From assembly GCF_004342905.1 (NCBI RefSeq), contig NZ_SMAN01000017.1, forward strand, positions 1-64,000: DNA of 64,000 nucleotides, read 5' to 3'. Position 1 is the stretch's first letter. Every line of letters begins with the position of its first letter. Positions 1 through 64,000 of this stretch are shown here, in pieces. A program made the translations under genes and the position numbers. Below the pieces are notes generated by a model, which searched no databases, was not told the origin of the DNA, and saw only the letters and a program-made list of their open reading frames with translations. Origin of the DNA: Melghiribacillus thermohalophilus. Its GTDB lineage: Bacteria > Bacillota > Bacilli > Bacillales > Alkalibacillaceae.

Positions 1-56
1 AGAACTTCCTCTCTATCGGTATTGGTTGGTTACTATTAACGATAGAGGAAGATTCT
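1..56. terminator. Imperfect hairpin downstream of the Gfo/Idh gene
   Basis: The arms TTCCTCTCTATCG and CGATAGAGGAA pair with a two-base bulge across a 19-base loop. The hairpin lies just past the minus-strand oxidoreductase stop, so it may be that gene's terminator. Any T-run would fall outside the window, so this is uncertain. Confidence 0.4.
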
Positions 57-70
57 GCATTTTTCAATTT

Positions 71-1090
71 TCAACACACTTCATTGGGGAGAGCCCTATT
101 TTTGACTTCTACTTCCTTATTCTGTCTTAATGATTCATAGCAGGCATCAATCAGCTCCATATTACGGATGGTGTGTTCGCCGGTATATTTAAGTTTTCCG
201 CCACTCATCGCCGCTTTTGAAAAATGTTCCACCTGCAGTTTATACTGATCTCCCGACATTTTTTCTTCCCTTGACTCTTCATCCTTTTCGATTCTGACAA
301 TCCCCACGTCTCCTTCATTGTCGGGACGATATGCCCGGGGAATAGTAATTTTTCCTTTTGTGCCGATCACTTCATAGACGGTGCGGAATGGCATATTAAA
401 ACTGCAGTCAAACATTGCCGGGATTCCGTTTTCCATTTCAATGATTCCGTAAGCAGAGGTATCGACTCCGAAGTCGGAATCCACTTCCCCCTTGACCATC
501 ACGCTGGCTGCTTCTTTTCCCAGAATGTTGCGGAATGTATGCAAACAATAACAGCCTATATCGTAAATACTTCCCCCGCCCTTTTCAGGGTCCATCCGAA
601 TATTTTTGTCCCGGTTTCCTAGATAAAAAGAGAAACTGGCCCTCATCAGTTGAACTTCACCGATTTCCCCAGAAGCCATCACTTCTTTTACACGCTCATG
701 CTGGGGGTGGAATTGATACATAAAGGCCTCCATAAAGGTAACACCATGCTGTCTGCAGGCATCTACCATTTCTTTCGTGTCCCGGGCATTGAGAGCTGCC
801 GGTTTTTCAACCAGAACATGTTTGCCGGCCTGTGCAGCTTTGATCACCCATTCTTTATGGAGATGGTTCGGAAGGGGAATATAAACCGCATCGATTTCCG
901 GATCCTCAAGCAGGGCTTCATAGGAATCATAGGTTTTCGGGATGTGCAAGCTTCTGGCAACCTCTCCGGCTTTCCCGCTGCCGCTGGCGATTGCTTTCAC
1001 TTCAGCATTGTTTGCTCTTTGAATAGCCGGAATCAAGGCTTTTTGTGCAATATTTGCGGTACTTAAAATTCCAAAACGTAAAACTGCCAT
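71..1090 (-). CDS. Gfo/Idh/MocA family NAD(P)-dependent oxidoreductase
   Basis: The 339-residue protein starts with a Rossmann strand (FGILSTANIAQKA, residues 6-18). At residues 95-97 it carries the EKP motif typical of the Gfo/Idh/MocA family, followed by the C-terminal alpha/beta domain. Members oxidise or reduce sugars, inositols or related polyols with NAD(P) in the cytosol; the substrate cannot be read from the sequence. The start ATG has GGGAGG eight bases upstream. The gene begins 12 bp after the stop of the upstream helicase gene, and its RBS sits directly after that stop, so the two are probably co-transcribed. The length is usual for the family. Confidence 0.88.
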   Translation of the reverse strand: MAVLRFGILSTANIAQKALIPAIQRANNAEVKAIASGSGKAGEVARSLHIPKTYDSYEALLEDPEIDAVYIPLPNHLHKEWVIKAAQAGKHVLVEKPAALNARDTKEMVDACRQHGVTFMEAFMYQFHPQHERVKEVMASGEIGEVQLMRASFSFYLGNRDKNIRMDPEKGGGSIYDIGCYCLHTFRNILGKEAASVMVKGEVDSDFGVDTSAYGIIEMENGIPAMFDCSFNMPFRTVYEVIGTKGKITIPRAYRPDNEGDVGIVRIEKDEESREEKMSGDQYKLQVEHFSKAAMSGGKLKYTGEHTIRNMELIDACYESLRQNKEVEVKNRALPNEVC

Positions 1091-1102
1091 AGGAATCCTC
1101 CC

Positions 1103-3268
1103 TTATGAAATCACTTTTAAACCTTTAAAATTTTTGCTGATTGGTCTTACGGCATTGATCTTTGAAAAACGGACCATATAGACATTTTTTTTCGTGTCGA
1201 TCGATTCAACGCTCCCTTCGCCAAAGATGGGATGTTCCACCTTTGAACCAATTTCGATCCCATCGCCTTTAGGGTCTGATTGTTCGGTTACAAACACTTT
1301 CTGATGAAATGCTCTTGCTTCCTCTTCCAGTTCCTCACTGATCTTGCCAATTCGCTTATAATAGTTTCTGTCCACTTCAAATAAAAATCGGGAAGGGTAT
1401 TTCAACATTCCCCGTCCGTTAAATCCTTCAGATTCTGTCAAATATAATGTATTCATCGCCCTGGTTAAAGCAACATACATTAAACGCCGTTCTTCTTCAA
1501 GGGCCCTTTCCTTCCGTTCCATGATCGATCTGACACTTGGAAATATGCTTTCCGTCAGGCCAACTACGAATACACAGGGAAATTCCAGCCCTTTTGACGT
1601 ATGAACCGTCATCAGTTTCACGGTGTTTTTCTTTTCCTCTCTCTCAGTATCCATATACAATGTAATCATCTGCAGGTATTGTTCAAGGGATATGTCTTCT
1701 CCGGCGTGCTGCTCTAACTGAAAAATGGAATGTTTGAGTTCCTGCAGATTATCCAGCCGGTCCTGATCCCCGTCTTCCCGGATCATTTTTTCATATCCCG
1801 TTTTCTCAATGAGCATCTGCAAAAGTTCAGATACTGACAGCCTGTCCTTCAGTTGCCTTCCCTTTTCAATAGCTTCGAGGAACGCACTCGCCTGTGTTCC
1901 TTTAAAAAGAGAATCGTCCTGATATTTTGCCAGTGTATCGTAAAGAGACATCCCTTCCTTTTCAGCCTGTTCCCTTAAAAAGGAAATTCGCTTCTTGCCG
2001 ATTTGCCTGCGGGGCTTATTCACAATTCTCATAAAGGATAAATCATCCCCAGCAAAGGCGACAAGACGAAGGTGAGCGAGAGCATCCTTAATCTCCATCC
2101 GTTCAAAAAATTTAAATCCGCCGTAAATGGTATAGTCGATATTTTCTTGAATCAAAGCCTGTTCAATGAATCGGGATAAGTAATTGGCACGGTAAAGAAT
2201 CGCGATGTGATGATATGGGATGCCACTTTTGTGTAAATCCTGAATTTGCTTGGCAATCCATTTCGCTTCTTCCTGTTCACTTTTTCCGTGAAAATGAATC
2301 ACTTCGGGGCCAGAAGGATTGTTCGTCACCATATCTTTCGGAACCCGGTTTTGGTTACGACGGATCAAATCATTGCTAAAAGTCAGAATCTCTGGAGTGG
2401 AACGATAATTTTCCTTTAAAAAAATGGTTTTTGAATCCGGAAAGTGGCTATCAAAGCGAATAATAAGGTCCGGGTCCGCACCACGCCATTCATAAATGGT
2501 CTGATCTGGATCTCCTACGACGAACAAATTTTGATGTTGTCTGGACAGCATTTCCACCAGATCAAATTGCTTCTTGCTGGAATCCTGAAATTCATCGACC
2601 TGAATATAGTGCAGGCGGTCCTGCCATTTTTTCAGAACGTGGGGGAAATCATGAAATAAAACAAGTACAACATTCATTAAGTCCTCAAAATCCAGGCCAA
2701 AAATCTTTTTTTGTTTTCGCAAATACATTTCAATAATCTTTTGTTCCATATCATCCAGATCATCCAGCGTGATGGAATCTTCCCTTGAAATCATTTGCCT
2801 GACATACCCGGGAAGGGCTTTAAACACACCGATTTTCTTCAAAATATTGGTGAAGCTTTGATCCCGCAGTGTCAGGCCCAGTTCACCATAAATTTCCCGC
2901 AATATATCTTTCTGATCTTCTATATCCAGGATGACATAGTTTTTTGGATAATATAAATGATGAATGTCTTCCCTTAAGACACGTACACAAAAACCGTGAT
3001 AGGTTGTCATATAGGCAGTATCCTTGTCTCCCCCCACCAGTTTTCTTACGCGTCCCCGCATTTCCTGAGCTGCTTTATTGGTAAACGTAACACATAATAT
3101 ATTGGAAGGCTCAATACCCAGCCCCTCTACCAGATAGGCAAACCGGCTGGTTAAGGCCCGGGTCTTCCCTGATCCGGCACCAGCGATCACACGTATATAC
3201 CCTTCTGTTTCAGTCACAGCCTGTTTTTGGGCGCGGTTTAGCCCGTTCAAAATATGGTCAATCCCCAT
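1103..3268 (-). CDS. UvrD/PcrA-type ATP-dependent DNA helicase (YjcD-like)
   Basis: This is a superfamily 1A 3'-5' DNA helicase of about 721 residues. Walker A AGAGSGKT is near residues 29-36, followed by motif Ia (TFTNKAA), the Walker B-like VDEFQDS near residue 230, GDPDQTIYEWRGA (motif III region), and late motifs VHTSKGLEF and YVALTRA. The short C-terminal tail after the helicase core (GSKVEHPIFGEGSV) resembles the PcrA/UvrD C-terminal segment. It is slightly shorter than PcrA and resembles B. subtilis YjcD. The ATG at 3268 is preferred over an in-frame TTG at 3283, because GGAGG lies eight bases upstream of the ATG. The likely role is DNA repair or recombination. Confidence 0.88.
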   Translation of the reverse strand: MGIDHILNGLNRAQKQAVTETEGYIRVIAGAGSGKTRALTSRFAYLVEGLGIEPSNILCVTFTNKAAQEMRGRVRKLVGGDKDTAYMTTYHGFCVRVLREDIHHLYYPKNYVILDIEDQKDILREIYGELGLTLRDQSFTNILKKIGVFKALPGYVRQMISREDSITLDDLDDMEQKIIEMYLRKQKKIFGLDFEDLMNVVLVLFHDFPHVLKKWQDRLHYIQVDEFQDSSKKQFDLVEMLSRQHQNLFVVGDPDQTIYEWRGADPDLIIRFDSHFPDSKTIFLKENYRSTPEILTFSNDLIRRNQNRVPKDMVTNNPSGPEVIHFHGKSEQEEAKWIAKQIQDLHKSGIPYHHIAILYRANYLSRFIEQALIQENIDYTIYGGFKFFERMEIKDALAHLRLVAFAGDDLSFMRIVNKPRRQIGKKRISFLREQAEKEGMSLYDTLAKYQDDSLFKGTQASAFLEAIEKGRQLKDRLSVSELLQMLIEKTGYEKMIREDGDQDRLDNLQELKHSIFQLEQHAGEDISLEQYLQMITLYMDTEREEKKNTVKLMTVHTSKGLEFPCVFVVGLTESIFPSVRSIMERKERALEEERRLMYVALTRAMNTLYLTESEGFNGRGMLKYPSRFLFEVDRNYYKRIGKISEELEEEARAFHQKVFVTEQSDPKGDGIEIGSKVEHPIFGEGSVESIDTKKNVYMVRFSKINAVRPISKNFKGLKVIS

Positions 3269-3378
3269 GATGCCAGCCTCCAAAACATATGTTTGGTTTT
3301 ATTGTACTACATTTTATTATTTCATGCAGGGTTAGCTCGATTCCCCAACGTTCGTCATATTTCCCGGGAAATGTCCGC

Positions 3379-3813
3379 CTATAGATATTTATAAAACCCC
3401 GTTGCCTTCCCTTGAAATCCGGTGCGCTCATAGAAACGATGTGCTGCCTGTCGCTCATCGCGGTTTCCGCTGTTCAACACCATCATATAAGCACCCTTTT
3501 CCCGAGCAGTCTGTTCAGCTTTCTGCATGAGTCCTTTTCCAATGCCTTGATTTCTGTGCTCAGCTTTTACCACCATTGCGATGACTCTGGCTGCAGGTTG
3601 ATTATTGACATAGGAATATTCCATGTGCATGCCCAGCAGGCCGGTTATCTCTCCATTGAGTTCGGCAACAAACGTATGATAAAGCCTGTTCCCCATAATC
3701 TTTTTGAATCTTGTTTCAACATCTTCCTTACTGGATGGGTACCCCAGATCACCAAGCAAAGATGGTAGCTGATTAAAATCCTTCTCTTCCAGTGTGCGAA
3801 TCATTACATCCAT
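3379..3813 (-). CDS. GNAT family N-acetyltransferase
   Basis: The 144-residue protein has the GNAT acetyl-CoA binding signature VVKAEHRNQGIGKGLMQKAE at about residues 77-96. It then has a strand and helix ending in RFYERTGFQGKATGFYKYL, which is the usual C-terminal GNAT layout. The fold transfers acetyl from acetyl-CoA to an amine, but the substrate is unknown. The RBS GGGGGAG lies seven bases before the ATG. The gene is separated from the helicase by about 110 bp and is divergent from the oxidoreductase on its right. Confidence 0.85.
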   Translation of the reverse strand: MDVMIRTLEEKDFNQLPSLLGDLGYPSSKEDVETRFKKIMGNRLYHTFVAELNGEITGLLGMHMEYSYVNNQPAARVIAMVVKAEHRNQGIGKGLMQKAEQTAREKGAYMMVLNSGNRDERQAAHRFYERTGFQGKATGFYKYL

Positions 3814-3939
3814 CTTTCACTCCCCCTTTTCATACACTTTTTGCATTCAACATTCTTCATGAAAATCCTGTTCTTTTTCAGTATGTTTTCCTGGTTAAAG
3901 GAAAACGTAAAGGTAAACGGTACCCGGGAGGATGACAAG

Positions 3940-5496
3940 ATGAAAGAAGAGAACATTGATCTTAGGGATTTTCCCAAGTTCCCTGAACCCTACTGGAGAG
4001 ACTCCGTAAACCTTCCGTCTTTCGAGCCCCTTCGAGATGACATGCAGACAGATGTGGCAATCGTCGGCGGAGGAATTACCGGAATCACAGCTGGCTATCT
4101 GCTTCAAAAAGAGGGATTTCAGGTTACAATCCTGGAAGCCAGCAATATATTAAATGGAACAACGGGGCATACAACTGCTAAAGTTACAGCCCAGCACGGA
4201 TTAATTTATGACGAATTGATGGGTCATTTTGGAACAGAGAAAACGAAATTATATTACGAAGCCAATATGGAGGCCATGAAATTTATTGAAAACCTTGTAA
4301 GAGAAAATGATATAGACTGTGATTTTTCAAAAGAAGATGCCTATGTGTATGCCACGACCGATCAAAAAGTGCCGAGCATTGATAAGGAATATCATGCCTA
4401 TAAAAAACTGGGAATTCCAGGGGATATTGTAGAAGAAATCCCCTTTGACCTGGAGATCAAAAAAGCAATTGTCATGAAAGATCAGGCCCAATTTCATCCC
4501 CTGAAATATCTCCACTTTCTCTTAAGGGAGTTTCTCAATAATGGCGGACAAATTTTTGAACAGACAGTTGCCCATGATTTAGAAGATGCCTTTCATCCGG
4601 TGATTATCACCAAAAATGGCCATCGAGTCACATGCAAGTATGCTATATCCTGCTCCCATTTCCCTTTTATCGATCGTCATGGCATGTACTTTGCAAGAAT
4701 GTATTCCGAACGGGCCTATGCTCTCGGGGTGAAGGCAAAGAATCCTTATCCGGGGGGCATGTATATCAATGCTGAAGAACCTTCTCGTTCACTCCGCTAT
4801 ACGAACATGAATGGTGAGCGTCTTGTACTGATCATTGGGGAAAACCATAAAACAGGACATGGGACAAATATGATGAAGCACTATGAACATTTACGGGATT
4901 TTGGCGACCAGGTTATCGGTATTGAAAACATTTTATATCGCTGGTCTACCGAAGACTTAACGACACTGGATAAAGTGCCTTATATAGGCCACATAACCTC
5001 CAGCAATCGTAATACGTTTATTGCAACGGGGTACCGGAAATGGGGAATGACCAACAGTACCGTTGCAGGACTACTCCTTAAAGATCTGATTCTAAATCGG
5101 GATAATCCATATAAAGATGTATTTACACCCGGCCGATTTACCGCAGATCCGGATGTCAAGAAATTTATCAGCATCAACACAGATGTTGCCGGGCATTTGA
5201 TTGCGGGTAAAGTGGGTATGGCTTATAAAAGAAAAGAAGATCTCAAACCTGATGAGGGAGCAGTTGTTCAGGTGAACGGGAAACGGGCAGGCGCATATAA
5301 GGATGAATCAGATCAGCTGTTTCTGGTTGATACCACTTGCTCCCATATGGGCTGTGAACTCGAGTGGAATGATGCGGAGCGGACCTGGGACTGTCCCTGC
5401 CACGGTTCCAGATTTTCATATAAAGGGGAAGTGATTGAAGGCCCTGCAAAACATGGGCTGAAACAAATCCACGAAGAGAAACATACAGAAGTATAA
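3940..5496 (+). CDS. yhfW: FAD-dependent oxidoreductase with C-terminal Rieske [2Fe-2S] domain
   Basis: The protein has 518 residues when started at the ATG at 3940, which has GGAGG eight bases upstream; a longer in-frame ORF begins at 3841 but has no RBS. Residues 38-50 form a DAO-type FAD Rossmann motif (VAIVGGGITGITAG). The last 52 residues hold a Rieske cluster site: Cys467-x-His469 and Cys485-P-C-His488. The same fusion and length occur in B. subtilis YhfW. A DAO-type oxidation coupled to a Rieske electron carrier is implied, but the substrate is unknown even for the family. A terminator follows directly. Confidence 0.88.
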   Translation: MKEENIDLRDFPKFPEPYWRDSVNLPSFEPLRDDMQTDVAIVGGGITGITAGYLLQKEGFQVTILEASNILNGTTGHTTAKVTAQHGLIYDELMGHFGTEKTKLYYEANMEAMKFIENLVRENDIDCDFSKEDAYVYATTDQKVPSIDKEYHAYKKLGIPGDIVEEIPFDLEIKKAIVMKDQAQFHPLKYLHFLLREFLNNGGQIFEQTVAHDLEDAFHPVIITKNGHRVTCKYAISCSHFPFIDRHGMYFARMYSERAYALGVKAKNPYPGGMYINAEEPSRSLRYTNMNGERLVLIIGENHKTGHGTNMMKHYEHLRDFGDQVIGIENILYRWSTEDLTTLDKVPYIGHITSSNRNTFIATGYRKWGMTNSTVAGLLLKDLILNRDNPYKDVFTPGRFTADPDVKKFISINTDVAGHLIAGKVGMAYKRKEDLKPDEGAVVQVNGKRAGAYKDESDQLFLVDTTCSHMGCELEWNDAERTWDCPCHGSRFSYKGEVIEGPAKHGLKQIHEEKHTEV

Positions 5497-5506
5497 CAGT
5501 CTTCCA

Positions 5507-5539
5507 AAAGCCTGGAGATCAAAACTTCAGGCTTTTTTT
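5507..5539 (+). terminator. Intrinsic terminator after yhfW
   Basis: The stem AAGCCTGGAG/CTTCAGGCTT is followed by a run of seven T residues, 10 bp past the yhfW stop. About 230 bp with no gene follow before the sigma-54 regulator; I see no clear promoter there. Confidence 0.85.
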
Positions 5540-5806
5540 GTGCATACCTGTAAGGAATCAGGCAACCGGCGCACATAGAGCAGACTCAGATTCTAAAAAT
5601 GCAAATTCAAAGGTAAACTCTGTTCTGAGGTGATGGGTCCAATATGTTCGTTGAACGTAAGGACAGTTTTTCGTGATTGATCCTGGATTTCACCTTTCCT
5701 CAGCCTCGTTTTCCTCACTGATGTCCGATCCCCATTTACAAAAATTATATATGGTAGAATGAAATTGAAAATTCAGATATTTTATATCTATTAGGGAGGT
5801 GTAATC

Positions 5807-7171
5807 ATGCTGCCCTCACACATGTCTTATCGGGATGAATTTTTAGAAGCCATTGTAGAAAATCCTTACTACTGCATCGTTACAGTTGATCGTGAAGGAT
5901 ATATTACGTATCTCAGCAAAAGCTATGGCCAGTTTCTTGGAGTGAAACCCAAAGATGTAGTTGGAAAACACGTGACGGAAGTAATCGAAAACACGAGAAT
6001 GCACATAGTTGTGAAAACAGGGAAAGAAGAAATTGCTGACCTGCAATACATAAGGGGAAATTATATGATTGCCAACCGCATACCTGTTTTCTCAGACGGC
6101 AAAATCGCAGGTGCAGTCGGATTTGTTTTATACCGGGATACGAAGGAATGGATGGAAATGAACTCCCACATTAAGTCGTTGCTCGCAGAATTGAATCAGT
6201 ACCGTAAACGCCAAAAAAAGAAGTACGGCATCCGTTATGTATTGAGTGATATTATTGGTCACTCCCGGGAAATCGAAAATTTAAAAAGAAAAGTGAAAAA
6301 AATTGCCCCGAGTGATGTTTCCGTCCTGATCAGAGGAGAAAGCGGCACCGGAAAGGAATTATTCGCCCAGAGCATCCATCATTTAAGTGACCGAAGTCAG
6401 AATCCTTTTGTTTCTATTAATTGTGCTGCCATCCCTGAACATCTAATCGAATCGGAACTGTTCGGATATGCAGAAGGAGCTTTTACTGGAGCCAAAAAAG
6501 GCGGAAAACCGGGTAAGTTTCAGCTGGCTGACGGTGGGACATTGTTTCTTGATGAGATAGGTGACATGCCTCTTTCTGCACAGTCCAAGTTGCTGAGAGT
6601 TTTGCAGTATGGAGAAGTTCAGCCAGTCGGAAGCACGAAAACTCAGACAATCGATGTTCGAATCGTCGCTGCAACCAATCAGCCGCTGGAAACGCTGATT
6701 GAAAATAAACAGTTTCGGGAAGATTTATTTTATCGGATTAACGTCGTTCAGCTTTCCATTCCGCCCCTTAGGGAAAGAGAAGACGACGTCCGGATTCTGG
6801 CAAAATACTTTCTGCATCATATCTCGGAACGGGCCGGAAAACGGGTCTTTGAGCTGGATGAAAGGGTATTAGCATTGTTTTTGGACTATTCCTGGCCCGG
6901 GAATGTACGTGAACTGGAAAATGTCATTGAATCTGCCATACATCTGACCAGCAGTGAAAAGATTACCTTAGAAGATTTACCGGATCATTTTAAACCAGAT
7001 ATGACACAGCCGAAACACGTTCTGTCATTAAAAGAGGAAGTGGAGTTTGCTGAAAAAAGGGCTATTAAAAGGGCTTTAAACCAGACAAATGGTGATAAAA
7101 TACAGGCAGCAGCCATTTTAGGCATTGGGAAATCCAGCTTATATGAAAAAATGAAAAAGTACAAGATTTAA
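5807..7171 (+). CDS. PAS domain sigma-54-dependent transcriptional activator
   Basis: The 454-residue protein has three parts. A PAS domain occupies residues 10-115. A central AAA+ domain carries Walker A GESGTGKE (177-184), the sigma-54 contact loop GAFTGA (224-229) and Walker [11 protein letters not shown] Fis-type helix-turn-helix lies at 415-454 ([16 protein letters not shown]). This bacterial enhancer-binding protein couples ATP hydrolysis to open-complex formation at -24/-12 promoters, with PAS sensing an unknown signal. GGGAGG precedes the ATG. The next two genes lie behind a sigma-54 promoter, so it probably activates 3-hydroxybutyrate (or related hydroxy acid) use. Confidence 0.92.
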
Positions 7172-7172
7172 A

Positions 7173-7210
7173 TTCCGGATTTCCGGAAACAGAATTCCAT
7201 AAATCCGGAA
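7173..7210. promoter_or_regulatory. Twin palindromes, candidate enhancer (UAS) for the sigma-54 activator
   Basis: TTCCGGATTTCCGGAA (7173-7188) is a perfect palindrome around a 2-base centre. A second, weaker copy, TTCCATAAATCCGGAA (7195-7210), starts 22 bp later, about two helical turns. They lie about 145-180 bp upstream of the -24/-12 promoter, a usual distance for an enhancer-binding protein. The site assignment is inference. Confidence 0.6.
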
Positions 7211-7268
7211 ATATATTTATTTTTACATATGACAGTAAATATGATTACGTTCCCTAAAACAAGTTCGT

Positions 7269-7304
7269 TCCAGTTTTCCAGAGAAATGGAAAGCTGGTTT
7301 TTTT
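7269..7304 (+). terminator. Terminator of the sigma-54 activator gene
   Basis: CCAGTTTTCC pairs with GGAAAGCTGG (one G-T pair) and is followed by a T-run. It lies between the putative enhancer and the sigma-54 promoter, separating the regulator from its target operon. Confidence 0.75.
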
Positions 7305-7352
7305 ATGTTCCATAACCGCCGATTGGATGGTAAATATGATCGAAATCTATAG

Positions 7353-7369
7353 TTGGTATGAATTTTGCA
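7353..7369 (+). promoter_or_regulatory. Sigma-54 (-24/-12) promoter
   Basis: TTGGTATGAATTTTGCA keeps the invariant GG and GC dinucleotides with exactly 10 bases between them (consensus TTGGCAC-N5-TTGCA). It is about 83 bp upstream of the SDR start codon. Together with the adjacent GAFTGA-type activator gene this is strong contextual support. Confidence 0.82.
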
Positions 7370-7451
7370 TCGAAAAGAATGAAACCGATTTCAACAATAT
7401 TTTCCCTCCCTCATTTTAAATCAAAATAGGTAAAAAGAAAGGAGAATGACA

Positions 7452-8228
7452 ATGGTTGAAAACAACGTGGTCTTTATTACGGGTGCTGCGAGCGGGATCG
7501 GGTATGAAGTAGGTGTGGAATTTGCCAGGAACGGTGCCAGAGTCGTATTTACAGATGTGAATGAGACAAAAGTAAAAGAAGTGACCGAACAACTCAGTGA
7601 AAAAGGGTATGACTGTCTCGGGCTGCGCTGTGATGTTACAGATGAGCAAGAAATTCGCCGGGCTATGGATCAAACGGTCGATCATTATGGTCGGTTGGAC
7701 GTTCTGTTTAACAATGCCGGCCTGCAACACGTAGCAAATTTAGAGGATTTCCCTACCGAAACATTTGAATTTTTGCTGAAGGTTATGCTGGTCGGTCCCT
7801 TTATCGCAACCAAATACGCTTTTCCGATTATGAAGATGCAAAAATTTGGCCGGATTATTAATATGGCATCCATTAATGGACTTATCGGCTTTGCCGGAAA
7901 AGCGGCCTATAACAGTGCAAAGCATGGGGTCATTGGCTTAACGAAAGTTGCCGCACTGGAAGGAGCCGAGCACGGAATTACAGTCAATGCATTATGCCCC
8001 GGCTATGTAGATACCCCACTTGTCAGGGGGCAATTCAACGACCTGGCTAAAACGAGAAATATTCCTGTAGAAAAGGTGTTAGAAGAAGTCCTGTATCCTC
8101 TGGTTCCCCAGAAACGACTGCTCGATGTTAAAGAAATTGCCCATTATGCATTATTTTTAGCAAGCGATCAAGCAAAGGGCATTACCGGTCAGGCCGTGGT
8201 AATCGATGGGGGTTACACAGCACAGTAA
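7452..8228 (+). CDS. SDR family dehydrogenase, 3-hydroxybutyrate dehydrogenase-like
   Basis: The 258-residue short-chain dehydrogenase has the NAD-binding motif TGAASGIG (10-17), NNAG, a catalytic Ser in MASING and the YNSAK catalytic Tyr/Lys. NNAGLQHV and NALCPGYVDTPLV are phrases I associate with D-3-hydroxybutyrate dehydrogenases, which interconvert 3-hydroxybutyrate and acetoacetate with NAD. Start choice: the ATG at 7452 has AAAGGAG seven bases upstream, whereas the ATG at 7446 is too close. It is the first gene behind the sigma-54 promoter and is followed by a GntP permease, so uptake plus oxidation of a hydroxy acid is the likely job. Confidence 0.85.
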   Translation: MVENNVVFITGAASGIGYEVGVEFARNGARVVFTDVNETKVKEVTEQLSEKGYDCLGLRCDVTDEQEIRRAMDQTVDHYGRLDVLFNNAGLQHVANLEDFPTETFEFLLKVMLVGPFIATKYAFPIMKMQKFGRIINMASINGLIGFAGKAAYNSAKHGVIGLTKVAALEGAEHGITVNALCPGYVDTPLVRGQFNDLAKTRNIPVEKVLEEVLYPLVPQKRLLDVKEIAHYALFLASDQAKGITGQAVVIDGGYTAQ

Positions 8229-8313
8229 CTTTCAATAAAGTTGCTTTCATTGGCTCTGGACTGATTACTGTTTATAGACAAGATGATTAACCAGAATAAA
8301 AGGGGGATTTCGT

Positions 8314-9597
8314 ATGGTTGGAATTTTACTGGGTCTTATTGTATTAATGATCCTTGCTTATCTCGGATGGTCCATTATATGGGTTGCTCCCATTGCCGCC
8401 GGTATAGTAGCTCTCACCGGCGGACTGGACCTTCTGGATGCTTATACGGATACGTACATGGGTGGATTTGTAAACTTTGCTAAACAGTGGTTTCCTGTAT
8501 TTATGTTAAGCGCTATATTTGGAAAACTTATGGAAGATACAAAAATGGCCCAGTCTATAGCCATTACCTTATCTAAATTAATGGGAAAATCGAGGGCTAT
8601 TCTCGGAGTGTTATTATCCTGTGCCGTTCTGACATATGGGGGGATCAGTTTGTTTGTGGTTGTTTTTGCTGTATATCCCCTCGCCTTATCCATGTTTCGG
8701 GAAGCCAATATCAGCCGCAAGCTGATTCCTGCTACTGTAGCGCTCGGGTCTTTTACATTTACCATGACTGCTATCCCAGGAACACCACAAATTCAAAACC
8801 TTATTCCTATGCCATATTTTGAAACGACTCCCACATCTGCTCCTGTAATGGGAATCGTCGCAGCCACTATCATGGGATTTGGGGGATATGCCTATCTAAT
8901 CTGGCGTCAAAAGAAACTCACTGAGCAGGGGGAGCATTTTATTGAGCCAGAGGACAAAAACATGTTTCATATTGAGGGAGACATGCCGAATATTTTTCTT
9001 TCACTGATTCCTCTTCTTACTGTTTTAATCACATTAAATATACTGGACTGGGATATAGTCGTCTCCCTGGTTGCCGGTAATCTGATCATTTTGCTTTTAA
9101 ATATTAGGAAAATAACCGGATTTGTAAAAGCTATTAACGAAGGGGCAGTTGGGTCTGTCACAGCGATCATAAATACAAGTGCCGCTGTCGGATTTGGTAC
9201 AGTGGTTCAGGCAGTGCCCGGTTTCAGTCGCCTAACCGAGCTATTGCTGGGGATTCCCGGAAACCCGCTGATTTCAGAAGCTGTTTCCGTTAACCTGTTA
9301 GCGGGAGCAACCGGATCCGCCTCAGGCGGCATGGGAATCGCCCTTGAAGCTCTGGGGGCTAAATATTACCAGGTTGCTCTGGACAGTGGTGTCAGTCTGG
9401 ATGCTTTTCATAGAATCGCTTCCCTTTCTTCGGGAGGACTGGATGCCCTGCCTCATAACGGTGCTGTACTAACAGTTCTAACGATCACAGGGATGACCCA
9501 TAAGGACAGCTACAGAGACATTGCTGTTGTTGCCATAGGAATTCCAATCCTAGCAACAGCCGCTGCTATTATTCTAGCTTCATTTGGAATCTACTAA
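8314..9597 (+). CDS. GntP family permease (hydroxy acid or gluconate type)
   Basis: The 427-residue protein is almost wholly hydrophobic, with about 12 predicted membrane segments. It has GntP features such as the early TLSKLMGKSRAILGVLLSCAV block and the late GGMGIALEALG and HRIASLSSGGLDALPHNGAV. The family imports gluconate and related acids by proton symport. Pairing with the dehydrogenase and the sigma-54 control suggests a 3-hydroxybutyrate-like substrate, which is inference. The RBS is a G-rich stretch about eight bases before the ATG, and the gene lies 85 bp after the SDR. Confidence 0.85.
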   Translation: MVGILLGLIVLMILAYLGWSIIWVAPIAAGIVALTGGLDLLDAYTDTYMGGFVNFAKQWFPVFMLSAIFGKLMEDTKMAQSIAITLSKLMGKSRAILGVLLSCAVLTYGGISLFVVVFAVYPLALSMFREANISRKLIPATVALGSFTFTMTAIPGTPQIQNLIPMPYFETTPTSAPVMGIVAATIMGFGGYAYLIWRQKKLTEQGEHFIEPEDKNMFHIEGDMPNIFLSLIPLLTVLITLNILDWDIVVSLVAGNLIILLLNIRKITGFVKAINEGAVGSVTAIINTSAAVGFGTVVQAVPGFSRLTELLLGIPGNPLISEAVSVNLLAGATGSASGGMGIALEALGAKYYQVALDSGVSLDAFHRIASLSSGGLDALPHNGAVLTVLTITGMTHKDSYRDIAVVAIGIPILATAAAIILASFGIY

Positions 9598-9611
9598 AAT
9601 TCTAAGGGCTA

Positions 9612-9663
9612 AAAGGGAGCTGCCTTCATACGTTGCATATTTTTGAGGCGGCTCTCCTTTATT
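9612..9663 (+). terminator. Imperfect terminator after the GntP permease
   Basis: AAAGGGAGCTGCCT pairs with AGGCGGCTCTCCTTT, with one bulge and a long loop, and ends in a short T-rich stretch. It lies between convergent genes. Confidence 0.5.
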
Positions 9664-9691
9664 CTGTATTGGTGAAGGACACAAAGATAAA

Positions 9692-10582
9692 TTAGCGAAG
9701 ACTTTTGTGGATCCAGATTGCCACCTGAGATCCATCCCCCATCGCAATGGTTACCTGTTCAGAATGGGCTACAACGTCGCCTGCCGCCCATACATGTTTC
9801 ACATTCGTTTCTTTCGTACGAGAGTCCACAAGAATATGTTTATTTTCTAATAATTCTACTCCCAGCTGTTTCGCGAGTGATGATTCTACTTTATTACCGC
9901 CAAAGGCAACAAAACCTTTTCTTCTGAAAATTTCTTTTCCGTTGTCCAGACGTAAACCGATCAAGTTCATGTGATCATTCATTAAAATTTCACTCACCGG
10001 CTTTTGGATATATTGAATTTCGTTATGTTTGAGTTTATTTAAAAGTTCCCGGTTTACCTCCTCTTCTTCATGATTGATATAAACAAGATCACGATTCCAG
10101 TAAGTCAGTTCAAGGGCCATATTGGCTCCAGCATTTCCTGAACCGATGACAAATGAAGGTTCATCTTTAATTTCGTAGCCGTCGCAATCTGGACAGACAT
10201 ACACACTGATTCCAAGACAGTCCTTTAAATGAGGAATATCAGGCAGGCGATCCTTTACCCCTGTAGAAATCAGCAGGCGTCTGGCTGAATATTGCTGTCC
10301 AGTTTTTGTATCAATCTTGAATGGAGATGGGGACTGAATGCTGGTGACTATATCTTTCACAAAAAATACCCCAACCTCCCTGGCTTGCTTTCTTCCGGCA
10401 TGGCGGAGTTCCTCGCCGCTGATTCCGTCCGGCCATCCCAGAACATTGTGATATGTTTTGCACCAGACTGATCTTCCTTCATCAGCATCAATGACCAGAA
10501 CTGTATGATCATAACGGCCAAGCTGTATGGCTGCCTGAAGTCCTGCTATTCCACCGCCGATAATGACACAATCATAAATCAT
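9692..10582 (-). CDS. Thioredoxin reductase-like NAD(P)/FAD oxidoreductase
   Basis: A flavoprotein of about 296 residues with an N-terminal FAD motif (CVIIGGGIAGLQAA), an active-site-like CPDCDGYE (CxxC) at about 130-140, a second Rossmann motif (FVIGSGNAGANMA) and the C-terminal VWAAGDVV FAD contact. The order and size fit the thioredoxin reductase/ferredoxin-NADP reductase-like group, but it is not obviously TrxB itself. The start is uncertain between ATGs at 10588 and 10582; the G-run lies about six bases before the latter. It is transcribed in the same direction as the cold shock gene but separated from it by a strong terminator. Confidence 0.8.
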   Translation of the reverse strand: MIYDCVIIGGGIAGLQAAIQLGRYDHTVLVIDADEGRSVWCKTYHNVLGWPDGISGEELRHAGRKQAREVGVFFVKDIVTSIQSPSPFKIDTKTGQQYSARRLLISTGVKDRLPDIPHLKDCLGISVYVCPDCDGYEIKDEPSFVIGSGNAGANMALELTYWNRDLVYINHEEEEVNRELLNKLKHNEIQYIQKPVSEILMNDHMNLIGLRLDNGKEIFRRKGFVAFGGNKVESSLAKQLGVELLENKHILVDSRTKETNVKHVWAAGDVVAHSEQVTIAMGDGSQVAIWIHKSLR

Positions 10583-10599
10583 CTTCATCCCCCCCAAAG

Positions 10600-10650
10600 A
10601 AAACGAAAATGGAAAGGTTCTAACGGTATTGACCCGTCAGAACCTTTCCC
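10600..10650 (-). terminator. Strong terminator of the cold shock gene
   Basis: A 16-bp stem (GGAAAGGTTCTAACGG with CCGTCAGAACCTTTCC, one G-T pair) is followed on the minus strand by ATTTTCGTTTTC. It separates csp from the flavoprotein gene. Confidence 0.85.
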
Positions 10651-10657
10651 CCTCTGG

Positions 10658-10858
10658 TTATAGTTTTCTTACATTGGCTGCCTGGGGTCCCTTTTGACCT
10701 TCTTCTATGTCAAAACTTACTTCTTCCCCTTCTTCTAAAGTCCGAAAGCCATCTCCTTCAATGGCCGAATAATGAACAAATACATCATTCGAGCCTTCAA
10801 CTTCAATAAAACCATAACCTTTTTCTGAATTAAACCATTTTACTTTTCCAGTTGCCAT
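10658..10858 (-). CDS. CspA/CspB family cold shock protein
   Basis: The 66-residue protein is a single cold-shock domain with RNP1 (KGYGFIEV, 14-21) and RNP2 (VFVHYSAI, 26-33). Such proteins bind single-stranded RNA and DNA and act as RNA chaperones during cold shock and in stationary phase. AGGAGGAG lies about nine bases before the ATG. The sequence alone does not separate CspB, CspC and CspD orthologues, so no symbol is given. Confidence 0.95.
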
Positions 10859-11049
10859 CTAATCTTACTCCTCCTGATACAGTTTTTACAACATCTAGAA
10901 TGCATCAAACATCTTCATTTTATACATCTTGTCTATCAATTCACAGCGATTACCCATTTTTCCATCGATCTTCCTCATCACAACGCTTGTTTTATAAAAT
11001 TTCAAATTTTATGTTTACTTTTCCGCGATTATTTTTTAACATATTAAAG

Positions 11050-11063
11050 TGTGAGCGCTTACA
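11050..11063. promoter_or_regulatory. Catabolite responsive element (cre)
   Basis: TGTGAGCGCTTACA fits the CcpA operator consensus TGWNANCGNTNWCA closely. It lies 27 bp upstream of the 35-residue ORF and the SSS symporter, so the pair is probably repressed by CcpA when glucose is present. Confidence 0.75.
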
Positions 11064-11090
11064 TCATGAGAAGAGAGGGGTTTGGGAGAA

Positions 11091-11198
11091 ATGAACTTTG
11101 ATATGATTCTCGGGCTGTTTCTTATCCCGTTATTCATCATTGGATTAGGGGTTGCAGCCTATATTCACACCGGAAAGAAAGAGGGTGAGGCAGAATGA
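11091..11198 (+). CDS. Small symporter accessory membrane peptide (35 aa)
   Basis: This is a 35-codon ORF: an N-terminal MNFDMILGL, one hydrophobic segment of about 20 residues (residues 6-25), then the charged tail HTGKKEGEAE. Its TGA overlaps the symporter ATG (ATGA), indicating translational coupling. An AGAGGGG stretch lies 10 bases before the start. I know tiny single-span proteins encoded directly before SSS-type symporters in Firmicutes, annotated as symporter small accessory proteins. A role in stabilising or tuning the transporter is inferred. Confidence 0.75.
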   Translation: MNFDMILGLFLIPLFIIGLGVAAYIHTGKKEGEAE

Positions 11199-12718
11199 GT
11201 GCACATCCTGTTACAATCGGTGTACTGGCATTCTATTTAATGTTATTAATTGTGATCGGACTGGTCTCCACACGTAAAAGTTCAGGAGGGTTAACAGACT
11301 TTTTCCTTGCCGGAAGAGACCTTGGCAAATTCACAGTCGCACTGAGTGCCGTTAGTTCAGGACGAAGCGGATGGCTTGTTCTTGGTGTTACAGGAACAGC
11401 CTATTTAACTGGATTGAACGCAGTCTGGGCAGTAGCCGGTTATATTACGGTTGAAGTATTTATGTTTTTCTATGTAGCCAGGCGATTTAGGGTATACAGC
11501 GAAAAGACCGGCAGTATAACGATTCCAGATATTTTATCCAGTCGTTATAAAGACACATTCCACCTGCTTCGGGTCGTTAGTACATTCATTATTATTTTCT
11601 TTATGATTGCCTACGTGGGTAGCCAGGTCGTTGCAGGAGGAACCGCCTTCTCATCCAGTCTTGGAATCAGTGAGACTTCCGGAATGTGGTTAACCGCCAT
11701 CATCATCCTATTATATACCATGCTCGGCGGATTTCATGCAGTCAGTAAAACAGATGTATTACAGGCGCTCTTCATGTTTTTCTCTTTAGTCGTTCTGCCA
11801 TTTATCATTATGTTCGATTTAGGAGGAATTGGACCAATCATTGACACCATGAACACCAATGGAGAAGGATTTACAAGCCTCTGGACATTTGGCTTTGGAG
11901 CGATCGTGGGATTACTCGGGATTGGATTTGGAAGCCCCGGCAACCCGCATATTCTGGTACGATACATGTCCTTAAAAAATGTAAAAGAAATGCGCCAGGC
12001 TGCCCTGATCGGTACAATCTGGAACGTTGTAATGGCCTGGGGAGCAATTATGATTGGTCTTGCCGGAAGGGTATACTTCCCGGATGTATCTATGTTGCCA
12101 AACGAAAATAATGAGGCAATTTTTTCTTCTCTGGGCGAAGAAGTGCTGAATCCGTTTATGATGGGAATTTTATTAGTCGCCGTTTTGGCTGCTATTATGT
12201 CGAGTGCAGACAGTCAGTTATTGGTGGGAGCAAGTGCAATTGTTCGGGACGTAATTGACCGTCTGTTCCTTCGTGACCGAGGTCAGGTATCCAGTAAAAA
12301 CCTGGTCCTATTTAGCAGAATCAGTGTTCTGGTCCTGATGCTTTTATCCGTGTGGCTGGCCTTTTCTGCCCAGGAATTTGTATTCTGGATGGTTCTATTT
12401 GCATTTGGCGGATTGGGCGCCTGTTTTGGACCAGCCCTGCTGTTGACATTCTATTGGAAACGGACAACCGGACCCGGAATATTAGCCGGGATGATTACTG
12501 GATTGATCACAGTTATTCTGGTTAAGAAACAGCCGGAATGGACTTATTCATTCTTGCCTGATATGAAAGAACTTGTAGGAAAAATGTTGTTTGGTGTGAC
12601 CTATGAGGCTGTACCCGGTTTTCTTGTCGCCCTCATCGTGACAGTTCTTGTCAGTCTTGCTACCAGAAAACCTGAAAATGCTGACCAGGTTGTGGACGAC
12701 CTTAAAAAAATTGCGTAG
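11195..12718 (+). CDS. SSS family sodium:solute symporter
   Basis: The 507-residue protein has about 13 membrane segments. Family features are TDFFLAGRDLGKFTVALSAV near residues 33-52, a conserved RSGW turn in TM2, and GFGSPGNPHILVRYMS at about 245-260, which resembles the PutP/SSS signature. It probably imports an organic solute with sodium; it is PutP-like but proline specificity is not proven. Its ATG overlaps the stop of the small membrane ORF, and a cre site lies upstream, pointing to a carbon-source-controlled transporter. A bidirectional terminator follows. Confidence 0.85.
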   Translation: MSAHPVTIGVLAFYLMLLIVIGLVSTRKSSGGLTDFFLAGRDLGKFTVALSAVSSGRSGWLVLGVTGTAYLTGLNAVWAVAGYITVEVFMFFYVARRFRVYSEKTGSITIPDILSSRYKDTFHLLRVVSTFIIIFFMIAYVGSQVVAGGTAFSSSLGISETSGMWLTAIIILLYTMLGGFHAVSKTDVLQALFMFFSLVVLPFIIMFDLGGIGPIIDTMNTNGEGFTSLWTFGFGAIVGLLGIGFGSPGNPHILVRYMSLKNVKEMRQAALIGTIWNVVMAWGAIMIGLAGRVYFPDVSMLPNENNEAIFSSLGEEVLNPFMMGILLVAVLAAIMSSADSQLLVGASAIVRDVIDRLFLRDRGQVSSKNLVLFSRISVLVLMLLSVWLAFSAQEFVFWMVLFAFGGLGACFGPALLLTFYWKRTTGPGILAGMITGLITVILVKKQPEWTYSFLPDMKELVGKMLFGVTYEAVPGFLVALIVTVLVSLATRKPENADQVVDDLKKIA

Positions 12719-12748
12719 CCATATCATAAACCTGGGAATGGTTAACAC

Positions 12749-12785
12749 GAAAAAGCCATCGTTTTCAAGACGATGGCTTTTTCTT
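12749..12785. terminator. Bidirectional terminator between convergent genes
   Basis: AAAAAGCCATCG/CGATGGCTTTTT is a perfect stem with an A-run before and a T-run after. It serves the SSS symporter on the plus strand and probably the iron permease on the minus strand. Confidence 0.88.
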
Positions 12786-12867
12786 TGACCATTCATTTTT
12801 TGAAATGATTATCCAAAGCGGACCGGTTCCCTTTAACACTACGTCACTTTCTTTGAAAAGAAAGCCC

Positions 12868-14508
12868 TCACGAACCGTCTCTGTCCAGTACTTTATGAAA
12901 AACATAAATACTGATTGCACTGATTGTTACAATTAAAATGGAAGCTAAAGCAGCTTCATGTACCATTTCATCACTTGCAAAACGATAGGCCTGTGTGGCA
13001 AGGGTTGAAAAGTTAAATGGCTGCAAAAACAGGGTAAGTGGCAACTCCTTTAAAATATCGACAAAGACCAGTATAAATCCCCCAAGGAGAGCTCCCCTCA
13101 GCATCGGAATATCAACCTTAAAAAACGTCTTGACTGATGACATGCCCAGAACCCGAGAAGCTTCGGTAAAACTGGAGCCGATCTTTTCAAATCCTCCTTC
13201 CACCGCATTATAGCCTACAGCCATAAAACGAATAATATAGGCCGAGATAAGCATGACAAGGGTCGTACGCAGCACAATAGCTGTATCCAGATTGAACATA
13301 GCCGAAAAGGATTCCAGACAGCCATCAATCATGATAAATAAAGTAATAATGGCAATCGCAATAGCTGCACCAGGAATGGAATAGCCCAGGGTAATAACCC
13401 GGGAAGACAGACCGGGAATAATTCCTTTATGGAGACGAGTGTAGTTTCCTACGATTAGAGATACAATGATTATGATAGTCGAAGCAATTCCTGCAACTAT
13501 GATAGAATTATAGATTAAGGTCATAAATTCATCACTGATTACTTTACGATACGTCATGGTTGCCCATGAAACCAATTGTAAGATTGGTATGATGAAAGCT
13601 ATGCTAAATATAAATAAGCTATATCCAAAAACGAGCCATTTTTTATATCCGCGTAAGGGTTGGGGCTGAATTTGTCGAATATTAGCTGTTGAATAACTAT
13701 AACGTTTCTTTCCCCTCACCAGGCGTTCCAGCATCAAAACTGCAATAACGATGACCATTAAGATCCCGGCTAATTTTAGCGCGGAATCAAGGTCCTTCAT
13801 CCCGTACCATGTTCGGAAAATAGCCGTACTGAAAGTTTGAATTCCAAAATAACTGACCACACCATAATCATTAAGCACTTCCAGAACTACGAGAACCACA
13901 CCACCGACTATCGTTGATCTTGATAGGGGCAAGACTACACGGAAAAACGTCAATAACGGGCCTCCCCCAAGAAGTCTGGCATTTTCAAATAGAGATGCAG
14001 ACTGTTTTTCCAGAAACCCTTTTGTGATGACATATACATAGGGATAAAGGAATAAAGTAAATATAAAAATAGCCCCGGGAATTGTCATAATATTAAAATA
14101 TTGTTGATTGACTTCTATATGAAAAGAGTCTCTTAACGTTACTTGAATAAAGCCGGTATAGTTTAGCATTCCATGGTAAACATAGGCACCTATATATGGA
14201 GGGATCGCCAGCGGAAGAATGAACCCCCATTTAAAAAAATTCCTTAAAGGAAACTGATAATTCACAATCAGCCAGGCCAGACTAGTGCCAATCAACATCG
14301 TGGTTAATGCTGTAAATATAACTAATAGGAGCGTATTATAAATATAATCTTTTAACAAATACTGTCTGATATGTTCCCAATTTTCCGTTGGATCTGTAAA
14401 CAAGTTAATAGCGATTAAAACATTTGGAATAAAAATCAATAAAATCAACAATAAACTTAGCAGCGCCCAGACATTGAGGTGCCTGAAAGCCCCCTGTATG
14501 TGTTTCAT
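12868..14508 (-). CDS. Ferric iron ABC transporter permease
   Basis: The 546-residue protein has about 12 membrane segments in two homologous halves, each with a permease EAA-type loop (FENARLLGGGPLLTFFRVVLPLSR and FTEASRVLGMSSVKTFFKVDIPML). This doubled layout is typical of FbpB/SfuB permeases for Fe(III). The ATG at 14508 has AAGGGTG upstream; an ATG 12 codons earlier lacks an RBS. It follows the binding-protein gene after about 340 bp that contains a terminator-like hairpin, so expression may partly depend on readthrough or its own promoter. Its partners are the ATPase and the lipoprotein to the right. Confidence 0.88.
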   Translation of the reverse strand: MKHIQGAFRHLNVWALLSLLLILLIFIPNVLIAINLFTDPTENWEHIRQYLLKDYIYNTLLLVIFTALTTMLIGTSLAWLIVNYQFPLRNFFKWGFILPLAIPPYIGAYVYHGMLNYTGFIQVTLRDSFHIEVNQQYFNIMTIPGAIFIFTLFLYPYVYVITKGFLEKQSASLFENARLLGGGPLLTFFRVVLPLSRSTIVGGVVLVVLEVLNDYGVVSYFGIQTFSTAIFRTWYGMKDLDSALKLAGILMVIVIAVLMLERLVRGKKRYSYSTANIRQIQPQPLRGYKKWLVFGYSLFIFSIAFIIPILQLVSWATMTYRKVISDEFMTLIYNSIIVAGIASTIIIIVSLIVGNYTRLHKGIIPGLSSRVITLGYSIPGAAIAIAIITLFIMIDGCLESFSAMFNLDTAIVLRTTLVMLISAYIIRFMAVGYNAVEGGFEKIGSSFTEASRVLGMSSVKTFFKVDIPMLRGALLGGFILVFVDILKELPLTLFLQPFNFSTLATQAYRFASDEMVHEAALASILIVTISAISIYVFHKVLDRDGS

Positions 14509-14803
14509 CGATGACACACCCTTATTCGAAAAAATTCGAACCATACCATCCTATTATACCTGAAATCATGCTCATAGAAAAACATGGGCCGTTCGGATTT
14601 GAACTCAAAATGGATAAGTACACGGTTTTTGATAGAGATCACGTTGCAGACCCTCCGCATAACTCCAGAACTGAATGGCATACATTTCCACCTTTTAAAA
14701 AAATCGCCGATTTGGATTGGCAAACTTGACAGAGAAGATCAGAGTCCTATTGACCATATCCAATGTATCAGGCAAACATCTCACAACTTGAAATGTTCCC
14801 TAT
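14509..14803. other. Gene-poor interval within the iron transporter cluster
   Basis: About 300 bp before the hairpin hold no recognised gene. A plus-strand 72-codon frame (14511-14729) and a minus-strand frame exist, but neither has an RBS or a familiar sequence. It may hold the permease promoter or a gene remnant. Confidence 0.3.
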
Positions 14804-14840
14804 AAAAAAAGTACCGTACATTTCCGGTACGGTACTTTTT
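14804..14840. terminator. Strong bidirectional hairpin after the iron-binding lipoprotein gene
   Basis: AAAAAGTACCGTAC and GTACGGTACTTTTT form a perfect stem with a 7-base loop. It has A/T runs on both sides, 13 bp past the lipoprotein stop. Confidence 0.88.
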
Positions 14841-14852
14841 AACTCAGTTTGA

Positions 14853-15929
14853 TTATTTCCAGCCGACTCTGTCAAAAATCTTCATCGCTTCCTGCTGATG
14901 TTCCCCAAGTACGGACAAGTTAATATCCTGTTCTTTGAATTCTCCCCACGATTTAACCAGTTCGGAAGGCTCAACATTAGGATTGGCAGGATATTCATAA
15001 TTTGCAGCTGCAAATTCGCCCTGAGCCTCTTCACCAGTTAAAAATTCAATAAACTTAATGGCGTTTTCAACATTCTTCGCATGGGCAGTAACACCAGCCC
15101 CGCTGATATTGACATGAGTTCCTGTGGTTTCCTGGTTAGGGAAGAAGACTCCAATAGACTCAGCGACCTCAACTTCATGAGGATCTTCAGAGTTGATCAT
15201 TCGGCCAACATAATACGTATTCATAATGGCTACATCGCCGGTACCTGCAACAATAGCCTTTGCCTGATCACGATCATTGCCCTGCGGATCTCTTGACATG
15301 TTGTTTACAATTCCAGCTGCCCATTCTTCAGCAGCTTCAGGACCCATTATTTCCACAAAGGAAGCCAGCAGTGATTTGTTATAAATGTTTTCAGAGGAAC
15401 GAACGGTAACCCGGCCTTCCCATTCCGGCTCTGCTAACGCTTCATATGTAGAAAGCCCGGAAGGATCTACGCGATCTTTTGCATAAACAATCACACGCGC
15501 ACGTTTGGTTAAACCAAACCACTGATGATCCGGATCACGTAATTTCTCAGGAATATTGTTGAAAATCACTTCACTTTGAACCGGCTGAAGGAGACCGCTT
15601 TCTTTCGCCACATGCAAATTACCGGCATCCGCTGTGATGAACACATCTGCCTCCGTGTCTTCTCCTTCAATTTTCATTCGTTCAATAAGCTCGTCGGACT
15701 TTCCTTCAATAACATTGACTTTAATTCCTGTCTGTTCTTCAAACAAGTCATATAATTCACGGTCCGTATCATAGTGGCGGCTTGTGTAAAGATTTACAAC
15801 CTCCTGGTCATCTGACGATGATGAGTCATCAGCCTTTGAACCGTTTTGATCTTGTTCTCCACAGCCTGCAACTAAAACTAAGGCCAGAGCAAATGCTGTG
15901 AAAAGAAAGAGTCTCATACCTTGTTTCAC
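14853..15929 (-). CDS. Ferric iron ABC transporter substrate-binding lipoprotein
   Basis: The 358-residue precursor starts at GTG 15929, which has GGAGG eight bases upstream. A lipoprotein signal peptide ends in the lipobox LVAGC; the mature part begins CGEQDQNG. The fold matches FbpA/AfuA class binding proteins: VVNLYTSRHYDTDRELYDLF near the start and the adjacent tyrosine pair in NTYYVGRM, which in FbpA ligates Fe(III). It captures ferric iron outside the membrane and delivers it to the permease. Two Fur boxes lie 45-103 bp upstream of the start codon, so iron repression is expected. Confidence 0.9.
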   Translation of the reverse strand: MKQGMRLFLFTAFALALVLVAGCGEQDQNGSKADDSSSSDDQEVVNLYTSRHYDTDRELYDLFEEQTGIKVNVIEGKSDELIERMKIEGEDTEADVFITADAGNLHVAKESGLLQPVQSEVIFNNIPEKLRDPDHQWFGLTKRARVIVYAKDRVDPSGLSTYEALAEPEWEGRVTVRSSENIYNKSLLASFVEIMGPEAAEEWAAGIVNNMSRDPQGNDRDQAKAIVAGTGDVAIMNTYYVGRMINSEDPHEVEVAESIGVFFPNQETTGTHVNISGAGVTAHAKNVENAIKFIEFLTGEEAQGEFAAANYEYPANPNVEPSELVKSWGEFKEQDINLSVLGEHQQEAMKIFDRVGWK

Positions 15930-15973
15930 TGTGTATTCCTCCTTAAGCTGTTGTAATATCTGTTCTATGATTT

Positions 15974-16032
15974 GAAATTGATATTCATTTTCAACACCAA
16001 CTAAAATTATATTGATAGTGAGAATCAATGTC
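15974..16032. promoter_or_regulatory. Two Fur boxes upstream of the iron-binding protein gene
   Basis: GAAATTGATATTCATTTTC (15974-15992) and GATAGTGAGAATCAATGTC (16014-16032) each match 15 of 19 positions of the classic Fur consensus GATAATGATAATCATTATC. Their placement before the lipoprotein gene fits Fur repression in iron-replete cells. Confidence 0.78.
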
Positions 16033-16101
16033 AAGATGGTTTTATAAAAGCCTTATGACAGCAAAGGTTTTTGGCTAAATAGAGAGCCCCTGTATATAAG
16101 A

Positions 16102-16132
16102 AAAACTACCTGTTGCATGAACAGGTAGTTTG
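16102..16132 (-). terminator. Terminator after the iron ABC ATPase gene
   Basis: AAACTACCTGTT/AACAGGTAGTTT is a perfect stem, followed on the minus strand by TTCTTATATA. Confidence 0.75.
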
Positions 16133-16152
16133 AACCGCTTAAAGGATGTGTA

Positions 16153-17208
16153 TCATTCTACTAAGGCAACCAGTTCTGGTGAAATATCAAAGGCCACTGT
16201 CTGACCTACCTGAATATCCTGCTCTATCGGAACATAAATCACCATTGGAACATCCGTTTCTGACTGCGAAGGAAGACGAACTGACACTTCTTGATATTCG
16301 CCGGAATAAATGACCCGTTCTACTGTTCCAAAATATCGTCCTTCCTCTGCAAGACGGCATCCTTCAGGCCGAATGGAGACTTTCACATGATCGAGATGTT
16401 TTTCCATCCGCTCGGGCAAGCACACCCGGCCTATATGTGTATTGACATGTTTTAAGTCCTGACAAAGGGTTCCATCCAGTAAATTGGTTTTTCCAACAAA
16501 CTGCGCCACAAAACAATTTTTCGGGCATCGGTATAGATCTTTAGGTGTAGAAACCTGCTGAATCACACCTTCATTCATTACGACGATTCGATCGGAAACA
16601 GCAAATGCATCTTTTTGATCATGTGTGACAATGACTGCAGTCGTATTCGCTTTGCGCAGGATAGATGTAACATCATATCGCATTTTTTCACGCAAACCGG
16701 CATCAAGGTTGCTGAAAGGTTCATCCATCAAAACAACATCCGGATAGGGAGCCAGTGCACGTGCGAGAGCCACCCGCTGCTGCTGTCCCCCGGAAAGTTC
16801 ATGGGGATAACGTTTTCCATAGTCAGCCAGTCCAACCAGATCAAGCACTTCTATTGCCCGCTGTTTTTTCTTTCTTGACGACCATTTATTAAGACCGAAC
16901 ATCACATTTTTTTCTATATTTAAGTGCGGAAAAAGAGCATAATCCTGAAACACCATGCCTACCCCTCTTTTTTCTGGGGGCAGGGATATGCGGCTGTCCT
17001 GCACAATGCGATTGTCTATTCGAATGATCCCCTCTGTCGGCTGTTCGAACCCGGCTATCATCCGTAATGTAGTCGTTTTTCCACAGCCGCTTGGTCCTAA
17101 TAAGGTCACAATTTCCCCTTTTTCAATTTCCAGGTTCAGATTTTCCACGGCAGGTCGGGATGAACCATTGAACATTTTAGTGACCTGTTCTAAATGAATG
17201 AAACCCAT
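16153..17208 (-). CDS. Ferric iron ABC transporter ATP-binding protein
   Basis: The 351-residue ABC ATPase has Walker A GPSGCGKT (38-45), the signature LSGGQQQR near 137, Walker B VVLMDEPFSNLD, and a switch His in VIVTHDQ. A C-terminal TOBE-like regulatory extension of about 110 residues follows, as in FbpC/AfuC. It energises import by the neighbouring permease and binding protein. The ATG at 17208 has GGAG eight bases upstream; a GTG three codons earlier overlaps the RBS. A Fur box lies about 55 bp upstream. Gene order on the minus strand is ATPase, binding protein, permease. Confidence 0.9.
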   Translation of the reverse strand: MGFIHLEQVTKMFNGSSRPAVENLNLEIEKGEIVTLLGPSGCGKTTTLRMIAGFEQPTEGIIRIDNRIVQDSRISLPPEKRGVGMVFQDYALFPHLNIEKNVMFGLNKWSSRKKKQRAIEVLDLVGLADYGKRYPHELSGGQQQRVALARALAPYPDVVLMDEPFSNLDAGLREKMRYDVTSILRKANTTAVIVTHDQKDAFAVSDRIVVMNEGVIQQVSTPKDLYRCPKNCFVAQFVGKTNLLDGTLCQDLKHVNTHIGRVCLPERMEKHLDHVKVSIRPEGCRLAEEGRYFGTVERVIYSGEYQEVSVRLPSQSETDVPMVIYVPIEQDIQVGQTVAFDISPELVALVE

Positions 17209-17261
17209 TGTATCCACTCCAGATTATGTTCATCTCATGGTCAGCAAATCGTTCATTTAGT

Positions 17262-17280
17262 GAGAATGATTTTCATTATT
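17262..17280. promoter_or_regulatory. Fur box upstream of the iron ABC ATPase
   Basis: GAGAATGATTTTCATTATT matches the Fur consensus at 15 of 19 positions and is embedded in a near-perfect 23-base palindrome starting with TGAGAATGA. It lies 54 bp before the ATPase start. Confidence 0.8.
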
Positions 17281-17451
17281 CTCTTGAAAATATAGCATAT
17301 ATCCATCTGTTCAGTCAATAAATTGAGATCCTGGGATTCATCAGAGTTCTGGGATCCAGATTCATCCTGTCAGATGGTTCCCTGTAGTCTTTCATCGAAC
17401 ATTTTTCCGCTCTTTATTTTTTATTTGTTAGAAATACGTGTTTTTTTGCGC

Positions 17452-17766
17452 TTATGGTTTTCTTTTGATGCTTGCGCTCTCCCCCTGTGCGGTTGAAGTA
17501 CATCCATGGGTGATGGCACTAACCCCTTGGGCCGTCAGTTCTTGCTTTTGGGCTGTTCCATTACTTACTTGGGCAGTCAGGGCGCACTTTGAGCCATGGC
17601 AGTACTTTCTTGGGCGATTGACACCTGCTTATTGGGCGGTTGCAACGCATCCATGAGCGATTGCGCTAACCCATGCTTTCCCCCGGGCAGTTCCGCTCCC
17701 CTTTGCCGCCCCAGGACGGATACACTCCCCCCGGGGTGTTTCTGGCTTTCTTCTCAGATGAAACAC
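17452..17766 (-). pseudogene. Decayed heptad-repeat ORF (21-bp tandem repeats)
   Basis: The DNA from about 17464 to 17694 is a degenerate tandem array of roughly 11 units of 21 bp. Units start at 17485, 17506, 17527, 17548, 17569, 17589, 17610, 17632, 17653 and 17674; the plus-strand consensus begins TTGGGCGATTGCGCTAACCC. On the minus strand, a GTG at 17766 with AGGAGG just upstream opens a 45-codon frame ending at 17629. The array continues in two further frames to a TAA at 17452. One 22-bp and one 20-bp unit cause shifts that cancel, so the whole span is exactly 105 codons. The encoded pattern is heptads such as ALTAQVS, GTAQKQE and LTAQGVS. The function is unknown, and it could also be a non-coding repeat. 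Confidence 0.45.
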
Positions 17767-17794
17767 TCTCCTCCTGAATCATTGGCACAGACAA

Positions 17795-17822
17795 AAACCC
17801 CGACAGCCAAACTGTGCCGGGG
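17795..17822 (-). terminator. Terminator of the acyl-CoA synthetase gene
   Basis: CCCCGACAG pairs with CTGTGCCGGGG (one bulge). On the minus strand it is followed by TTTTTGTCTG. It lies about 30 bp past the stop. Confidence 0.8.
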
Positions 17823-17849
17823 AAATTGAAAAAGTTAATCGGTTGTATT

Positions 17850-19436
17850 TTATTTTGCAGCTTCTTTTTCCCGTTTTCTCAATTCTACGCGGCGGATTTT
17901 TCCGGATGTTGTTTTTGGCAGTTCATCGATGAACTCAATTTTTCGCGGGTATTTATATGGTGCTGTCAGATCCTTTACATGCTCCTGAAGTTCTTTGACG
18001 AGTCCTTCACGTTCTGGATCAACATCATCTTTCAGGACAACAAATGCTTTAACGACATGACCCCGAACTTCATCCGGGCTGGCAACAACTGCACATTCTT
18101 TGACAGCCGGATGTTTGACAAGGGCATCTTCAACTTCAAATGGCCCGATCGTATAACCGGAGCTGATGATGATATCATCGCTTCGTCCCTCAAACCAGAA
18201 ATATCCGTCCTCGTCTTTGTTGGCCTGGTCTCCAGTCAGGTAATACTCACCGCGGAATGCCATCTGAGTACGTTCCGGATCCTTATAATATTCTTTAAAC
18301 AGGGCAGGAGTGGAAACATGGACGGCAATGTCCCCTACCTCACCTGGCTTTACTGGATTTCCGTCTTCATCAATAATTTCCACACTGTTTCCAGGGGTCG
18401 GTTTCCCCATGGAACCTGGTTTTACTTCCATGCCCTTCAATACACCTACAAGGAGTGTATTTTCCGTTTGACCATAACCGTCTCGCACAGTTACGTTAAA
18501 ATGCTTTTTGAATGTGTCAATGACTTCGCGGTTCAAAGGTTCCCCGGCAGAAACAGCACTGTGAAGATTTTCAAGCTTATAATCATCCAGATTGTCCACT
18601 TTCGCCATCAGCCGATATTCTGTCGGTGTACAGCAAAGAACATTGACATCATACTTGTCCATAAGGCTCAAATATTTTTGAGGATCAAACTTACCCAGAT
18701 AAACAAATCCGGTTGCTCCCGAACCTAATGTAGAGAGAAACGGACTCCAGATCCATTTCGCCCATCCTGGACCTGCAGTAGCCCAGACCGTATTCCCTTC
18801 CTCAATACATAGCCAGTTTGGTGCAGCAGTCCGCAGGTGAGCATATCCCCAGCCGTGGGTATGAACAACCCCTTTCGGATTGCCTGTTGTTCCGGAAGTA
18901 TAGGATAAGAATGCCATGTCGTCGCGTCTCGTGTCAGCCACTGCCAATTCATCAGATGCATCTTCCATTAAACCATCGAGGTCAAACCATCCTTCTGCTT
19001 CTTTACCGACGACAAATTTCTTCAGATCATCTATGTTTTCCACTTTCTCAAACTCCTCAACGAACGGATAATAGCTGACGACTCCTTTTACTTCCCCGTG
19101 AGAAATCCGATACTGCAGATCCTTGGCTCGAAGCATTTCTGAACTCGGAATAACGACGATCCCTGATTTTAACGCGGCAATATAAACTTGATACGCTTCA
19201 ACCAGCCTTGGTATCATAATTAACACTTTGTCACCTTTTTTCAGGCCCATGTTTAAGAAAACGTTTCCAATTTTGTTTGCCTTTTTCATTAATTCAGCAT
19301 AGGTGATCTCTTTTGTTTCCCCTTGATCACTTTCCCATTTCAGTGCGATGCGCCCAGGATCTTCTGCATATCGCTCAATTTCCGAAACGATATTGTATTT
19401 ATCTGGCGCGATCAGATCTTCTCGTTTCACAAGCAT
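17850..19436 (-). CDS. Acyl-CoA synthetase (AMP-forming), MbcS/AcsM-like
   Basis: This is an adenylate-forming enzyme of about 528 residues. It has the AMP-binding P-loop SYTSGTTGNPKGVVHTHG, the A5-type motif DGYGQTEN, YYLTGDQANKDEDGYFWFEGRSDD (A7/A8 region) and the C-terminal catalytic Lys in PKTTSGKIRRVELR. The family activates medium- or branched-chain acids to acyl-CoA through an acyl-adenylate. The length and the WATAGPGWAKWIWSPF segment resemble B. subtilis YtcI (MbcS). The start could be ATG 19436 or the GTG two codons later, which has better RBS spacing. A GAGC-GAGT-GCTC palindrome sits 23 bp upstream. Confidence 0.85.
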   Translation of the reverse strand: MLVKREDLIAPDKYNIVSEIERYAEDPGRIALKWESDQGETKEITYAELMKKANKIGNVFLNMGLKKGDKVLIMIPRLVEAYQVYIAALKSGIVVIPSSEMLRAKDLQYRISHGEVKGVVSYYPFVEEFEKVENIDDLKKFVVGKEAEGWFDLDGLMEDASDELAVADTRRDDMAFLSYTSGTTGNPKGVVHTHGWGYAHLRTAAPNWLCIEEGNTVWATAGPGWAKWIWSPFLSTLGSGATGFVYLGKFDPQKYLSLMDKYDVNVLCCTPTEYRLMAKVDNLDDYKLENLHSAVSAGEPLNREVIDTFKKHFNVTVRDGYGQTENTLLVGVLKGMEVKPGSMGKPTPGNSVEIIDEDGNPVKPGEVGDIAVHVSTPALFKEYYKDPERTQMAFRGEYYLTGDQANKDEDGYFWFEGRSDDIIISSGYTIGPFEVEDALVKHPAVKECAVVASPDEVRGHVVKAFVVLKDDVDPEREGLVKELQEHVKDLTAPYKYPRKIEFIDELPKTTSGKIRRVELRKREKEAAK

Positions 19437-19458
19437 CAGCCCCCTACCTATTTTTTTC

Positions 19459-19470
19459 GAGCGAGTGCTC
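19459..19470. promoter_or_regulatory. Short palindrome upstream of the acyl-CoA synthetase
   Basis: GAGCGAGTGCTC has 4-bp arms around GAGT. It lies between a TATAAT-like box (around 19489-19494, minus strand) and the RBS, a usual operator position. It could bind a TetR-type fatty-acid regulator; none is encoded nearby. Confidence 0.3.
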
Positions 19471-19642
19471 AATAGAAAACTCAATAGAGATTATAGCAAA
19501 TTATCAAAAAATTTTAAATTATATTATTAAAAAAATTTTTAATGAAATTTTGATAATCTTAGGTGCTTTTTTCCATCTCAGCTCCGGAAGAAGGAAAAAG
19601 GTCATGTTCAGTTGTGCTCTCTTCCGTATGATCGGAAGAAAA

Positions 19643-19959
19643 TGAGGCTGGGACAAAAAAGAAATGAACGGTGGAAAAGCCGAACCATTTTACTGAAAAT
19701 GACGTAGTCAACATGCGAAGACTCCTGGTCGACTAAAACCGGCCACGTCCTGTTTGCCAGCGTCGACACGAGCACGTCCTGTGCGTCGCGGGAACATATC
19801 CCTAAAGACAGAATAGATGAGCTGCCTTAGGAAGCCTTAGGCTGTTCCCGCGGAAAGCGCAGCATGTTGACGAAGTAAAAAAATATCCGAACTCATTCAT
19901 GTGATGTTTGAATATCGTTCGAATATTTCATTTACTTATGAAGTTTTGTCCCAGCCTCA
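19643..19959. mobile_element. 317-bp MITE-like element with 16-bp perfect terminal inverted repeats
   Basis: The ends TGAGGCTGGGACAAAA (19643-19658) and TTTTGTCCCAGCCTCA (19944-19959) are perfect inverted repeats. Inside, nested arms such as GTCAACATGCG and GCATGTTGACG, and GCGGGAACA with TGTTCCCGC, would fold into a long stem. There is no ORF of note inside. GAGGCTGGGAC-ended elements are, from memory, common in Bacilli. It occupies the gap between the acyl-CoA synthetase and the lnr-type cluster. Confidence 0.7.
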
Positions 19960-19995
19960 CTTTGGAAGATTCGCTTATCTTAAATGTTTAGAGAA

Positions 19996-21084
19996 TCAGT
20001 CATTTCTTCTTTCCATCAGATTCATCCCTACTCCCATCATAATGACACTCATAAACAGTAAAACACTGATCGGATACAGGGCATCAGTCATTGTTCCCTG
20101 ATACAGGGTGACTTGTTTTAAAGCTTCCAGAACATACGTAATGGGATCAAATTTTGCAAAAAACAGCATATATTTATTTGACACCAGTTCAATCGGCCAA
20201 AAAGCTCCTCCAATCATCGCAAGTGAAACAGATAAAAGCGGTACCAGAGTATTAAAAGTCGGTAGATTTTTCGATATTCCGACAATCAATACCGAAAGAG
20301 CCACAATGGCAAGAACATATGCCATCATCACGATCAGGGTTTTCAGGAATCCACCATAAAAGTCTACTCCCAGTCCCCATTTGAATAGTCCGAAAATCAC
20401 CGCGACCTGCATGTATCCAAGAACAAAGGCATATGACAAAATCCCAGTATAAATCTCCCATTTTTTCGCAGGGGACAAAATCATCCGATCCCATATTCCA
20501 TGCTGTTTTGCGGTCAAAATGTGAATGACATTAAATGCAATCGTATAGATGACGTAAAATACCGTCATCCCATACAGAGCATGAAGCTGGTTATCGTATT
20601 CAAAGACTTCTTCGCTGGAAACGCTGACGGTTTTGACATCAAAGAGATCCTCTTCCAGCCGTTTCATGAGCACTGTCGCCTGATCATTTCCACTTTCCCG
20701 TAATTTTTCTTTTTGCAGGCGTTTAGCGTATGCTTTTTTCACCTGCTGTTCCAGTGATAGAATACTGCCATTTTCAGCAGCTGTCACCATTTTAAATTTA
20801 TCATCGAATAAAAAGAGACCGGCAGTCGCCCTTCCTTCTTTTACAAGACGGATGACTTCGGATTTTTCCACTGATCTAAACTGATGCGTGCTTTCTGTTT
20901 CGAGAATGTCAAGCACCTCTTCCGTTACGGATTCATCACCGGCCTGATAGACCGGAATAACACGACTGCTGTTTCCGTCCATTCCTAGAACAAAGGAGAA
21001 CAGAATGGAAGTGATGGTCAGAGCAATAAATCCCCACGGTTTTCTGAACAGAGTTCGGAATTGCGCAAATAAGACCGCTCTCAT
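19996..21084 (-). CDS. lnrN: ABC-2 type exporter permease, LnrN-like
   Basis: The 362-residue ABC-2 permease has an N-terminal membrane helix (about 15-35), a large extracytoplasmic domain and five C-terminal membrane helices from about residue 175. Its start overlaps the preceding permease stop by 4 bp. The gene order kinase, regulator, ATPase, permease, permease is the same as B. subtilis lnrJKLMN (yfiJKLMN), which exports linearmycin-type polyenes. By that parallel it forms half of the exporter channel. The substrate in this organism is not shown by sequence. Confidence 0.8.
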   Translation of the reverse strand: MRAVLFAQFRTLFRKPWGFIALTITSILFSFVLGMDGNSSRVIPVYQAGDESVTEEVLDILETESTHQFRSVEKSEVIRLVKEGRATAGLFLFDDKFKMVTAAENGSILSLEQQVKKAYAKRLQKEKLRESGNDQATVLMKRLEEDLFDVKTVSVSSEEVFEYDNQLHALYGMTVFYVIYTIAFNVIHILTAKQHGIWDRMILSPAKKWEIYTGILSYAFVLGYMQVAVIFGLFKWGLGVDFYGGFLKTLIVMMAYVLAIVALSVLIVGISKNLPTFNTLVPLLSVSLAMIGGAFWPIELVSNKYMLFFAKFDPITYVLEALKQVTLYQGTMTDALYPISVLLFMSVIMMGVGMNLMERRND

Positions 21085-22346
21085 GACGCTCCCCCCCTCT
21101 TTGGAAACATAAAGGCGGCGATTATCGTTACCGTTACTGCAAATATTAAAAGGTTGGTCAAATAGGGCTGGATATCCGAAAAGCCATAGCCCTGCAATGA
21201 AGTTAAATAGGCTGACAGCGCTGCACCATTCGGTGTCAGATTTCCAATGGTTTTAATGAATTCTGAAATAAACTGTACCGGAAAAAAACTCCCTCCTAAA
21301 AATGCAACTACAGTCACAATTAAGTTGCTGAATACCGAGGATGCCTGGTTTGAATCCATGCGATAGTTAAACGAGGTTAACAGGGTAGACAAGGCTCCAA
21401 TACTCATGCTGAGAATGAATGTAATAAGCAAAAATTGATTGAGATCTGGCCATTTCATTCGAAAAAAAATGCTTGACATACCATATAAGATCAACAGTTG
21501 AATGAACGCAAGAAGGGTACCTGTCAGAAATATCGCCGCCAGATAGGTCCACCTTGATGACCGGGCCAGAATCAGGCGATCAAATAGGTGAAGACGTTTT
21601 TCATCATAGGCATAAGTTCCAAGGGTGGATGCGATGTACAGCACAAACATCACACTCATTCCCACAGCGTAATACATAGTGGAAGTCAGGGGATTGGCAC
21701 GGGAAAGCGTTTGTACGGAACCCTTTATTTCTTCAGTTGGCACCCGTAAATCAGCCAGGTTATAACGCTCAAAAATCATCATCGTTTTCATCTCTTCCTC
21801 AAAGGCAAGCAAAAGATCCATGATGACGCCGGCTGTAAACTCGCTGCTTTCGTTAAAATAATAGGTTAACTCAGGGACGGTATCCTGATGATCAGCAGCC
21901 ATATTCATGAATAGCTGATAGGTAAAATGTTCAGGAACTTCTATAATGACAGCATAATCATCATTGTCTTTTAATTCATGAATCTGATTCGGAGTAATTT
22001 CCTCCAGTTTCAATGATTGTTGAAATGCTTCGTTGCCCAATACCTGTTTTTTTAATAGATGAACAGGCTGAAATTGTTCAATATCAGCAAGAATACGTTT
22101 TTTTTGTTCTTCTGGAACAGGAATCTGATTCAGATCCTGTTTGATTTGTTCAAGATCCTTTTGTTCATCTCCGTGCTCAGCTATAGCAATTTTTCCTTCA
22201 AGTGCAGGGGTTTCCTGACTCCATAAGTCTCCTACCGCAAAATTGATAATCCACACAAGGATTAAGGGCATCGCCAGGAGCAGAGTAAAATGTTGACGGT
22301 TCCGAACCGTCAACAGCAACTGTTTTTTGACAAATGACATAATCAT
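21081..22346 (-). CDS. lnrM: ABC-2 type exporter permease, LnrM-like
   Basis: The 421-residue ABC-2 family membrane protein has an N-terminal transmembrane helix at about 18-40 and a long soluble extracytoplasmic part with Glu/Gln-rich helices at 60-200. A six-helix ABC-2 membrane domain ends in TVTIIAAFMFPKRG. GGAGG lies seven bases before the ATG. It sits 12 bp after the ATPase gene and overlaps the next permease by 4 bp, so the three form one transcript. It is likely the partner of the LnrN-like subunit. It is a little longer than I recall for LnrM. Confidence 0.8.
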   Translation of the reverse strand: MIMSFVKKQLLLTVRNRQHFTLLLAMPLILVWIINFAVGDLWSQETPALEGKIAIAEHGDEQKDLEQIKQDLNQIPVPEEQKKRILADIEQFQPVHLLKKQVLGNEAFQQSLKLEEITPNQIHELKDNDDYAVIIEVPEHFTYQLFMNMAADHQDTVPELTYYFNESSEFTAGVIMDLLLAFEEEMKTMMIFERYNLADLRVPTEEIKGSVQTLSRANPLTSTMYYAVGMSVMFVLYIASTLGTYAYDEKRLHLFDRLILARSSRWTYLAAIFLTGTLLAFIQLLILYGMSSIFFRMKWPDLNQFLLITFILSMSIGALSTLLTSFNYRMDSNQASSVFSNLIVTVVAFLGGSFFPVQFISEFIKTIGNLTPNGAALSAYLTSLQGYGFSDIQPYLTNLLIFAVTVTIIAAFMFPKRGGAS

Positions 22347-22358
22347 CGTCCACCCTCC

Positions 22359-23291
22359 TTAATCCCGTAATGCTTTTCCGGTTAAATGAAGAAAGACATC
22401 TTCCAATGTGGGTTTCTGCACTTCCACGGCCTTTAAATCCTGGTTTGTTTCATCCGCCATTTGAATAATGGTCTGAAAGTAGTTGAGATCTTTAGGTACG
22501 ATTACGGTCACTTTGTTTCCGCTTTCGGAAACCTGCCGGACAGAAACATCTTCCATGAGGCGTTCAACAAATTCCTTTTTAAATGATTGCGCTTCGATGA
22601 TAAAGGTTTGTTCAGAGGATAAAATATTTTTAATTTCAGCTTTTGTTCCTGAGGCAATGATTTTCCCCTGGTCCATGATGTAAATCCGATCACAGAGGTA
22701 TTCCACTTCTTCCATGTAATGGCTGGTATAAACAATCGTCATGCCATGTTCCCTGTTTAATTGTTTTACTGTATCCAGAATATAGCTTCTCGACTGAGGA
22801 TCAATGCCTACTGTTGGTTCATCCATAAACATAATGGAAGGCTGATGAAGCAGGGCCGCCCCAATATTCAGCCTTCGTTTCATCCCTCCGGAAAAATGTT
22901 TCACCAGCTCTCTTTGCTTGTTTTCAAGTCCTACTATTTGAAAAACTTCTTCCATTCTTTTGGTAAGCTCGCGTTTGTTCATTTTATAAAGTTTTCCGAA
23001 AAACTCAAGATTTTCACGAGCTGTTAAGTCAGAATAAAGAGCAATTTCCTGCGGAACGACACCGAGATGTTCCCTCAATTTTTGCGGGTGTTTCAACATG
23101 CTTTCGTTCAAATAACGAACATCCCCTGAAGATGGTTGAATCAATGTGGAAAGCATGGATATGGTAGTCGACTTTCCCGCTCCGTTTGGGCCAAGGAGAC
23201 CAATGATTTCTCCTTTTTCTATAAATAAATTGACCCCATCTACTGCTCTGGTCTGCTTATAATGTTTTGTCAGGTCCACTGCTTCTAGCAT
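22359..23291 (-). CDS. lnrL: ABC exporter ATP-binding protein, LnrL-like
   Basis: The 310-residue ABC ATPase has Walker A GPNGAGKS (36-43), a Q-loop (VVPQEIALY), the signature HFSGGMKRR, Walker B IMFMDEPTVGIDP and switch His TSHYMEEVE. A C-terminal DrrA/CcmA-type extension follows. It powers the two ABC-2 permeases encoded next. Start choice: the ATG at 23291 has AGG eight bases upstream, whereas the GTG three codons earlier overlaps the RBS. A repeat with a terminator lies between this gene and the regulator gene, so it needs its own promoter, presumably controlled by the neighbouring response regulator. Confidence 0.88.
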   Translation of the reverse strand: MLEAVDLTKHYKQTRAVDGVNLFIEKGEIIGLLGPNGAGKSTTISMLSTLIQPSSGDVRYLNESMLKHPQKLREHLGVVPQEIALYSDLTARENLEFFGKLYKMNKRELTKRMEEVFQIVGLENKQRELVKHFSGGMKRRLNIGAALLHQPSIMFMDEPTVGIDPQSRSYILDTVKQLNREHGMTIVYTSHYMEEVEYLCDRIYIMDQGKIIASGTKAEIKNILSSEQTFIIEAQSFKKEFVERLMEDVSVRQVSESGNKVTVIVPKDLNYFQTIIQMADETNQDLKAVEVQKPTLEDVFLHLTGKALRD

Positions 23292-23400
23292 ACTGTTCAC
23301 CTCATTTCTTTTCTTGATCTTATCATAATCGGAAACCAGACCTTCTGAAATCTTACCTGAGTCATGAAAAGCCGGGGAAAACCGTGACCAGAGTCAGACG

Positions 23401-23513
23401 GGTGCCAGTCATCTGTCGAATAGGTATAAGTTGAGAACATGATAAAAGGAGCGCCATCCGTTAAAAAAAGACGCTCCTTCCAGTCAGAGATTTTTTGACA
23501 GGTGACTGGCACT
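23401..23513. repeat. Dispersed paired inverted repeat, copy A
   Basis: The left arm GGTGCCAGTCATCTGTCGAA (23401-23420) and right arm TTTGACAGGTGACTGGCAC (23494-23512) are inverted copies of the recurring GTGCCTGTCACCTGTCGAAA unit. They enclose a terminator hairpin. The right arm is 6 bp from the stop of the response regulator gene. Confidence 0.75.
23446..23479 (-). terminator. Terminator between the regulator and exporter genes
   Basis: AAGGAGCG pairs with CGCTCCTT. On the minus strand it is followed by TTTATC. It lies inside repeat copy A and would separate the kinase/regulator transcript from the exporter transcript. Confidence 0.7.
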
Positions 23514-23518
23514 CCTGT

Positions 23519-24154
23519 TTATGCGAGGTCGTGTTTGACAGCGAATATAGCCAGCTGGGTTCGGTCCCGGAGTTCTAATTTATGTAAAATCTGTGTGACA
23601 TGATTTTTCACCGTCCCTATCGATATATGCAATTCTTCTGCAATTTCCTTGTTTGTTTTTCCTTTGCCCACTAACTCAGTGATGGCTCGCTCCCTTGGTG
23701 ATAAAGGAAGATCCTTACGAGATTCTGATGAATGTTTTAACAGCTTCGGAACCACCCTTGCTGCTACCTCGTCTTGAATGGACATCCCGCCATTCAGACA
23801 ACTATGAATCGCCCTTAGCAGCTGATCCGGTTCTGAAGCCTTAAGCAAAAATCCATCAGCTCCTGCCTTTAACGCTTGCAGGGCATAATCATCATCATTG
23901 AAAGTAGTAAGAATGAGTACATGTACCGTTTTCCATCTATTTTTTATTCGTCTCGTGGCCTCGATGCCGTTCATAATGGGCATCCGGACATCCATCAAAA
24001 CTAGGTCCACTATATGTTTTTCCATCATTTCAATCGCTTTCAGGCCATTTTCAGCTTCTCCGATAACCTCCAGAGACTCATCTTGCTCCACCATCATTTT
24101 AATCCCCTGACGAACAATTGCCTGATCTTCCACTATCAAAATTCCTTTTTTCAA
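23519..24154 (-). CDS. lnrK: NarL/LuxR family response regulator, LnrK-like
   Basis: The 211-residue protein has a receiver domain (1-120) with acidic pair ED near residue 10, phospho-acceptor Asp in LVLMDVRMP and Lys in LLKASEP. A LuxR-type helix-turn-helix follows (LSPRERAITELVGKGKTNKEIAEEL, then TVKNHVTQILHKL). It overlaps the kinase gene by 4 bp. By analogy with B. subtilis LnrK it should activate the exporter operon downstream after phosphorylation by the LnrJ-like kinase. Confidence 0.88.
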   Translation of the reverse strand: MKKGILIVEDQAIVRQGIKMMVEQDESLEVIGEAENGLKAIEMMEKHIVDLVLMDVRMPIMNGIEATRRIKNRWKTVHVLILTTFNDDDYALQALKAGADGFLLKASEPDQLLRAIHSCLNGGMSIQDEVAARVVPKLLKHSSESRKDLPLSPRERAITELVGKGKTNKEIAEELHISIGTVKNHVTQILHKLELRDRTQLAIFAVKHDLA

Positions 24155-25251
24155 TGTATCCTCGCCTCCAGCGGTATCATTCCTTCCACAATAAACCGGT
24201 TCTCACTTATATAAGCGTCAAACCGTCCATTCATCTCTTCCATCCTTTCCTTCATGCCGGTTAATCCAAACCCCCATGAAAAAGTATAATGGGGTTCTAC
24301 TTTGTTTTCTGCGGTAAACTCCAGATTTCCCACTGCATTTAAACGAAAAACCACTTTGACTTCCCTTGAACGGGAATGACGCATCGCATTGGTGAGTGCT
24401 TCCTGAATGATTCGATACAGGGCAATATTTTGCTTATTTGAAAGTCTCGCTGTTAGGACTCCTTTTCGTATCGTCAAATCTAAAATAATATGACTTTCTG
24501 ATTCCAGCTTGCGGATGAGCTGCAAAACAGAAGCAAATCCTCCTTCCTCTTCTGTTTTTAACGCCCGAACTGCCTGGCGGGTTTCATCGAGACTATCTGC
24601 AGCAAGTTTTTTTAGTTCCTCATAATCCGGGTGGTTTTCCTTATACCCCAGCACTTGCAGCTTCATGATGAGAGCTGTCAGCTTATGTCCCACGGAATCA
24701 TGAATGTCTCTGGCAATCTTAGTCCGCTCTTCAAGCCTCGCAGCCCTTTCCGCCTCATAGGCAAGCCTTTTTAGTTTGCGGAATTCCCCCAGTAATGTTT
24801 CATAGAGATCCTGCTTCATATGTTTTTCATAACGCTCTCGATTTAAATTCCAGGCTAAAACGTAAACAAATAAAATAAGCAGCAATAACTCAAAGGAAAA
24901 GAGAGGTTCCATGGACATCCACAGTATTACCGATGCCATATGGATAAAGATAAATATCTTGAAATTGGCGGGAGCAAGTCGAAATAAACCATCGATAAGA
25001 ATGTATATGAGGAGAAAAAACGGATAGATGCTGCTGTGATTGGTGTTGATCAGCGGTAGAATAAACAGAGTCAGAATGAGAGCGGTGTATAGATAAAGTG
25101 GTTTTCGTGTCAATGGCAGCAAAAAATAGATAGTTAAAAATCCGGTAAACACCAGCATAACCAAAAACAATGAATCTTCTCCGATATAATCATAAATTGT
25201 TGCAGCCAGCAGTAAGACAGTGGTTAGAAATTTGACCCAGAATTCTCGCAT
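24151..25251 (-). CDS. lnrJ: Membrane histidine kinase, LnrJ-like
   Basis: The 366-residue sensor kinase has a short-looped, mostly intramembrane N-terminal region (about six helices, residues 1-145) with no large outside domain. A HisKA_3 dimerisation helix with phospho-acceptor His in ERTKIARDIHDSVGHKLTAL (about 185) follows, then an HATPase domain (EALTNAMRHS N-box, GFGLTGMKERM G-box). This build is the intramembrane-sensing NarL-type kinase linked to ABC exporters. GGGGG lies seven bases before the ATG. It overlaps the regulator gene by 4 bp. Confidence 0.87.
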   Translation of the reverse strand: MREFWVKFLTTVLLLAATIYDYIGEDSLFLVMLVFTGFLTIYFLLPLTRKPLYLYTALILTLFILPLINTNHSSIYPFFLLIYILIDGLFRLAPANFKIFIFIHMASVILWMSMEPLFSFELLLLILFVYVLAWNLNRERYEKHMKQDLYETLLGEFRKLKRLAYEAERAARLEERTKIARDIHDSVGHKLTALIMKLQVLGYKENHPDYEELKKLAADSLDETRQAVRALKTEEEGGFASVLQLIRKLESESHIILDLTIRKGVLTARLSNKQNIALYRIIQEALTNAMRHSRSREVKVVFRLNAVGNLEFTAENKVEPHYTFSWGFGLTGMKERMEEMNGRFDAYISENRFIVEGMIPLEARIH

Positions 25252-25587
25252 AGCCTGTCCCCCTTTCCTTCAGGGTTTAAAACTGCCTTCAAAATACCGA
25301 GGGCCCTTCCTACTATATTTTTTAAATAGATTCTTAAAAGCAAATAAAGGCTGTTCGTGTTTATATATCTTTATTTTACAAAACATGAATCCCAATATGT
25401 CCAGGTAAAAGGGAAATCCACTTCTTTGCCTGCATCCGTTTCTTATATCCGATGCCCTCAATAAATTTTCTTCCTGACACGACCTGTATGAAAAGGCTCC
25501 AGAAACTGATGAATGCAATCCTTCTCTATGTCAGGATAAATCGTTTTAATAAAGACTTTTCGTTTGCGCAACAACCTGTCTGTCAGT
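25252..25587. other. Gene-poor interval upstream of the kinase gene
   Basis: About 330 bp with no recognised gene. Minus-strand fragments (25458-25673 and 25270-25518) read as short charged peptides such as KVFIKTIYPDIEKDCIHQF in adjoining frames, but they lack RBSs. This could be a degraded gene; I do not recognise it. Confidence 0.3.
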
Positions 25588-26340
25588 TTAAATAACAAAA
25601 TCGAGGTACCACTGATAGAATGGTTCACTATAAAAGTAGGCCAGGATTGAGCCGGTTGCGATAAACGGTGCAAAAGGAATCGGTTTTTGTCGGTTGATCC
25701 TGCCTGCTATTATACCGGCTAAACCAGCAACCGATCCGATCAACGCCGCAAGAAAAAAGGATAAAAGTACCCCTTTCAACCCCAGCACATATCCGATAAC
25801 GGCATATAGTTTTATATCTCCGCCGCCCATTCCCCCTTTACTGACAATGGCAATTGCAAGAAGCAAGAGAAAACCTGTTGCTGCCCCCAGCAAGGAATCA
25901 TACCAGGGGGAAAGGGGGATGAGCACCCTCTCAACCACAAAAAGAACAGAAAAAAAGACTAAAACACGATCTGGAATAATCATATAGTTAAGATCACTGA
26001 CTGTCACAATCGCTAGCAGGGATATAAGCGTGAATGCCACCAGCAGTTCCCACTGGAACCCAATCTGATCGAAGGCAACCACAAAGAGAAACGCAGTCAG
26101 GAGCTCCATAACCGGGTATAGGGGGGAGATGCCGGCGTTACAATCTCTGCATTTTCCTTTTAACCAAATATACGATAGAACGGGGATTAAATCTCCGGGA
26201 GTTAATCGTCTCCCGCAATTCAAACATGCAGAAGGCGGAGATACAATGGATTGATTTCTAGGAATGCGAATGCCAACCACATTAAAAAATGATCCCAAAA
26301 CAAGACCAAGTATAAATACATATAGCATAACCATCCACAC
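25588..26340 (-). CDS. comC: Prepilin leader peptidase / N-methyltransferase
   Basis: This 250-residue polytopic aspartic peptidase has the N-terminal GSFFNVVGIRIPR segment and a four-cysteine zinc-type motif (CLNCGRR and CRDCNAG, residues about 39-70). The two catalytic aspartates lie in TVSDLNYMIIPD and GGGDIKLYAVIGY. It cleaves leader peptides of type IV prepilin-like proteins and N-methylates the new end. In Bacilli this is ComC, needed for the competence pseudopilus. The start is a GTG at 26340, with AAAGGA about 10 bases upstream; nearby ATGs are possible. Confidence 0.9.
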   Translation of the reverse strand: MWMVMLYVFILGLVLGSFFNVVGIRIPRNQSIVSPPSACLNCGRRLTPGDLIPVLSYIWLKGKCRDCNAGISPLYPVMELLTAFLFVVAFDQIGFQWELLVAFTLISLLAIVTVSDLNYMIIPDRVLVFFSVLFVVERVLIPLSPWYDSLLGAATGFLLLLAIAIVSKGGMGGGDIKLYAVIGYVLGLKGVLLSFFLAALIGSVAGLAGIIAGRINRQKPIPFAPFIATGSILAYFYSEPFYQWYLDFVI

Positions 26341-26378
26341 AAACTGTCAGTCCTTTTACATACAGATTTTTGCTGGTT

Positions 26379-26512
26379 GGTACCTGTCACTTGTCGAATA
26401 GAATTTTAACATATTTTTTAGGAAAAAAAGACAAAACCCCTGATTATTTTCAGTCGAAATCAGGATTCTCTGTATGACAAATTCCTGCAAATTTCGGGAG
26501 GTGACAGGCAAC
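26379..26512. repeat. Dispersed paired inverted repeat, copy B
   Basis: The left arm GGTACCTGTCACTTGTCGAA (26379-26398) and right arm TTTCGGGAGGTGACAGGCAA (26492-26511) flank a hairpin of CCTGATT with AATCAGG. It lies in the divergent interval between comC and the alcohol dehydrogenase gene. Confidence 0.65.
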
Positions 26513-26578
26513 ACAGAATATTTCCTGTTGATATGCAGAAAATAAGGCTGGTCATTAAATCGAAATGGAGGAACGTTT

Positions 26579-27712
26579 ATGAAAGCTGTTACCTATCAGG
26601 GAATGCACAATGTCCAGGTTACAGAAGAAGAGGACCCAAAAATATTGAAAAAAGATGATATCATCGTCCGGATTACGTCGACTGCTATATGTGGTTCTGA
26701 CCTCCACTTGTATCAGGGAAGTATCCCGCTTCCCCAGGGTTATATAATCGGCCATGAACCTATGGGAATTGTGGAGGAAGTCGGACCGGGGGTTACAAAC
26801 ATTAAAAAGGGAGATCGTGTAGTGATTCCCTTTACGGTAGCCTGTGGGCACTGTCAATACTGTTCCAGTGGACTGGTGAGTCAGTGTGATCATTCCAATC
26901 CCCATTACGACTCCGGAGGGTATTTTGGCTATTCCGAAAAATTTGGCAACTACCCCGGAGGACAGGCAGAGTATTTAAGGGTCCCATATGGTAATTTTAC
27001 ACCTTTTAAAGTTCCTGAAGATTGTGAATTAAATGATGATGCACTCCTTTTTTTATCTGACGTGTTGCCTACCGCCTACTGGAGTGTGGAAAACGCGGGT
27101 GTAAAGCCAGGAGATACGGTCATCGTGCTTGGATGCGGTCCGATTGGGCTTATGGTTCAGCAATTTGCGTGGCAAAAAGGGGCCGAGCGTGTCATAGCAG
27201 TTGATTATATTAACTATCGGCTGGACCATGCAAAGAAAGTAAATAAGACAGAAGTTTTGAATTTTACTGAAGATCCCGACACAGGGGAAACCCTGAAAGA
27301 AATGACAAAAGGCGGCGCAGATGTAGTCATTGATTGCGTGGGAATGGATGGAAAAAAGTCGCCTCTTGAGTTTATCGAACAAAAATTAAAACTTCAGGGA
27401 GGTACTCTGGGACCTATACAGATTGCTACTAAAGCGACGAAAAAGTGTGGAACCCTGCAGCTTACCGGGGTTTATGGCTCGAGATACAATATGTTTCCCC
27501 TCGGTGCATTTTTTGCAAAAAACATTACCTTAAAAATGGGGCAGGCCCATGCCAGGACCTATATGCCTGAATTGTACAGGCAGATTGTAAACGAAGAGAT
27601 TGACCCAACAGCTATTATAACTCATAAACTTCCCCTTGAGGAGGCTTCTCACGGATACCAGATTTTTAGCGATAAGCAGGATAATTGTATTAAAGTCGTA
27701 CTGAACCCTTGA
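26579..27712 (+). CDS. adhB: Zinc-dependent alcohol dehydrogenase (MDR family)
   Basis: The 377-residue medium-chain dehydrogenase has the catalytic zinc ligands Cys in AICGSDLHLYQG and the GHEPMGIVEEVG motif near residue 60. The structural zinc loop is VACGHCQYCSSGLVSQC, and the NAD-binding glycine motif is VLGCGPIGLM at about 182. The acidic residue in AVDYINYR after that motif favours NAD over NADP. Length and sequence resemble B. subtilis AdhB and the formaldehyde-dehydrogenase-like group with an extra insert; the substrate is unknown. GGAGG lies seven bases before the ATG. Confidence 0.87.
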   Translation: MKAVTYQGMHNVQVTEEEDPKILKKDDIIVRITSTAICGSDLHLYQGSIPLPQGYIIGHEPMGIVEEVGPGVTNIKKGDRVVIPFTVACGHCQYCSSGLVSQCDHSNPHYDSGGYFGYSEKFGNYPGGQAEYLRVPYGNFTPFKVPEDCELNDDALLFLSDVLPTAYWSVENAGVKPGDTVIVLGCGPIGLMVQQFAWQKGAERVIAVDYINYRLDHAKKVNKTEVLNFTEDPDTGETLKEMTKGGADVVIDCVGMDGKKSPLEFIEQKLKLQGGTLGPIQIATKATKKCGTLQLTGVYGSRYNMFPLGAFFAKNITLKMGQAHARTYMPELYRQIVNEEIDPTAIITHKLPLEEASHGYQIFSDKQDNCIKVVLNP

Positions 27713-27733
27713 TATTGACAAAATTCGAAACAA

Positions 27734-27845
27734 GTGTCTGTCACTTTGGGGCTGCCCTATTTCATGTTTTTTGACTGTGCCAGGATCGCATAAAACCCTT
27801 ATTTTTGCGATCCTGGCAAAATTTTTTTCGACAGGTGACAGCACC
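27734..27845. repeat. Dispersed paired inverted repeat, copy C, with a 12-bp terminator stem
   Basis: The left arm GTGTCTGTCACTTTGG (27734-27749) and right arm TTTCGACAGGTGACAGCACC (27826-27845) flank a perfect stem GCCAGGATCGCA/TGCGATCCTGGC. That stem is followed by AAAATTTTTTT (27779-27828), acting as terminator of the adh gene. Confidence 0.75.
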
Positions 27846-27987
27846 CTTTCAATGAGCTATACTTTTTTATGGGGTTTTTGTGATGGTAGGGGAGGAGAAT
27901 AATCTGGCGGTTCTTTTAGCGGTTGAATTTTTAGAATTTTATTTTTATTTGGAATCATAGGAAACTGTTTATGAAAGGGGAATGAAA

Positions 27988-29640
27988 ATGTTTTCGGCAT
28001 CATGGAAATGGTTATGGGATAAACATGATGAAGTGAAAGATTTTTTTCGTTTTTTTACCAAACCCGCTGAAAGCAAGATGGCAGATGGCCAATCGGATCA
28101 GTCGTCCCATTCAACAGGTGGAAATGGCAGCGGTAGAAACAACCGGGGCTATAAGCCTGTACAGCTGTTCGGACTGATTTTGGGCCCTGTTTTATTCCTT
28201 TTAACCTTACTGTTCTTTTCTCCAGAAGATCTGTCAAAAGAAGGGGTTGCTATTCTTGCAAGCACACTGTGGATTGCCGTCTGGTGGATGACTGAAGCTG
28301 TACCGATACCGGCAGCATCTCTATTGCCGATCATCCTTTTTCCATTAACAGGAGGACTTGATGCAGGTTCCACTACCTCTTCTTATGCCAACAATACGAT
28401 CTTTCTATTTATGGGTGGCTTTATGATTGCCCTTGCCATGGAAAAATGGAATTTGCATAAACGCATTGCCATGAATATTATTTCCATTATCGGGACAAAT
28501 CCTGACCGGATTATTCTTGGATTCATGATTGCCACAGGATTTTTATCGATGTGGATTTCCAATACAGCAACTGCCATGATGATGGTTCCAATTGGTCTGG
28601 CGGTCATCTATCAAGTTTCTGAAGCATTAAAAGGAGATCAAACGATTGATACCACGAAAGGAAACTTCAATTTTGGCAAAGCAATTATGTTAGGCATTGC
28701 CTACTCCGCATCCATAGGGGGCATTGCTACACTGATCGGCACACCCCCAAACGCAGCACTGGCGGCAACGGTTCAAGAACTTTATGATATCGAAATTTCC
28801 TTTGCTACCTGGATGTTATTCGGTGCCCCAATAGCCTGGTTATTTATTTTCATCACATGGTTCTACCTCACCCGCATTGCATTTCCTTTTAAGTTAAAGG
28901 AACTACCTGGTGGAAGGGAAATCATTTCTGCAGAAAAAAGAAAACTGGGGCAATCATCATTTGAGGAAAAAGCTGTGTTTGCTGTATTTGTATTGACAGC
29001 GTTTGCATGGATTAGCCGTTCCTTTGTACTCGTAAATATTAATGAAAATATCAATGATGCCATCATTGCGATGACAGCTGCTTTAATTCTTTTTATCATC
29101 CCTTCAAAAAACAGACAGGGTGATTTCCTTCTAGACTGGCAAACAGCCGTTAAGCTGCCATGGGGCATCTTACTATTATTCGGCGGAGGTTTAGCCATAG
29201 CTTCCGGATTTAGTACATCCGGACTATCTGAATGGATTGGAAGTCAGCTATCTTCCCTTGAAGGAATGAACCTGTTTGTCGTGCTGTTAATCGTAGCAGG
29301 ACTAGTAATTTTCCTAACAGAAATCACCTCCAACACAGCTACTGCAAACATGATGTATCCAATTATGGTAGCTCTTGCTCTTGCTTTAGGAATTCATCCA
29401 TATGCGGTTATGATTGCAGCTGGTGTAGCCGCCTCCTGCGCATTTATGCTTCCTGTTGCTACACCTCCAAACGCTGTTGTATTTGGCTCTGACTATTTGC
29501 GCATTCCGGATATGGCAAAGGCAGGTTTTCTGTTAAATATTATCGGGATATTTTTAGTAGCGATCAGTATATACTTTTTCTTACCACTCATCTGGGGAAT
29601 TGATTTAACAACGATTCCTGAAGTATTTCTAAATGAGTAG
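27988..29640 (+). CDS. DASS/SLC13 family sodium:dicarboxylate-type symporter
   Basis: The 550-residue protein has a 60-residue hydrophilic Ser/Gly-rich N-terminus and then about 12 membrane segments. Two SNTATA-type SNT motifs characteristic of the DASS family are present: ISNTATAMMMVP at about 192 and ITSNTATANMMYPIM near 452. ATPPNAVVFGS and GTPPNA repeats complete the paired hairpin layout. It probably imports di- or tricarboxylates or sulfate with sodium. The ATG at 27988 has AAAGGGG seven bases upstream; an ATG two codons before is too close to the RBS. Confidence 0.87.
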   Translation: MFSASWKWLWDKHDEVKDFFRFFTKPAESKMADGQSDQSSHSTGGNGSGRNNRGYKPVQLFGLILGPVLFLLTLLFFSPEDLSKEGVAILASTLWIAVWWMTEAVPIPAASLLPIILFPLTGGLDAGSTTSSYANNTIFLFMGGFMIALAMEKWNLHKRIAMNIISIIGTNPDRIILGFMIATGFLSMWISNTATAMMMVPIGLAVIYQVSEALKGDQTIDTTKGNFNFGKAIMLGIAYSASIGGIATLIGTPPNAALAATVQELYDIEISFATWMLFGAPIAWLFIFITWFYLTRIAFPFKLKELPGGREIISAEKRKLGQSSFEEKAVFAVFVLTAFAWISRSFVLVNINENINDAIIAMTAALILFIIPSKNRQGDFLLDWQTAVKLPWGILLLFGGGLAIASGFSTSGLSEWIGSQLSSLEGMNLFVVLLIVAGLVIFLTEITSNTATANMMYPIMVALALALGIHPYAVMIAAGVAASCAFMLPVATPPNAVVFGSDYLRIPDMAKAGFLLNIIGIFLVAISIYFFLPLIWGIDLTTIPEVFLNE

Positions 29641-29780
29641 AATATTCAAAAAACCTCCATGTCCTATGTTGCACCTTATACTGCCAATTGATCTGGATCG
29701 ATGATCTCTTCTCCCCTGCCACGAATCCAGAGTAGCAAGAGAGGTCAGGAGCCTAAGCTGTTTGAGAAGTCTAATGATAA

Positions 29781-29862
29781 GAAAACCAGTCATAACTGGC
29801 TATGGGAGACCCTTCCCCTATGGGAAACATCTCACTTCAAGCCGTTGTGACTGGTTTTTTAT
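29781..29862. terminator. Long tiered hairpin between convergent transporter genes
   Basis: The outer stem AAAACCAGTCA/TGACTGGTTTT, a middle GGC/GCC and GAGA/TCTC pairing, and an inner TTCCC-ctat-GGGAA hairpin span 80 bases and end in a T-run. It probably terminates the DASS gene, and possibly the MFS gene from the other side. The 140 bp before it hold no visible gene. Confidence 0.75.
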
Positions 29863-29939
29863 AATATCATGTTGCATCATTGGATTGAAAAATTTCCCCT
29901 TCTATCATCACTGACTTTCCATTTATAAAGGCGACATTT

Positions 29940-31145
29940 TTAGAACCCTCGTTTTTTCAGCGTATTTCTTGCCTCAAAAAGACTTACAGCTAAAAGATAC
30001 CCCACTGGTAATAAACCTATTATTATAATCAGCCCAGACCATCCTAATATATCCCACACCGGTCCCAGCGCAGTGCTTCCCATGGATACACCGATATAAT
30101 AGGCAACAAGATACAGGCTGGATGCACTCCCCCTGTGGTGTGTTGCAATTTCACTGACTGATGTCGCGGTAATGGAATGGGCGGTAAAAAAGCCCAGACA
30201 TGCTATACAGAGACCAAACATAATGATCAAAAGAGAATTCACCAGTGTCATCAAGATTCCGATGGAAAGGACGACGATTCCCGCAAGTCGCATTTTTCGC
30301 AATCCAAAGATACCCGCCAGCCATCCGGCAAGGGGTGATCCCACAACACCTAAACCATAGGCAAAAAACATGTTCGATATGGCCTGTATAGAGAGAGAAA
30401 AGGGTTCAGAAGCGAGATAAAATGGCAGATAAGTCCAGATCCCGGTAAAAGAGAGCTGCAAAATGACGCCTAGTCCATATATCAAAAGTAGTCTAGGATT
30501 TTTCAAATGAACGAGAAAACCTGATAAATCTTTCTTAAAAGAGAGGTGACCAGGTTTAAAAAATCGGGATTTCGGCAGCAGAAGCATGACTATAAATAAT
30601 ATAATGATGCCGAGAATGGCTAAAACATAAAAGGCAGTCTGCCACGAGTAATAGTCTGTTATGTATCCGGCAAACACACGGCCCATCATCCCGCCAAGGG
30701 CATTGCTGGAAATATAAAGGGCAGTAGAAACCCCTATACTTCTTTTGTCAATTTCTTCTCCGATATAGGCAAGGGCAGCTGCTGGTAGCCCGGCAAGCGC
30801 AAATCCCTGAATCATCCGGAACAAAACCAGTACAGCAAACGAATCAAACAGTGGAATCACAAGAAATGGCACCACAGACCCCGCCAGGGACAGTTTGATA
30901 AATACCGTTCTCCCGTGTCGGTCAGAAAGAAAACCAAGAACAATTAGCCCTCCAATGAGACCGATAATTGTTAGAGACAGGGATAAACTGGACGCTGAAA
31001 CACTGATCCCAAACTCTGCTACAAATATTGGGAGAAGGGGCTGAACCGCATACATGGAGGCAAAAATAAAGAAAGAAGCCAGTGCAAGGCTAAATGCTAT
31101 TTTCCAAAAATATAAATCTCGTATGGTGTAAGGCTTATGATCCAT
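29940..31145 (-). CDS. MFS transporter, 12-TM drug/sugar efflux type
   Basis: The 401-residue protein has 12 predicted membrane segments. The MFS loop 2-3 motif is LGFLSDRHGRTVFIKLSLAG at about 75-94, and the motif recurs weakly in the second half. The sequence style resembles YnfM/arabinose-efflux MFS proteins, so export is more likely than import, but the substrate is unknown. The ATG has GGAAG about seven bases upstream. The gene is divergent from the DUF1906 gene, with 240 bp between them that hold a palindrome and a terminator on the plus strand. Confidence 0.82.
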   Translation of the reverse strand: MDHKPYTIRDLYFWKIAFSLALASFFIFASMYAVQPLLPIFVAEFGISVSASSLSLSLTIIGLIGGLIVLGFLSDRHGRTVFIKLSLAGSVVPFLVIPLFDSFAVLVLFRMIQGFALAGLPAAALAYIGEEIDKRSIGVSTALYISSNALGGMMGRVFAGYITDYYSWQTAFYVLAILGIIILFIVMLLLPKSRFFKPGHLSFKKDLSGFLVHLKNPRLLLIYGLGVILQLSFTGIWTYLPFYLASEPFSLSIQAISNMFFAYGLGVVGSPLAGWLAGIFGLRKMRLAGIVVLSIGILMTLVNSLLIIMFGLCIACLGFFTAHSITATSVSEIATHHRGSASSLYLVAYYIGVSMGSTALGPVWDILGWSGLIIIIGLLPVGYLLAVSLFEARNTLKKRGF

Positions 31146-31273
31146 GATGTCACTTCCAGTTACTTAAATTCATACCTACTATTATATAGGAATCATCGAG
31201 TATGTAAAAATTTAACGCAATCCCCAACAGGAGACAGGCACTGTTCTGTGTTTTTCATACAAGTTCCCTTTTG

Positions 31274-31308
31274 CAAACGTTTGTCATATATATATATGAT
31301 GACGTTTG
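31274..31308. promoter_or_regulatory. Large palindrome in the divergent interval
   Basis: CAAACGT and ACGTTTG arms surround a 16-base self-complementary TCATATATATATATGA core, with a one-base asymmetry. It could be an operator for either divergent gene. TTACC-T-GGTAA follows at 31310-31320. Confidence 0.4.
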
Positions 31309-31321
31309 ATTACCTGGTAAT

Positions 31322-31347
31322 TGCCATATCCCTATGGCATTTTTTTA
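31322..31347 (+). terminator. Plus-strand terminator upstream of the DUF1906 gene
   Basis: TGCCATA/TATGGCA with a 4-base loop is followed by seven T. No plus-strand gene lies upstream in the interval, so it may end a small RNA or act as a leader attenuator for the DUF1906 gene 48 bp further on. Confidence 0.65.
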
Positions 31348-31387
31348 TTGATTTCATTAGATAAGATGAGGAAAGGAGTTAACTTCA

Positions 31388-32035
31388 GTGGGATATGTCT
31401 GGGGAGTAGATTCAGCAGCTCGTGCAACGGAAGATTTGTATAACTGTGTCTTAAATAATTTTGGAAAGCCAGAGTTCTGGGGAAGGTACCTCACCACGGT
31501 AGAAGGAGCTTCAGAAGGCTTAACCCGGGAAGAAGTGGAACTTTTGCACAACAGCGGAACAAAGGTGCTTCCGATTTATAATCGGTTCCGGGATGCTACC
31601 GGAAACCGGCAGGGGCGTGTAACAGCCAGAAATACCATTTTTCAGGCAGAACGGCTGGGCATACCTAAAGGTACGGTTCTTTTTGCTAACGTCGAACGGT
31701 TTTTTGATGTGGATGCCGAGTGGATTAAAGGTTATGTGGATGTGTTTTACCCGAGCGGTTACAGACCAGGGTTTTACCACGATCCGGTGGAAGGGAATTT
31801 CAGTTCTGCCTATTGCCAGGCTGTTTCAGAAAATGAACAAGTAGCGATCCAGTCAATTTTGTGGAGTGCAGAGCCCGATCCGGGCGTTACCAGGAGAAGG
31901 GAAGCTCCTGCTTATAATCCCCAAAGACCTCCGTGCCGGGAAAATGTGTGGGGCTGGCAGTATGGCCGTGATGCAGAATCATGCCCGATCGATACAAATT
32001 TGATTGATGAGCGATTATATGAAATGCTCTGGTAA
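31388..32035 (+). CDS. DUF1906 (glycoside hydrolase-like, Rv2525c-type) protein
   Basis: The 215-residue protein matches the DUF1906 TIM-barrel type. It starts GYVWGVDSAA, has PEFWGRYL early, a VLPIYNRF strand, the LFANVERFFDVD acidic pair, YRPGFYHDP and a final NVWGWQYG strand with DTNLID. Members are glycoside-hydrolase-like, often secreted or envelope-linked; this copy has no signal peptide. The start is GTG at 31388 with AAAGGAG nine bases upstream. It is a single gene, divergent from the MFS gene. Confidence 0.82.
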   Translation: MGYVWGVDSAARATEDLYNCVLNNFGKPEFWGRYLTTVEGASEGLTREEVELLHNSGTKVLPIYNRFRDATGNRQGRVTARNTIFQAERLGIPKGTVLFANVERFFDVDAEWIKGYVDVFYPSGYRPGFYHDPVEGNFSSAYCQAVSENEQVAIQSILWSAEPDPGVTRRREAPAYNPQRPPCRENVWGWQYGRDAESCPIDTNLIDERLYEMLW

Positions 32036-32051
32036 GTTTCCCATTCTGCAA

Positions 32052-32165
32052 GTTCCCGTACCTGTCGGATTGGTTTTCCACAATTTTTTTACTGCTCCGG
32101 ATATCCAGTTTCCTTAGAAAACGGACTCCGGGGCATTAATGTTTTTCGACAGGTGACCGGAACCG
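32052..32165. repeat. Dispersed paired inverted repeat, copy D
   Basis: The left arm GTTCCCGTACCTGTCGG (32052-32068) and right arm TTTTTCGACAGGTGACCGG (32142-32160) enclose a TGCTCCGGA/TCCGGGGCA hairpin. The right arm lies within the last codons of the minus-strand CtaG gene and supplies its final residues. Confidence 0.7.
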
Positions 32166-32924
32166 TGGTCTAGATGCTTTATACCACTGGGTACAAAAAA
32201 TCAGTATAAGAACTATATCAATCAGATCACCGCCATAGTACATCAGCATTCCGCCAGTTTCTGCCTCACTTCTCGTAACACCTGAAGGAGGATAAGCATA
32301 AATATACTTGGATAAAACTGAGTGTGCCCCTAAAGCAACTGTAAGGACGATAAGACGGTAAGTGTAACTTCTTCTGTGAAATACAGGATCAATATATATT
32401 ATAGAAGCCGTAAAAACATATCCTGCTAAAAATACATGCATATGAATCAACAGATATAGATACAGGTTTTGGTGCATCAGATCGTATAAATCAGTTGTGT
32501 ACAGGAGCCATAATCCTCCTATATTTAAAAAAGATGCAAAGATGGGATTGCTCAAAATTACGAAAGGTTTTGCTTTCAACCATGCTGTAATCCGTCGGGC
32601 CTGTTTTACAGAAAGGGTGCGGAGAAGCAATGTGACAGGGGCTCCTAAAACCGTGAGAAGAGGAGAAAGCATTCCGAGCAATAAATGTCCGAGCATATGT
32701 ACAGGGAATTGTTCGTGAGAAAGACGAGCAATAGGGCCTGTTACAGAAAGGAGGGCAAATAAAGTGCCCATAATCCAGTACAAGGTGCGGAAAACAGACC
32801 ATCTCTTTCCATGCTTCATATTCAGATAAACGGCAGAGCAATATAAAAACAAAAGGGTAACAAAAGGAGTGGCCAGGATAATTTCGGAAGGGTATAAAGA
32901 TGATGAGCTGATGTTACCAGACAT
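32136..32924 (-). CDS. CtaG-type cytochrome c oxidase assembly membrane protein
   Basis: The 262-residue protein has about seven membrane segments and the caa3 CtaG (PF09678-type) features HMLGHLLLGMLSPLLTVLGAP, with several membrane histidines (HMHVFLAGYVF). The family helps copper delivery or assembly of cytochrome oxidase. The start is unclear: AAAGGAG lies 15 bases before the ATG at 32924, and a CTG five codons earlier has better spacing. The last residues RFRSPVEKH are encoded by a copy of the dispersed repeat, so the natural C-terminus may have been altered. The DUF2243 gene lies 23 bp upstream of this start. Confidence 0.83.
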   Translation of the reverse strand: MSGNISSSSLYPSEIILATPFVTLLFLYCSAVYLNMKHGKRWSVFRTLYWIMGTLFALLSVTGPIARLSHEQFPVHMLGHLLLGMLSPLLTVLGAPVTLLLRTLSVKQARRITAWLKAKPFVILSNPIFASFLNIGGLWLLYTTDLYDLMHQNLYLYLLIHMHVFLAGYVFTASIIYIDPVFHRRSYTYRLIVLTVALGAHSVLSKYIYAYPPSGVTRSEAETGGMLMYYGGDLIDIVLILIFCTQWYKASRPRFRSPVEKH

Positions 32925-32947
32925 GTCCAGTTGTTCATACTCCTTTT

Positions 32948-33430
32948 TTATGCATGATTCGTTTTCCGAGAAATGATGGATATACCAATGATGAGCAAAA
33001 TTGAAGCGGTGACATTCCACACGATATCATAAACAATCACATTTTCTACGTAGCGAATTTGATGAATCCGCATGATTTTATGATGAATGATTCCATCGTA
33101 TAACTGAAAAGCACCTGCTCCAATGAATACTCCGCCCCACCATCTTTTTACATTTACCTGTCTGCGTCGTTTGAGATCGGCGAACATAAAAAGCCCTCCG
33201 ATGGTTGCAATCCAGCTGAAAGCGTGAAAAAGGCCATCTGAAATTAATCCCACAGCAGTTGTCGTTCGATCATAAAAATGATGCCAGTAGAGGAGCTGAT
33301 GGAAAATGAATTCATCCAGAAATGTAACAAGGCCCATCCCAAAAAGAAAACCTGACCACAGATTTCGGGATGAATAAAATCGGTGATTCGCAACTGGAGG
33401 ATGTTCTTTACTTTCTCTCATAGGCGGCAT
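32948..33430 (-). CDS. DUF2243 family membrane protein
   Basis: The 160-residue protein has four predicted membrane helices. The DUF2243-type start is SGFLFGMGLVTFLDEFIFHQLLYWHHFYD, with conserved Asp, Glu and His residues in helix 1, followed by AGAFQLYDGIIHHKIMRIHQIR. I know this family as a neighbour of CtaG-type genes, as here. A metal- or haem-linked role in oxidase assembly is plausible but unproven. An ATG at 33430 and another at 33421 are both possible starts. Confidence 0.82.
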   Translation of the reverse strand: MPPMRESKEHPPVANHRFYSSRNLWSGFLFGMGLVTFLDEFIFHQLLYWHHFYDRTTTAVGLISDGLFHAFSWIATIGGLFMFADLKRRRQVNVKRWWGGVFIGAGAFQLYDGIIHHKIMRIHQIRYVENVIVYDIVWNVTASILLIIGISIISRKTNHA

Positions 33431-33523
33431 CCCTCTCCATTTTCGGCGGGCAACCTGATTATTCTATAGTATGCCTGCTTGAAATCGGTATTATGCAATA
33501 TAGCCGCACAACAACCCCGACAA

Positions 33524-33636
33524 GTGACTGCACCTGTCGAAAGGGTTTTGAGCTAAATGCATACTGCTCCCGTTATCCCATTTTCCTACAAATCAATTTC
33601 AGGGGCATCAACATTGTTTGACAGGTGACAGGCACT
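33524..33636. repeat. Dispersed paired inverted repeat, copy E
   Basis: The left arm GTGACTGCACCTGTCGAAA (33524-33542) and right arm GTTTGACAGGTGACAGGCAC (33616-33635) flank a weak TGCTCCC/GGGGCA pairing. The right arm ends 6 bp from the rlmCD stop. Confidence 0.7.
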
Positions 33637-33641
33637 ATTTT

Positions 33642-35018
33642 TTATTCGAGGAGGGTGATGCTTTCGACGTGGCTTGTATGGGGGAACATGTCGACGGGTT
33701 GAATGCGTTTAATTTCAAACTTACTGGATAAGGCATCCAGATTTTTCGCCAGTGTAGATGGATTACACGAGACATAGATTAGTTTTTTCGGTTGGATTCT
33801 TTTCAATGTCTCCACTAATCGATCATCCAATCCAGCCCGGGGTGGATCCACAATGACTACGTCAGGCCTGAAACCTTCTTTGAACCAGGTACCCAGCCAG
33901 TCCTCGGCTTTTCCGCTAACATACACAGCATTTTGAACCCCGAGCTTTTTTGCATTTCTCCTCGCATCCCTTACCGCATCCTCTATCATCTCAATTCCTC
34001 TTAACTCTTGGACATCCTCAGCCAGCCATAATCCGATAGTTCCAACGCCGCAATAAGCATCGACGACCGTTTCATCCCCGTTTAAATCTGAAAACGATTT
34101 GACCAGGTTATACAGCTTATACGTCTGTTCCGGATTTAATTGAAAAAATGCACGTGCAGACAAATCGTATCTGATCCCTCCGAGCTGCTCTTCTATATAT
34201 TCATTTCCCATCAATAAATGTGTCTCATCTCCAAAGATCAGCGATGTTTTTTTAGGATTGATATTTTGCAGAACCGAGGTTACCTCGGGAATGCGCCGTT
34301 TCATTTCCTTTAAAAACAATTCCTTTTTCGGGAAATGTTTTCCAGCCGTGACCAGCACAAGCTGTATGTCACCAGTTTGAAAACCGATCCTCGTCACAAT
34401 TCTCCGTATAACACCTTTCCGCTTCCGTTCATCGTAAACAGGGATATTTAAATCTTCGATAATGCGCAAAACCTTTCTGGTTATCTCATTGGTTTTTGGA
34501 TGCTGTACCTTGCAATCAGTGACATCTATTAACTGATGGGTTCCCTCCCGATAAAGCCCTGCCATCACCTTTCCTTTTTGTTTTCCAGCCTGAAGCTGGC
34601 TTTTATTGCGATATTCCCAGGGGTGGTCCATTCCAATTGTCGGCTCGACGATCCGCGAATCAATCGTTTTTTTCATGTATCTATCCAGCGCCTGTAGAAT
34701 CATCTCCCGTTTATATTCAAGCTGCCGTTCATAACGGAGATGCTGAAGCTGACAGCCGCCGCATTTTGCGTAAACGGGACATGGGGGATCGATTCGGTCC
34801 TTTGACTGTTTGCGGATCCTTCTTACTCTTGCTTCAACATAATTCGGGTGATCTTTTTCAACCCTGGCAACCACCTCTTCCCCCGGCAAAGTTCCTGGTA
34901 TAAAAACAGCTTTACGTTTAAAATAACCAATTCCCTCGCCATTGATGCCAATACGTTTAATGGTAACAGGGATTTCCTGTCCTTCATGCAATTGAACGTT
35001 CATAGATTGATTTTTCAT
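33642..35018 (-). CDS. rlmCD: 23S rRNA (uracil-C5)-methyltransferase RlmCD (YefA-like)
   Basis: The 458-residue protein has an N-terminal TRAM domain (about 5-65) and [4Fe-4S] cysteines in CPVYAKCGGC and CKVQH. The SAM-binding VVDAYCGVGTIGLWLA is followed by catalytic YVSCNPSTLAKN. It methylates uracil C5 in 23S rRNA; in B. subtilis the single enzyme YefA/RlmCD modifies U747 and U1939, and the length fits. AGGTG lies six bases before the ATG at 35018. It overlaps or abuts the alkA gene, suggesting one transcript. Confidence 0.9.
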   Translation of the reverse strand: MKNQSMNVQLHEGQEIPVTIKRIGINGEGIGYFKRKAVFIPGTLPGEEVVARVEKDHPNYVEARVRRIRKQSKDRIDPPCPVYAKCGGCQLQHLRYERQLEYKREMILQALDRYMKKTIDSRIVEPTIGMDHPWEYRNKSQLQAGKQKGKVMAGLYREGTHQLIDVTDCKVQHPKTNEITRKVLRIIEDLNIPVYDERKRKGVIRRIVTRIGFQTGDIQLVLVTAGKHFPKKELFLKEMKRRIPEVTSVLQNINPKKTSLIFGDETHLLMGNEYIEEQLGGIRYDLSARAFFQLNPEQTYKLYNLVKSFSDLNGDETVVDAYCGVGTIGLWLAEDVQELRGIEMIEDAVRDARRNAKKLGVQNAVYVSGKAEDWLGTWFKEGFRPDVVIVDPPRAGLDDRLVETLKRIQPKKLIYVSCNPSTLAKNLDALSSKFEIKRIQPVDMFPHTSHVESITLLE

Positions 35019-35027
35019 CATTATCAC

Positions 35028-35900
35028 CTAATTTTTCTCAATACTTCTCCACAAAACAAGCGATGCATAGCTTCGATACGGAGACCATTGTTTCCCCATT
35101 TCATAAATTTTTTCCTTCGGCGGTTTTTGATCTTGATTCAGCAGCTGTTTTAATGCGTTTTGAATTCCGATATCTGCAGCAGGCAGAAGGTCATCCCGAC
35201 CAACTCCGAACAACAGCCAGTTTTCTGCAGTCCAAACACCAATCCCTCTGATGTTTGTCAATTCCTGAATGACTTGCTCGTCAGACCTTGCTGCAAGATT
35301 TTCTAAATCAATGGCATTTTCAGCAATTAGCCTGGATGTATCAATGACATATTCCGCTTTTCGCTGACTGAATTGAAGTTTACGCAGATCATCATACTTC
35401 AATTCCGCAACCCTTTTTGGATCTGGATAAAACCATACCCCATCCCGTTTTTCACCAAAAGCTTGAACAAACCTGGAAGATAACGTATAAGCAAATTTCA
35501 TATTTAATTGCTGGTGAATAATTGTTTTGATCAAACTATCGTATAGATGCCCTTCCCTGACAACCGGAGTTCCCGGATTCCTGGCAAACAAAGGGGACAG
35601 ACTGGTCTGTTGAAAATGATCATATATTTTAGTTAAATCCTTGTCCCATTGAAATAATCGGTACGTATACTGAATCAGTTCCTGTTTCTGTTCCAGACTA
35701 TCACTTTGGATTAAAAATGCGGGGTTTCGTGTATTTCCCAGAGCCTGAATTCTTACGATATGTTGTTCATCCCCGATTCGAACCGGTAGATCAATCCATC
35801 GTTCCTTTTGATCTGCTTTCACTAAAGGATCAAAGCAGTAACGGCTTAATGCATAGTCAAAATCATATGCCCCATTCACAGCTGCATAAGCTTTCCACAT
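35028..35900 (-). CDS. alkA: DNA-3-methyladenine glycosylase II (AlkA, YfjP-like)
   Basis: The 290-residue protein has an N-terminal alpha/beta AlkA_N-like part. The HhH-GPD superfamily core follows: IIHQQLNMKFAYTLSSRFV, the helix-hairpin-helix LTNIRGIGVWTAENWLLF and the catalytic Asp in LPAADIGIQ at about 245. It removes alkylated purines from DNA in base excision repair. It has no C-terminal iron-sulfur cysteines. The gene ends 10 bp before the start of rlmCD, a likely operon. Size and sequence resemble B. subtilis YfjP, fitting the yfj-like order of this region. Confidence 0.88.
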   Translation of the reverse strand: MWKAYAAVNGAYDFDYALSRYCFDPLVKADQKERWIDLPVRIGDEQHIVRIQALGNTRNPAFLIQSDSLEQKQELIQYTYRLFQWDKDLTKIYDHFQQTSLSPLFARNPGTPVVREGHLYDSLIKTIIHQQLNMKFAYTLSSRFVQAFGEKRDGVWFYPDPKRVAELKYDDLRKLQFSQRKAEYVIDTSRLIAENAIDLENLAARSDEQVIQELTNIRGIGVWTAENWLLFGVGRDDLLPAADIGIQNALKQLLNQDQKPPKEKIYEMGKQWSPYRSYASLVLWRSIEKN

Positions 35901-36102
35901 CCGTGCTTCACCCTCCCCTCAGGGAATTGCTCAACGTTTCTTAAAGCTTCTTCCTATCTTCTTTATTATGCCTGTTTATCGACTTTGAGAAAAGGCATTT
36001 GGGGTTGAAAAAAGTACCATCATGAAAGGCTCTGCAAATGCAAAGATTAAGGGGTAGGGAAATGATTTTCCCTTATTTCCTTTATTAATGGAGGTTACAA
36101 AC

Positions 36103-36393
36103 ATGAATAATCTTAGATGGTTAAGCAATTTGTTTCAAAGACAGCCACTAAGACGATTTCAGCTGTTCAGGAGAAGGCGCCGCAATGGCGGGATGCTTTT
36201 TACCCTAATTAGTCTTGGAGCCACTGCATTAGCCTTTGCCTTTACACGTATGGGACAGGGAGAAAACAGGGGACAGAACATCAATCCGATCCGTCGTATT
36301 ACTCAAGTTATGCCGCAGCCGGCAGCTGTTGAATTTTCTGCAGAACTTTCCCCAAATGAAAAAAATCAACAAAACAATAAACAAAACCAGTAA
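36103..36393 (+). CDS. Small basic single-span membrane protein, unknown function
   Basis: This 96-residue ORF has an Arg-rich N-terminus (LRRFQLFRRRRRNGG), one hydrophobic helix at about 31-48 (MLFTLISLGATALAFAF) and a polar Gln/Asn-rich tail. GGAGG lies eight bases before the ATG at 36103; an ATG five codons earlier overlaps the RBS. A terminator follows within 25 bp, supporting a real monocistronic gene. I do not recognise the family. Confidence 0.65.
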   Translation: MNNLRWLSNLFQRQPLRRFQLFRRRRRNGGMLFTLISLGATALAFAFTRMGQGENRGQNINPIRRITQVMPQPAAVEFSAELSPNEKNQQNNKQNQ

Positions 36394-36415
36394 AATCCTT
36401 ATCCATGAACAAAAC

Positions 36416-36452
36416 TGAGGGCTGTTCGAATCATCGAGCAGCCTTCTCTTTT
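36416..36452 (+). terminator. Terminator after the small membrane protein gene
   Basis: GGCTGTTCGA/TCGAGCAGCC with a 4-base loop is followed by TTCTCTTTTG. Confidence 0.8.
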
Positions 36453-36595
36453 GTCTGGTACGGAGTGCATATCGATAAGGGGGCAAGAATCACCGTTCAA
36501 GGCAATCCGTGTTGCTGCAGAAATCCTTTCTATATTTTATTTTCCTTACAAAAATCCATACTAAAGCGTATGCAATCAGCCCATTTTCATTTTTT

Positions 36596-36630
36596 ACAAA
36601 AAAAGCCCCCTCTACAAAAAAAGGGGGCTG
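36596..36630 (-). terminator. Terminator of the Gln-rich protein gene
   Basis: AGCCCCCT/AGGGGGCT is a perfect stem. On the minus strand it ends in seven T, 20 bp past the stop. Confidence 0.85.
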
Positions 36631-36648
36631 TATTCAAGCGTGGATTCA

Positions 36649-36936
36649 TCATTGCTGCTGAGCCTGCTGGATGGCAGCCTGAGCCTGCTGGAGCTGCTGT
36701 TGGGCCTGCTGGAGCTGCTGCTGCTGTTGAGCAGAAGCCTGAGTCTGTTGCTGTTGAGCCTGCTGCTGGGCCTGTTGAACTTGCTGTTGTGCTTGCTGCA
36801 GCTGTTTTTGAGCCTGTTGAATTTGTTGAGGGTTGGCATTCGCTTGCGCCTGCTGCACAGCCTGCTGGGCTTGTTGAGCAGCATTCAGTGCCTGTTGAAC
36901 TTGCTGTTGGTTTTGCTGTTGATTTTGTTGAGCCAT
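36649..36936 (-). CDS. Gln-rich heptad-repeat (coiled-coil) protein, unknown function
   Basis: The 95-residue protein is about half glutamine, with alanine. From residue 40 it reads in clean seven-residue units (QQAQKQL, QQAQQQV, QQAQQQA; later LQQAQQQ, LQQAQAA, IQQAQQQ), so a coiled coil is predicted. The ATG at 36936 has GGAGG 11 bases upstream; a longer in-frame start at 36999 lacks an RBS. A strong terminator follows. The DNA is itself repetitive and prone to slippage. The opposite-strand Leu-rich frames are artefacts of the composition. It lacks the EFA motif of gamma-type spore proteins. Confidence 0.65.
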   Translation of the reverse strand: MAQQNQQQNQQQVQQALNAAQQAQQAVQQAQANANPQQIQQAQKQLQQAQQQVQQAQQQAQQQQTQASAQQQQQLQQAQQQLQQAQAAIQQAQQQ

Positions 36937-37061
36937 AGGGTTTGACACCTCCAGAAAATTTTGTTGGGCTTTTGCCTCAACAGTTTTTATATTTTTCAAA
37001 GTTTAAAAAAATATGCGCTCTTGAAAACAGGAAAAACATTTCCAGTCATGTTCGAAAAAGA

Positions 37062-37856
37062 TTATTGAAAAACACGAAGAGGTGTAACCCTTTTCCACAT
37101 AAAGTCATCCAGGCTTCTGAACTGATAGCCCCGCTTTCTCAGTTCATCAATCATCGGGCCAAGGGCTTCGGCATTATCACTTGATACGGTGTGAAGCAAA
37201 AGTACGGCTCCAGGGTGGATCTGATTGATCACACTTTTATATGCATACTCCCAGCCCTTTTGGCTGTCGGTATTCCAGTCCACAAAAGCTAAAGACCAGA
37301 ATACATGAATATAGCCCAGTTCATCGGCCAATTTTAAGGTCCGCTCGCTGAACGTACCGCGGGGCGGCCGCACATATTTTATATAAGAATTTCCGGTAAT
37401 TTCCTCTACTTTTTTACGAACTTTTTCCAGCTCTCTTTTCATTTCTTTCTTTGATAATTTGGTGAAATCGGGATGGCTCCAGGAATGATTGCCAATAATA
37501 TGCCCGTCCTCTGCCATCCGTTTGATCAGTTCTGGTTCACTTTCAACATAATGACCGGTTACAAAAAAAGCGGCAGGAACTTTTTTCTTTTTTAATGTAT
37601 CTAAAATTTTTTCTGTATAACCCTGTTCATAGCCATTGTCAAACGTTAAATACACGACTTTTTCTCCTGAAGAGTCCAGGTAGATGCCTCCGTATTTTTC
37701 TACAATCGGTCCATATTTTCCCACATCCGGAGGCTGGTGGTTATCTCTGGATTTATATCCCCAGCCATAGCTGGTCTGATCTGCAGCCTGAGCTGTTAAT
37801 GGAGATACGATCAGAGCAGCTATGCAAAACAAAAAAAGTCTAAGTCCGGTATTCAT
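37062..37856 (-). CDS. pdaA: Polysaccharide deacetylase PdaA (delta-lactam biosynthesis)
   Basis: The 264-residue precursor has a Sec signal peptide ending near AQAADQ (about 25). The NodB-type deacetylase domain has motif 1 TFDNGYE, motif 2 HSWSHPDF and motif 3 RPPRGTFS. The TFDNGYE variant of TFDDG is characteristic of PdaA. PdaA removes acetyl from N-acetylmuramic acid in the pathway to muramic delta-lactam of spore cortex peptidoglycan, needed for germination. The ATG at 37856 has AGGTG six bases upstream. Length equals the B. subtilis enzyme (263). Its presence implies a spore former. Confidence 0.92.
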   Translation of the reverse strand: MNTGLRLFLFCIAALIVSPLTAQAADQTSYGWGYKSRDNHQPPDVGKYGPIVEKYGGIYLDSSGEKVVYLTFDNGYEQGYTEKILDTLKKKKVPAAFFVTGHYVESEPELIKRMAEDGHIIGNHSWSHPDFTKLSKKEMKRELEKVRKKVEEITGNSYIKYVRPPRGTFSERTLKLADELGYIHVFWSLAFVDWNTDSQKGWEYAYKSVINQIHPGAVLLLHTVSSDNAEALGPMIDELRKRGYQFRSLDDFMWKRVTPLRVFQ

Positions 37857-37933
37857 CTGACTCACCTGCTTTTTTTCCTATTTTTTGTAGGCTGTCAGAA
37901 AAGAATACATGCAGAAAATGGATGGATTACCTC

Positions 37934-37963
37934 TTCGACAAAACCTGACGAGTGTCAGGCACC
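37934..37963. repeat. Dispersed repeat, single variant copy F
   Basis: On the minus strand this reads GGTGCCTGACACTCGTCAGG followed by TTTTGTCGAA: one arm of the repeat family with a small internal CCTGAC/GTCAGG hairpin. It begins 6 bp after the stop of the NhaC-like gene. Confidence 0.55.
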
Positions 37964-37969
37964 CTGTGA

Positions 37970-39289
37970 TTATAAAATAATGGCGGCAAGCCACCCGAAC
38001 AGAAACAGCGGAATATTGTAATGCAGAAACGTTGGGACACATGTATCCCAGATATGATGATGTTTTCCGTCTGCATTAAGACCAGAAGTCGGCCCCAGTG
38101 TACTGTCGGAAGCAGGTGATCCGGCATCACCGAGTGCTCCTGCCGTTCCAATCAGCGCTGCAATTGCCATCGGTGAAAACCCGGCTGCGGAAGCAATTGG
38201 CACATACATAACCGCCAAAATCGGTATAGTACCAAAAGACGTTCCGATTCCCATGGTCACCAGCAGGCCGACCAGAAGCAGCAGAAACGCTATGACCGGC
38301 TTGCTGTTGCCGAGAATGGCGGATGACTGTTCCACCAGATCATTAACGGCCCCCGTTTCTTTTAGTATATAACCATAACCAGACGCTACCATCATAATAA
38401 ATGCAATCATCCCCATCATGGAGATTCCATCAGCCATCATCTTCTCTCCGTTTTTAAAAGGAACGACAGCAAAAACAAACATCCATACTATTCCAGTTAA
38501 AGCACCTAAAATTATACTGCCTGTCAATAACTGAACAACTAATGCTGCAACGATCCCAATCAGGGTGAACAGGTGTTTATACTGAAAGCGACTATCCTCA
38601 TCCTCCTCAGCTGCAGCAGCCTCTGTTAAATAATTCCCCACTGAATCATAATCCCTGTCTTTCCGGTAACTAATCAACACGGCAATTAACAGCCCAACCA
38701 TCATGCCTGATCCCGGAATCAGCATTGACAGGGCAATATCTCCCATCGAAATGTCAACACCATTGTTTGCCATTTCCTTCTGGATGATTTCGTGAAAAAG
38801 CAATCCGAATCCAGCAGGAATCATCAAATAGGGAGCCTTTAAACCAAAAGTCAGGGCAGAAGCGACTCCCCTGCGATCTACTTTCATCTGGTCAAATACC
38901 TTCAAGAGGGGCGGAATCAAAATAGGAATAAAAGCGATATGAACGGGAATCACATTCTGGGAAAGAGACGCCACACCGGCGATGACTAACAGCACCATGC
39001 TTCGTCTTCCCCTAAGCACACGGAGCAGTTTTTTCACAAGTAGTCCAGTAATGCCTGTATAGCTGATTGCAGCCGCAAATGCTCCGAGCAAAATATAGCT
39101 CAAAGCTGTTTCAGCATGCTCCCCCATACCGTTCACGAGGAGTTCGATGATCCCTTGTAAAGATAAATTTGAAAGGATGCCTGCCGTAAGCCCGGCAGCG
39201 ATAATTGCTATTAAGATATTAACTCTGAGCAAACTCAGCAAGGCCATGACAATTACCGACATAATAACCGGGTCAGTGAATATGCCCAT
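37970..39289 (-). CDS. Na+/H+ antiporter family protein (NhaC-like, YuiF type)
   Basis: The 439-residue protein has about 11-12 membrane segments. Features are VASLSQNVIPVHIAFIPILIPPLL, FGLLFHEII and the C-terminal GTAGALGDAGSPASDSTLGPTSGLNADG, typical of the YuiF/NhaC-like antiporter group. Members exchange sodium for protons or a malate-lactate/amino-acid pair; the substrate is open. The ATG at 39289 has AGAGAGGG seven bases upstream. Upstream in-frame ATGs lack an RBS. It is a single gene. Confidence 0.82.
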   Translation of the reverse strand: MGIFTDPVIMSVIVMALLSLLRVNILIAIIAAGLTAGILSNLSLQGIIELLVNGMGEHAETALSYILLGAFAAAISYTGITGLLVKKLLRVLRGRRSMVLLVIAGVASLSQNVIPVHIAFIPILIPPLLKVFDQMKVDRRGVASALTFGLKAPYLMIPAGFGLLFHEIIQKEMANNGVDISMGDIALSMLIPGSGMMVGLLIAVLISYRKDRDYDSVGNYLTEAAAAEEDEDSRFQYKHLFTLIGIVAALVVQLLTGSIILGALTGIVWMFVFAVVPFKNGEKMMADGISMMGMIAFIMMVASGYGYILKETGAVNDLVEQSSAILGNSKPVIAFLLLLVGLLVTMGIGTSFGTIPILAVMYVPIASAAGFSPMAIAALIGTAGALGDAGSPASDSTLGPTSGLNADGKHHHIWDTCVPTFLHYNIPLFLFGWLAAIIL

Positions 39290-39617
39290 AGAAATTCCCT
39301 CTCTTCTCATCCAATGATTCATTACGTTATCACAATAGTTTATTAACGATTTATCATAATAAAGTATCAAGCAAAAAAAATCAACCCCTTAAATATACAA
39401 TTTTTGTTTCCTGTTAAGGCAATCATTCCACATCATTCAACCATTGATCCCAATATTCCATTATTTAAAGAATGGGGCGCAGCTAATGTTTAAATAAGGT
39501 CAACAACGGCATCCCAATTCGGGAAGTGACGTTTCGTAGTACAGCCTTCTTCAGCCAATCCTATGCACTCCGTTAGCGAAAAAATACTGTTTTATGGGTT
39601 AGTTCTACAAACCCAAA
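39290..39617. other. Gene-free interval upstream of the antiporter gene
   Basis: About 330 bp of AT-rich DNA with no ORF with an RBS. I see no clear operator. It presumably holds the antiporter promoter. Confidence 0.4.
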
Positions 39618-39664
39618 AGTAAAAGTCCGCTTCCGGTCTCTGCCAGAACAGCGGACTTTTCATT
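39618..39664 (-). terminator. Terminator of the yfkD-like gene
   Basis: AAAAGTCCGCT/AGCGGACTTTT is a perfect stem. The right arm touches the stop codon of the minus-strand gene, and the minus-strand exit is T-rich. Confidence 0.8.
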
Positions 39665-40479
39665 TAATGATCTTTCAGCTGAAATGAAAAGGACACGTAA
39701 TCCTGAATGGGAATCCATGCACCGATTCCCTGTTTCTCTACATTTTTTACCACAAGAGTTTTATTCGAACCTTTTAATTTAATATAGACCTCGCCCATGG
39801 TGAGAATTCCTTTTTCATTGACTGCCGGGGCATAAGCCAATAGCCGACCGTTCTTTTTTGGGGGAACTCCATAGGTCTGCTCTTTTTTCGTTCCCTTCCC
39901 TATAATGGTTTTAAACGAGAGGGGAAGATCAACATTTTCCTGTGCCTTCAGTAACATTAACTTTTTTATGCTCTCCGCCTGCTCGACTTTCGAAGTTAGT
40001 CCTCCATTGATTTCTTTTTCCTGCTCCTGAACATAGTTTAGGGTTTTTTTACTGTCCCCGCCATAGTTGTTTAATTCATTCACGTTGATCTCCTGATACT
40101 CCCAGTTGACGCTGGTCTCCTGGGATTCATAGTTAAGTGGCCAGTTTCCCAGGTAAATCATGCTTCGGTAACCGAATGCAATTGGAGAAGGATGAATAGT
40201 TGTTTCATTCAGCATTTTAATCAGGTCAGGATTTTCAATTTTTACATCAGCACCATCAATCAATTCCTTTGTTAAACTGCTCGGTTCCAAAAACGTTAAA
40301 TCTTTTGTTGAGTTTGGATAAGTGTTTTCCTTTGAAATATTCAAAACGTGGCTCGGCACGTTTTTCGGCGTGATTTTCTCTTTATCTTCTTTTGCTTTTT
40401 CTTCGGACAGAACAGTCACCGGGACAAGAACAAACAAACAAAGACCGATCGTTAAAAACATGGTATAGAACTTGTTCAT
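39664..40479 (-). CDS. yfkD: YfkD family secreted protein
   Basis: The 271-residue precursor has a signal peptide ending about LVPVTVLSEEKA (residue 25). The mature part, KNVPSHVLNISKENTYPNSTKDL, YLGNWPLNYES and GAWIPIQDYVSFSFQ, matches what I recall of YfkD from Bacillus (function unknown). The position between pdaA and yfkF/yfkH-like genes supports it. The ATG at 40479 is chosen; AAAGGG is 11 bases upstream and a GTG three codons earlier is too close. Confidence 0.75.
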   Translation of the reverse strand: MNKFYTMFLTIGLCLFVLVPVTVLSEEKAKEDKEKITPKNVPSHVLNISKENTYPNSTKDLTFLEPSSLTKELIDGADVKIENPDLIKMLNETTIHPSPIAFGYRSMIYLGNWPLNYESQETSVNWEYQEINVNELNNYGGDSKKTLNYVQEQEKEINGGLTSKVEQAESIKKLMLLKAQENVDLPLSFKTIIGKGTKKEQTYGVPPKKNGRLLAYAPAVNEKGILTMGEVYIKLKGSNKTLVVKNVEKQGIGAWIPIQDYVSFSFQLKDH

Positions 40480-40603
40480 GATTACCACAGCCCTTTCATT
40501 TTTTTCTTATTTTTTTCAAGGGGGAAAAAACTATGCACCCATAAGGGCTGTGGAATGCATTCGGGAGGAAATCTGCAATCCAGATTCCCGTAACTTCCAT
40601 AAA

Positions 40604-40987
40604 CTACTCACCGGATTGTACCGATACCGTAATATCAATGTTATCTTTTACCGATTGAACCATTGAGCAGTATTTATGGGATAATTCAAGACTTTTTTCA
40701 AGCTGCTTTTGATCGAGACCTTTCCCTTTTACAAAAAAAGACAGATGAATCTTTTCGATCCGGTTGACTTTATCACCGCTTCTTTGATAATCCACAGTGA
40801 TCTCAATATCTTCAAAATTTATTCTTTTTTTATCCAGCACCTTTTTAAATACCGATCCGCTGCATCCGGCAATGGAGGCAATCATTAATTGAAAAGGACG
40901 AAAACCATAATCGGAATCGGCTGAAATGTCAAGGGTACCATATTCAAAATCTGCTGCAAAACCTTTTTCCTTCATGGTAAATTTCAT
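40604..40987 (-). CDS. OsmC/Ohr family protein
   Basis: The 127-residue protein has the OsmC fold marks FRPFQLMIASIAGCSGSVFKKVL with the first redox Cys (about 45) and LSHKYCSMVQSVKDNIDI with the second Cys (about 110). Members reduce organic hydroperoxides, though many YhfA/OsmC-like proteins have no assigned substrate. GGGG lies nine bases before the ATG at 40987. It is divergent from the MFS gene on its right, about 185 bp away. Confidence 0.85.
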   Translation of the reverse strand: MKFTMKEKGFAADFEYGTLDISADSDYGFRPFQLMIASIAGCSGSVFKKVLDKKRINFEDIEITVDYQRSGDKVNRIEKIHLSFFVKGKGLDQKQLEKSLELSHKYCSMVQSVKDNIDITVSVQSGE

Positions 40988-41173
40988 CTGACACAACCCC
41001 TTTATTTTTATGTTATATCTTTAACGTACACGTTTCTCGATATCTTTTGCAAAAAATAAGCATTTCGAATTTCTTTTTTCGTTAAATAAGTTACAATGGC
41101 AATGTTCGGGGTCAGGGCAGAAAAATTGCTTTTGCTTACAAGGAGATTATTAAAAACAGGGGAGGGAATGCAT

Positions 41174-42349
41174 ATGGTATCTGAAAAAGGACGGTTTCGC
41201 ATATTAGTTGCCCTTGTCTTGATCTCTGGTTTTTCACAGGGGATGCTCCTTCCTCTGATTGCTGTTATCTTAGAACAAAAGGGGATTTCCTCTTCAGTCA
41301 ATGGACTGCATGCTACAGGGTTGTACATTGGTGTATTGCTGGCATCGCCTTTCATGGAAAAACCTCTTCGAACATACGGCTATAAACCGATCATTCTCAC
41401 AGGCGGGGCATTCGTCTTTCTCTCGTTATTTTTCTTTACATTATGGGAATCATTATGGTTCTGGTTTATGCTTAGAATGCTAATTGGGATTGGTGATCAT
41501 GTTTTACATTTCGGGACCCAGACCTGGATTACCACAACGAGTGAAAAACATAATCGGGGAAGACGGATGGCCTTGTATGGTCTGTCATTCGGCCTCGGTT
41601 TTGCTATGGGGCCATTGATGACCAGGCTTATCTATGTACACCCTGCACTTCCTTTCCTGGTTAGTGCCATTCTAAGCCTGCTCATCTGGGGGCTGTTATT
41701 TTTTGTCCGAAATGAATGGCCGGAAGATGAAGACGCGTATGAAGTAACCTCCAATTCATCGGCGGGCCGATTTAAGGAGGCCGTTCAGATTGCCTGGATT
41801 GCTCTTTTGCCTCCATTTGCCTACGGATTTTTAGAAGCAACCTTGCATGGAAATTTTCCGGTTTACGGGATGCGGATTGGCCATGACGTGGAAACATTGT
41901 CGCTGATCATTCCCGCTTTTGCAGTCGGAAGTTTAGTAACCCAGCTCCCACTGGGAGTTTTAAGCGACAAGATTGGCAGAAAACAGGTGCTGGCTATTGT
42001 GCTCGCAGGGGGAGGTATAACCTTTTTCCTTGCAGGTGTCCTGGAACATTCCGTCATCTGGTTATTTGTTTTATTTACTCTTGCCGGAATGCTGGTAGGA
42101 TCAATCTATTCCCTCGGCATTTCCTATATGACGGATATGCTGCCAAAAACCCTGCATCCAGCAGGCAATATTTTATGTGGAATATCTTTCAGCCTGGGAA
42201 GTATCACCGGACCGTTTCTCGGAGGGCTGTTTATTCAGTTTGTCCCAGGAGCATCTTTTTTCTATCTGATCACAGCGGTGATTTTTATCCTCTTTGTCTT
42301 GATTATGATCAAAGGAACAAATCCATCAGAAATATCAAATACAGCCTAA
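41174..42349 (+). CDS. yfkF: MFS transporter, YfkF-like
   Basis: The 391-residue protein has 12 predicted membrane helices. The MFS motif is GVLSDKIGRKQVLAIVLAGG in the second half, with a long hydrophilic stretch after helix 6. The ATG at 41174 has GGAGGG seven bases upstream. Length and location within the yfk-like block (after yfkD, before yfkH) point to the B. subtilis yfkF orthologue. It is a putative efflux pump with unknown substrate, convergent with the EamA gene. Confidence 0.75.
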   Translation: MVSEKGRFRILVALVLISGFSQGMLLPLIAVILEQKGISSSVNGLHATGLYIGVLLASPFMEKPLRTYGYKPIILTGGAFVFLSLFFFTLWESLWFWFMLRMLIGIGDHVLHFGTQTWITTTSEKHNRGRRMALYGLSFGLGFAMGPLMTRLIYVHPALPFLVSAILSLLIWGLLFFVRNEWPEDEDAYEVTSNSSAGRFKEAVQIAWIALLPPFAYGFLEATLHGNFPVYGMRIGHDVETLSLIIPAFAVGSLVTQLPLGVLSDKIGRKQVLAIVLAGGGITFFLAGVLEHSVIWLFVLFTLAGMLVGSIYSLGISYMTDMLPKTLHPAGNILCGISFSLGSITGPFLGGLFIQFVPGASFFYLITAVIFILFVLIMIKGTNPSEISNTA

Positions 42350-42421
42350 ATCATTTTTTGTCTATCGCTAGTTACAACCCTGGCTGCCCATGAACAATAA
42401 TACCCGTTCATCCGGCCACAT

Positions 42422-43357
42422 TTAACTGCCGGAAGATCGGGCTTTTCTGCCGTCTCGATTGACAATAACAATTCCGCTGGCTACAAATGATAATCCCAAT
42501 AAGACATATAGATGGATCGGTTCATGTAAAATCAGCCCGGATAACATGACGCCGAAAACCGGTACGAGGAATAAATACATGGACACATTGCCCACCTTAT
42601 TGTATTTCATCACATTATTCCAGAGAATGAACCCGGCTGCGGACAAAAATGAAAGGTAGATTAACAAAAGGGTGGCCTGAACATTCCATTCAAAGGGAAA
42701 CCAACCTGCCATCAGTCCCCCTGCTACAACGAGCCCGGTCGATCCAAACAGCATTTGATAAGCCGTTAGATAGGAAACCGGCATTCTCTGACTTCCTTCC
42801 CTTGCCAGAATATTTCCCACAGCACTCGTCATCATGGCCGTGAGGAGCAATATTTCTCCCAGACCGAACACAATGTTCAGTGTACCCTGCTGAATATTCA
42901 CAAGAACGACACCGGCAAAACCGATTACCAGGCCCATGACTTTTTTTCTGTTCATAGGATCATTTTGATAAATAAAATGAGCCAAAAGCATTTGAAAAAA
43001 AGAGGTTGACCCCGCGATAATCGATCCCTGAATACCAGTAGAATGACTGAGTCCGATATAGAACAAAATATACTGTAAAAACGTCTGGAAAAATCCGATT
43101 CTCATGAGTTCAATTGTATTTTTCTTCTGGAACAATAAATTTTTTCTGGCCAGAGTAAAAAAAATGAAAATCATGATCGAAGCCAGAAAAAAGCGGTATC
43201 CCGCAAACAAAATCTGCTCCCCGGTCTCCTCCGGACGAATATCCAGAACCTCATAACTCCACTTAACAAAGGGAAAAGCACTCCCCCATAGAAAGGTCGC
43301 TATACAGGCTGCCAGTGCTGCACCCAGGGGGTGGCGAAAAAACGTCTTTGCACTCAT
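42422..43357 (-). CDS. EamA/DMT family transporter
   Basis: The 311-residue protein has ten predicted membrane helices in two EamA repeats; each begins with a WGSAFPFVKW- or GLGEILLLTAMMTSA-type helix. It ends in the basic tail RDGRKARSSGS. Members export amino acids or metabolites; the substrate cannot be told. The start is the ATG at 43357, with AGAGGG about five bases before. It is divergent from pfeT. Confidence 0.83.
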   Translation of the reverse strand: MSAKTFFRHPLGAALAACIATFLWGSAFPFVKWSYEVLDIRPEETGEQILFAGYRFFLASIMIFIFFTLARKNLLFQKKNTIELMRIGFFQTFLQYILFYIGLSHSTGIQGSIIAGSTSFFQMLLAHFIYQNDPMNRKKVMGLVIGFAGVVLVNIQQGTLNIVFGLGEILLLTAMMTSAVGNILAREGSQRMPVSYLTAYQMLFGSTGLVVAGGLMAGWFPFEWNVQATLLLIYLSFLSAAGFILWNNVMKYNKVGNVSMYLFLVPVFGVMLSGLILHEPIHLYVLLGLSFVASGIVIVNRDGRKARSSGS

Positions 43358-43521
43358 AAACACCCTCTTCTCTAAACAAGTTCCTCACCGGGCTATTATA
43401 GATAAGTTTTTTATGGAAAATCAAAAATCTAGTCTGAACTAGTCTGTTTTTCGATATCTTTCCCTCAAGCATCCCACGGTTCAGAGGCGTTGTCTTTCCA
43501 ATCCCTGGCACTGTTTAGTAG

Positions 43522-43550
43522 TTGACATCTCCTTTTATTATGTTATTATA
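43522..43550 (+). promoter_or_regulatory. Sigma-A promoter of pfeT
   Basis: TTGACA (43522-43527) is followed after 16-18 bases by TATTAT/TTATAA (43544-43551). The PerR box starts about 12 bp after the -10, covering the start site. Confidence 0.65.
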
Positions 43551-43562
43551 AAAATAACTAAT

Positions 43563-43577
43563 TTATAATTATTATAA
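43563..43577. promoter_or_regulatory. PerR box
   Basis: TTATAATTATTATAA is a perfect match to the B. subtilis PerR consensus TTATAATNATTATAA. Lying just downstream of the -10, it should repress pfeT until peroxide or excess iron inactivates PerR. Confidence 0.85.
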
Positions 43578-43589
43578 TTTTAATGTAAA

Positions 43590-43656
43590 TGAAAATCGTT
43601 ATCAATTCCTGTGAAATTAACCTATTAACACATCTGATAACGAATAATCATTCTCA
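43590..43656. promoter_or_regulatory. Fur-type sites downstream of the PerR box
   Basis: TGAAAATCGTTATCA (43590-43604) differs from the 7-1-7 Fur consensus TGATAATNATTATCA at two positions. GAATAATCATTCTCA (43642-43656) is a weaker second match. pfeT in B. subtilis responds to PerR and Fur, but here the sites lie after, not before, the visible promoter. Confidence 0.55.
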
Positions 43657-43680
43657 ATTAGAAAAGGAGCGTTGAGAATC

Positions 43681-45612
43681 GTGGGTGCAGAACCAAAGGC
43701 AATCCTGCCAGACTATACGAAACCAAAACAGAAAACAAATTTTTCCCGGGTCATCAACATTCAACATCATATGGAACTGATTGCAGCTTTAACCAGTGGG
43801 GCCATCATCTTATTTGCTTTCTTAACCGAAGGGCACTTAAGCAGCACATGGACGGCAGCACTTTATATTTCCGCCTACGTGATCGGTGGATTGGCAAAGG
43901 CCAAAGAAGGTATAGAAGATACGATTAAAAATAAAGATCTAAATGTTGAACTGTTAATGATTATTGCGGCCATCGGTGCTGCTTCAATTGGTCACTGGTG
44001 GGAAGGAGCTGTTCTCATTTTTATTTTCTCATTAAGTGGGGCACTTGAAACATACACCATGAACAAAAGCCACAAAGAAATTTCTGCTTTAATGGATATG
44101 CAGCCAGATACAGCCCTCCGTATCGTCAATGGCCAGACTGAAGAAGTCCACGTTTCTGAATTGAAGGTTGGAGATCAATTTTTCGTTCGTGCAGGGGAAC
44201 GAATCCCTGCTGACGGTAATATTGTACGGGGATCAACCTCGATAGATGAAGCTGCCATTACAGGCGAATCCATGCCTGAAGAAAAATCTGCAGGTGATGA
44301 AGTGTTTGCTGGCACATTGAACTTAAACGGAAGCATTACGGTGGAATTAACGAAACCATCTGAGGAAAGTGTTTTTCAAAAAATTATTGAACTTGTTCAC
44401 AATGCAAAAAGTGAAAAATCTCCTTCACAGCTATTTATTGAACGATTTGAAGGCATATATGTAAACATTGTCCTGACCGCAGGAGTCCTGTTATTGTTCG
44501 TCCCTCATTATCTCTTTGACTGGAGCTGGGAAACGACTTTTTACCGGGCGATGATCTTTTTGGTTGTAGCATCGCCGTGTGCGCTTGTTGCTTCTATCAT
44601 GCCGGCCACACTTTCAGCTATTTCCAACGGCGCACGGAATGGGATATTATTTAAAGGCGGTGTTCATGTCGAAAACCTTGGTCAGATTAAAGCCATTGCT
44701 CTAGACAAAACCGGAACATTGACTAAAGGAACCCCGGAAGTGACAGATGTATACATTCGGGAAGGTCTTGACGTTCACGAAATCTTTAACATTATTGGGT
44801 CAATCGAAAAGCAATCAACCCATCCGCTGGCTAAAGCCATTGTACGATATGTAAAAAGCCAGAAAATTGAACCGGATCTTACCGTTGATAACATGCAGGA
44901 CGTGACAGGAAAAGGTGTTACAGCGCAAATCGGAAGTGAGACATGGAAAATTGGGAAACCTGAATTTATTGGAAACCAGGAGGTTGAATCTTTTCAAAAT
45001 GGTATTTCCCGCTCACTGGCTGATCAAGGAAAAACCCTGGTCATTGCTGCTGATGAAAATGGGATTGCTGCAATGCTTGCATTAAAAGATGTGGTTAGAG
45101 AAGATGCGAAAGAAGCGCTCGGAAAGTTGAAGAGAGCAGGCATTCGAACGATCATGATAACCGGTGACAACGACCGGACAGCGCAGGCTATTGCCAGAGA
45201 ATGTGGTATTGACGAATATTATACCAACTGTCTTCCAGAAGACAAAGTAGATCATATTCGGAATCTGAAAGAAGCATATGGTCAGGTAGCCATGACAGGA
45301 GACGGGATTAATGACGCACCGGCTCTGGCAACAGCAAATCTCGGGATTGCCATGGGTGAAGGAACAGATGTGGCACTGGAGACAGCCGATATTGTTCTCA
45401 TGAAAAACGACCTGTCAAAAATCGCCGATGCCATTTCCCTGTCCAAGCGAATGAGCCGAATCATCAAGCAAAACGTTATCTTTTCCATTGCCGTTATCAT
45501 CCTGTTGCTTATCTCTAATTTTGCGCAGACCTTAAATATGCCCCTTGGGGTCATCGGACATGAAGGAAGCACCATTCTGGTTATTTTAAACGGATTAAGA
45601 TTGTTGAAATAA
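43681..45612 (+). CDS. pfeT: P1B-type ferrous iron efflux ATPase PfeT
   Basis: The 643-residue P-type ATPase has eight predicted membrane helices, TGES (actuator), VASPCALVASIMPATLS (the SPC metal-site helix), DKTGTLTKG with the phosphorylated Asp, HPLA in the nucleotide domain and MTGDGINDAPAL. It has no N-terminal metal-binding CxxC domain. The ending GHEGSTILVILNGLRLLK is what I recall for B. subtilis PfeT (ZosA/YkvW). PfeT exports Fe(II) under iron overload or peroxide stress. The GTG at 43681 is preferred; a TTG at 43672 is only 2 bases from the RBS. PerR and Fur sites lie upstream. Confidence 0.9.
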   Translation: MGAEPKAILPDYTKPKQKTNFSRVINIQHHMELIAALTSGAIILFAFLTEGHLSSTWTAALYISAYVIGGLAKAKEGIEDTIKNKDLNVELLMIIAAIGAASIGHWWEGAVLIFIFSLSGALETYTMNKSHKEISALMDMQPDTALRIVNGQTEEVHVSELKVGDQFFVRAGERIPADGNIVRGSTSIDEAAITGESMPEEKSAGDEVFAGTLNLNGSITVELTKPSEESVFQKIIELVHNAKSEKSPSQLFIERFEGIYVNIVLTAGVLLLFVPHYLFDWSWETTFYRAMIFLVVASPCALVASIMPATLSAISNGARNGILFKGGVHVENLGQIKAIALDKTGTLTKGTPEVTDVYIREGLDVHEIFNIIGSIEKQSTHPLAKAIVRYVKSQKIEPDLTVDNMQDVTGKGVTAQIGSETWKIGKPEFIGNQEVESFQNGISRSLADQGKTLVIAADENGIAAMLALKDVVREDAKEALGKLKRAGIRTIMITGDNDRTAQAIARECGIDEYYTNCLPEDKVDHIRNLKEAYGQVAMTGDGINDAPALATANLGIAMGEGTDVALETADIVLMKNDLSKIADAISLSKRMSRIIKQNVIFSIAVIILLLISNFAQTLNMPLGVIGHEGSTILVILNGLRLLK

Positions 45613-45613
45613 G

Positions 45614-45648
45614 AAAAAGGAATCCCTGAATTGGGGTTCCTTTCCTCA
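45614..45648 (+). terminator. Terminator of pfeT
   Basis: AAAGGAATCCC/GGGGTTCCTTT forms a stem with a 6-base loop, followed by CCTC. It is only 2 bp past the stop, and A/T-rich flanks allow use from both sides. Confidence 0.75.
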
Positions 45649-45664
45649 TGTTTGGACATGTTTT

Positions 45665-45745
45665 TCAGGCTTCTTCTATTTTCATGTGATTGCGTTCAAC
45701 AGTTTTAAACGTTAAGGGTGTGCCTATTTCAATTCCTATCATCAT
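45665..45745 (-). CDS. Possible 26-residue small ORF
   Basis: The ATG at 45745 has AAAGGTG five bases upstream and opens MMIGIEIGTPLTFKTVERN, ending at a TGA at 45665. It lies directly after the yfkH-like gene on the same strand. I do not recognise it; it may be a real small protein or chance. Confidence 0.25.
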   Translation of the reverse strand: MMIGIEIGTPLTFKTVERNHMKIEEA

Positions 45746-45764
45746 AGAGCACCTTTAGCTTTGA

Positions 45765-46586
45765 TCACCTGGCCATATTTCCTTTGTACAAAATCGCATT
45801 AATCTCTCCGCCAATCACGATTATGATGGCACTGATGTAAAACCAGATCATGAGTACAATGATTCCCCCGAGGCTCCCGTATGCTGCTGAGTAATTTCCG
45901 AAATTTTCTACATAAAAGGCAAAGGCGAGGGATACGAGCTGCCAGCATACCGCAGCAAAAATAGCTCCTGGAAAGGCATGAGCAAATGGAATCCGCTCAT
46001 CCGGTGCAAGCTTATATAAACATGCAAGTACGATTACCATAATCACAAAAGAACTGATCCACCTTAATGCATTCCAGATCTGTAAAAACGTTTCCGTCAA
46101 ACCTAAAAAAGAAAAAATAAATTCTCCTAAAATCCGGCCAAAAACCGGCAGCAATAACACCGTAATCGTCACTAATAGCATGGCGACCGTCAACACAATG
46201 GCAATAAACCGGGACTGAAAGAACGAACGATTTTCCTCGGTTTCATAAGCTCGATTAAAAATTTTCATCAATGCATAAATACCGTGGGATGCTGCCCAGA
46301 GAGAGCCGATAATCCCGATGGACAGCAGGCCCCGGTTTTGCTGATTCATCAGAACTTCAATATTTTCCTCAATGATTTCCATTGTGTTACCCGGTGCATA
46401 GTCCCGGATCATACCCAGAACTTGATCTGCAGAAATAGGCAAAAACCCGACCAGTGTCAGAAGGAAAATTAAAAAAGGAAACAGGGACAAAAGAAAAAAA
46501 TAGGACAGCTGGGCAGCAATACCGGGTATGTCATCCCTTGAAAATCGTTTCCAGACTTCTGAAATAACGTATGGAATGTTCTTCAA
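45765..46586 (-). CDS. yfkH: YihY/virulence factor BrkB family membrane protein (YfkH-like)
   Basis: The 273-residue protein has six predicted membrane helices and the YihY landmarks DIPGIAAQLSYFFLLSLFPFLIFLL, SIGIIGSLWAASHGIYALMKIFNRAY, WQLVSLAFAFYVENFGNYSAAYGSLGGIIVLMIW and the end GGEINAILY. The family was once mis-named RNase BN; its actual function is unknown. In B. subtilis this is YfkH. It is followed upstream on the same strand by yfkI- and yfkJ-like genes with tight spacing (9 and 16 bp), so a three-gene operon is likely. Confidence 0.85.
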   Translation of the reverse strand: MKNIPYVISEVWKRFSRDDIPGIAAQLSYFFLLSLFPFLIFLLTLVGFLPISADQVLGMIRDYAPGNTMEIIEENIEVLMNQQNRGLLSIGIIGSLWAASHGIYALMKIFNRAYETEENRSFFQSRFIAIVLTVAMLLVTITVLLLPVFGRILGEFIFSFLGLTETFLQIWNALRWISSFVIMVIVLACLYKLAPDERIPFAHAFPGAIFAAVCWQLVSLAFAFYVENFGNYSAAYGSLGGIIVLMIWFYISAIIIVIGGEINAILYKGNMAR

Positions 46587-46595
46587 ACTCCCACC

Positions 46596-46865
46596 TCATA
46601 ATGCCCTATTTACAAACTCATCAAGTTTTCTGCTGATTCGCTGGAGCATATAAACCCCTTCATCGAATCTTTCATCTAATTGATCAATTGCTTTCCGCAA
46701 ATGACGGACAGCTGTGGATGGGTGTTGCTGGTATTCCCGAAACAGGGAAGAAAGTTCCGGTATTCGTTCCTTCAATTCTTTACGTAATCTTTGATCTGCA
46801 GCTATTATGATTGCTCCGGTCAAACCACCGAGTATGATCATACACTTCCAGTTAACTTTCGCCAC
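46596..46865 (-). CDS. yfkI: YfkI-like small membrane-anchored protein
   Basis: The 89-residue protein has an N-terminal membrane helix (residues 8-24) and a charged helical remainder rich in Arg and Glu (KELKERIPELSSLFREYQ). It lies between the YihY-type and low-molecular-weight phosphatase genes, exactly where yfkI sits in B. subtilis; the assignment rests mainly on that order. The function is unknown. Confidence 0.65.
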   Translation of the reverse strand: MAKVNWKCMIILGGLTGAIIIAADQRLRKELKERIPELSSLFREYQQHPSTAVRHLRKAIDQLDERFDEGVYMLQRISRKLDEFVNRAL

Positions 46866-46881
46866 TCGGCCTCTCCTCCCT

Positions 46882-47352
46882 TTACAGGTTATGGGCTTCC
46901 TTAATTTCCTTCAGCAAATACTGGCAACCTTCAGATACAAGATCATACACATAATCAAAATTTCCCGTAAAATACGGATCTGGCACATTTTGTTCCTTTG
47001 CATCAGGAACCAGATCCAGAAGCCGCTTCACTGTAACTCCTTCATATTCATCCCGGATCGCTTCCAGGTCACGCATATTTTGCTCATCCATTGCGATAAT
47101 ATAATCAAATTCATCCCAGTCCGTTTCTTTAATCTGGCGTGCCCGCATGCCTTCATAGGAAATATGGTTTTGGTCTAAAATGTTTTGGGTTCCTTCGTGG
47201 GGAGGTTCTCCCTGATGCCAGTGGCCTATCCCTGCTGAATCCACACGAATTTGTTCACTCAATCCCTCTTCCTCGACCATGTTCCGAAAAACTGCTTCAG
47301 CCATTGGGGATCTGCAAATATTGCCAAGACAGACAAAAAGTACGTGAATCAT
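46882..47352 (-). CDS. yfkJ: Low-molecular-weight protein tyrosine phosphatase (YfkJ-like)
   Basis: The 156-residue protein has the P-loop VLFVCLGNICRSPMAE with nucleophile Cys8 and Arg14, and the general acid loop VPDPYFTG near residue 125, both complete. It hydrolyses phosphotyrosine in the cytosol. In B. subtilis YfkJ is an active LMW-PTP linked to ethanol stress resistance. It is the first gene of the yfkJ-yfkI-yfkH-like operon, with its own upstream interval of 185 bp before the alanine symporter. Confidence 0.88.
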   Translation of the reverse strand: MIHVLFVCLGNICRSPMAEAVFRNMVEEEGLSEQIRVDSAGIGHWHQGEPPHEGTQNILDQNHISYEGMRARQIKETDWDEFDYIIAMDEQNMRDLEAIRDEYEGVTVKRLLDLVPDAKEQNVPDPYFTGNFDYVYDLVSEGCQYLLKEIKEAHNL

Positions 47353-47537
47353 TTCATCAACCCCTTTTTCTTGGATGTGATCCTTCTGTTAAAACTATAT
47401 CGAAAAACCGAAAAAGATGAAACTAAATTTAAGGATTTCTTACAACCCTTTCAAAAATACCCTTGACATTCATCAAGAATTTTCGGAATATTTTTATATG
47501 GGACTTTATTTATTTCATACTTTTGAGGGGGAATATC

Positions 47538-48923
47538 ATGGAGGAATTCTGGGAGAAATTTAACAAACAGGGAAGTGAAATCTTAGGTGAAATCAGCGGA
47601 TATGTCTGGGGACCTCCTTTACTGATCCTTCTGGTCGGTACGGGACTGTTTTTATCCCTGAGACTCGGGTTTCTGCAGTTTAAGGCGCTCCCATACGCGT
47701 TAAAACTGGCTTTTAGTCCTGGAAAGCAGGACAAGAAGTCAAAGGGAGATATCACCCACTATCAGGCTCTGACAACCGCACTCGCGGCAACCATCGGAAC
47801 CGGTAATATTGCCGGTGTGGCAACAGCTGTAGTTTTGGGAGGACCGGGAGCAGTATTATGGATGTGGATCACCGCTTTAGTCGGTATGGCAACCAAATAT
47901 GCAGAAGCTATTCTCGCTGTAAAATACCGTACCCAAAATGAGCGGGGTGAAATGTCAGGCGGACCGATGTATTACCTGGAAAAGGGACTGAAAGCGAAAT
48001 GGCTCGGCGTACTGTTTGCTATTTTTGCTTCCATTGCCGCCTTCGGAATCGGAAATATGGTCCAGTCCAACTCCGTATCGGATGCAGTGGAATCTACCTT
48101 TAATATTTCTCCATGGGTGACTGGTATTGTATTGACCGGACTTACCGGCCTGGTTATTCTAGGAGGAATTAAAAGCATCGGAAAAGTGACAGCCTTTTTC
48201 GTACCGATTATGGCAGTATTCTATATCATCGGGGGACTCATCGTTTTATTTTCGAATTTAGAACTTGTTGGTCCTGCGGTTTCCATGATTTTTTCTGATG
48301 CCTTTACAGGTGAAGCTGTAGGCGGAGGGATTTTAGGTACCGTGATCCGTTACGGGGTAGCTCGCGGTGTATTCTCCAACGAAGCCGGTCTCGGTTCAGC
48401 ACCGATTGCAGCTGCTGCTGCAAAAACGGACTATCCGGGACGCCAGGCGCTCGTATCCATGACCCAGGTATTCATTGATACGATTATTGTCTGCTCCATT
48501 ACCGGTATTACCATTGTCATGGCAGGACAGTATGGAGGAGATCTGGAAGGTGCTGATTTAACAGCCGCTTCATTCGCAGCGTTCCTAGGCAACACCGGTT
48601 CTTACATTGTTACAATCGGTCTATTATTCTTTGCTTTCTCAACCATTCTTGGCTGGTCCTATTATGGAGAAAAAACTTTCAGCTATCTGGTTGGAGACAA
48701 AGGAATCCCGGTTTATCGTGTAGTCTTTGTCGTTTTCGTCTTTATTGGGTCTGTTATATCTCTGGATGTTGTCTGGAAATTCGCAGACATCATGAACGGT
48801 CTCATGGCCTTCCCGAACTTAATCGGCCTCCTGGGATTATCGGGAGTAGTCGTTGCGGAAACGAAACGATTTATGGAAGTAGCCAGAGAAGAAAGACAGC
48901 AGGAAAAACTCGGCAAAGCCTAA
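47538..48923 (+). CDS. alsT: AGCS family sodium:alanine symporter
   Basis: The 461-residue protein has about 11 membrane helices. Family markers are [26 protein letters not shown] at about 100, [33 protein letters not shown] near 285, and [11 protein letters not shown]. It takes up alanine or a related small amino acid (glutamine in some AlsT proteins) with sodium. The ATG at 47538 has GAGGGGG seven bases upstream. A weak promoter TTGACA at 47463-47468 with AATATT 18 bases later may drive it. Confidence 0.88.
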
Positions 48924-48937
48924 AAAGATACCACAAT

Positions 48938-48982
48938 AAAAAGGATTCAATGAGTTCTCGGGACTCGTTGAATCCTTTTCTT
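48938..48982. terminator. Bidirectional terminator between alsT and the sigma operon
   Basis: AAAAGGATTCAA/TTGAATCCTTTT plus inner GAGT/GACTC pairing, with A and T runs on both sides. It lies 15 bp past the alsT stop and 40 bp past the end of the convergent sigma-factor operon. Confidence 0.85.
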
Positions 48983-49021
48983 GTTTTAAGGTAACACGTT
49001 GAGATTTTACTGGATAAATCA

Positions 49022-49972
49022 CTAATGATGGATGCTAAGCTCACGAACATCTTTAAAGGCGATGGAATATTTCCCGTCTCCAAACGTTTTGGTGAAAGAA
49101 ACGGGTCCTTGCTTCTGTTTATCTACCTCGAATTCGCTGGTATCATCGTTTTCCTTCTCCTGTATATCATGCTTTCCCGCTACCAATCCGGTTGAATCCT
49201 CTATCCGGCCCACATTTGAAGCAGAAATGGTGAGATTTTCCCACTGATCCATGTACAGCCCCACCCGGTTTCCTCTCACTTCCCAGTTCGCTTTCAGCTC
49301 ATCGATATGCAATTTAACAGTTGGAAAGGGATACTCGGACCATCCCACCTTAATCTCTACATCGATATTCTCCGGTATGGAAAGGGTCGGATCATACCGA
49401 TAGGAGGAATGGTATATTCCATTATCTTCGGGCAGAGATAAAACCTGAATATGCAGTATTTCCCCCGTTTGAATAAACTGAACAAGCTCTTCCTGCGAAA
49501 GCTTTTTTCCATTGGCTGTATCTGTTTCGTAAATTCCGAAAAGGATAGCTTCCCTTTTACTGGTTGTTTCTATATTTAAGTGATCCGAGGGATGAACCAC
49601 GATTTTAGAAATGTCTGACGGAATGGACCTTTGAACGACAGGCAGTGCCTCTACCTTTTCCTCTGCATGTACGGCTTTTTGAATTTCTGCAAGGATTCCC
49701 GTGGACTGTATGACATATAGTCCGATTCCTGCTGTCCCGATCATACCGATAAACAAAATACTCAGGACATCATATTTCAGTATGGGAGTTTGCTCTTTCG
49801 ACTGAAAAAGGTAAATTAATATTTCCAGGCCCAGTACGATTAATATCACGGGCCACCAGGAAAAAGCGATGACCGTCATATCCCAGTGAAAAAATTTGGC
49901 CAGCACCAGGATCACGCCAAGGAATAGCAAAGAGAGACCCATGGAAAAAGTTCCTATTCGCCATTGCCTCAA
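49022..49972 (-). CDS. Membrane protein with LiaF-like N-terminal domain and adhesin-like tail
   Basis: The 316-residue protein has two close membrane helices at 10-57 with the FSWWPVILIVLGLEIL turn seen in LiaF/DUF5668-type proteins, then a third at about 68-90. An extracytoplasmic beta-rich domain (about 100-316) with repeated strands such as LHIDELKANWEVRGN and LTISASNVGRIED resembles DUF4097-like beta-helices. It is the last gene of the ECF sigma operon and overlaps the triple-TM2 gene by 4 bp. By position it may sense or transmit envelope stress; this is inference. Confidence 0.7.
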   Translation of the reverse strand: MRQWRIGTFSMGLSLLFLGVILVLAKFFHWDMTVIAFSWWPVILIVLGLEILIYLFQSKEQTPILKYDVLSILFIGMIGTAGIGLYVIQSTGILAEIQKAVHAEEKVEALPVVQRSIPSDISKIVVHPSDHLNIETTSKREAILFGIYETDTANGKKLSQEELVQFIQTGEILHIQVLSLPEDNGIYHSSYRYDPTLSIPENIDVEIKVGWSEYPFPTVKLHIDELKANWEVRGNRVGLYMDQWENLTISASNVGRIEDSTGLVAGKHDIQEKENDDTSEFEVDKQKQGPVSFTKTFGDGKYSIAFKDVRELSIHH

Positions 49973-51069
49973 GATTCCTCATCTCCCTTCTCCACTTTTT
50001 TTCCCATTAGTAATTTGAAGCCAATCACTACTAAAACGAGACTTACCACACCTGTTTGAAAATACTCCTGATAGTAGTAATAGATATTCCAGTTTTGCAG
50101 TTCCCTCGCCAGGCCCGGAACAAGGATGGAGTCCAAAATAATGAAAAATCCGACAACTATCAGACCAATCCCCAGCCATTTTTGGTGATTTAAAAAATAT
50201 TTAATGACTGGCACATCGTTGATTTCTCCCCACTCGTAACGGCTGAACTGCTGAAGGGCATCAAAAAAGCTGAAAAACCAGATGACCGGGATCAAAAATA
50301 AAAAGATCGAAAGATGCAGCACATCGAGAAGATAAATGGAGAGAAGAAAGAAAATCATCAGTTGGATTCCTCTCTGCTGAAGGCCAAGATACAAATGTCC
50401 CGCCCCCGGAAACATAGCAAGAACGGTGGTGATCACTTTGCTTTTCTCCCCGCTGATCCGATGTTTTTCAATATCTTCAATAATCGATATATCCTCGAGT
50501 TTTTCTCCCCGGTCTTTCTTATTCAGAAGCTGGATGGTATCAAATAAACTGTAAATCCAGATGACCGGCAAGATAAACAAAAAGAGCAAAAAACCTACTT
50601 CCCTGGTAAGAATCGAAACAAACAATACCATTGAGCCCAGGCCAAGAAAGCCTGCGAGCAGCGTGACTCCCCGCTGGTTTAATCCGAGATGGAAATGACC
50701 GACGCCGGGTATAAAGGAAAGAATAATTGTCAGGAAACGCTCATTGGTCTGGCTGTCCTGAACCTGCCGGACATTAGCTGTTTCAGTGGTAGCCTTACTG
50801 CCTGCAACAGTCGGGACGTTCTGATCCCTGTTCCACAGCAACGTCATCACGATATCCAGCATATTGATCCCCCAGATGCCTGCAGCAGTCAGCAGAAAAA
50901 ATAACGAGAGCATGTCATCAAAAATCATAATTCCGGTAATGAACGTAAGACCAAGGGCACCCACGAAACTAAAGGCATACATGACTCCTCGGATCTTCCT
51001 GTCTAAATATATATGACCGAGTCCAGGAAAAAACGCCAGTAAAAAGGCAACGGCTGAAGACTTATTCAT
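49969..51069 (-). CDS. Triple-TM2-repeat membrane protein
   Basis: The 366-residue polytopic protein is built from three tandem TM2-like units. Each opens with the same motif: AFFPGLGHIYLDRKIRG (about 12), SFIPGVGHFHLGLNQRG (about 119) and AMFPGAGHLYLGLQQRG (about 218). Each ends in a W-x-x-x-x-x-D helix (IWGINMLDIVMTLLW, WIYSLFDTIQLL, WFFSFFDALQQF). A final pair of helices follows. Charged linkers sit between units. TM2 domains elsewhere occur singly. It overlaps the anti-sigma gene and the LiaF-like gene by 4 bp each, so it is translationally coupled to both. The function is unknown. Confidence 0.75.
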   Translation of the reverse strand: MNKSSAVAFLLAFFPGLGHIYLDRKIRGVMYAFSFVGALGLTFITGIMIFDDMLSLFFLLTAAGIWGINMLDIVMTLLWNRDQNVPTVAGSKATTETANVRQVQDSQTNERFLTIILSFIPGVGHFHLGLNQRGVTLLAGFLGLGSMVLFVSILTREVGFLLFLFILPVIWIYSLFDTIQLLNKKDRGEKLEDISIIEDIEKHRISGEKSKVITTVLAMFPGAGHLYLGLQQRGIQLMIFFLLSIYLLDVLHLSIFLFLIPVIWFFSFFDALQQFSRYEWGEINDVPVIKYFLNHQKWLGIGLIVVGFFIILDSILVPGLARELQNWNIYYYYQEYFQTGVVSLVLVVIGFKLLMGKKVEKGDEES

Positions 51070-51509
51070 GACTGTTTATCCTCCTTTCCAGGTTCAATGA
51101 TTTTAAATAATCCTGAAGTCTTCTTCATCAGCTCCGATGTAATGGATGTATCCCTGTTTTCCACAGCATCCGTTACATCCGTCACTTTTTGAAAAGCGCC
51201 CGTAAACATCAGACACAGAGTCAATCCCGCAGCTATTCCATAATGAATGATCGTTTTTCGCGTCACATGCCGGGAGGATTTATCCCTGGACCTGGAATCA
51301 GGAATTTTTTCTTCTAAGAGCCTTAACGTTCCATCCGTAAATGAATCAGAAAGTTTTTCACCGGGCTCCCACTCATCAATGATGTTCATATACCATCCGA
51401 AACATGAATCACAGTGCTCCAGATGCACACGAATGTCTTCCTTTTCCTGTTCACTTAATTCTCCATGAATAAACTTCTCCATCTTTTCAATACTCAGGTG
51501 GGACATCAA
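51066..51509 (-). CDS. Zinc-finger anti-sigma factor (membrane)
   Basis: The 147-residue protein has an N-terminal ZAS (zf-HC2) motif, HVLEHC-like HLEHCDSC, with the His-x3-Cys-x2-Cys ligands at about 29-36. A linker follows and one membrane helix at 89-106 (HYGIAAGLTLCLMFTGAF), then a short outside tail. Such proteins hold an ECF sigma factor inactive at the membrane until a signal arrives. Its ATG overlaps the sigma-factor stop by 4 bp. Confidence 0.85.
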   Translation of the reverse strand: MMSHLSIEKMEKFIHGELSEQEKEDIRVHLEHCDSCFGWYMNIIDEWEPGEKLSDSFTDGTLRLLEEKIPDSRSRDKSSRHVTRKTIIHYGIAAGLTLCLMFTGAFQKVTDVTDAVENRDTSITSELMKKTSGLFKIIEPGKEDKQS

Positions 51510-52078
51510 AAATCATCCTCCTTCCAGTGCTCACGCATCCATTTTCTCGCCCGGTACAGCCGCATTTCCACGGTTTTTTTCGCCAGATGAAATTCTTCAC
51601 CTATTTCCTGGTACGACTTCCCTTCTAAATAATGGGCTTTGACAATTGTCCGATAAGACTCAGGCATTTCACCAATAGCCTGTTCAATGTTTCGTTTTCT
51701 TTCCGTATCGATGACGGCCCATTCAGCGCTTTCTTCCTGGATGGGATGAAAAGCATCTTCCTCAAAGGCTGTCAGTTCTTCATGCTTTCTCTTCTTTTTC
51801 CGATATGCGTCAATCGCTGTGTTAAACGCGATGCGGCTCAGCCATGACTTAAAACCCCTGGATTCATAAGAAGGGAGAGCATCCATCATCTTCAAAAATA
51901 CTTCCTGGGTAAGATCTTCTGCCTCCTGCAGATCTTTGACAACGCTGTAAGTGATTTTAAAAATGTGTTGTTTATACTTTTCGATCAGAAGCCTCAGTGC
52001 CTGTTGATTTCCTGATTTGATTTTTTTGATTAAAACCTCGTCATGAATGGCTCTCCCCCTCCCTTCACAAGGCTTCAT
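51506..52078 (-). CDS. ECF-type RNA polymerase sigma factor
   Basis: The protein of 180-190 residues has sigma region 2 (LIEKYKQHIFKITYSVVKDLQEAEDLTQEVFLKM, residues about 30-65; RGFKSWLSRIAFNTAIDAYR) and region 4 (YRTIVKAHYLEGKSYQEIGEEFHLAKKTVEMRLYRARKWM). The annotated ATG at 52078 has no good RBS. A GGGAGGGGG stretch instead precedes an in-frame ATT at 52048, which would start the protein at the usual HDEVLIKKI point; this would be a rare start codon. It heads a four-gene overlapping operon. A sigma-A-like promoter lies upstream. Confidence 0.85.
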   Translation of the reverse strand: MKPCEGRGRAIHDEVLIKKIKSGNQQALRLLIEKYKQHIFKITYSVVKDLQEAEDLTQEVFLKMMDALPSYESRGFKSWLSRIAFNTAIDAYRKKKRKHEELTAFEEDAFHPIQEESAEWAVIDTERKRNIEQAIGEMPESYRTIVKAHYLEGKSYQEIGEEFHLAKKTVEMRLYRARKWMREHWKEDDF

Positions 52079-52131
52079 GAATACAGACGGAAAAAAAACG
52101 CTCTACCCTACACCCTTTTGAAAAACAATCA

Positions 52132-52160
52132 TTCATATTGACACGAATGAAAAACGTCAA
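52132..52160 (-). promoter_or_regulatory. Sigma-A-like promoter of the ECF operon
   Basis: On the minus strand TTGACG (52160-52155) is followed after exactly 17 bases by TATGAA (52137-52132), 54 bp before the ORF start. I did not find an obvious ECF-type (GAAC/CGTC) autoregulatory promoter. Confidence 0.55.
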
Positions 52161-52171
52161 CAAATAAAAAA

Positions 52172-52206
52172 TAACTGACTAAAAAGCTCCTGGCCTTCAG
52201 TCAGTT
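52172..52206 (-). terminator. Terminator overlapping the SRAP gene end
   Basis: AACTGACT/AGTCAGTT stem with a long loop. On the minus strand the exit reads ATTTTTTA. The stop codon of the SRAP gene lies in its right arm. Confidence 0.65.
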
Positions 52207-52871
52207 GAAGTAATCCCTTCTATGCATCGGGGCCCCTCATTTTTTGGATTGTTCACGAATGTTGATACTTCATCCGCCGTTAAGTCTTCATCAGGCAGGC
52301 CCAGAAGAAAATCCCTCATTTCGTCGGGATCTCTCTGTTGAGGGTCAATCCATCGATCCTCATCGTCCTGCGGCAAAATAACCGGCATCCGATCATGAAT
52401 GTTTTTCATAAAGTCATTGGGCGCCTTCGTTAAAATCGTGCAGGTGACCAGCTCCTGATCTCCCTTTTTCCATCGATCCCATAGTCCGGCAAAAGCAAAC
52501 AGTCTGCGATTGTTTAAGGATATGCGGAGAGGCTGCTTTTTCTTACCTGTCTGTTTCCATTCATAAAAACTGTCCGCCACGATCAGACACCGCTTTCTAG
52601 CAAGCAGATGTTTAAAACTCGGTTTCGATGAAGCCGTCTCAGCCCTGGCATTAATCATCTTATAGCCGATACTCGGATCCTTTGACCAGAAAGGCACAAG
52701 TCCCCAGCGCAAATATCCTGCCTTGTTCCTTTTCCCGTCATTCACAATGCAAAGCACGTCCTGGGAAGGTGCAATATTGTACCTGGGATGATAATCATCC
52801 AGTCGGTGGTCAATGCCGAACCTCTCCAGAATTTCAAGTTCTTCAGCCAGCAGTGTAAAGCGTCCGCACAA
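52197..52871 (-). CDS. SRAP domain (HMCES/YedK-type) abasic-site DNA-protein crosslinking protein
   Basis: The 224-residue protein starts with Met-Cys-Gly-Arg-Phe if initiation is at the TTG at 52871, which has AGAGGGG eight bases upstream; upstream in-frame codons give an extra three residues. After Met removal Cys2 is the catalytic nucleophile of SRAP proteins, so TTG is strongly favoured. Other marks: YNIAPSQ, LRWGLVPFW, NARAET with catalytic Glu/Asn, RCLIVADSFYEWK and HDRMPVIL with the active-site His. It crosslinks to abasic sites in single-stranded DNA. It starts 5 bp after the plsC stop, so they are co-transcribed. Confidence 0.9.
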   Translation of the reverse strand: MCGRFTLLAEELEILERFGIDHRLDDYHPRYNIAPSQDVLCIVNDGKRNKAGYLRWGLVPFWSKDPSIGYKMINARAETASSKPSFKHLLARKRCLIVADSFYEWKQTGKKKQPLRISLNNRRLFAFAGLWDRWKKGDQELVTCTILTKAPNDFMKNIHDRMPVILPQDDEDRWIDPQQRDPDEMRDFLLGLPDEDLTADEVSTFVNNPKNEGPRCIEGITSTD

Positions 52872-52876
52872 ATCCC

Positions 52877-53602
52877 TCACCCCTCTCTTCTCTGCAGAAC
52901 CTGCATGATTTTGGTCTGTGCACGCTCGGCCAGATGACTCAATGGATATGCCCCATAATCCTCTGGATAAATAGGATCGCAGACCGTCAACTTCACTTGT
53001 GCCGGTTTGATTCCGATTCCGTTTTGTTCCATGATGTGATATGTTCCGTCAATCACGACCGGAACCACGGGAACCCTTGCCCTGACTGCCAGTCTGAAAC
53101 TCCCCGCTTTAAAGGGGTGCATCTCTGGTCCTTTCGTTCGGGTCCCCTCAGGAAAAATCACAAGAGAGTGTCCGTTTTTCAGCACATCGATTCCCTTTGC
53201 AAACGCCTGGACCGTCTGCCTTTTATTGGTCCGATCAATAAAAACACAGTGCATTTCTTCCATCCATGAACGGACAACAGGAATTTTTTTTACTTCTATT
53301 TTAGACATAAATCCCACAGGTTTATCCAGATAACCGAGAAGGGCCATAATATCAAAGTTCCCCTGATGATTGGCGACAATCAATACCGGACCTTCCGGAA
53401 ATTTTTCGTTTCCGGTAATCGTCACCTTCGCTCCTGCCGCTCTGAGGATTCCCTTTGCCCATCTTTTCGGCAGATCAAATATGATGGCATCCTGTTCATC
53501 TGCAGGCAGTGATGCAATGTTTTTCTTTTTGATTTTCCATAATGCTGGCAAACTGTAACAGATAAAACCGATCATATAGATCGCCGTCCAAATGGTTCGC
53601 AT
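52877..53602 (-). CDS. plsC: 1-acyl-sn-glycerol-3-phosphate acyltransferase (PlsC family)
   Basis: The 241-residue protein has an N-terminal membrane helix and the acyltransferase blocks I NHQGNFDIM (H-x4-D), II (VFIDRTNKRQ) and III FPEGTRTKG, with block IV VPVVPVVIDGTY. The enzyme adds a second acyl chain to lysophosphatidate in phospholipid synthesis. Its length is normal. It shares a transcript with the SRAP gene, five bases apart. YhdO-type in B. subtilis is the closest match I recall. Confidence 0.87.
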   Translation of the reverse strand: MRTIWTAIYMIGFICYSLPALWKIKKKNIASLPADEQDAIIFDLPKRWAKGILRAAGAKVTITGNEKFPEGPVLIVANHQGNFDIMALLGYLDKPVGFMSKIEVKKIPVVRSWMEEMHCVFIDRTNKRQTVQAFAKGIDVLKNGHSLVIFPEGTRTKGPEMHPFKAGSFRLAVRARVPVVPVVIDGTYHIMEQNGIGIKPAQVKLTVCDPIYPEDYGAYPLSHLAERAQTKIMQVLQRREG

Positions 53603-53829
53603 CTCTTTCTCCCCTTTAATCTAAGATCGTTTCTTTATCGGATTCCCTTTGATTTGCTTTGAATTCCAGCCGTCCATAGATTCACTATTCCTATTTTACT
53701 AGAGAAGAGGTGGAATGAATAGGAAAATGTTATAACGTTAAATGGGTCAGGCAGAACGCTGAAAATCATGTTAAAATAAGGAAGGGAAACAATCGTTTGA
53801 TGACACCAAACAAAGAAAGGATTATGCCC

Positions 53830-54672
53830 ATGCTTAAGCAATTCATTCAACAGGCAAAGGTTATTGTATTTGATATGGATGGAACTCTCTATGAAGGAAC
53901 GGGACATTTTCGCTTGCTGGCAGAAAATATTAAACATCATCTTCCCGAAGATCAGCAGCAAGCCTATATGTCATGCTATGAATCTTTTAAACAGGGAAAT
54001 AGTCCGTTGAAAATTGGTACCGTTTATGATGCAGAGCATGATGTGATTTTTGAATGGGACCCATTTGCTGAAAGGCTAAGCAAGGCGAGAAACTGGGACA
54101 ATGAGCCAGTTTCTGTTCAGGATGTTCCTGATCGCTTACGGGTAAAAGATTTCGACTTTCAGCGCTGGGTGCCGATAGGCGATGGCTGGTGGCCGCCGCA
54201 TGTCATTGGCCGGCATTTTGGTTTAACCAACGAACACACCGAAACAGCTTACCACCAGACCAAAGAACAGATGGCTGAAAAACAGGATTATTTAACACCT
54301 ACCCCGGGGTTGAAAACTTTTCTGGAGTCCATTTCCCCGTCTAAAAAGCTGGTTTTAATGACCAACAGCGAAAAAAATGATGTCCAGCGGATACTGTCTC
54401 AGCTTGGGATTGATCATCTGTTTAAAGACCGAATCACCTCTGCATACAAGCCGGTTAAAACCAGAGACCATCTGGAAAGGATCATCGATACCTATCAGGT
54501 AAATCCAGAGGAAGTTTTATCAGTTGGGGATAATTTTATGAACGAAATAGCCCCTGCTCTGCAGCTCGGGGTAAAAGCCATCTGGATCACCCAATCCAAT
54601 CAAGTGCCTGTTAAAGATGAACGTTATATAAATGTTCCGACCCTGGAAAATATTCATGTGATAATGGGATAA
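53830..54672 (+). CDS. HAD superfamily hydrolase
   Basis: The 280-residue protein has motif I VFDMDGTLYEG (Asp15, Asp17), motif II LMTNSEKNDVQ, a motif III Lys in SAYKPVKTRDH and motif IV LSVGDNFMNEIAPA, so all catalytic residues are present. The large cap between motifs I and II contains WVPIGDGWWPPHVIGRHF. It is a phosphatase of unknown substrate. The ATG at 53830 has AAAGG nine bases upstream; in-frame ATGs at 53797 and 53824 are less well placed. Confidence 0.83.
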   Translation: MLKQFIQQAKVIVFDMDGTLYEGTGHFRLLAENIKHHLPEDQQQAYMSCYESFKQGNSPLKIGTVYDAEHDVIFEWDPFAERLSKARNWDNEPVSVQDVPDRLRVKDFDFQRWVPIGDGWWPPHVIGRHFGLTNEHTETAYHQTKEQMAEKQDYLTPTPGLKTFLESISPSKKLVLMTNSEKNDVQRILSQLGIDHLFKDRITSAYKPVKTRDHLERIIDTYQVNPEEVLSVGDNFMNEIAPALQLGVKAIWITQSNQVPVKDERYINVPTLENIHVIMG

Positions 54673-54833
54673 TATTCAAAAAGGCAGAGGCTCCTCCCCT
54701 GTTTCACCCTCAACCAGAAGCCTGTCACAGGGAGAAGGTACCCGATTAATATCTTATTAAAGGAAGTGCAATATAAAGCGGTCGTTGGATGAGGAATATG
54801 TTTCAGCTCTTAGTAATGGGTTATGTCCGTCAA

Positions 54834-54862
54834 AAGAGAATTGACGGACTTTTCTTGTCTTT
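54834..54862 (+). terminator. Hairpin with T-rich tail
   Basis: GTCCGTCAA/TTGACGGAC stem followed by TTTTCTTGTCTTTTT. It lies in a 284-bp interval after the HAD gene that otherwise shows no convincing gene. Confidence 0.7.
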
Positions 54863-54956
54863 TTGGTGTATATATCTCCGTCCAGACACTGATTGCGAGT
54901 GATGCTCATCCCCTTAAAAACCAATAACAATGGTTTCCCGGTGACAAACTGCTTTT

Positions 54957-55478
54957 TCATTCTGTCTGTTTCCATTCTTTTATAACCTTTTTATACAGCC
55001 GATAATTTTCCTCATCGAAACAAACAAACATCACCTTTTCAAGTCCTTTCTTTTTCTTAATAAATTCCCGGACTGTTTTTATAGCCACGCCCGCCGCTTC
55101 TTCTTTTGGATAACCATAAACACCTGTGCTGATGTTCGGAAAAGCAATGGTATAGAGGTTTTGTTTCACGGCGAGCTCCATGGATTGTCTATAACAGCTG
55201 GCTAACAGCCTGGCTTCGTTCTGATTTCCTCCTCTCCAGATCGGTCCGACGGTGTGAATGACTTTTTTGGCGGGAAGATTTCCGGCTGTTGTCATTACGG
55301 CTTCACCGGTTGGACAGCCGCCGATCTGCCGGCATTCCTCCATAATGGCTGGCCCGCCGGCCCGGTGAATGGCTCCGTCTACCCCGCCTCCTCCAGCCAG
55401 CTGTTCATTAGCGGCATTGACAATGGCATCTACCTCAATTCTAGAAATATCCCCTTTGATCACGTCAATAGCTGTCAT
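54957..55478 (-). CDS. Macro domain protein (ADP-ribosyl hydrolase, YmdB/MacroD-like)
   Basis: The 173-residue single macrodomain has the ADP-ribose contacts [26 protein letters not shown] (about 17-42), the conserved Asn and Asp of the MacroD class, and [14 protein letters not shown] near 115. Such proteins hydrolyse O-acetyl-ADP-ribose and mono-ADP-ribosylated substrates. It stands alone, with no NAD-transferase gene beside it. The GGGGG-type RBS lies upstream of the ATG. Confidence 0.88.
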
Positions 55479-55576
55479 ATTCGTGCCCCCTTTTCAATCA
55501 ATTCGTATTATAATCAGGCATGTTAATCAAATCATGCTCATATCATGTTAAAAAGATACGAAATGGAGGAATCATC

Positions 55577-56008
55577 TTGCAATTTTATTATGGACACCAG
55601 ATGCCTTTGCGCATTCTGGATGAAGCTGAGTTCTGGAAGCATCAGGAAGAAGAACATACCGTCGTCATACGTGAACTGGTCAGCAACCTGGAACAGGAAT
55701 ATGTAGAAGCCCTTTTGGAATGGGAAGACGCACTGTCCAGGACCCACCAGCAGATTGTACGATACATCGAATCCGTCATTCGATCCCCGGGGTATATTCC
55801 TCAGGAGCTTTATTCCAACGTGCTGCACCTCGTCGATTTCTGCCTGAGACAGAGCCTCGCATTTATCAAGTTATGTCAGCAAATCAAAACCGAGAGCAGT
55901 GCTGTTCAAAACAACCCAACGGCAAAAGTCGTGCTTGACCATATCATTCGGGAATCGGAATACTTTGTCGGCATTTCTCAGGTGTTGTTGGCCCATCAGC
56001 AGACCTGA
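55577..56008 (+). CDS. DUF2935 family protein
   Basis: The 143-residue alpha-helical protein starts at a TTG (55577) with GGAGG seven bases upstream. The opening FYYGHQMPLRILDEAEFWKHQEEEHTVVIREL, with a Glu/His pattern spaced as in four-helix metal-binding bundles, resembles DUF2935. A late HIIRESEYFVGI repeats the theme. DUF2935 proteins are usually a tandem of two such halves; here only one is present. The function is unknown. Confidence 0.65.
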   Translation: MQFYYGHQMPLRILDEAEFWKHQEEEHTVVIRELVSNLEQEYVEALLEWEDALSRTHQQIVRYIESVIRSPGYIPQELYSNVLHLVDFCLRQSLAFIKLCQQIKTESSAVQNNPTAKVVLDHIIRESEYFVGISQVLLAHQQT

Positions 56009-56040
56009 CGAGATCCCCTGGAAACATGGGGTTTTTTTCT
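56009..56040 (+). terminator. Terminator after the DUF2935 gene
   Basis: ATCCCCTG/CATGGGGT with a GAAA loop is followed by TTTTTTT. Confidence 0.8.
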
Positions 56041-56062
56041 GTCTCCACAGCGATAGCATGTA

Positions 56063-56677
56063 TCATTCATACAATCCCCCGGTATATAACATAGTTAAAT
56101 GATGGGCTGCATGATCCAGTGACAGATCCTCATTTTCTACCAGATCCCACATGAACATTTCATTGGCGTAGAACCAGGCCCTGGCAATATACGCTGCATC
56201 AAGGGCGGATTTTGCCAGTCCTTTATGCTGGGAATACGTTATATCTTCCGTGATTCTCCTGATGAACCTTTCACGGATTTCAACCCATTTTTCTTTTACC
56301 GCTTCTGAAAGGCCGATAGCCTCCTTCATTACTTTCAACATTTCTCGTTCCTGAACGGCAAGCTTTAAAAACAGGCGAACCTGGTGCTCAATCCGTTCAT
56401 AAGCCTCTTGCTTCGTTTCGGGTTGGAAGGGAAGTTCAGCCACATCATAAAAACGATTCATCACATGCTCCATCAGTTCGATCAACAGCTCATCTTTATT
56501 TTGGAAGTAGACGTATGCTGTACCATACCCCTTATTGGCTTTTTTTATAATCTGGGATATGGTCGACTTCTGAAATCCATTTTCTAAAAAAACGTCGAGG
56601 CCCGCTTCGAGCAGTTCTTTTCTTGTCTGCCTGGCCTGTTTTTGTCTGGGGGATAACAGCTGATCATCCTGTCTCAT
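56063..56677 (-). CDS. TetR family repressor, probable regulator of the kyn operon
   Basis: The 204-residue protein has the TetR DNA-binding region TRKELLEAGLDVFLENGFQKSTISQIIKKA followed by YGTAYVYFQNKDELLIELM. The C-terminal domain is helical and binds a ligand of unknown nature. It is divergent from kynU with 154 bp between the starts, which hold a perfect 17-bp palindrome overlapping the kyn promoter. It is therefore likely to repress the operon and respond to tryptophan, kynurenine or a related compound; this is inference. Confidence 0.87.
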   Translation of the reverse strand: MRQDDQLLSPRQKQARQTRKELLEAGLDVFLENGFQKSTISQIIKKANKGYGTAYVYFQNKDELLIELMEHVMNRFYDVAELPFQPETKQEAYERIEHQVRLFLKLAVQEREMLKVMKEAIGLSEAVKEKWVEIRERFIRRITEDITYSQHKGLAKSALDAAYIARAWFYANEMFMWDLVENEDLSLDHAAHHLTMLYTGGLYE

Positions 56678-56755
56678 TTAACTCCTCCTTGCTATCTCTC
56701 TTACCATCTATTATAATCAAAAATTCAAAATTTTTCTTCTCATTGACATCATATC

Positions 56756-56785
56756 ATTGACATAGTGTCAATATCATAATATGAT
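56756..56785 (+). promoter_or_regulatory. kyn operon promoter with TetR-type operator over the -35 box
   Basis: ATTGACATAGTGTCAAT (56756-56772) is a perfect 7-3-7 palindrome. Its left half contains TTGACA (56757-56762), followed after exactly 17 bases by TATGAT (56780-56785). Repressor binding would block the -35 element. The site is 47 bp before the kynU start. Confidence 0.8.
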
Positions 56786-56831
56786 AAAGTCATTGTAAAT
56801 TACAGAAAATTTCGAACCTGGAGTGAAGCTT

Positions 56832-58103
56832 ATGACTTTAACACTGGATGATGCCCGTCAATTGGACAGAGAAGATCCATTGTATAAGTTCCGTAATGAG
56901 TTTTACGTTCGGGATGACGTCATTTATCTTGACGGAAACTCCCTGGGACTTTTGTCAAAACGTGCGGAACAATCCCTTTTGGACATGCTGGAATCCTGGA
57001 AAAACTTTGGAATTGACGGATGGACGACAGGGGAACATCCCTGGTTTTATCTGTCTGAAAGCCTTGGGAATCAGATGGCTGAGCTTGTAGGTGCGAAACC
57101 AGATGAAGTAGTTGTTAGCGGTTCCACAACCGTGAACTTGCATCAGCTGGCCGCAACCTTTTACGAACCACGGGACAGCAAAACAAAAATTTTAGCCGAT
57201 GAATTAAATTTTCCATCGGATATTTACGCCCTCCAAAGTCAGATCAAGCTGAAAGGCTATGATCCTGCTGAACATCTGATTCGGGTCAGAAGCCGGGATG
57301 GACATACCCTCCATGAAGAGGATATCATTGCACAGATGACCGATGATGTAGCCCTGATTGTACTGCCGAGCGTGCTTTACCGGAGCGGTCAAATCCTGGA
57401 CATGAAACGCCTAACAGCAGAAGCCCATAAGCGAAACATCATGATCGGTTTCGACTTATGTCATTCCATTGGTGCCATCCCCCATTCCCTCGATGAGTGG
57501 GATGTGGACTTTGCTTTCTGGTGCAACTACAAACACTTAAATGCTGGACCGGGAAGTGTAGCCGCCCTTTATGTCAATGAAAAACATTTTGGACAAACAC
57601 CGGGACTGGCTGGATGGTTCAGCTCCCATAAAGAAAAGCAGTTCGATATGGAACATACCCTCACACCGGCAGAGAATGCGGGCGCTTTCCAGATCGGAAC
57701 CCCGCATATTTTAAGTGCTGCGCCATTAATCGGTTCCCTTGAATTATTCAAAGAGGCCGGAATTGAAAACATCCGGAAAAAATCGCTGAAACTCACCCAA
57801 TTTATGATGGATGTAATTGATCAGGAACTGATGGAATATAACTTTACGTATGGCAATCCAATGGAAGATCATCAGCGTGGCGGTCATATTTATCTGGAAC
57901 ATGATGAAGCAGCACGGATCTGTAAAGCCCTCAAAGACGCAAATGTCGTTCCGGATTTTAGAGCTCCAAAGGGCATCCGTCTGGCACCTGTTGCCCTTTA
58001 CAATACCTTTGAGGATGTCTATCGCACTGTTCAGATTTTAAAAGATATTATGAAACATGAAACCTATAAAAAATATGAAAACAAACGGGGTGTCGTGGCA
58101 TGA
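56832..58103 (+). CDS. kynU: Kynureninase
   Basis: The 423-residue PLP enzyme is of the aminotransferase V class. It has [10 protein letters not shown] (33-42) near the start, [11 protein letters not shown] (cofactor phosphate contact), [13 protein letters not shown], and PLP-lysine 234 in [14 protein letters not shown]. It hydrolyses kynurenine to anthranilate and alanine. The ATG at 56832 has GGAG eight bases upstream; an earlier GTG is too close to the RBS. It is the first gene of kynU-kynB-kynA-NSS and overlaps kynB by 4 bp. Confidence 0.95.
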
Positions 58104-58735
58104 CGAAATGGATTGACATATCTCAGCCCCTTCATCATGGAATCGCCCACTGGCCGGGGGACACCCCTTTTTCCTATGAGATTTCATTCTCAAAAGAACA
58201 GACAGGTTCGGTCAATATTGGAAGAATCACGACCAGCCTGCATACAGGGACCCACGTGGATGCACCGCTTCACTTTGATCCTGAGGGGGCATCCATCGAT
58301 GAACTCGATATTAATCAATTCATTGGAAAAGCCAGGCTCATCGATGTTTCCCATTGCAAAAGGATTGGAGCAAATGAGCTTAAAGATGTGGATTTTCTTG
58401 GTGCGGATCACATCTTGCTTCGAACATCGGCACATCCAGATCCGGATCGTTTTCCAGAGGAAATCCCGTCCCTGGTGCCGGATCTCGCTCCTTTTTTACA
58501 GGAACATGGCATCCACCTGGTGGGAGTTGACGTGCCTTCGGTGGACCCCCTGGACAGCAAAGAAATGGCCGCACACCATGCTTTAAACCGGCACGGAATT
58601 GCCATTTTAGAAAATCTGGTTCTTGATCACCTGGGGCCTGGGGATTACGAATTAATCGCTTTGCCCCTCCCAATCCGGGGAGCAGACGGCAGTCCTGTCC
58701 GTGCCATCGTTAAACCAATTGATTTGGAGGGATAA
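58100..58735 (+). CDS. kynB: Kynurenine formamidase
   Basis: The 211-residue cyclase-family metal hydrolase has [12 protein letters not shown] (His48, His52, Asp54, His58), the zinc-binding signature HxGTHxDxPxH. A late [24 protein letters not shown] also fits KynB. It converts N-formylkynurenine to kynurenine and formate, the middle step of the pathway. It starts inside the kynU stop (ATGA) and is followed two bases later by kynA. Confidence 0.95.
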
Positions 58736-58737
58736 AC

Positions 58738-59580
58738 ATGAGCAAACATCTATCGGAAATGGAAAAGGAACAAGGTGTTCACACAGATTTTAAAAATAAT
58801 ATGACCTATGGGGATTATTTGCAGCTGGACAAAATCTTGTCCAGTCAGCATCGGCTGTCTGACCATCATGATGAAATGCTGTTTATTACCATTCATCAGG
58901 TCAGTGAACTATGGATGAAACTGATTTTACATGAGATCCGTGCAGCCATCGACCATATCGAACAGGATGAGCTTGATCCGGCTTTTAAAATGCTGGCCCG
59001 CGTGTCGAAAATTCAGTCACAGATCATTTATGCCTGGGATGTTTTGTCCACCCTCACGCCATCTGAATATATGGAATTCCGTGACAAACTAGGACAGGCT
59101 TCCGGTTTTCAGTCCTATCAATACCGGATGATCGAATTTTCCCTGGGCTATAAATCAGATTACATCCTAAAAATCTATGAAAAAGATCCGAAACTATTAA
59201 AGGAATTAAAAGAAGCCTACAAAGCACCGAGTCTATATGATACCGCCATTAAACAGCTGGCAAAAGCAGGGTTCGATATTAACCCTGAACTTTTACACCG
59301 GGATTACTCGAAACCTTACCAGAGCGATCCTTCTGTTGAAGAGGCCTGGCTCGCCGTTTACAAAGATGTTGAAACGTACTGGAATCTGTATCAGCTCGCT
59401 GAAAAGCTGATCGACATTGAAGACTGGATCCAGCAGTGGCGCTTCCGCCATATGAAAACGGTGGAACGGATTATTGGCCACAAAATGGGGACAGGGGGAT
59501 CATCAGGTGTAGGCTACCTTAAGAAAGTGCTTGACCACTGCTTCTTCCCTGAACTGTGGAACATACGCACAAAATTATGA
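58738..59580 (+). CDS. kynA: Tryptophan 2,3-dioxygenase
   Basis: The 280-residue haem dioxygenase has [31 protein letters not shown] with the distal-pocket His, [20 protein letters not shown] (substrate pocket) and [16 protein letters not shown] with the proximal haem His near 239. It opens the indole ring of tryptophan to N-formylkynurenine, the first step. GGAGG lies nine bases before the ATG. It sits third in the operon, immediately upstream of the amino acid transporter gene. Confidence 0.95.
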
Positions 59581-59609
59581 ACCTATTTCAATGCAAAGGA
59601 GCTGAAACG

Positions 59610-60950
59610 ATGGATGGGAGAAAAGAACAATGGTCTTCTAAATTAGGGTTTATCCTGTCTTCAGCCGGTGCGGCCATCGGACTGGGGGCAATCTGGAAAT
59701 TTCCTTATGTTACAGGTATGAATGGTGGGGGAGCATTTTTCCTGGTTTTCATCGCCTTTACACTGTTCATTGGACTGCCGATGCTAGTTTCCGAATTCGT
59801 GATCGGACGAGGAGCCGGTAAAGAAGCGATCAGTGCTTATGCAAAGTTGGCACCTGATTCCCTTTGGCCATGGGTTGGACGCCTGGGTTTAATCGGAAGC
59901 TTTTTGCTGTTATCCTTTTACTCCGTAGCAGGCGGCTGGGTTCTCATTTATACAGCCATGTCAATTCCAGGCATGATCATCAGCGGGAGCGCAAATTATC
60001 CGGAACTTTTTGGAACAATTACATCAAGCCCTGCTGTGACTTTGCTGGGACTTGCCCTTTTCATTCTGATTAACGTCGTCGTGCTCTCATTTGGCATACA
60101 AAACGGAATTGAAAAAGCAAATAAATACATGATGCCTCTGTTATTTATCTTTTTTATCATTATCGTCATCCGCGCTTTGACATTAGAAGGGGCAATGGAA
60201 GGAGTCCGGTTTTTCCTGACACCGAGCTTTGAAAATATAACCGGGGAAAGCATTCTGTATGCCCTCGGCCAGTCGTTCTTTGCCCTGGCAGTAGGGTTTT
60301 CTGTATTGGTGACGTACAGTTCTTATCTCGAGCGGGATGTGAGCCTTCCTTCATCAGCAGGCTGGGTAGCCATCATGAACATATTTGTATCCATGCTGGC
60401 CGGACTTGCTATTTTTCCTGCCGTATTCTCCTTTGGATTAGAACCGACAGAGGGGCCCGGGTTATTGTTCATCGTGCTTCCGACAGTCTTTTCCCAGATG
60501 CCGCTGGGCGAACTCTTTTTAAGCCTGTTCTTATTGCTGTTTTTATTTGCCACATTAACCAGCTCATTCAGTCTGTTTGAGATTATGATTTCTGCCTTTA
60601 CAGAAAAGAAGCGGGAAGCAAGGAAATCCATTTCTCTGGTTACAGGACTCATCGTCTTCCTGGCTGGAATACCGGCAGCCTTATCCTTCAGTATACTGAA
60701 GGACTTTCAGATCTTCGGAAAAAATGTCTTTGATGCTACCGATTTTCTGGTCAGTAACATTCTTCTGCCGGTCGGATGTTTACTGATTGCATTATTTATC
60801 GTACACAGGATGGACAAGAAGCTGGTGGAACAGGAATTCATGACTGCTACTGCCGCATCTCCTGCATTATATGCTGGATGGAGATGGCTGATGCAATGGA
60901 TCGTACCGATGGGAATTATCATTGTATTTATCAATTTGATAACAGGATAA
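59610..60950 (+). CDS. Neurotransmitter:sodium symporter family transporter (probable tryptophan importer)
   Basis: The 446-residue protein has 11-12 predicted membrane helices of the LeuT fold. The first helix IGLGAIWKFPYV matches the unwound sodium/substrate site of the family. The later VGFSVLVTYSSYLERD (TM6-7) and SSFSLFEIMISAF (TM8) are also present. MhsT, a Bacillus relative, imports tryptophan and other hydrophobic amino acids. The ATG at 59610 has AAAGGAG eight bases upstream, 30 bp past the kynA stop. Location in the kyn operon points to tryptophan or kynurenine uptake. Confidence 0.87.
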   Translation: MDGRKEQWSSKLGFILSSAGAAIGLGAIWKFPYVTGMNGGGAFFLVFIAFTLFIGLPMLVSEFVIGRGAGKEAISAYAKLAPDSLWPWVGRLGLIGSFLLLSFYSVAGGWVLIYTAMSIPGMIISGSANYPELFGTITSSPAVTLLGLALFILINVVVLSFGIQNGIEKANKYMMPLLFIFFIIIVIRALTLEGAMEGVRFFLTPSFENITGESILYALGQSFFALAVGFSVLVTYSSYLERDVSLPSSAGWVAIMNIFVSMLAGLAIFPAVFSFGLEPTEGPGLLFIVLPTVFSQMPLGELFLSLFLLLFLFATLTSSFSLFEIMISAFTEKKREARKSISLVTGLIVFLAGIPAALSFSILKDFQIFGKNVFDATDFLVSNILLPVGCLLIALFIVHRMDKKLVEQEFMTATAASPALYAGWRWLMQWIVPMGIIIVFINLITG

Positions 60951-61010
60951 ATGGTTTTTTTGATTTTGAGAGTTTATTCAATAGTCCATGAAGTCAGAAA
61001 AAATGCCAAC

Positions 61011-61048
61011 CCATAACGTCCAGGTTTCCCCTGGACGTTATCATTTTT
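61011..61048. terminator. Bidirectional terminator at the end of the kyn operon
   Basis: ATAACGTCCAGG/CCTGGACGTTAT is a perfect 12-bp stem with a short loop, followed by ATTTTT. It lies between convergent genes. Confidence 0.85.
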
Positions 61049-61067
61049 AAGGGTTTCTGAATAAATC

Positions 61068-61805
61068 TCATCTGCCCACCCATTGTTCCAGCCAAACCGG
61101 CAAATAATCATAGGCAAATGCATCCTCAGGATAATCAATAAAAGCTGTATCCCCTTCTTCATACATCTGCTGGATCAGTTCATTCAGCGCTCCCATATAG
61201 TCATCATATAAAAACTCGTAGCTGATCGTCTCTTTCGGCATGAAATTTTCACTGCAAACGGATGGATGAGTGTAATTGAGATAGGTCCGGCACGGTATGG
61301 GACGTACTTCATAAGCCAGGCATGTATTCGTGACCGGGTCCAGCAGCGGGCACGGAACCTGTCTGGCAATATATTTTTGTTTAAAGCGTTCGTCGTTTTC
61401 AAAATCGAGGGATGTCAGCTCTTTCAGTTTCTTACCATACTGGCCGAAATAGTTCTTTAGATGCTTTAGCAATTGGTTTTTCCGCTCTTCATCCATCCTC
61501 TCAATTGCCTGCTGTATCAGTTTTCCTTCCATGCGGTTAATAATAATCGGGAAGTAACAGCAAAAGGCACAGCCCATCTGACAGCTCGGTTTGACATCCA
61601 TAACCTTCTCCATCTGGCTGATTTCATCATTTACTTTTTGTAATAATTGCTGAAAAGCAAGCATAATTTTTTCGGCAGAAGGGACCCCCTTCTTTAAAAC
61701 GTGATCAGCTATTTCGTAAAAAGAATCCGAATCGATTTCATAATGTTCGTGTAATTTCTGTACACGCTTCCCCATCTCTACATAGGATAGATAGCGGTCC
61801 ATCAT
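61068..61805 (-). CDS. YkgJ family cysteine cluster protein
   Basis: The 245-residue protein has an N-terminal helical region and then the cysteine cluster: CQMGCAFCCYFP (about 92-103), and CPLLDPVTNTCLAYEVRPIPCRTYLN (about 148-173) with a further Cys in HPSVC. This arrangement (YkgJ/UPF0153-type) is thought to bind zinc or an iron-sulfur cluster; the function is unknown. ATGs at 61805 and 61802 both suit the GGAG five to eight bases upstream. Confidence 0.83.
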   Translation of the reverse strand: MMDRYLSYVEMGKRVQKLHEHYEIDSDSFYEIADHVLKKGVPSAEKIMLAFQQLLQKVNDEISQMEKVMDVKPSCQMGCAFCCYFPIIINRMEGKLIQQAIERMDEERKNQLLKHLKNYFGQYGKKLKELTSLDFENDERFKQKYIARQVPCPLLDPVTNTCLAYEVRPIPCRTYLNYTHPSVCSENFMPKETISYEFLYDDYMGALNELIQQMYEEGDTAFIDYPEDAFAYDYLPVWLEQWVGR

Positions 61806-61960
61806 TCATTCTCCTTCTTTGTGATCATAGTTTTATTGTAAAGGAGGCAGGGCATGAAAAGCAAAAGATGCTGAATTTTTCACCCCCCCTTTTGTGTTCT
61901 CTTTTTCAGACGTGACAATGCCCACCAGCCTCCAAATCTATTCATGAAAGGGTGTCTTTT

Positions 61961-62092
61961 ATGCACGTGGGAAGCAAAGGCTGGTATGTAAATGAGTTAA
62001 AAAAGCTGGGCGTGCGCTATTATGGAGGGCGGAAGCTGGAAAGGTACAAAAAGCCTATTCTTGCCAATCTTCTGGCACAAAAGAAAAAATAA
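61961..62092 (+). CDS. yflJ: DUF2639/YflJ-like 43-residue protein
   Basis: The 43-codon ORF MHVGSKGWYVNELKKLG... contains the GSKGWYV start and the RKLERYKKPILANL helix that I recall from B. subtilis YflJ and the DUF2639 family (function unknown). GAAAGGGTG lies about seven bases before the ATG, and a strong terminator follows 8 bp after the stop, supporting a real monocistronic gene. It is basic and has no membrane segment. Confidence 0.75.
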   Translation: MHVGSKGWYVNELKKLGVRYYGGRKLERYKKPILANLLAQKKK

Positions 62093-62100
62093 CGTAACGG

Positions 62101-62131
62101 TAACAGGGAGAATCCTCCCTGTTCTTTTTTT
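62101..62131 (+). terminator. Terminator after the yflJ-like gene
   Basis: AACAGGGAG/CTCCCTGTT with a short loop is followed by CTTTTTTT. Confidence 0.85.
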
Positions 62132-62225
62132 GGTATATAATACTATCCGCATCCTCCCCCATAAACTGCTACAATAAAGAGAATAAATATAAGAGTAAAT
62201 TTCGACAAAATGGAGGAAAAAGCAT

Positions 62226-63233
62226 ATGTTTTCATCACCAGAAATAGGCATCGACCTCGGTACTGCAAATTTGCTCATTTACAGTAAAAATAAAGGAATT
62301 GTGTTTAATGAACCATCTGTAGCTGCTATTGATATAAATACAAAAGATGTGTTGGCTGTAGGCGAAGAAGCTAAGCGGATGATTGGAAGAACTCCGAAGC
62401 ATATTGTACCCGTAAGACCCTTAAAAGATGGAGTTATTGCGGATTATGAAATCACTACAAAAATGTTAAAGGCCATGTTAAAAAAAGTCAGTGCCAGAGT
62501 CGGTCACTCCCTGCGCAAACCCATTGTAGTCATTTGTACACCTACTGGTTCCACCTCTGTTGAGCGGCGTGCCATTGAAAATGCCGTGAAGGAATATGGA
62601 GCCAAGCAGGTTCATTTAATAGAAGAACCTCTTGCAGCAGCAATTGGTGCCGGACTTCCAATAGACGAGCCCATTTCCAATGTGGTAGTGGATATTGGCG
62701 GCGGAACGAGTGAAGTGGCCATTATTTCTTTTGGTGGAGTAGTCAGCTCTCGATCAGTCCGTGTGGCAGGGGATCATATGGATCAGGCCATTATTCAAAC
62801 GATTCGCCAAAAATATAATATCCTTATTGGTGACCGGACTGCTGAACTCGTTAAAATGGAGATCGGCCATGCTCTCATTGATCATGATGAGCTAACAATG
62901 GATGTAAGGGGAAGGGATATGGTCACCGGTCTTCCGAAAACGGTCACCCTATCCTCCTATGAAATTCAAAAGGCACTCGCAGATAAATTACAACAAATTC
63001 TGGAAGCGATTCGGTCAACCCTGGAACATTGCCCACCTGAGCTGAGCGGGGACATCGTTGAATATGGGGTTACCTTAACTGGAGGAGGAGCATTATTAAA
63101 AGGGATGCAGGAGTGGTTATCCGATGAACTTTCTGTCCCTGTTCATTTGGCTCCCAACCCGCTGGAATCTGTTGCGATCGGCACAGGAAAATCATTGAAA
63201 TTTATTCATAAACTTCAAAAAGCCGCCAGGTAG
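62226..63233 (+). CDS. mreBH: Rod-shape actin homologue MreBH
   Basis: The 335-residue actin-fold protein has phosphate 1 [19 protein letters not shown], the connect/phosphate 2 [19 protein letters not shown] and the adenosine motif [11 protein letters not shown]. Length and the start [15 protein letters not shown] match B. subtilis MreBH rather than MreB or Mbl. It forms membrane-bound filaments that guide lateral wall enzymes such as LytE. GGAGG lies 8 bases before the ATG. It is a single gene here with its own terminator, unlike mreB, which sits with mreCD. Confidence 0.88.
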
Positions 63234-63261
63234 CTATTCTTCATATTTCTTCGAATACAAA

Positions 63262-63299
63262 AAAAGCAACTGATCCAGAGTGATCAGCTGCTTTTTTTA
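63262..63299. terminator. Bidirectional terminator after mreBH
   Basis: AAAAAGCAACTGATC/GATCAGCTGCTTTTT has one mismatch and strong A and T runs on both sides. It overlaps the shifted-frame end of the neighbouring lipoprotein gene. Confidence 0.85.
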
Positions 63300-63351
63300 T
63301 TACCCATATCGTTTTGCACTTCTCCTGTACGGGAGTCAACAATAAACCAGC

Positions 63352-63837
63352 CTATAGTAGCGGTATGTGTAGTCCCGCCGTACTTTCTACGATTTCATAT
63401 ACATGAATCATATAATCATTTTGATCCATGCGATCAAATTCGATGTTTATTTCCGTATTATTTTCGATCTGAAGATGCTCCTGTACCAGTTTCACAGCAT
63501 CCTCTGTTGTAATATTTGATCCTTCACTGCCAGGATTGCTGTCTTCTCCCCTGCCATTGGACGGCTCTTCATCCTGCTGGCCAGATTTACCACTGGGAGA
63601 GTTGCCATCGTTATTTGAAACTGGTTCATCCGGATCGGCTGATTTGTCCTCATCACTGTCCGGGTCCCCTTTCTGATTCTGATCCCCACCTGAAGAACTT
63701 CCTTCACCAGATTGTTCTTCTGACTGGTCAGGATCGGCGTTCTGGGATTGACTATCCCCTTCATCATCTGAACATCCGCTGATGAATAACATAACCGCTG
63801 CCAAAACAACGAGATTACCGAAAAGAAACCGTTTCAT
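63352..63837 (-). CDS. Lipoprotein with acidic linker and PepSY-like C-terminus, probably frameshifted
   Basis: The 161-residue precursor has a lipoprotein signal with lipobox FISGC (Cys about 22). An Asp/Glu/Ser/Gly-rich linker spans about 80 residues (30-110) and a small domain TTEDAVKLVQEHLQI... HVYEIVE follows. The frame then ends in TAGLHIPLL. A single-base shift near 63380 continues the domain for about 30 further codons (GGTTHTATIGWFIVDSRTGE) to a TGA at 63284. HTAT-x-GW and a DxxTGxV ending look like the natural domain end, so the annotated C-terminus is probably a 1-bp deletion. AGAAAGGG lies nine bases before the ATG. Confidence 0.7.
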   Translation of the reverse strand: MKRFLFGNLVVLAAVMLFISGCSDDEGDSQSQNADPDQSEEQSGEGSSSGGDQNQKGDPDSDEDKSADPDEPVSNNDGNSPSGKSGQQDEEPSNGRGEDSNPGSEGSNITTEDAVKLVQEHLQIENNTEINIEFDRMDQNDYMIHVYEIVESTAGLHIPLL

Positions 63838-63967
63838 TGCTACTGCCCTTTCTGTTCATTTACCTCGATCAACCCATCGAATATTTTTCGTAGACAGTCC
63901 ATATCGTTGGATTCCTTTTGTAAAAACTTTTGAAAAAAGACAGGGAATTTTTTTCTGACAACAACTT

Positions 63968-64000
63968 AATATTGACCGAGCAGCCCTTTTTCCATGGCGA
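63968..64000 (-). CDS. Possible 3' end of a gene running off the window
   Basis: On the minus strand the last bases read ...AMEKGLLGQY and then TAA (63968-63970). A C-terminus of this form is plausible, but only ten residues are visible, and other frames are open too. No function is proposed. Confidence 0.25.

Follow-up and report, generated by a model that had tools for sequence, protein, structure and literature searches.

The window, a 64,000-nucleotide stretch of Melghiribacillus thermohalophilus contig NZ_SMAN01000017.1, carries at 49022-52078 on the reverse strand a four-gene operon of overlapping open reading frames in the ORF list, encoding in order of transcription an ECF sigma factor, a zinc anti-sigma factor, a membrane protein with three TM2 units and a LiaF-like protein. 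Comparison across Bacillota, where the same gene order recurs, indicates that this operon is a very old bacterial switch, and it probably senses envelope trouble through the repeated-TM2 membrane protein. The features of the region are as follows.

51506..52048, (-): ECF sigma factor, 180 aa from ATT (listed ORF 51506-52078, 190 aa); Sigma70_r2 and Sigma70_r4_2
51066..51506 (listed ORF 51066-51509), (-): ZAS-type single-span anti-sigma factor with HxxxCxxC and a short outer tail; zf-HC2
49969..51069, (-): TM2x3 membrane protein, 366 aa, DUF6677/TM2; eight predicted TM helices
49022..49972, (-): LiaF-like protein, three predicted TM helices followed by a toastrack beta domain; PF18917
52084..52112, (-): predicted autoregulatory ECF promoter, -35 TGTAGGG at 52112-52106 and -10 CGTCTG at 52089-52084
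52046..52065, (-): sigma RBS AAGGGAGGGGGAG and predicted ATT start codon (52048-52046); AUU, AUC or AUA at the homologous position in 38/89 loci, TTG, GTG or ATG in others
52173..52206, (-): terminator-like hairpin between the upstream SRAP-type gene and the operon; pattern match only
48939..48979, listed +: terminator-like hairpin with a 19-pair stem, separating the operon from the convergent transporter gene; pattern match only

Because terminator-like hairpins lie on both flanks and the downstream neighbour is convergent, we take the operon to consist of four genes. It is bordered by a transporter gene downstream and an SRAP-type gene upstream, and no kinase or response regulator gene lies inside it. 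The initial annotation had linked all four genes by 4-bp overlaps; the linkage holds, as do the 4-bp overlaps of anti-sigma with TM2 and of TM2 with LiaF-like, but the sigma and anti-sigma genes are likely to overlap by 1 bp (TGATG), since anti-sigma orthologues begin with M-x-H and the start is therefore most likely the ATG at 51506. The upstream SRAP/YedK-type gene (window 52197-52880) ends just before the operon, and genes of this type do likewise in loci L011, L015, L018 and L034.

Pfam analysis of the sigma factor revealed Sigma70_r2 (68.6 bits) and Sigma70_r4_2 (60.3 bits), that is, sigma2 and sigma4 without sigma3, as in ECF sigma factors. The anti-sigma factor matched zf-HC2 at 30 bits, above the cut-off, and has the HxxxCxxC motif and single TM helix of the ZAS type; the zinc motif is kept in 107/115 orthologues. 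In the orthologous loci only 27-60 residues (median 43) follow its TM helix, and a tail of this length is too short for a sensor domain. Mean column identity in the orthologue alignments was 60% for sigma, 54% for the TM2 protein and 41% for the anti-sigma factor.

The TM2 protein carries the PG.GH..LG repeat three times, at residues 12, 118 and 218. It was assigned by Pfam to DUF6677 (PF20382; 34.8 bits) and scored 23.4 bits against TM2 (PF05154) as a whole protein and 27.9 bits with its neighbours, the family cut-off being 27.9. Its AlphaFold model (pLDDT 86) showed eight TM helices, arranged as three TM2 pairs followed by a C-terminal hairpin, and no convincing relative among solved structures was found with Foldseek or VIA-align. 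The LiaF-like protein matched LiaI-LiaF-like_TM1 (PF18917) at 28.1 bits (cut-off 27), which corresponds to the TM region of LiaF, while the LiaF C-terminal domain PF09922 was not matched in a Pfam search at E 1. Its model (pLDDT 85) comprised three TM helices and a beta domain, the latter matching toastrack structure 4qrk (Foldseek E 3.6e-8; Z 9.1 over 144 residues, rmsd 3.9). The loop charge pattern suggests that this domain lies outside the cell; one survey assigns many toastrack domains to the cell interior (PMC11237479). A hairpin shared by the TM2 C-terminus and the LiaF-like N-terminus is not claimed, the profile comparison being weak (17 columns, probability 8.7). One single-TM2 relative matched PF18917 at its own C-terminus, below the cut-off.

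To follow the operon through other genomes, the TM2 protein was used as the search query, and gene surroundings were annotated with profiles built from the window proteins. TM2 matches were found in 7/22 genomes of the family, 76/299 of the order and 61/398 of the phylum, and the plasmid search gave one partial match. The initial annotation had proposed looking for TM2 beside ECF sigma genes elsewhere; in 115/117 loci from Bacillales, Paenibacillus and Clostridia, sigma and anti-sigma genes immediately preceded TM2, the counts of independent cases being approximate owing to a few possible near-duplicates between collections. Of the two exceptions, one lies at a contig end and the other is a lone paralogue. 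Far from lying mostly apart from the sigma/anti-sigma pair, the TM2 and LiaF-like genes followed it on one strand, in the order sigma, anti-sigma, TM2, LiaF-like, almost everywhere. The four-gene arrangement described initially is thus upheld, with all ORFs present on the minus strand and Pfam in agreement, and its recurrence at this frequency argues that it is not due to chance. Locus L137 (G029) holds a solitary short TM2 paralogue of 176 aa with no sigma or anti-sigma gene nearby.

Co-inheritance of sigma and TM2 was close. In the family, exactly the seven TM2-bearing genomes hold the sigma factor at 258-275 bits, no other sigma factor reaching more than 113. In the order, a sigma orthologue was present in 75/299 genomes and TM2 in 76/299, with both in 74, i.e. 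74/77 of the genomes having either; two TM2 genomes below the sigma threshold (L109, L110) do carry a weaker sigma beside TM2.

The TM2 proteins fell into size classes of about 155 aa (one unit), 270 aa (two units) and 360 aa or more (three units), the C-terminal unit being the one common to all. Copy number follows the sigma tree: unit number required 3 changes on a quick sigma tree against a shuffled mean of 29, and the three-unit loci formed one group with a support of 97. The LiaF-like gene behaved differently, being absent or decayed in about 20% of operon loci, where unrelated genes or remnants take the place after TM2, and its presence required 16 changes on the same tree. From the 3 against 16 changes and these remnants, we conclude that the core consists of sigma, anti-sigma and TM2 and that the LiaF-like gene is accessory; the LiaF-like protein, missing from about a fifth of operons, no longer fits the role of core sensor that had been suggested for it. 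Gracilibacillus-type loci L041 (7361-9000) and L024 have no LiaF-like gene and carry a second ECF sigma gene (176 aa) after TM2, behind which L041 encodes a 318-aa membrane protein.

Promoter scans, which used sequence patterns rather than a weighted matrix, identified TG[TC]AGGG-N16/17-CGTCT or a close variant upstream of sigma in most orthologous loci. At the strict pattern, the window copy, TGTAGGG-N16-CGTCT, is unique in the 3.0-Mb genome and lies just before the operon, so the regulon in M. thermohalophilus may be the operon alone. Over 299 genomes the strict pattern likewise marked mostly the operon itself. Additional copies were intergenic in 17/20 cases in operon-bearing genomes versus 3/20 in operon-free genomes (Fisher p=1.9e-5), a comparison based on a subset of sites and on two genome sets that differ in lineage, which makes the evidence for an envelope regulon good but not final. 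Among the genes behind these copies were LTA-synthase-type sulfatases in four genomes, an S11 DD-carboxypeptidase immediately preceding the operon in two genomes, and an M15 peptidase, RodA/FtsW, an MGDG-type glycolipid synthase and NlpC/P60, together with an HlyD-type efflux subunit and asparagine synthase. The envelope role put forward in the initial annotation is supported by the lipoteichoic acid, glycolipid and peptidoglycan types among these genes. In one family, at L077:1972-2915 and L080:6190-7107, a separate copy of the sigma promoter precedes the DD-carboxypeptidase gene that lies immediately before the operon. In another genome, which gave no TM2 match, a promoter closely resembling the sigma promoter of its congener persists (L178:1466), possibly from a decayed operon.

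The listed ATG of the sigma gene at 52078 stands only 5 nt past the predicted -10 element and ahead of the RBS, so the gene most likely starts at the rare codon ATT (52048-52046), which stands behind RBS AAGGGAGGGGGAG, with the conserved AED motif of region 2 following 42 codons later. Among 89 loci the homologous codon was ATT in 26, ATC in 9 and ATA in 3 (AUH, 38/89), and mostly TTG, GTG or ATG in the rest. These shares are approximate, since the automatic assignment is imprecise wherever ATC and ATT stand side by side or a different candidate scored better. This amounts to a conserved non-canonical start behind a strong RBS, as in sigR. That translation instead begins at the listed ATG or at an internal GTG or ATG, with the conserved ATT a mere isoleucine codon, seems very unlikely: an ATG or GTG does precede the RBS in some relatives as well as in the window, but an in-frame stop separates the -10 element from the AUH codon in 16/38 AUH loci, 19/38 have no canonical start from the -10 element to 14 codons past AUH, and sister lineages have TTG or ATG at the position of the ATT. 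The listed starts of many sigma orthologues are probably wrong.

Conservation of the operon, its co-inheritance, the promoter with its intergenic placement and the position of the start codon are backed by sequence comparison; we infer complex formation, a signal relay, control by IF3 and the nature of the signal. In the mechanism that we propose, the zinc anti-sigma factor would hold the ECF sigma factor at the membrane. As the anti-sigma factor is almost without an outer domain, the TM2-repeat protein would serve as its obligate partner in the membrane, carrying or relaying the signal and so setting anti-sigma activity, comparable to the role proposed for YhdK with YhdL in the SigM system, and the LiaF-like toastrack protein would be an accessory modulator. 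Once released, sigma would use the TGTAGGG-N16-CGTCT promoter to transcribe the operon that encodes it; in several lineages its targets would also include genes of lipoteichoic acid, glycolipid and peptidoglycan metabolism. The rare AUU start would keep sigma scarce relative to the anti-sigma factor, comparable to the GTC start of Streptomyces sigR. We consider the chances about even that the operon is such an autoregulated envelope-stress module, in which a nearly tail-less anti-sigma factor depends on the TM2 protein as its membrane partner and the LiaF-like protein acts as modulator. A wider version, in which a Bacillota-wide pathway enlarged the sensing partner of its anti-sigma factor by stepwise addition of TM2 units and gated sigma synthesis by IF3 through a deeply conserved AUU start, is possible but less likely than not.

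Co-inheritance in one operon does not tell a regulator from an output, and the main rival accordingly takes the TM2 and LiaF-like proteins for effectors that stabilise the membrane or envelope, with sigma and anti-sigma as a local switch whose main output is their own operon. This is possible, if on the doubtful side. The single copy of this promoter in the M. thermohalophilus genome, the frequency of toastrack and LiaI-LiaF proteins in PSP-type membrane-protection operons (PMC11237479), and the loss of the LiaF-like gene while the remaining operon persists are all in keeping with effectors. Effectors are, however, usually more detachable, whereas TM2 without the sigma/anti-sigma pair occurred only as one lone paralogue and sigma orthologues were scarcely seen without TM2; the further envelope targets in other lineages and an anti-sigma factor with no sensor domain of its own also speak against this explanation. 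In many ECF systems the anti-sigma factor is subject to regulated intramembrane proteolysis. The TM2 and LiaF-like proteins might then protect the anti-sigma factor or present it to proteases, with no allosteric relay, and its short tail could be a stub for a site-2 protease, but the operon contains no protease gene and we consider this improbable. In the SigM system the anti-sigma factor is reported to remain full length when induced.

Returning to the TM2 protein as partner of the anti-sigma factor, the initial annotation was right to give this protein a likely part in signalling; it had not recognised the arrangement as described. A literature search outside the main ECF classification found no description of an ECF sigma factor with a TM2 domain, of multi-TM2 proteins or of a TM2/anti-sigma operon, but the idea of two membrane proteins acting together has a precedent in YhdL and YhdK, which jointly hold SigM inactive in Bacillus subtilis (PMC11081497). 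Both appear to be ECF sigma operons with two membrane proteins and an output touching the cell wall, which for SigM comprises cell wall and lipid carrier functions; the present operon differs in its zf-HC2 anti-sigma factor with a short tail, its TM2-repeat partner, its LiaF-like fourth gene and its promoter. As in LiaF/LiaFSR and PSP-type toastrack operons (PMC11237479), a protein of this envelope-stress operon combines a LiaI-LiaF-type TM region with a toastrack domain; here, unlike in LiaF/LiaFSR, there are three TM helices, no Pfam match to the LiaF C-terminal domain, no LiaRS, and coupling to an ECF sigma factor and TM2. For a DUF2089 toastrack context the same survey notes a sigma factor linked through the operon; TM2 does not appear in it (PMC11237479). 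TM2-domain proteins are widespread, and their phylum-wide tie to one sigma/anti-sigma pair offers a direct test of their role; through its predicted promoter and target genes the pathway itself can be tested straight away.

For the translation start, a literature search found no publication that connects sigma factor genes with an AUU start, and sigR is the one worked precedent among ECF sigma genes for starting at a non-canonical codon. Its GTC start, repressed by IF3, keeps the anti-sigma factor in excess, and was reported only in Streptomyces (PMC5472188). Like sigR-rsrA (PMC5472188), the present operon pairs an ECF sigma factor with a zinc anti-sigma factor and has a strong RBS and a conserved non-canonical start; sigR-rsrA, however, has GTC and a redox-sensing anti-sigma factor, whereas AUU, AUC or AUA is found here in Bacillales, Paenibacillus and some Clostridia. 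If AUU is indeed the start codon, sigR would be joined by a second and broader example of a sigma factor gene restrained at translation initiation.
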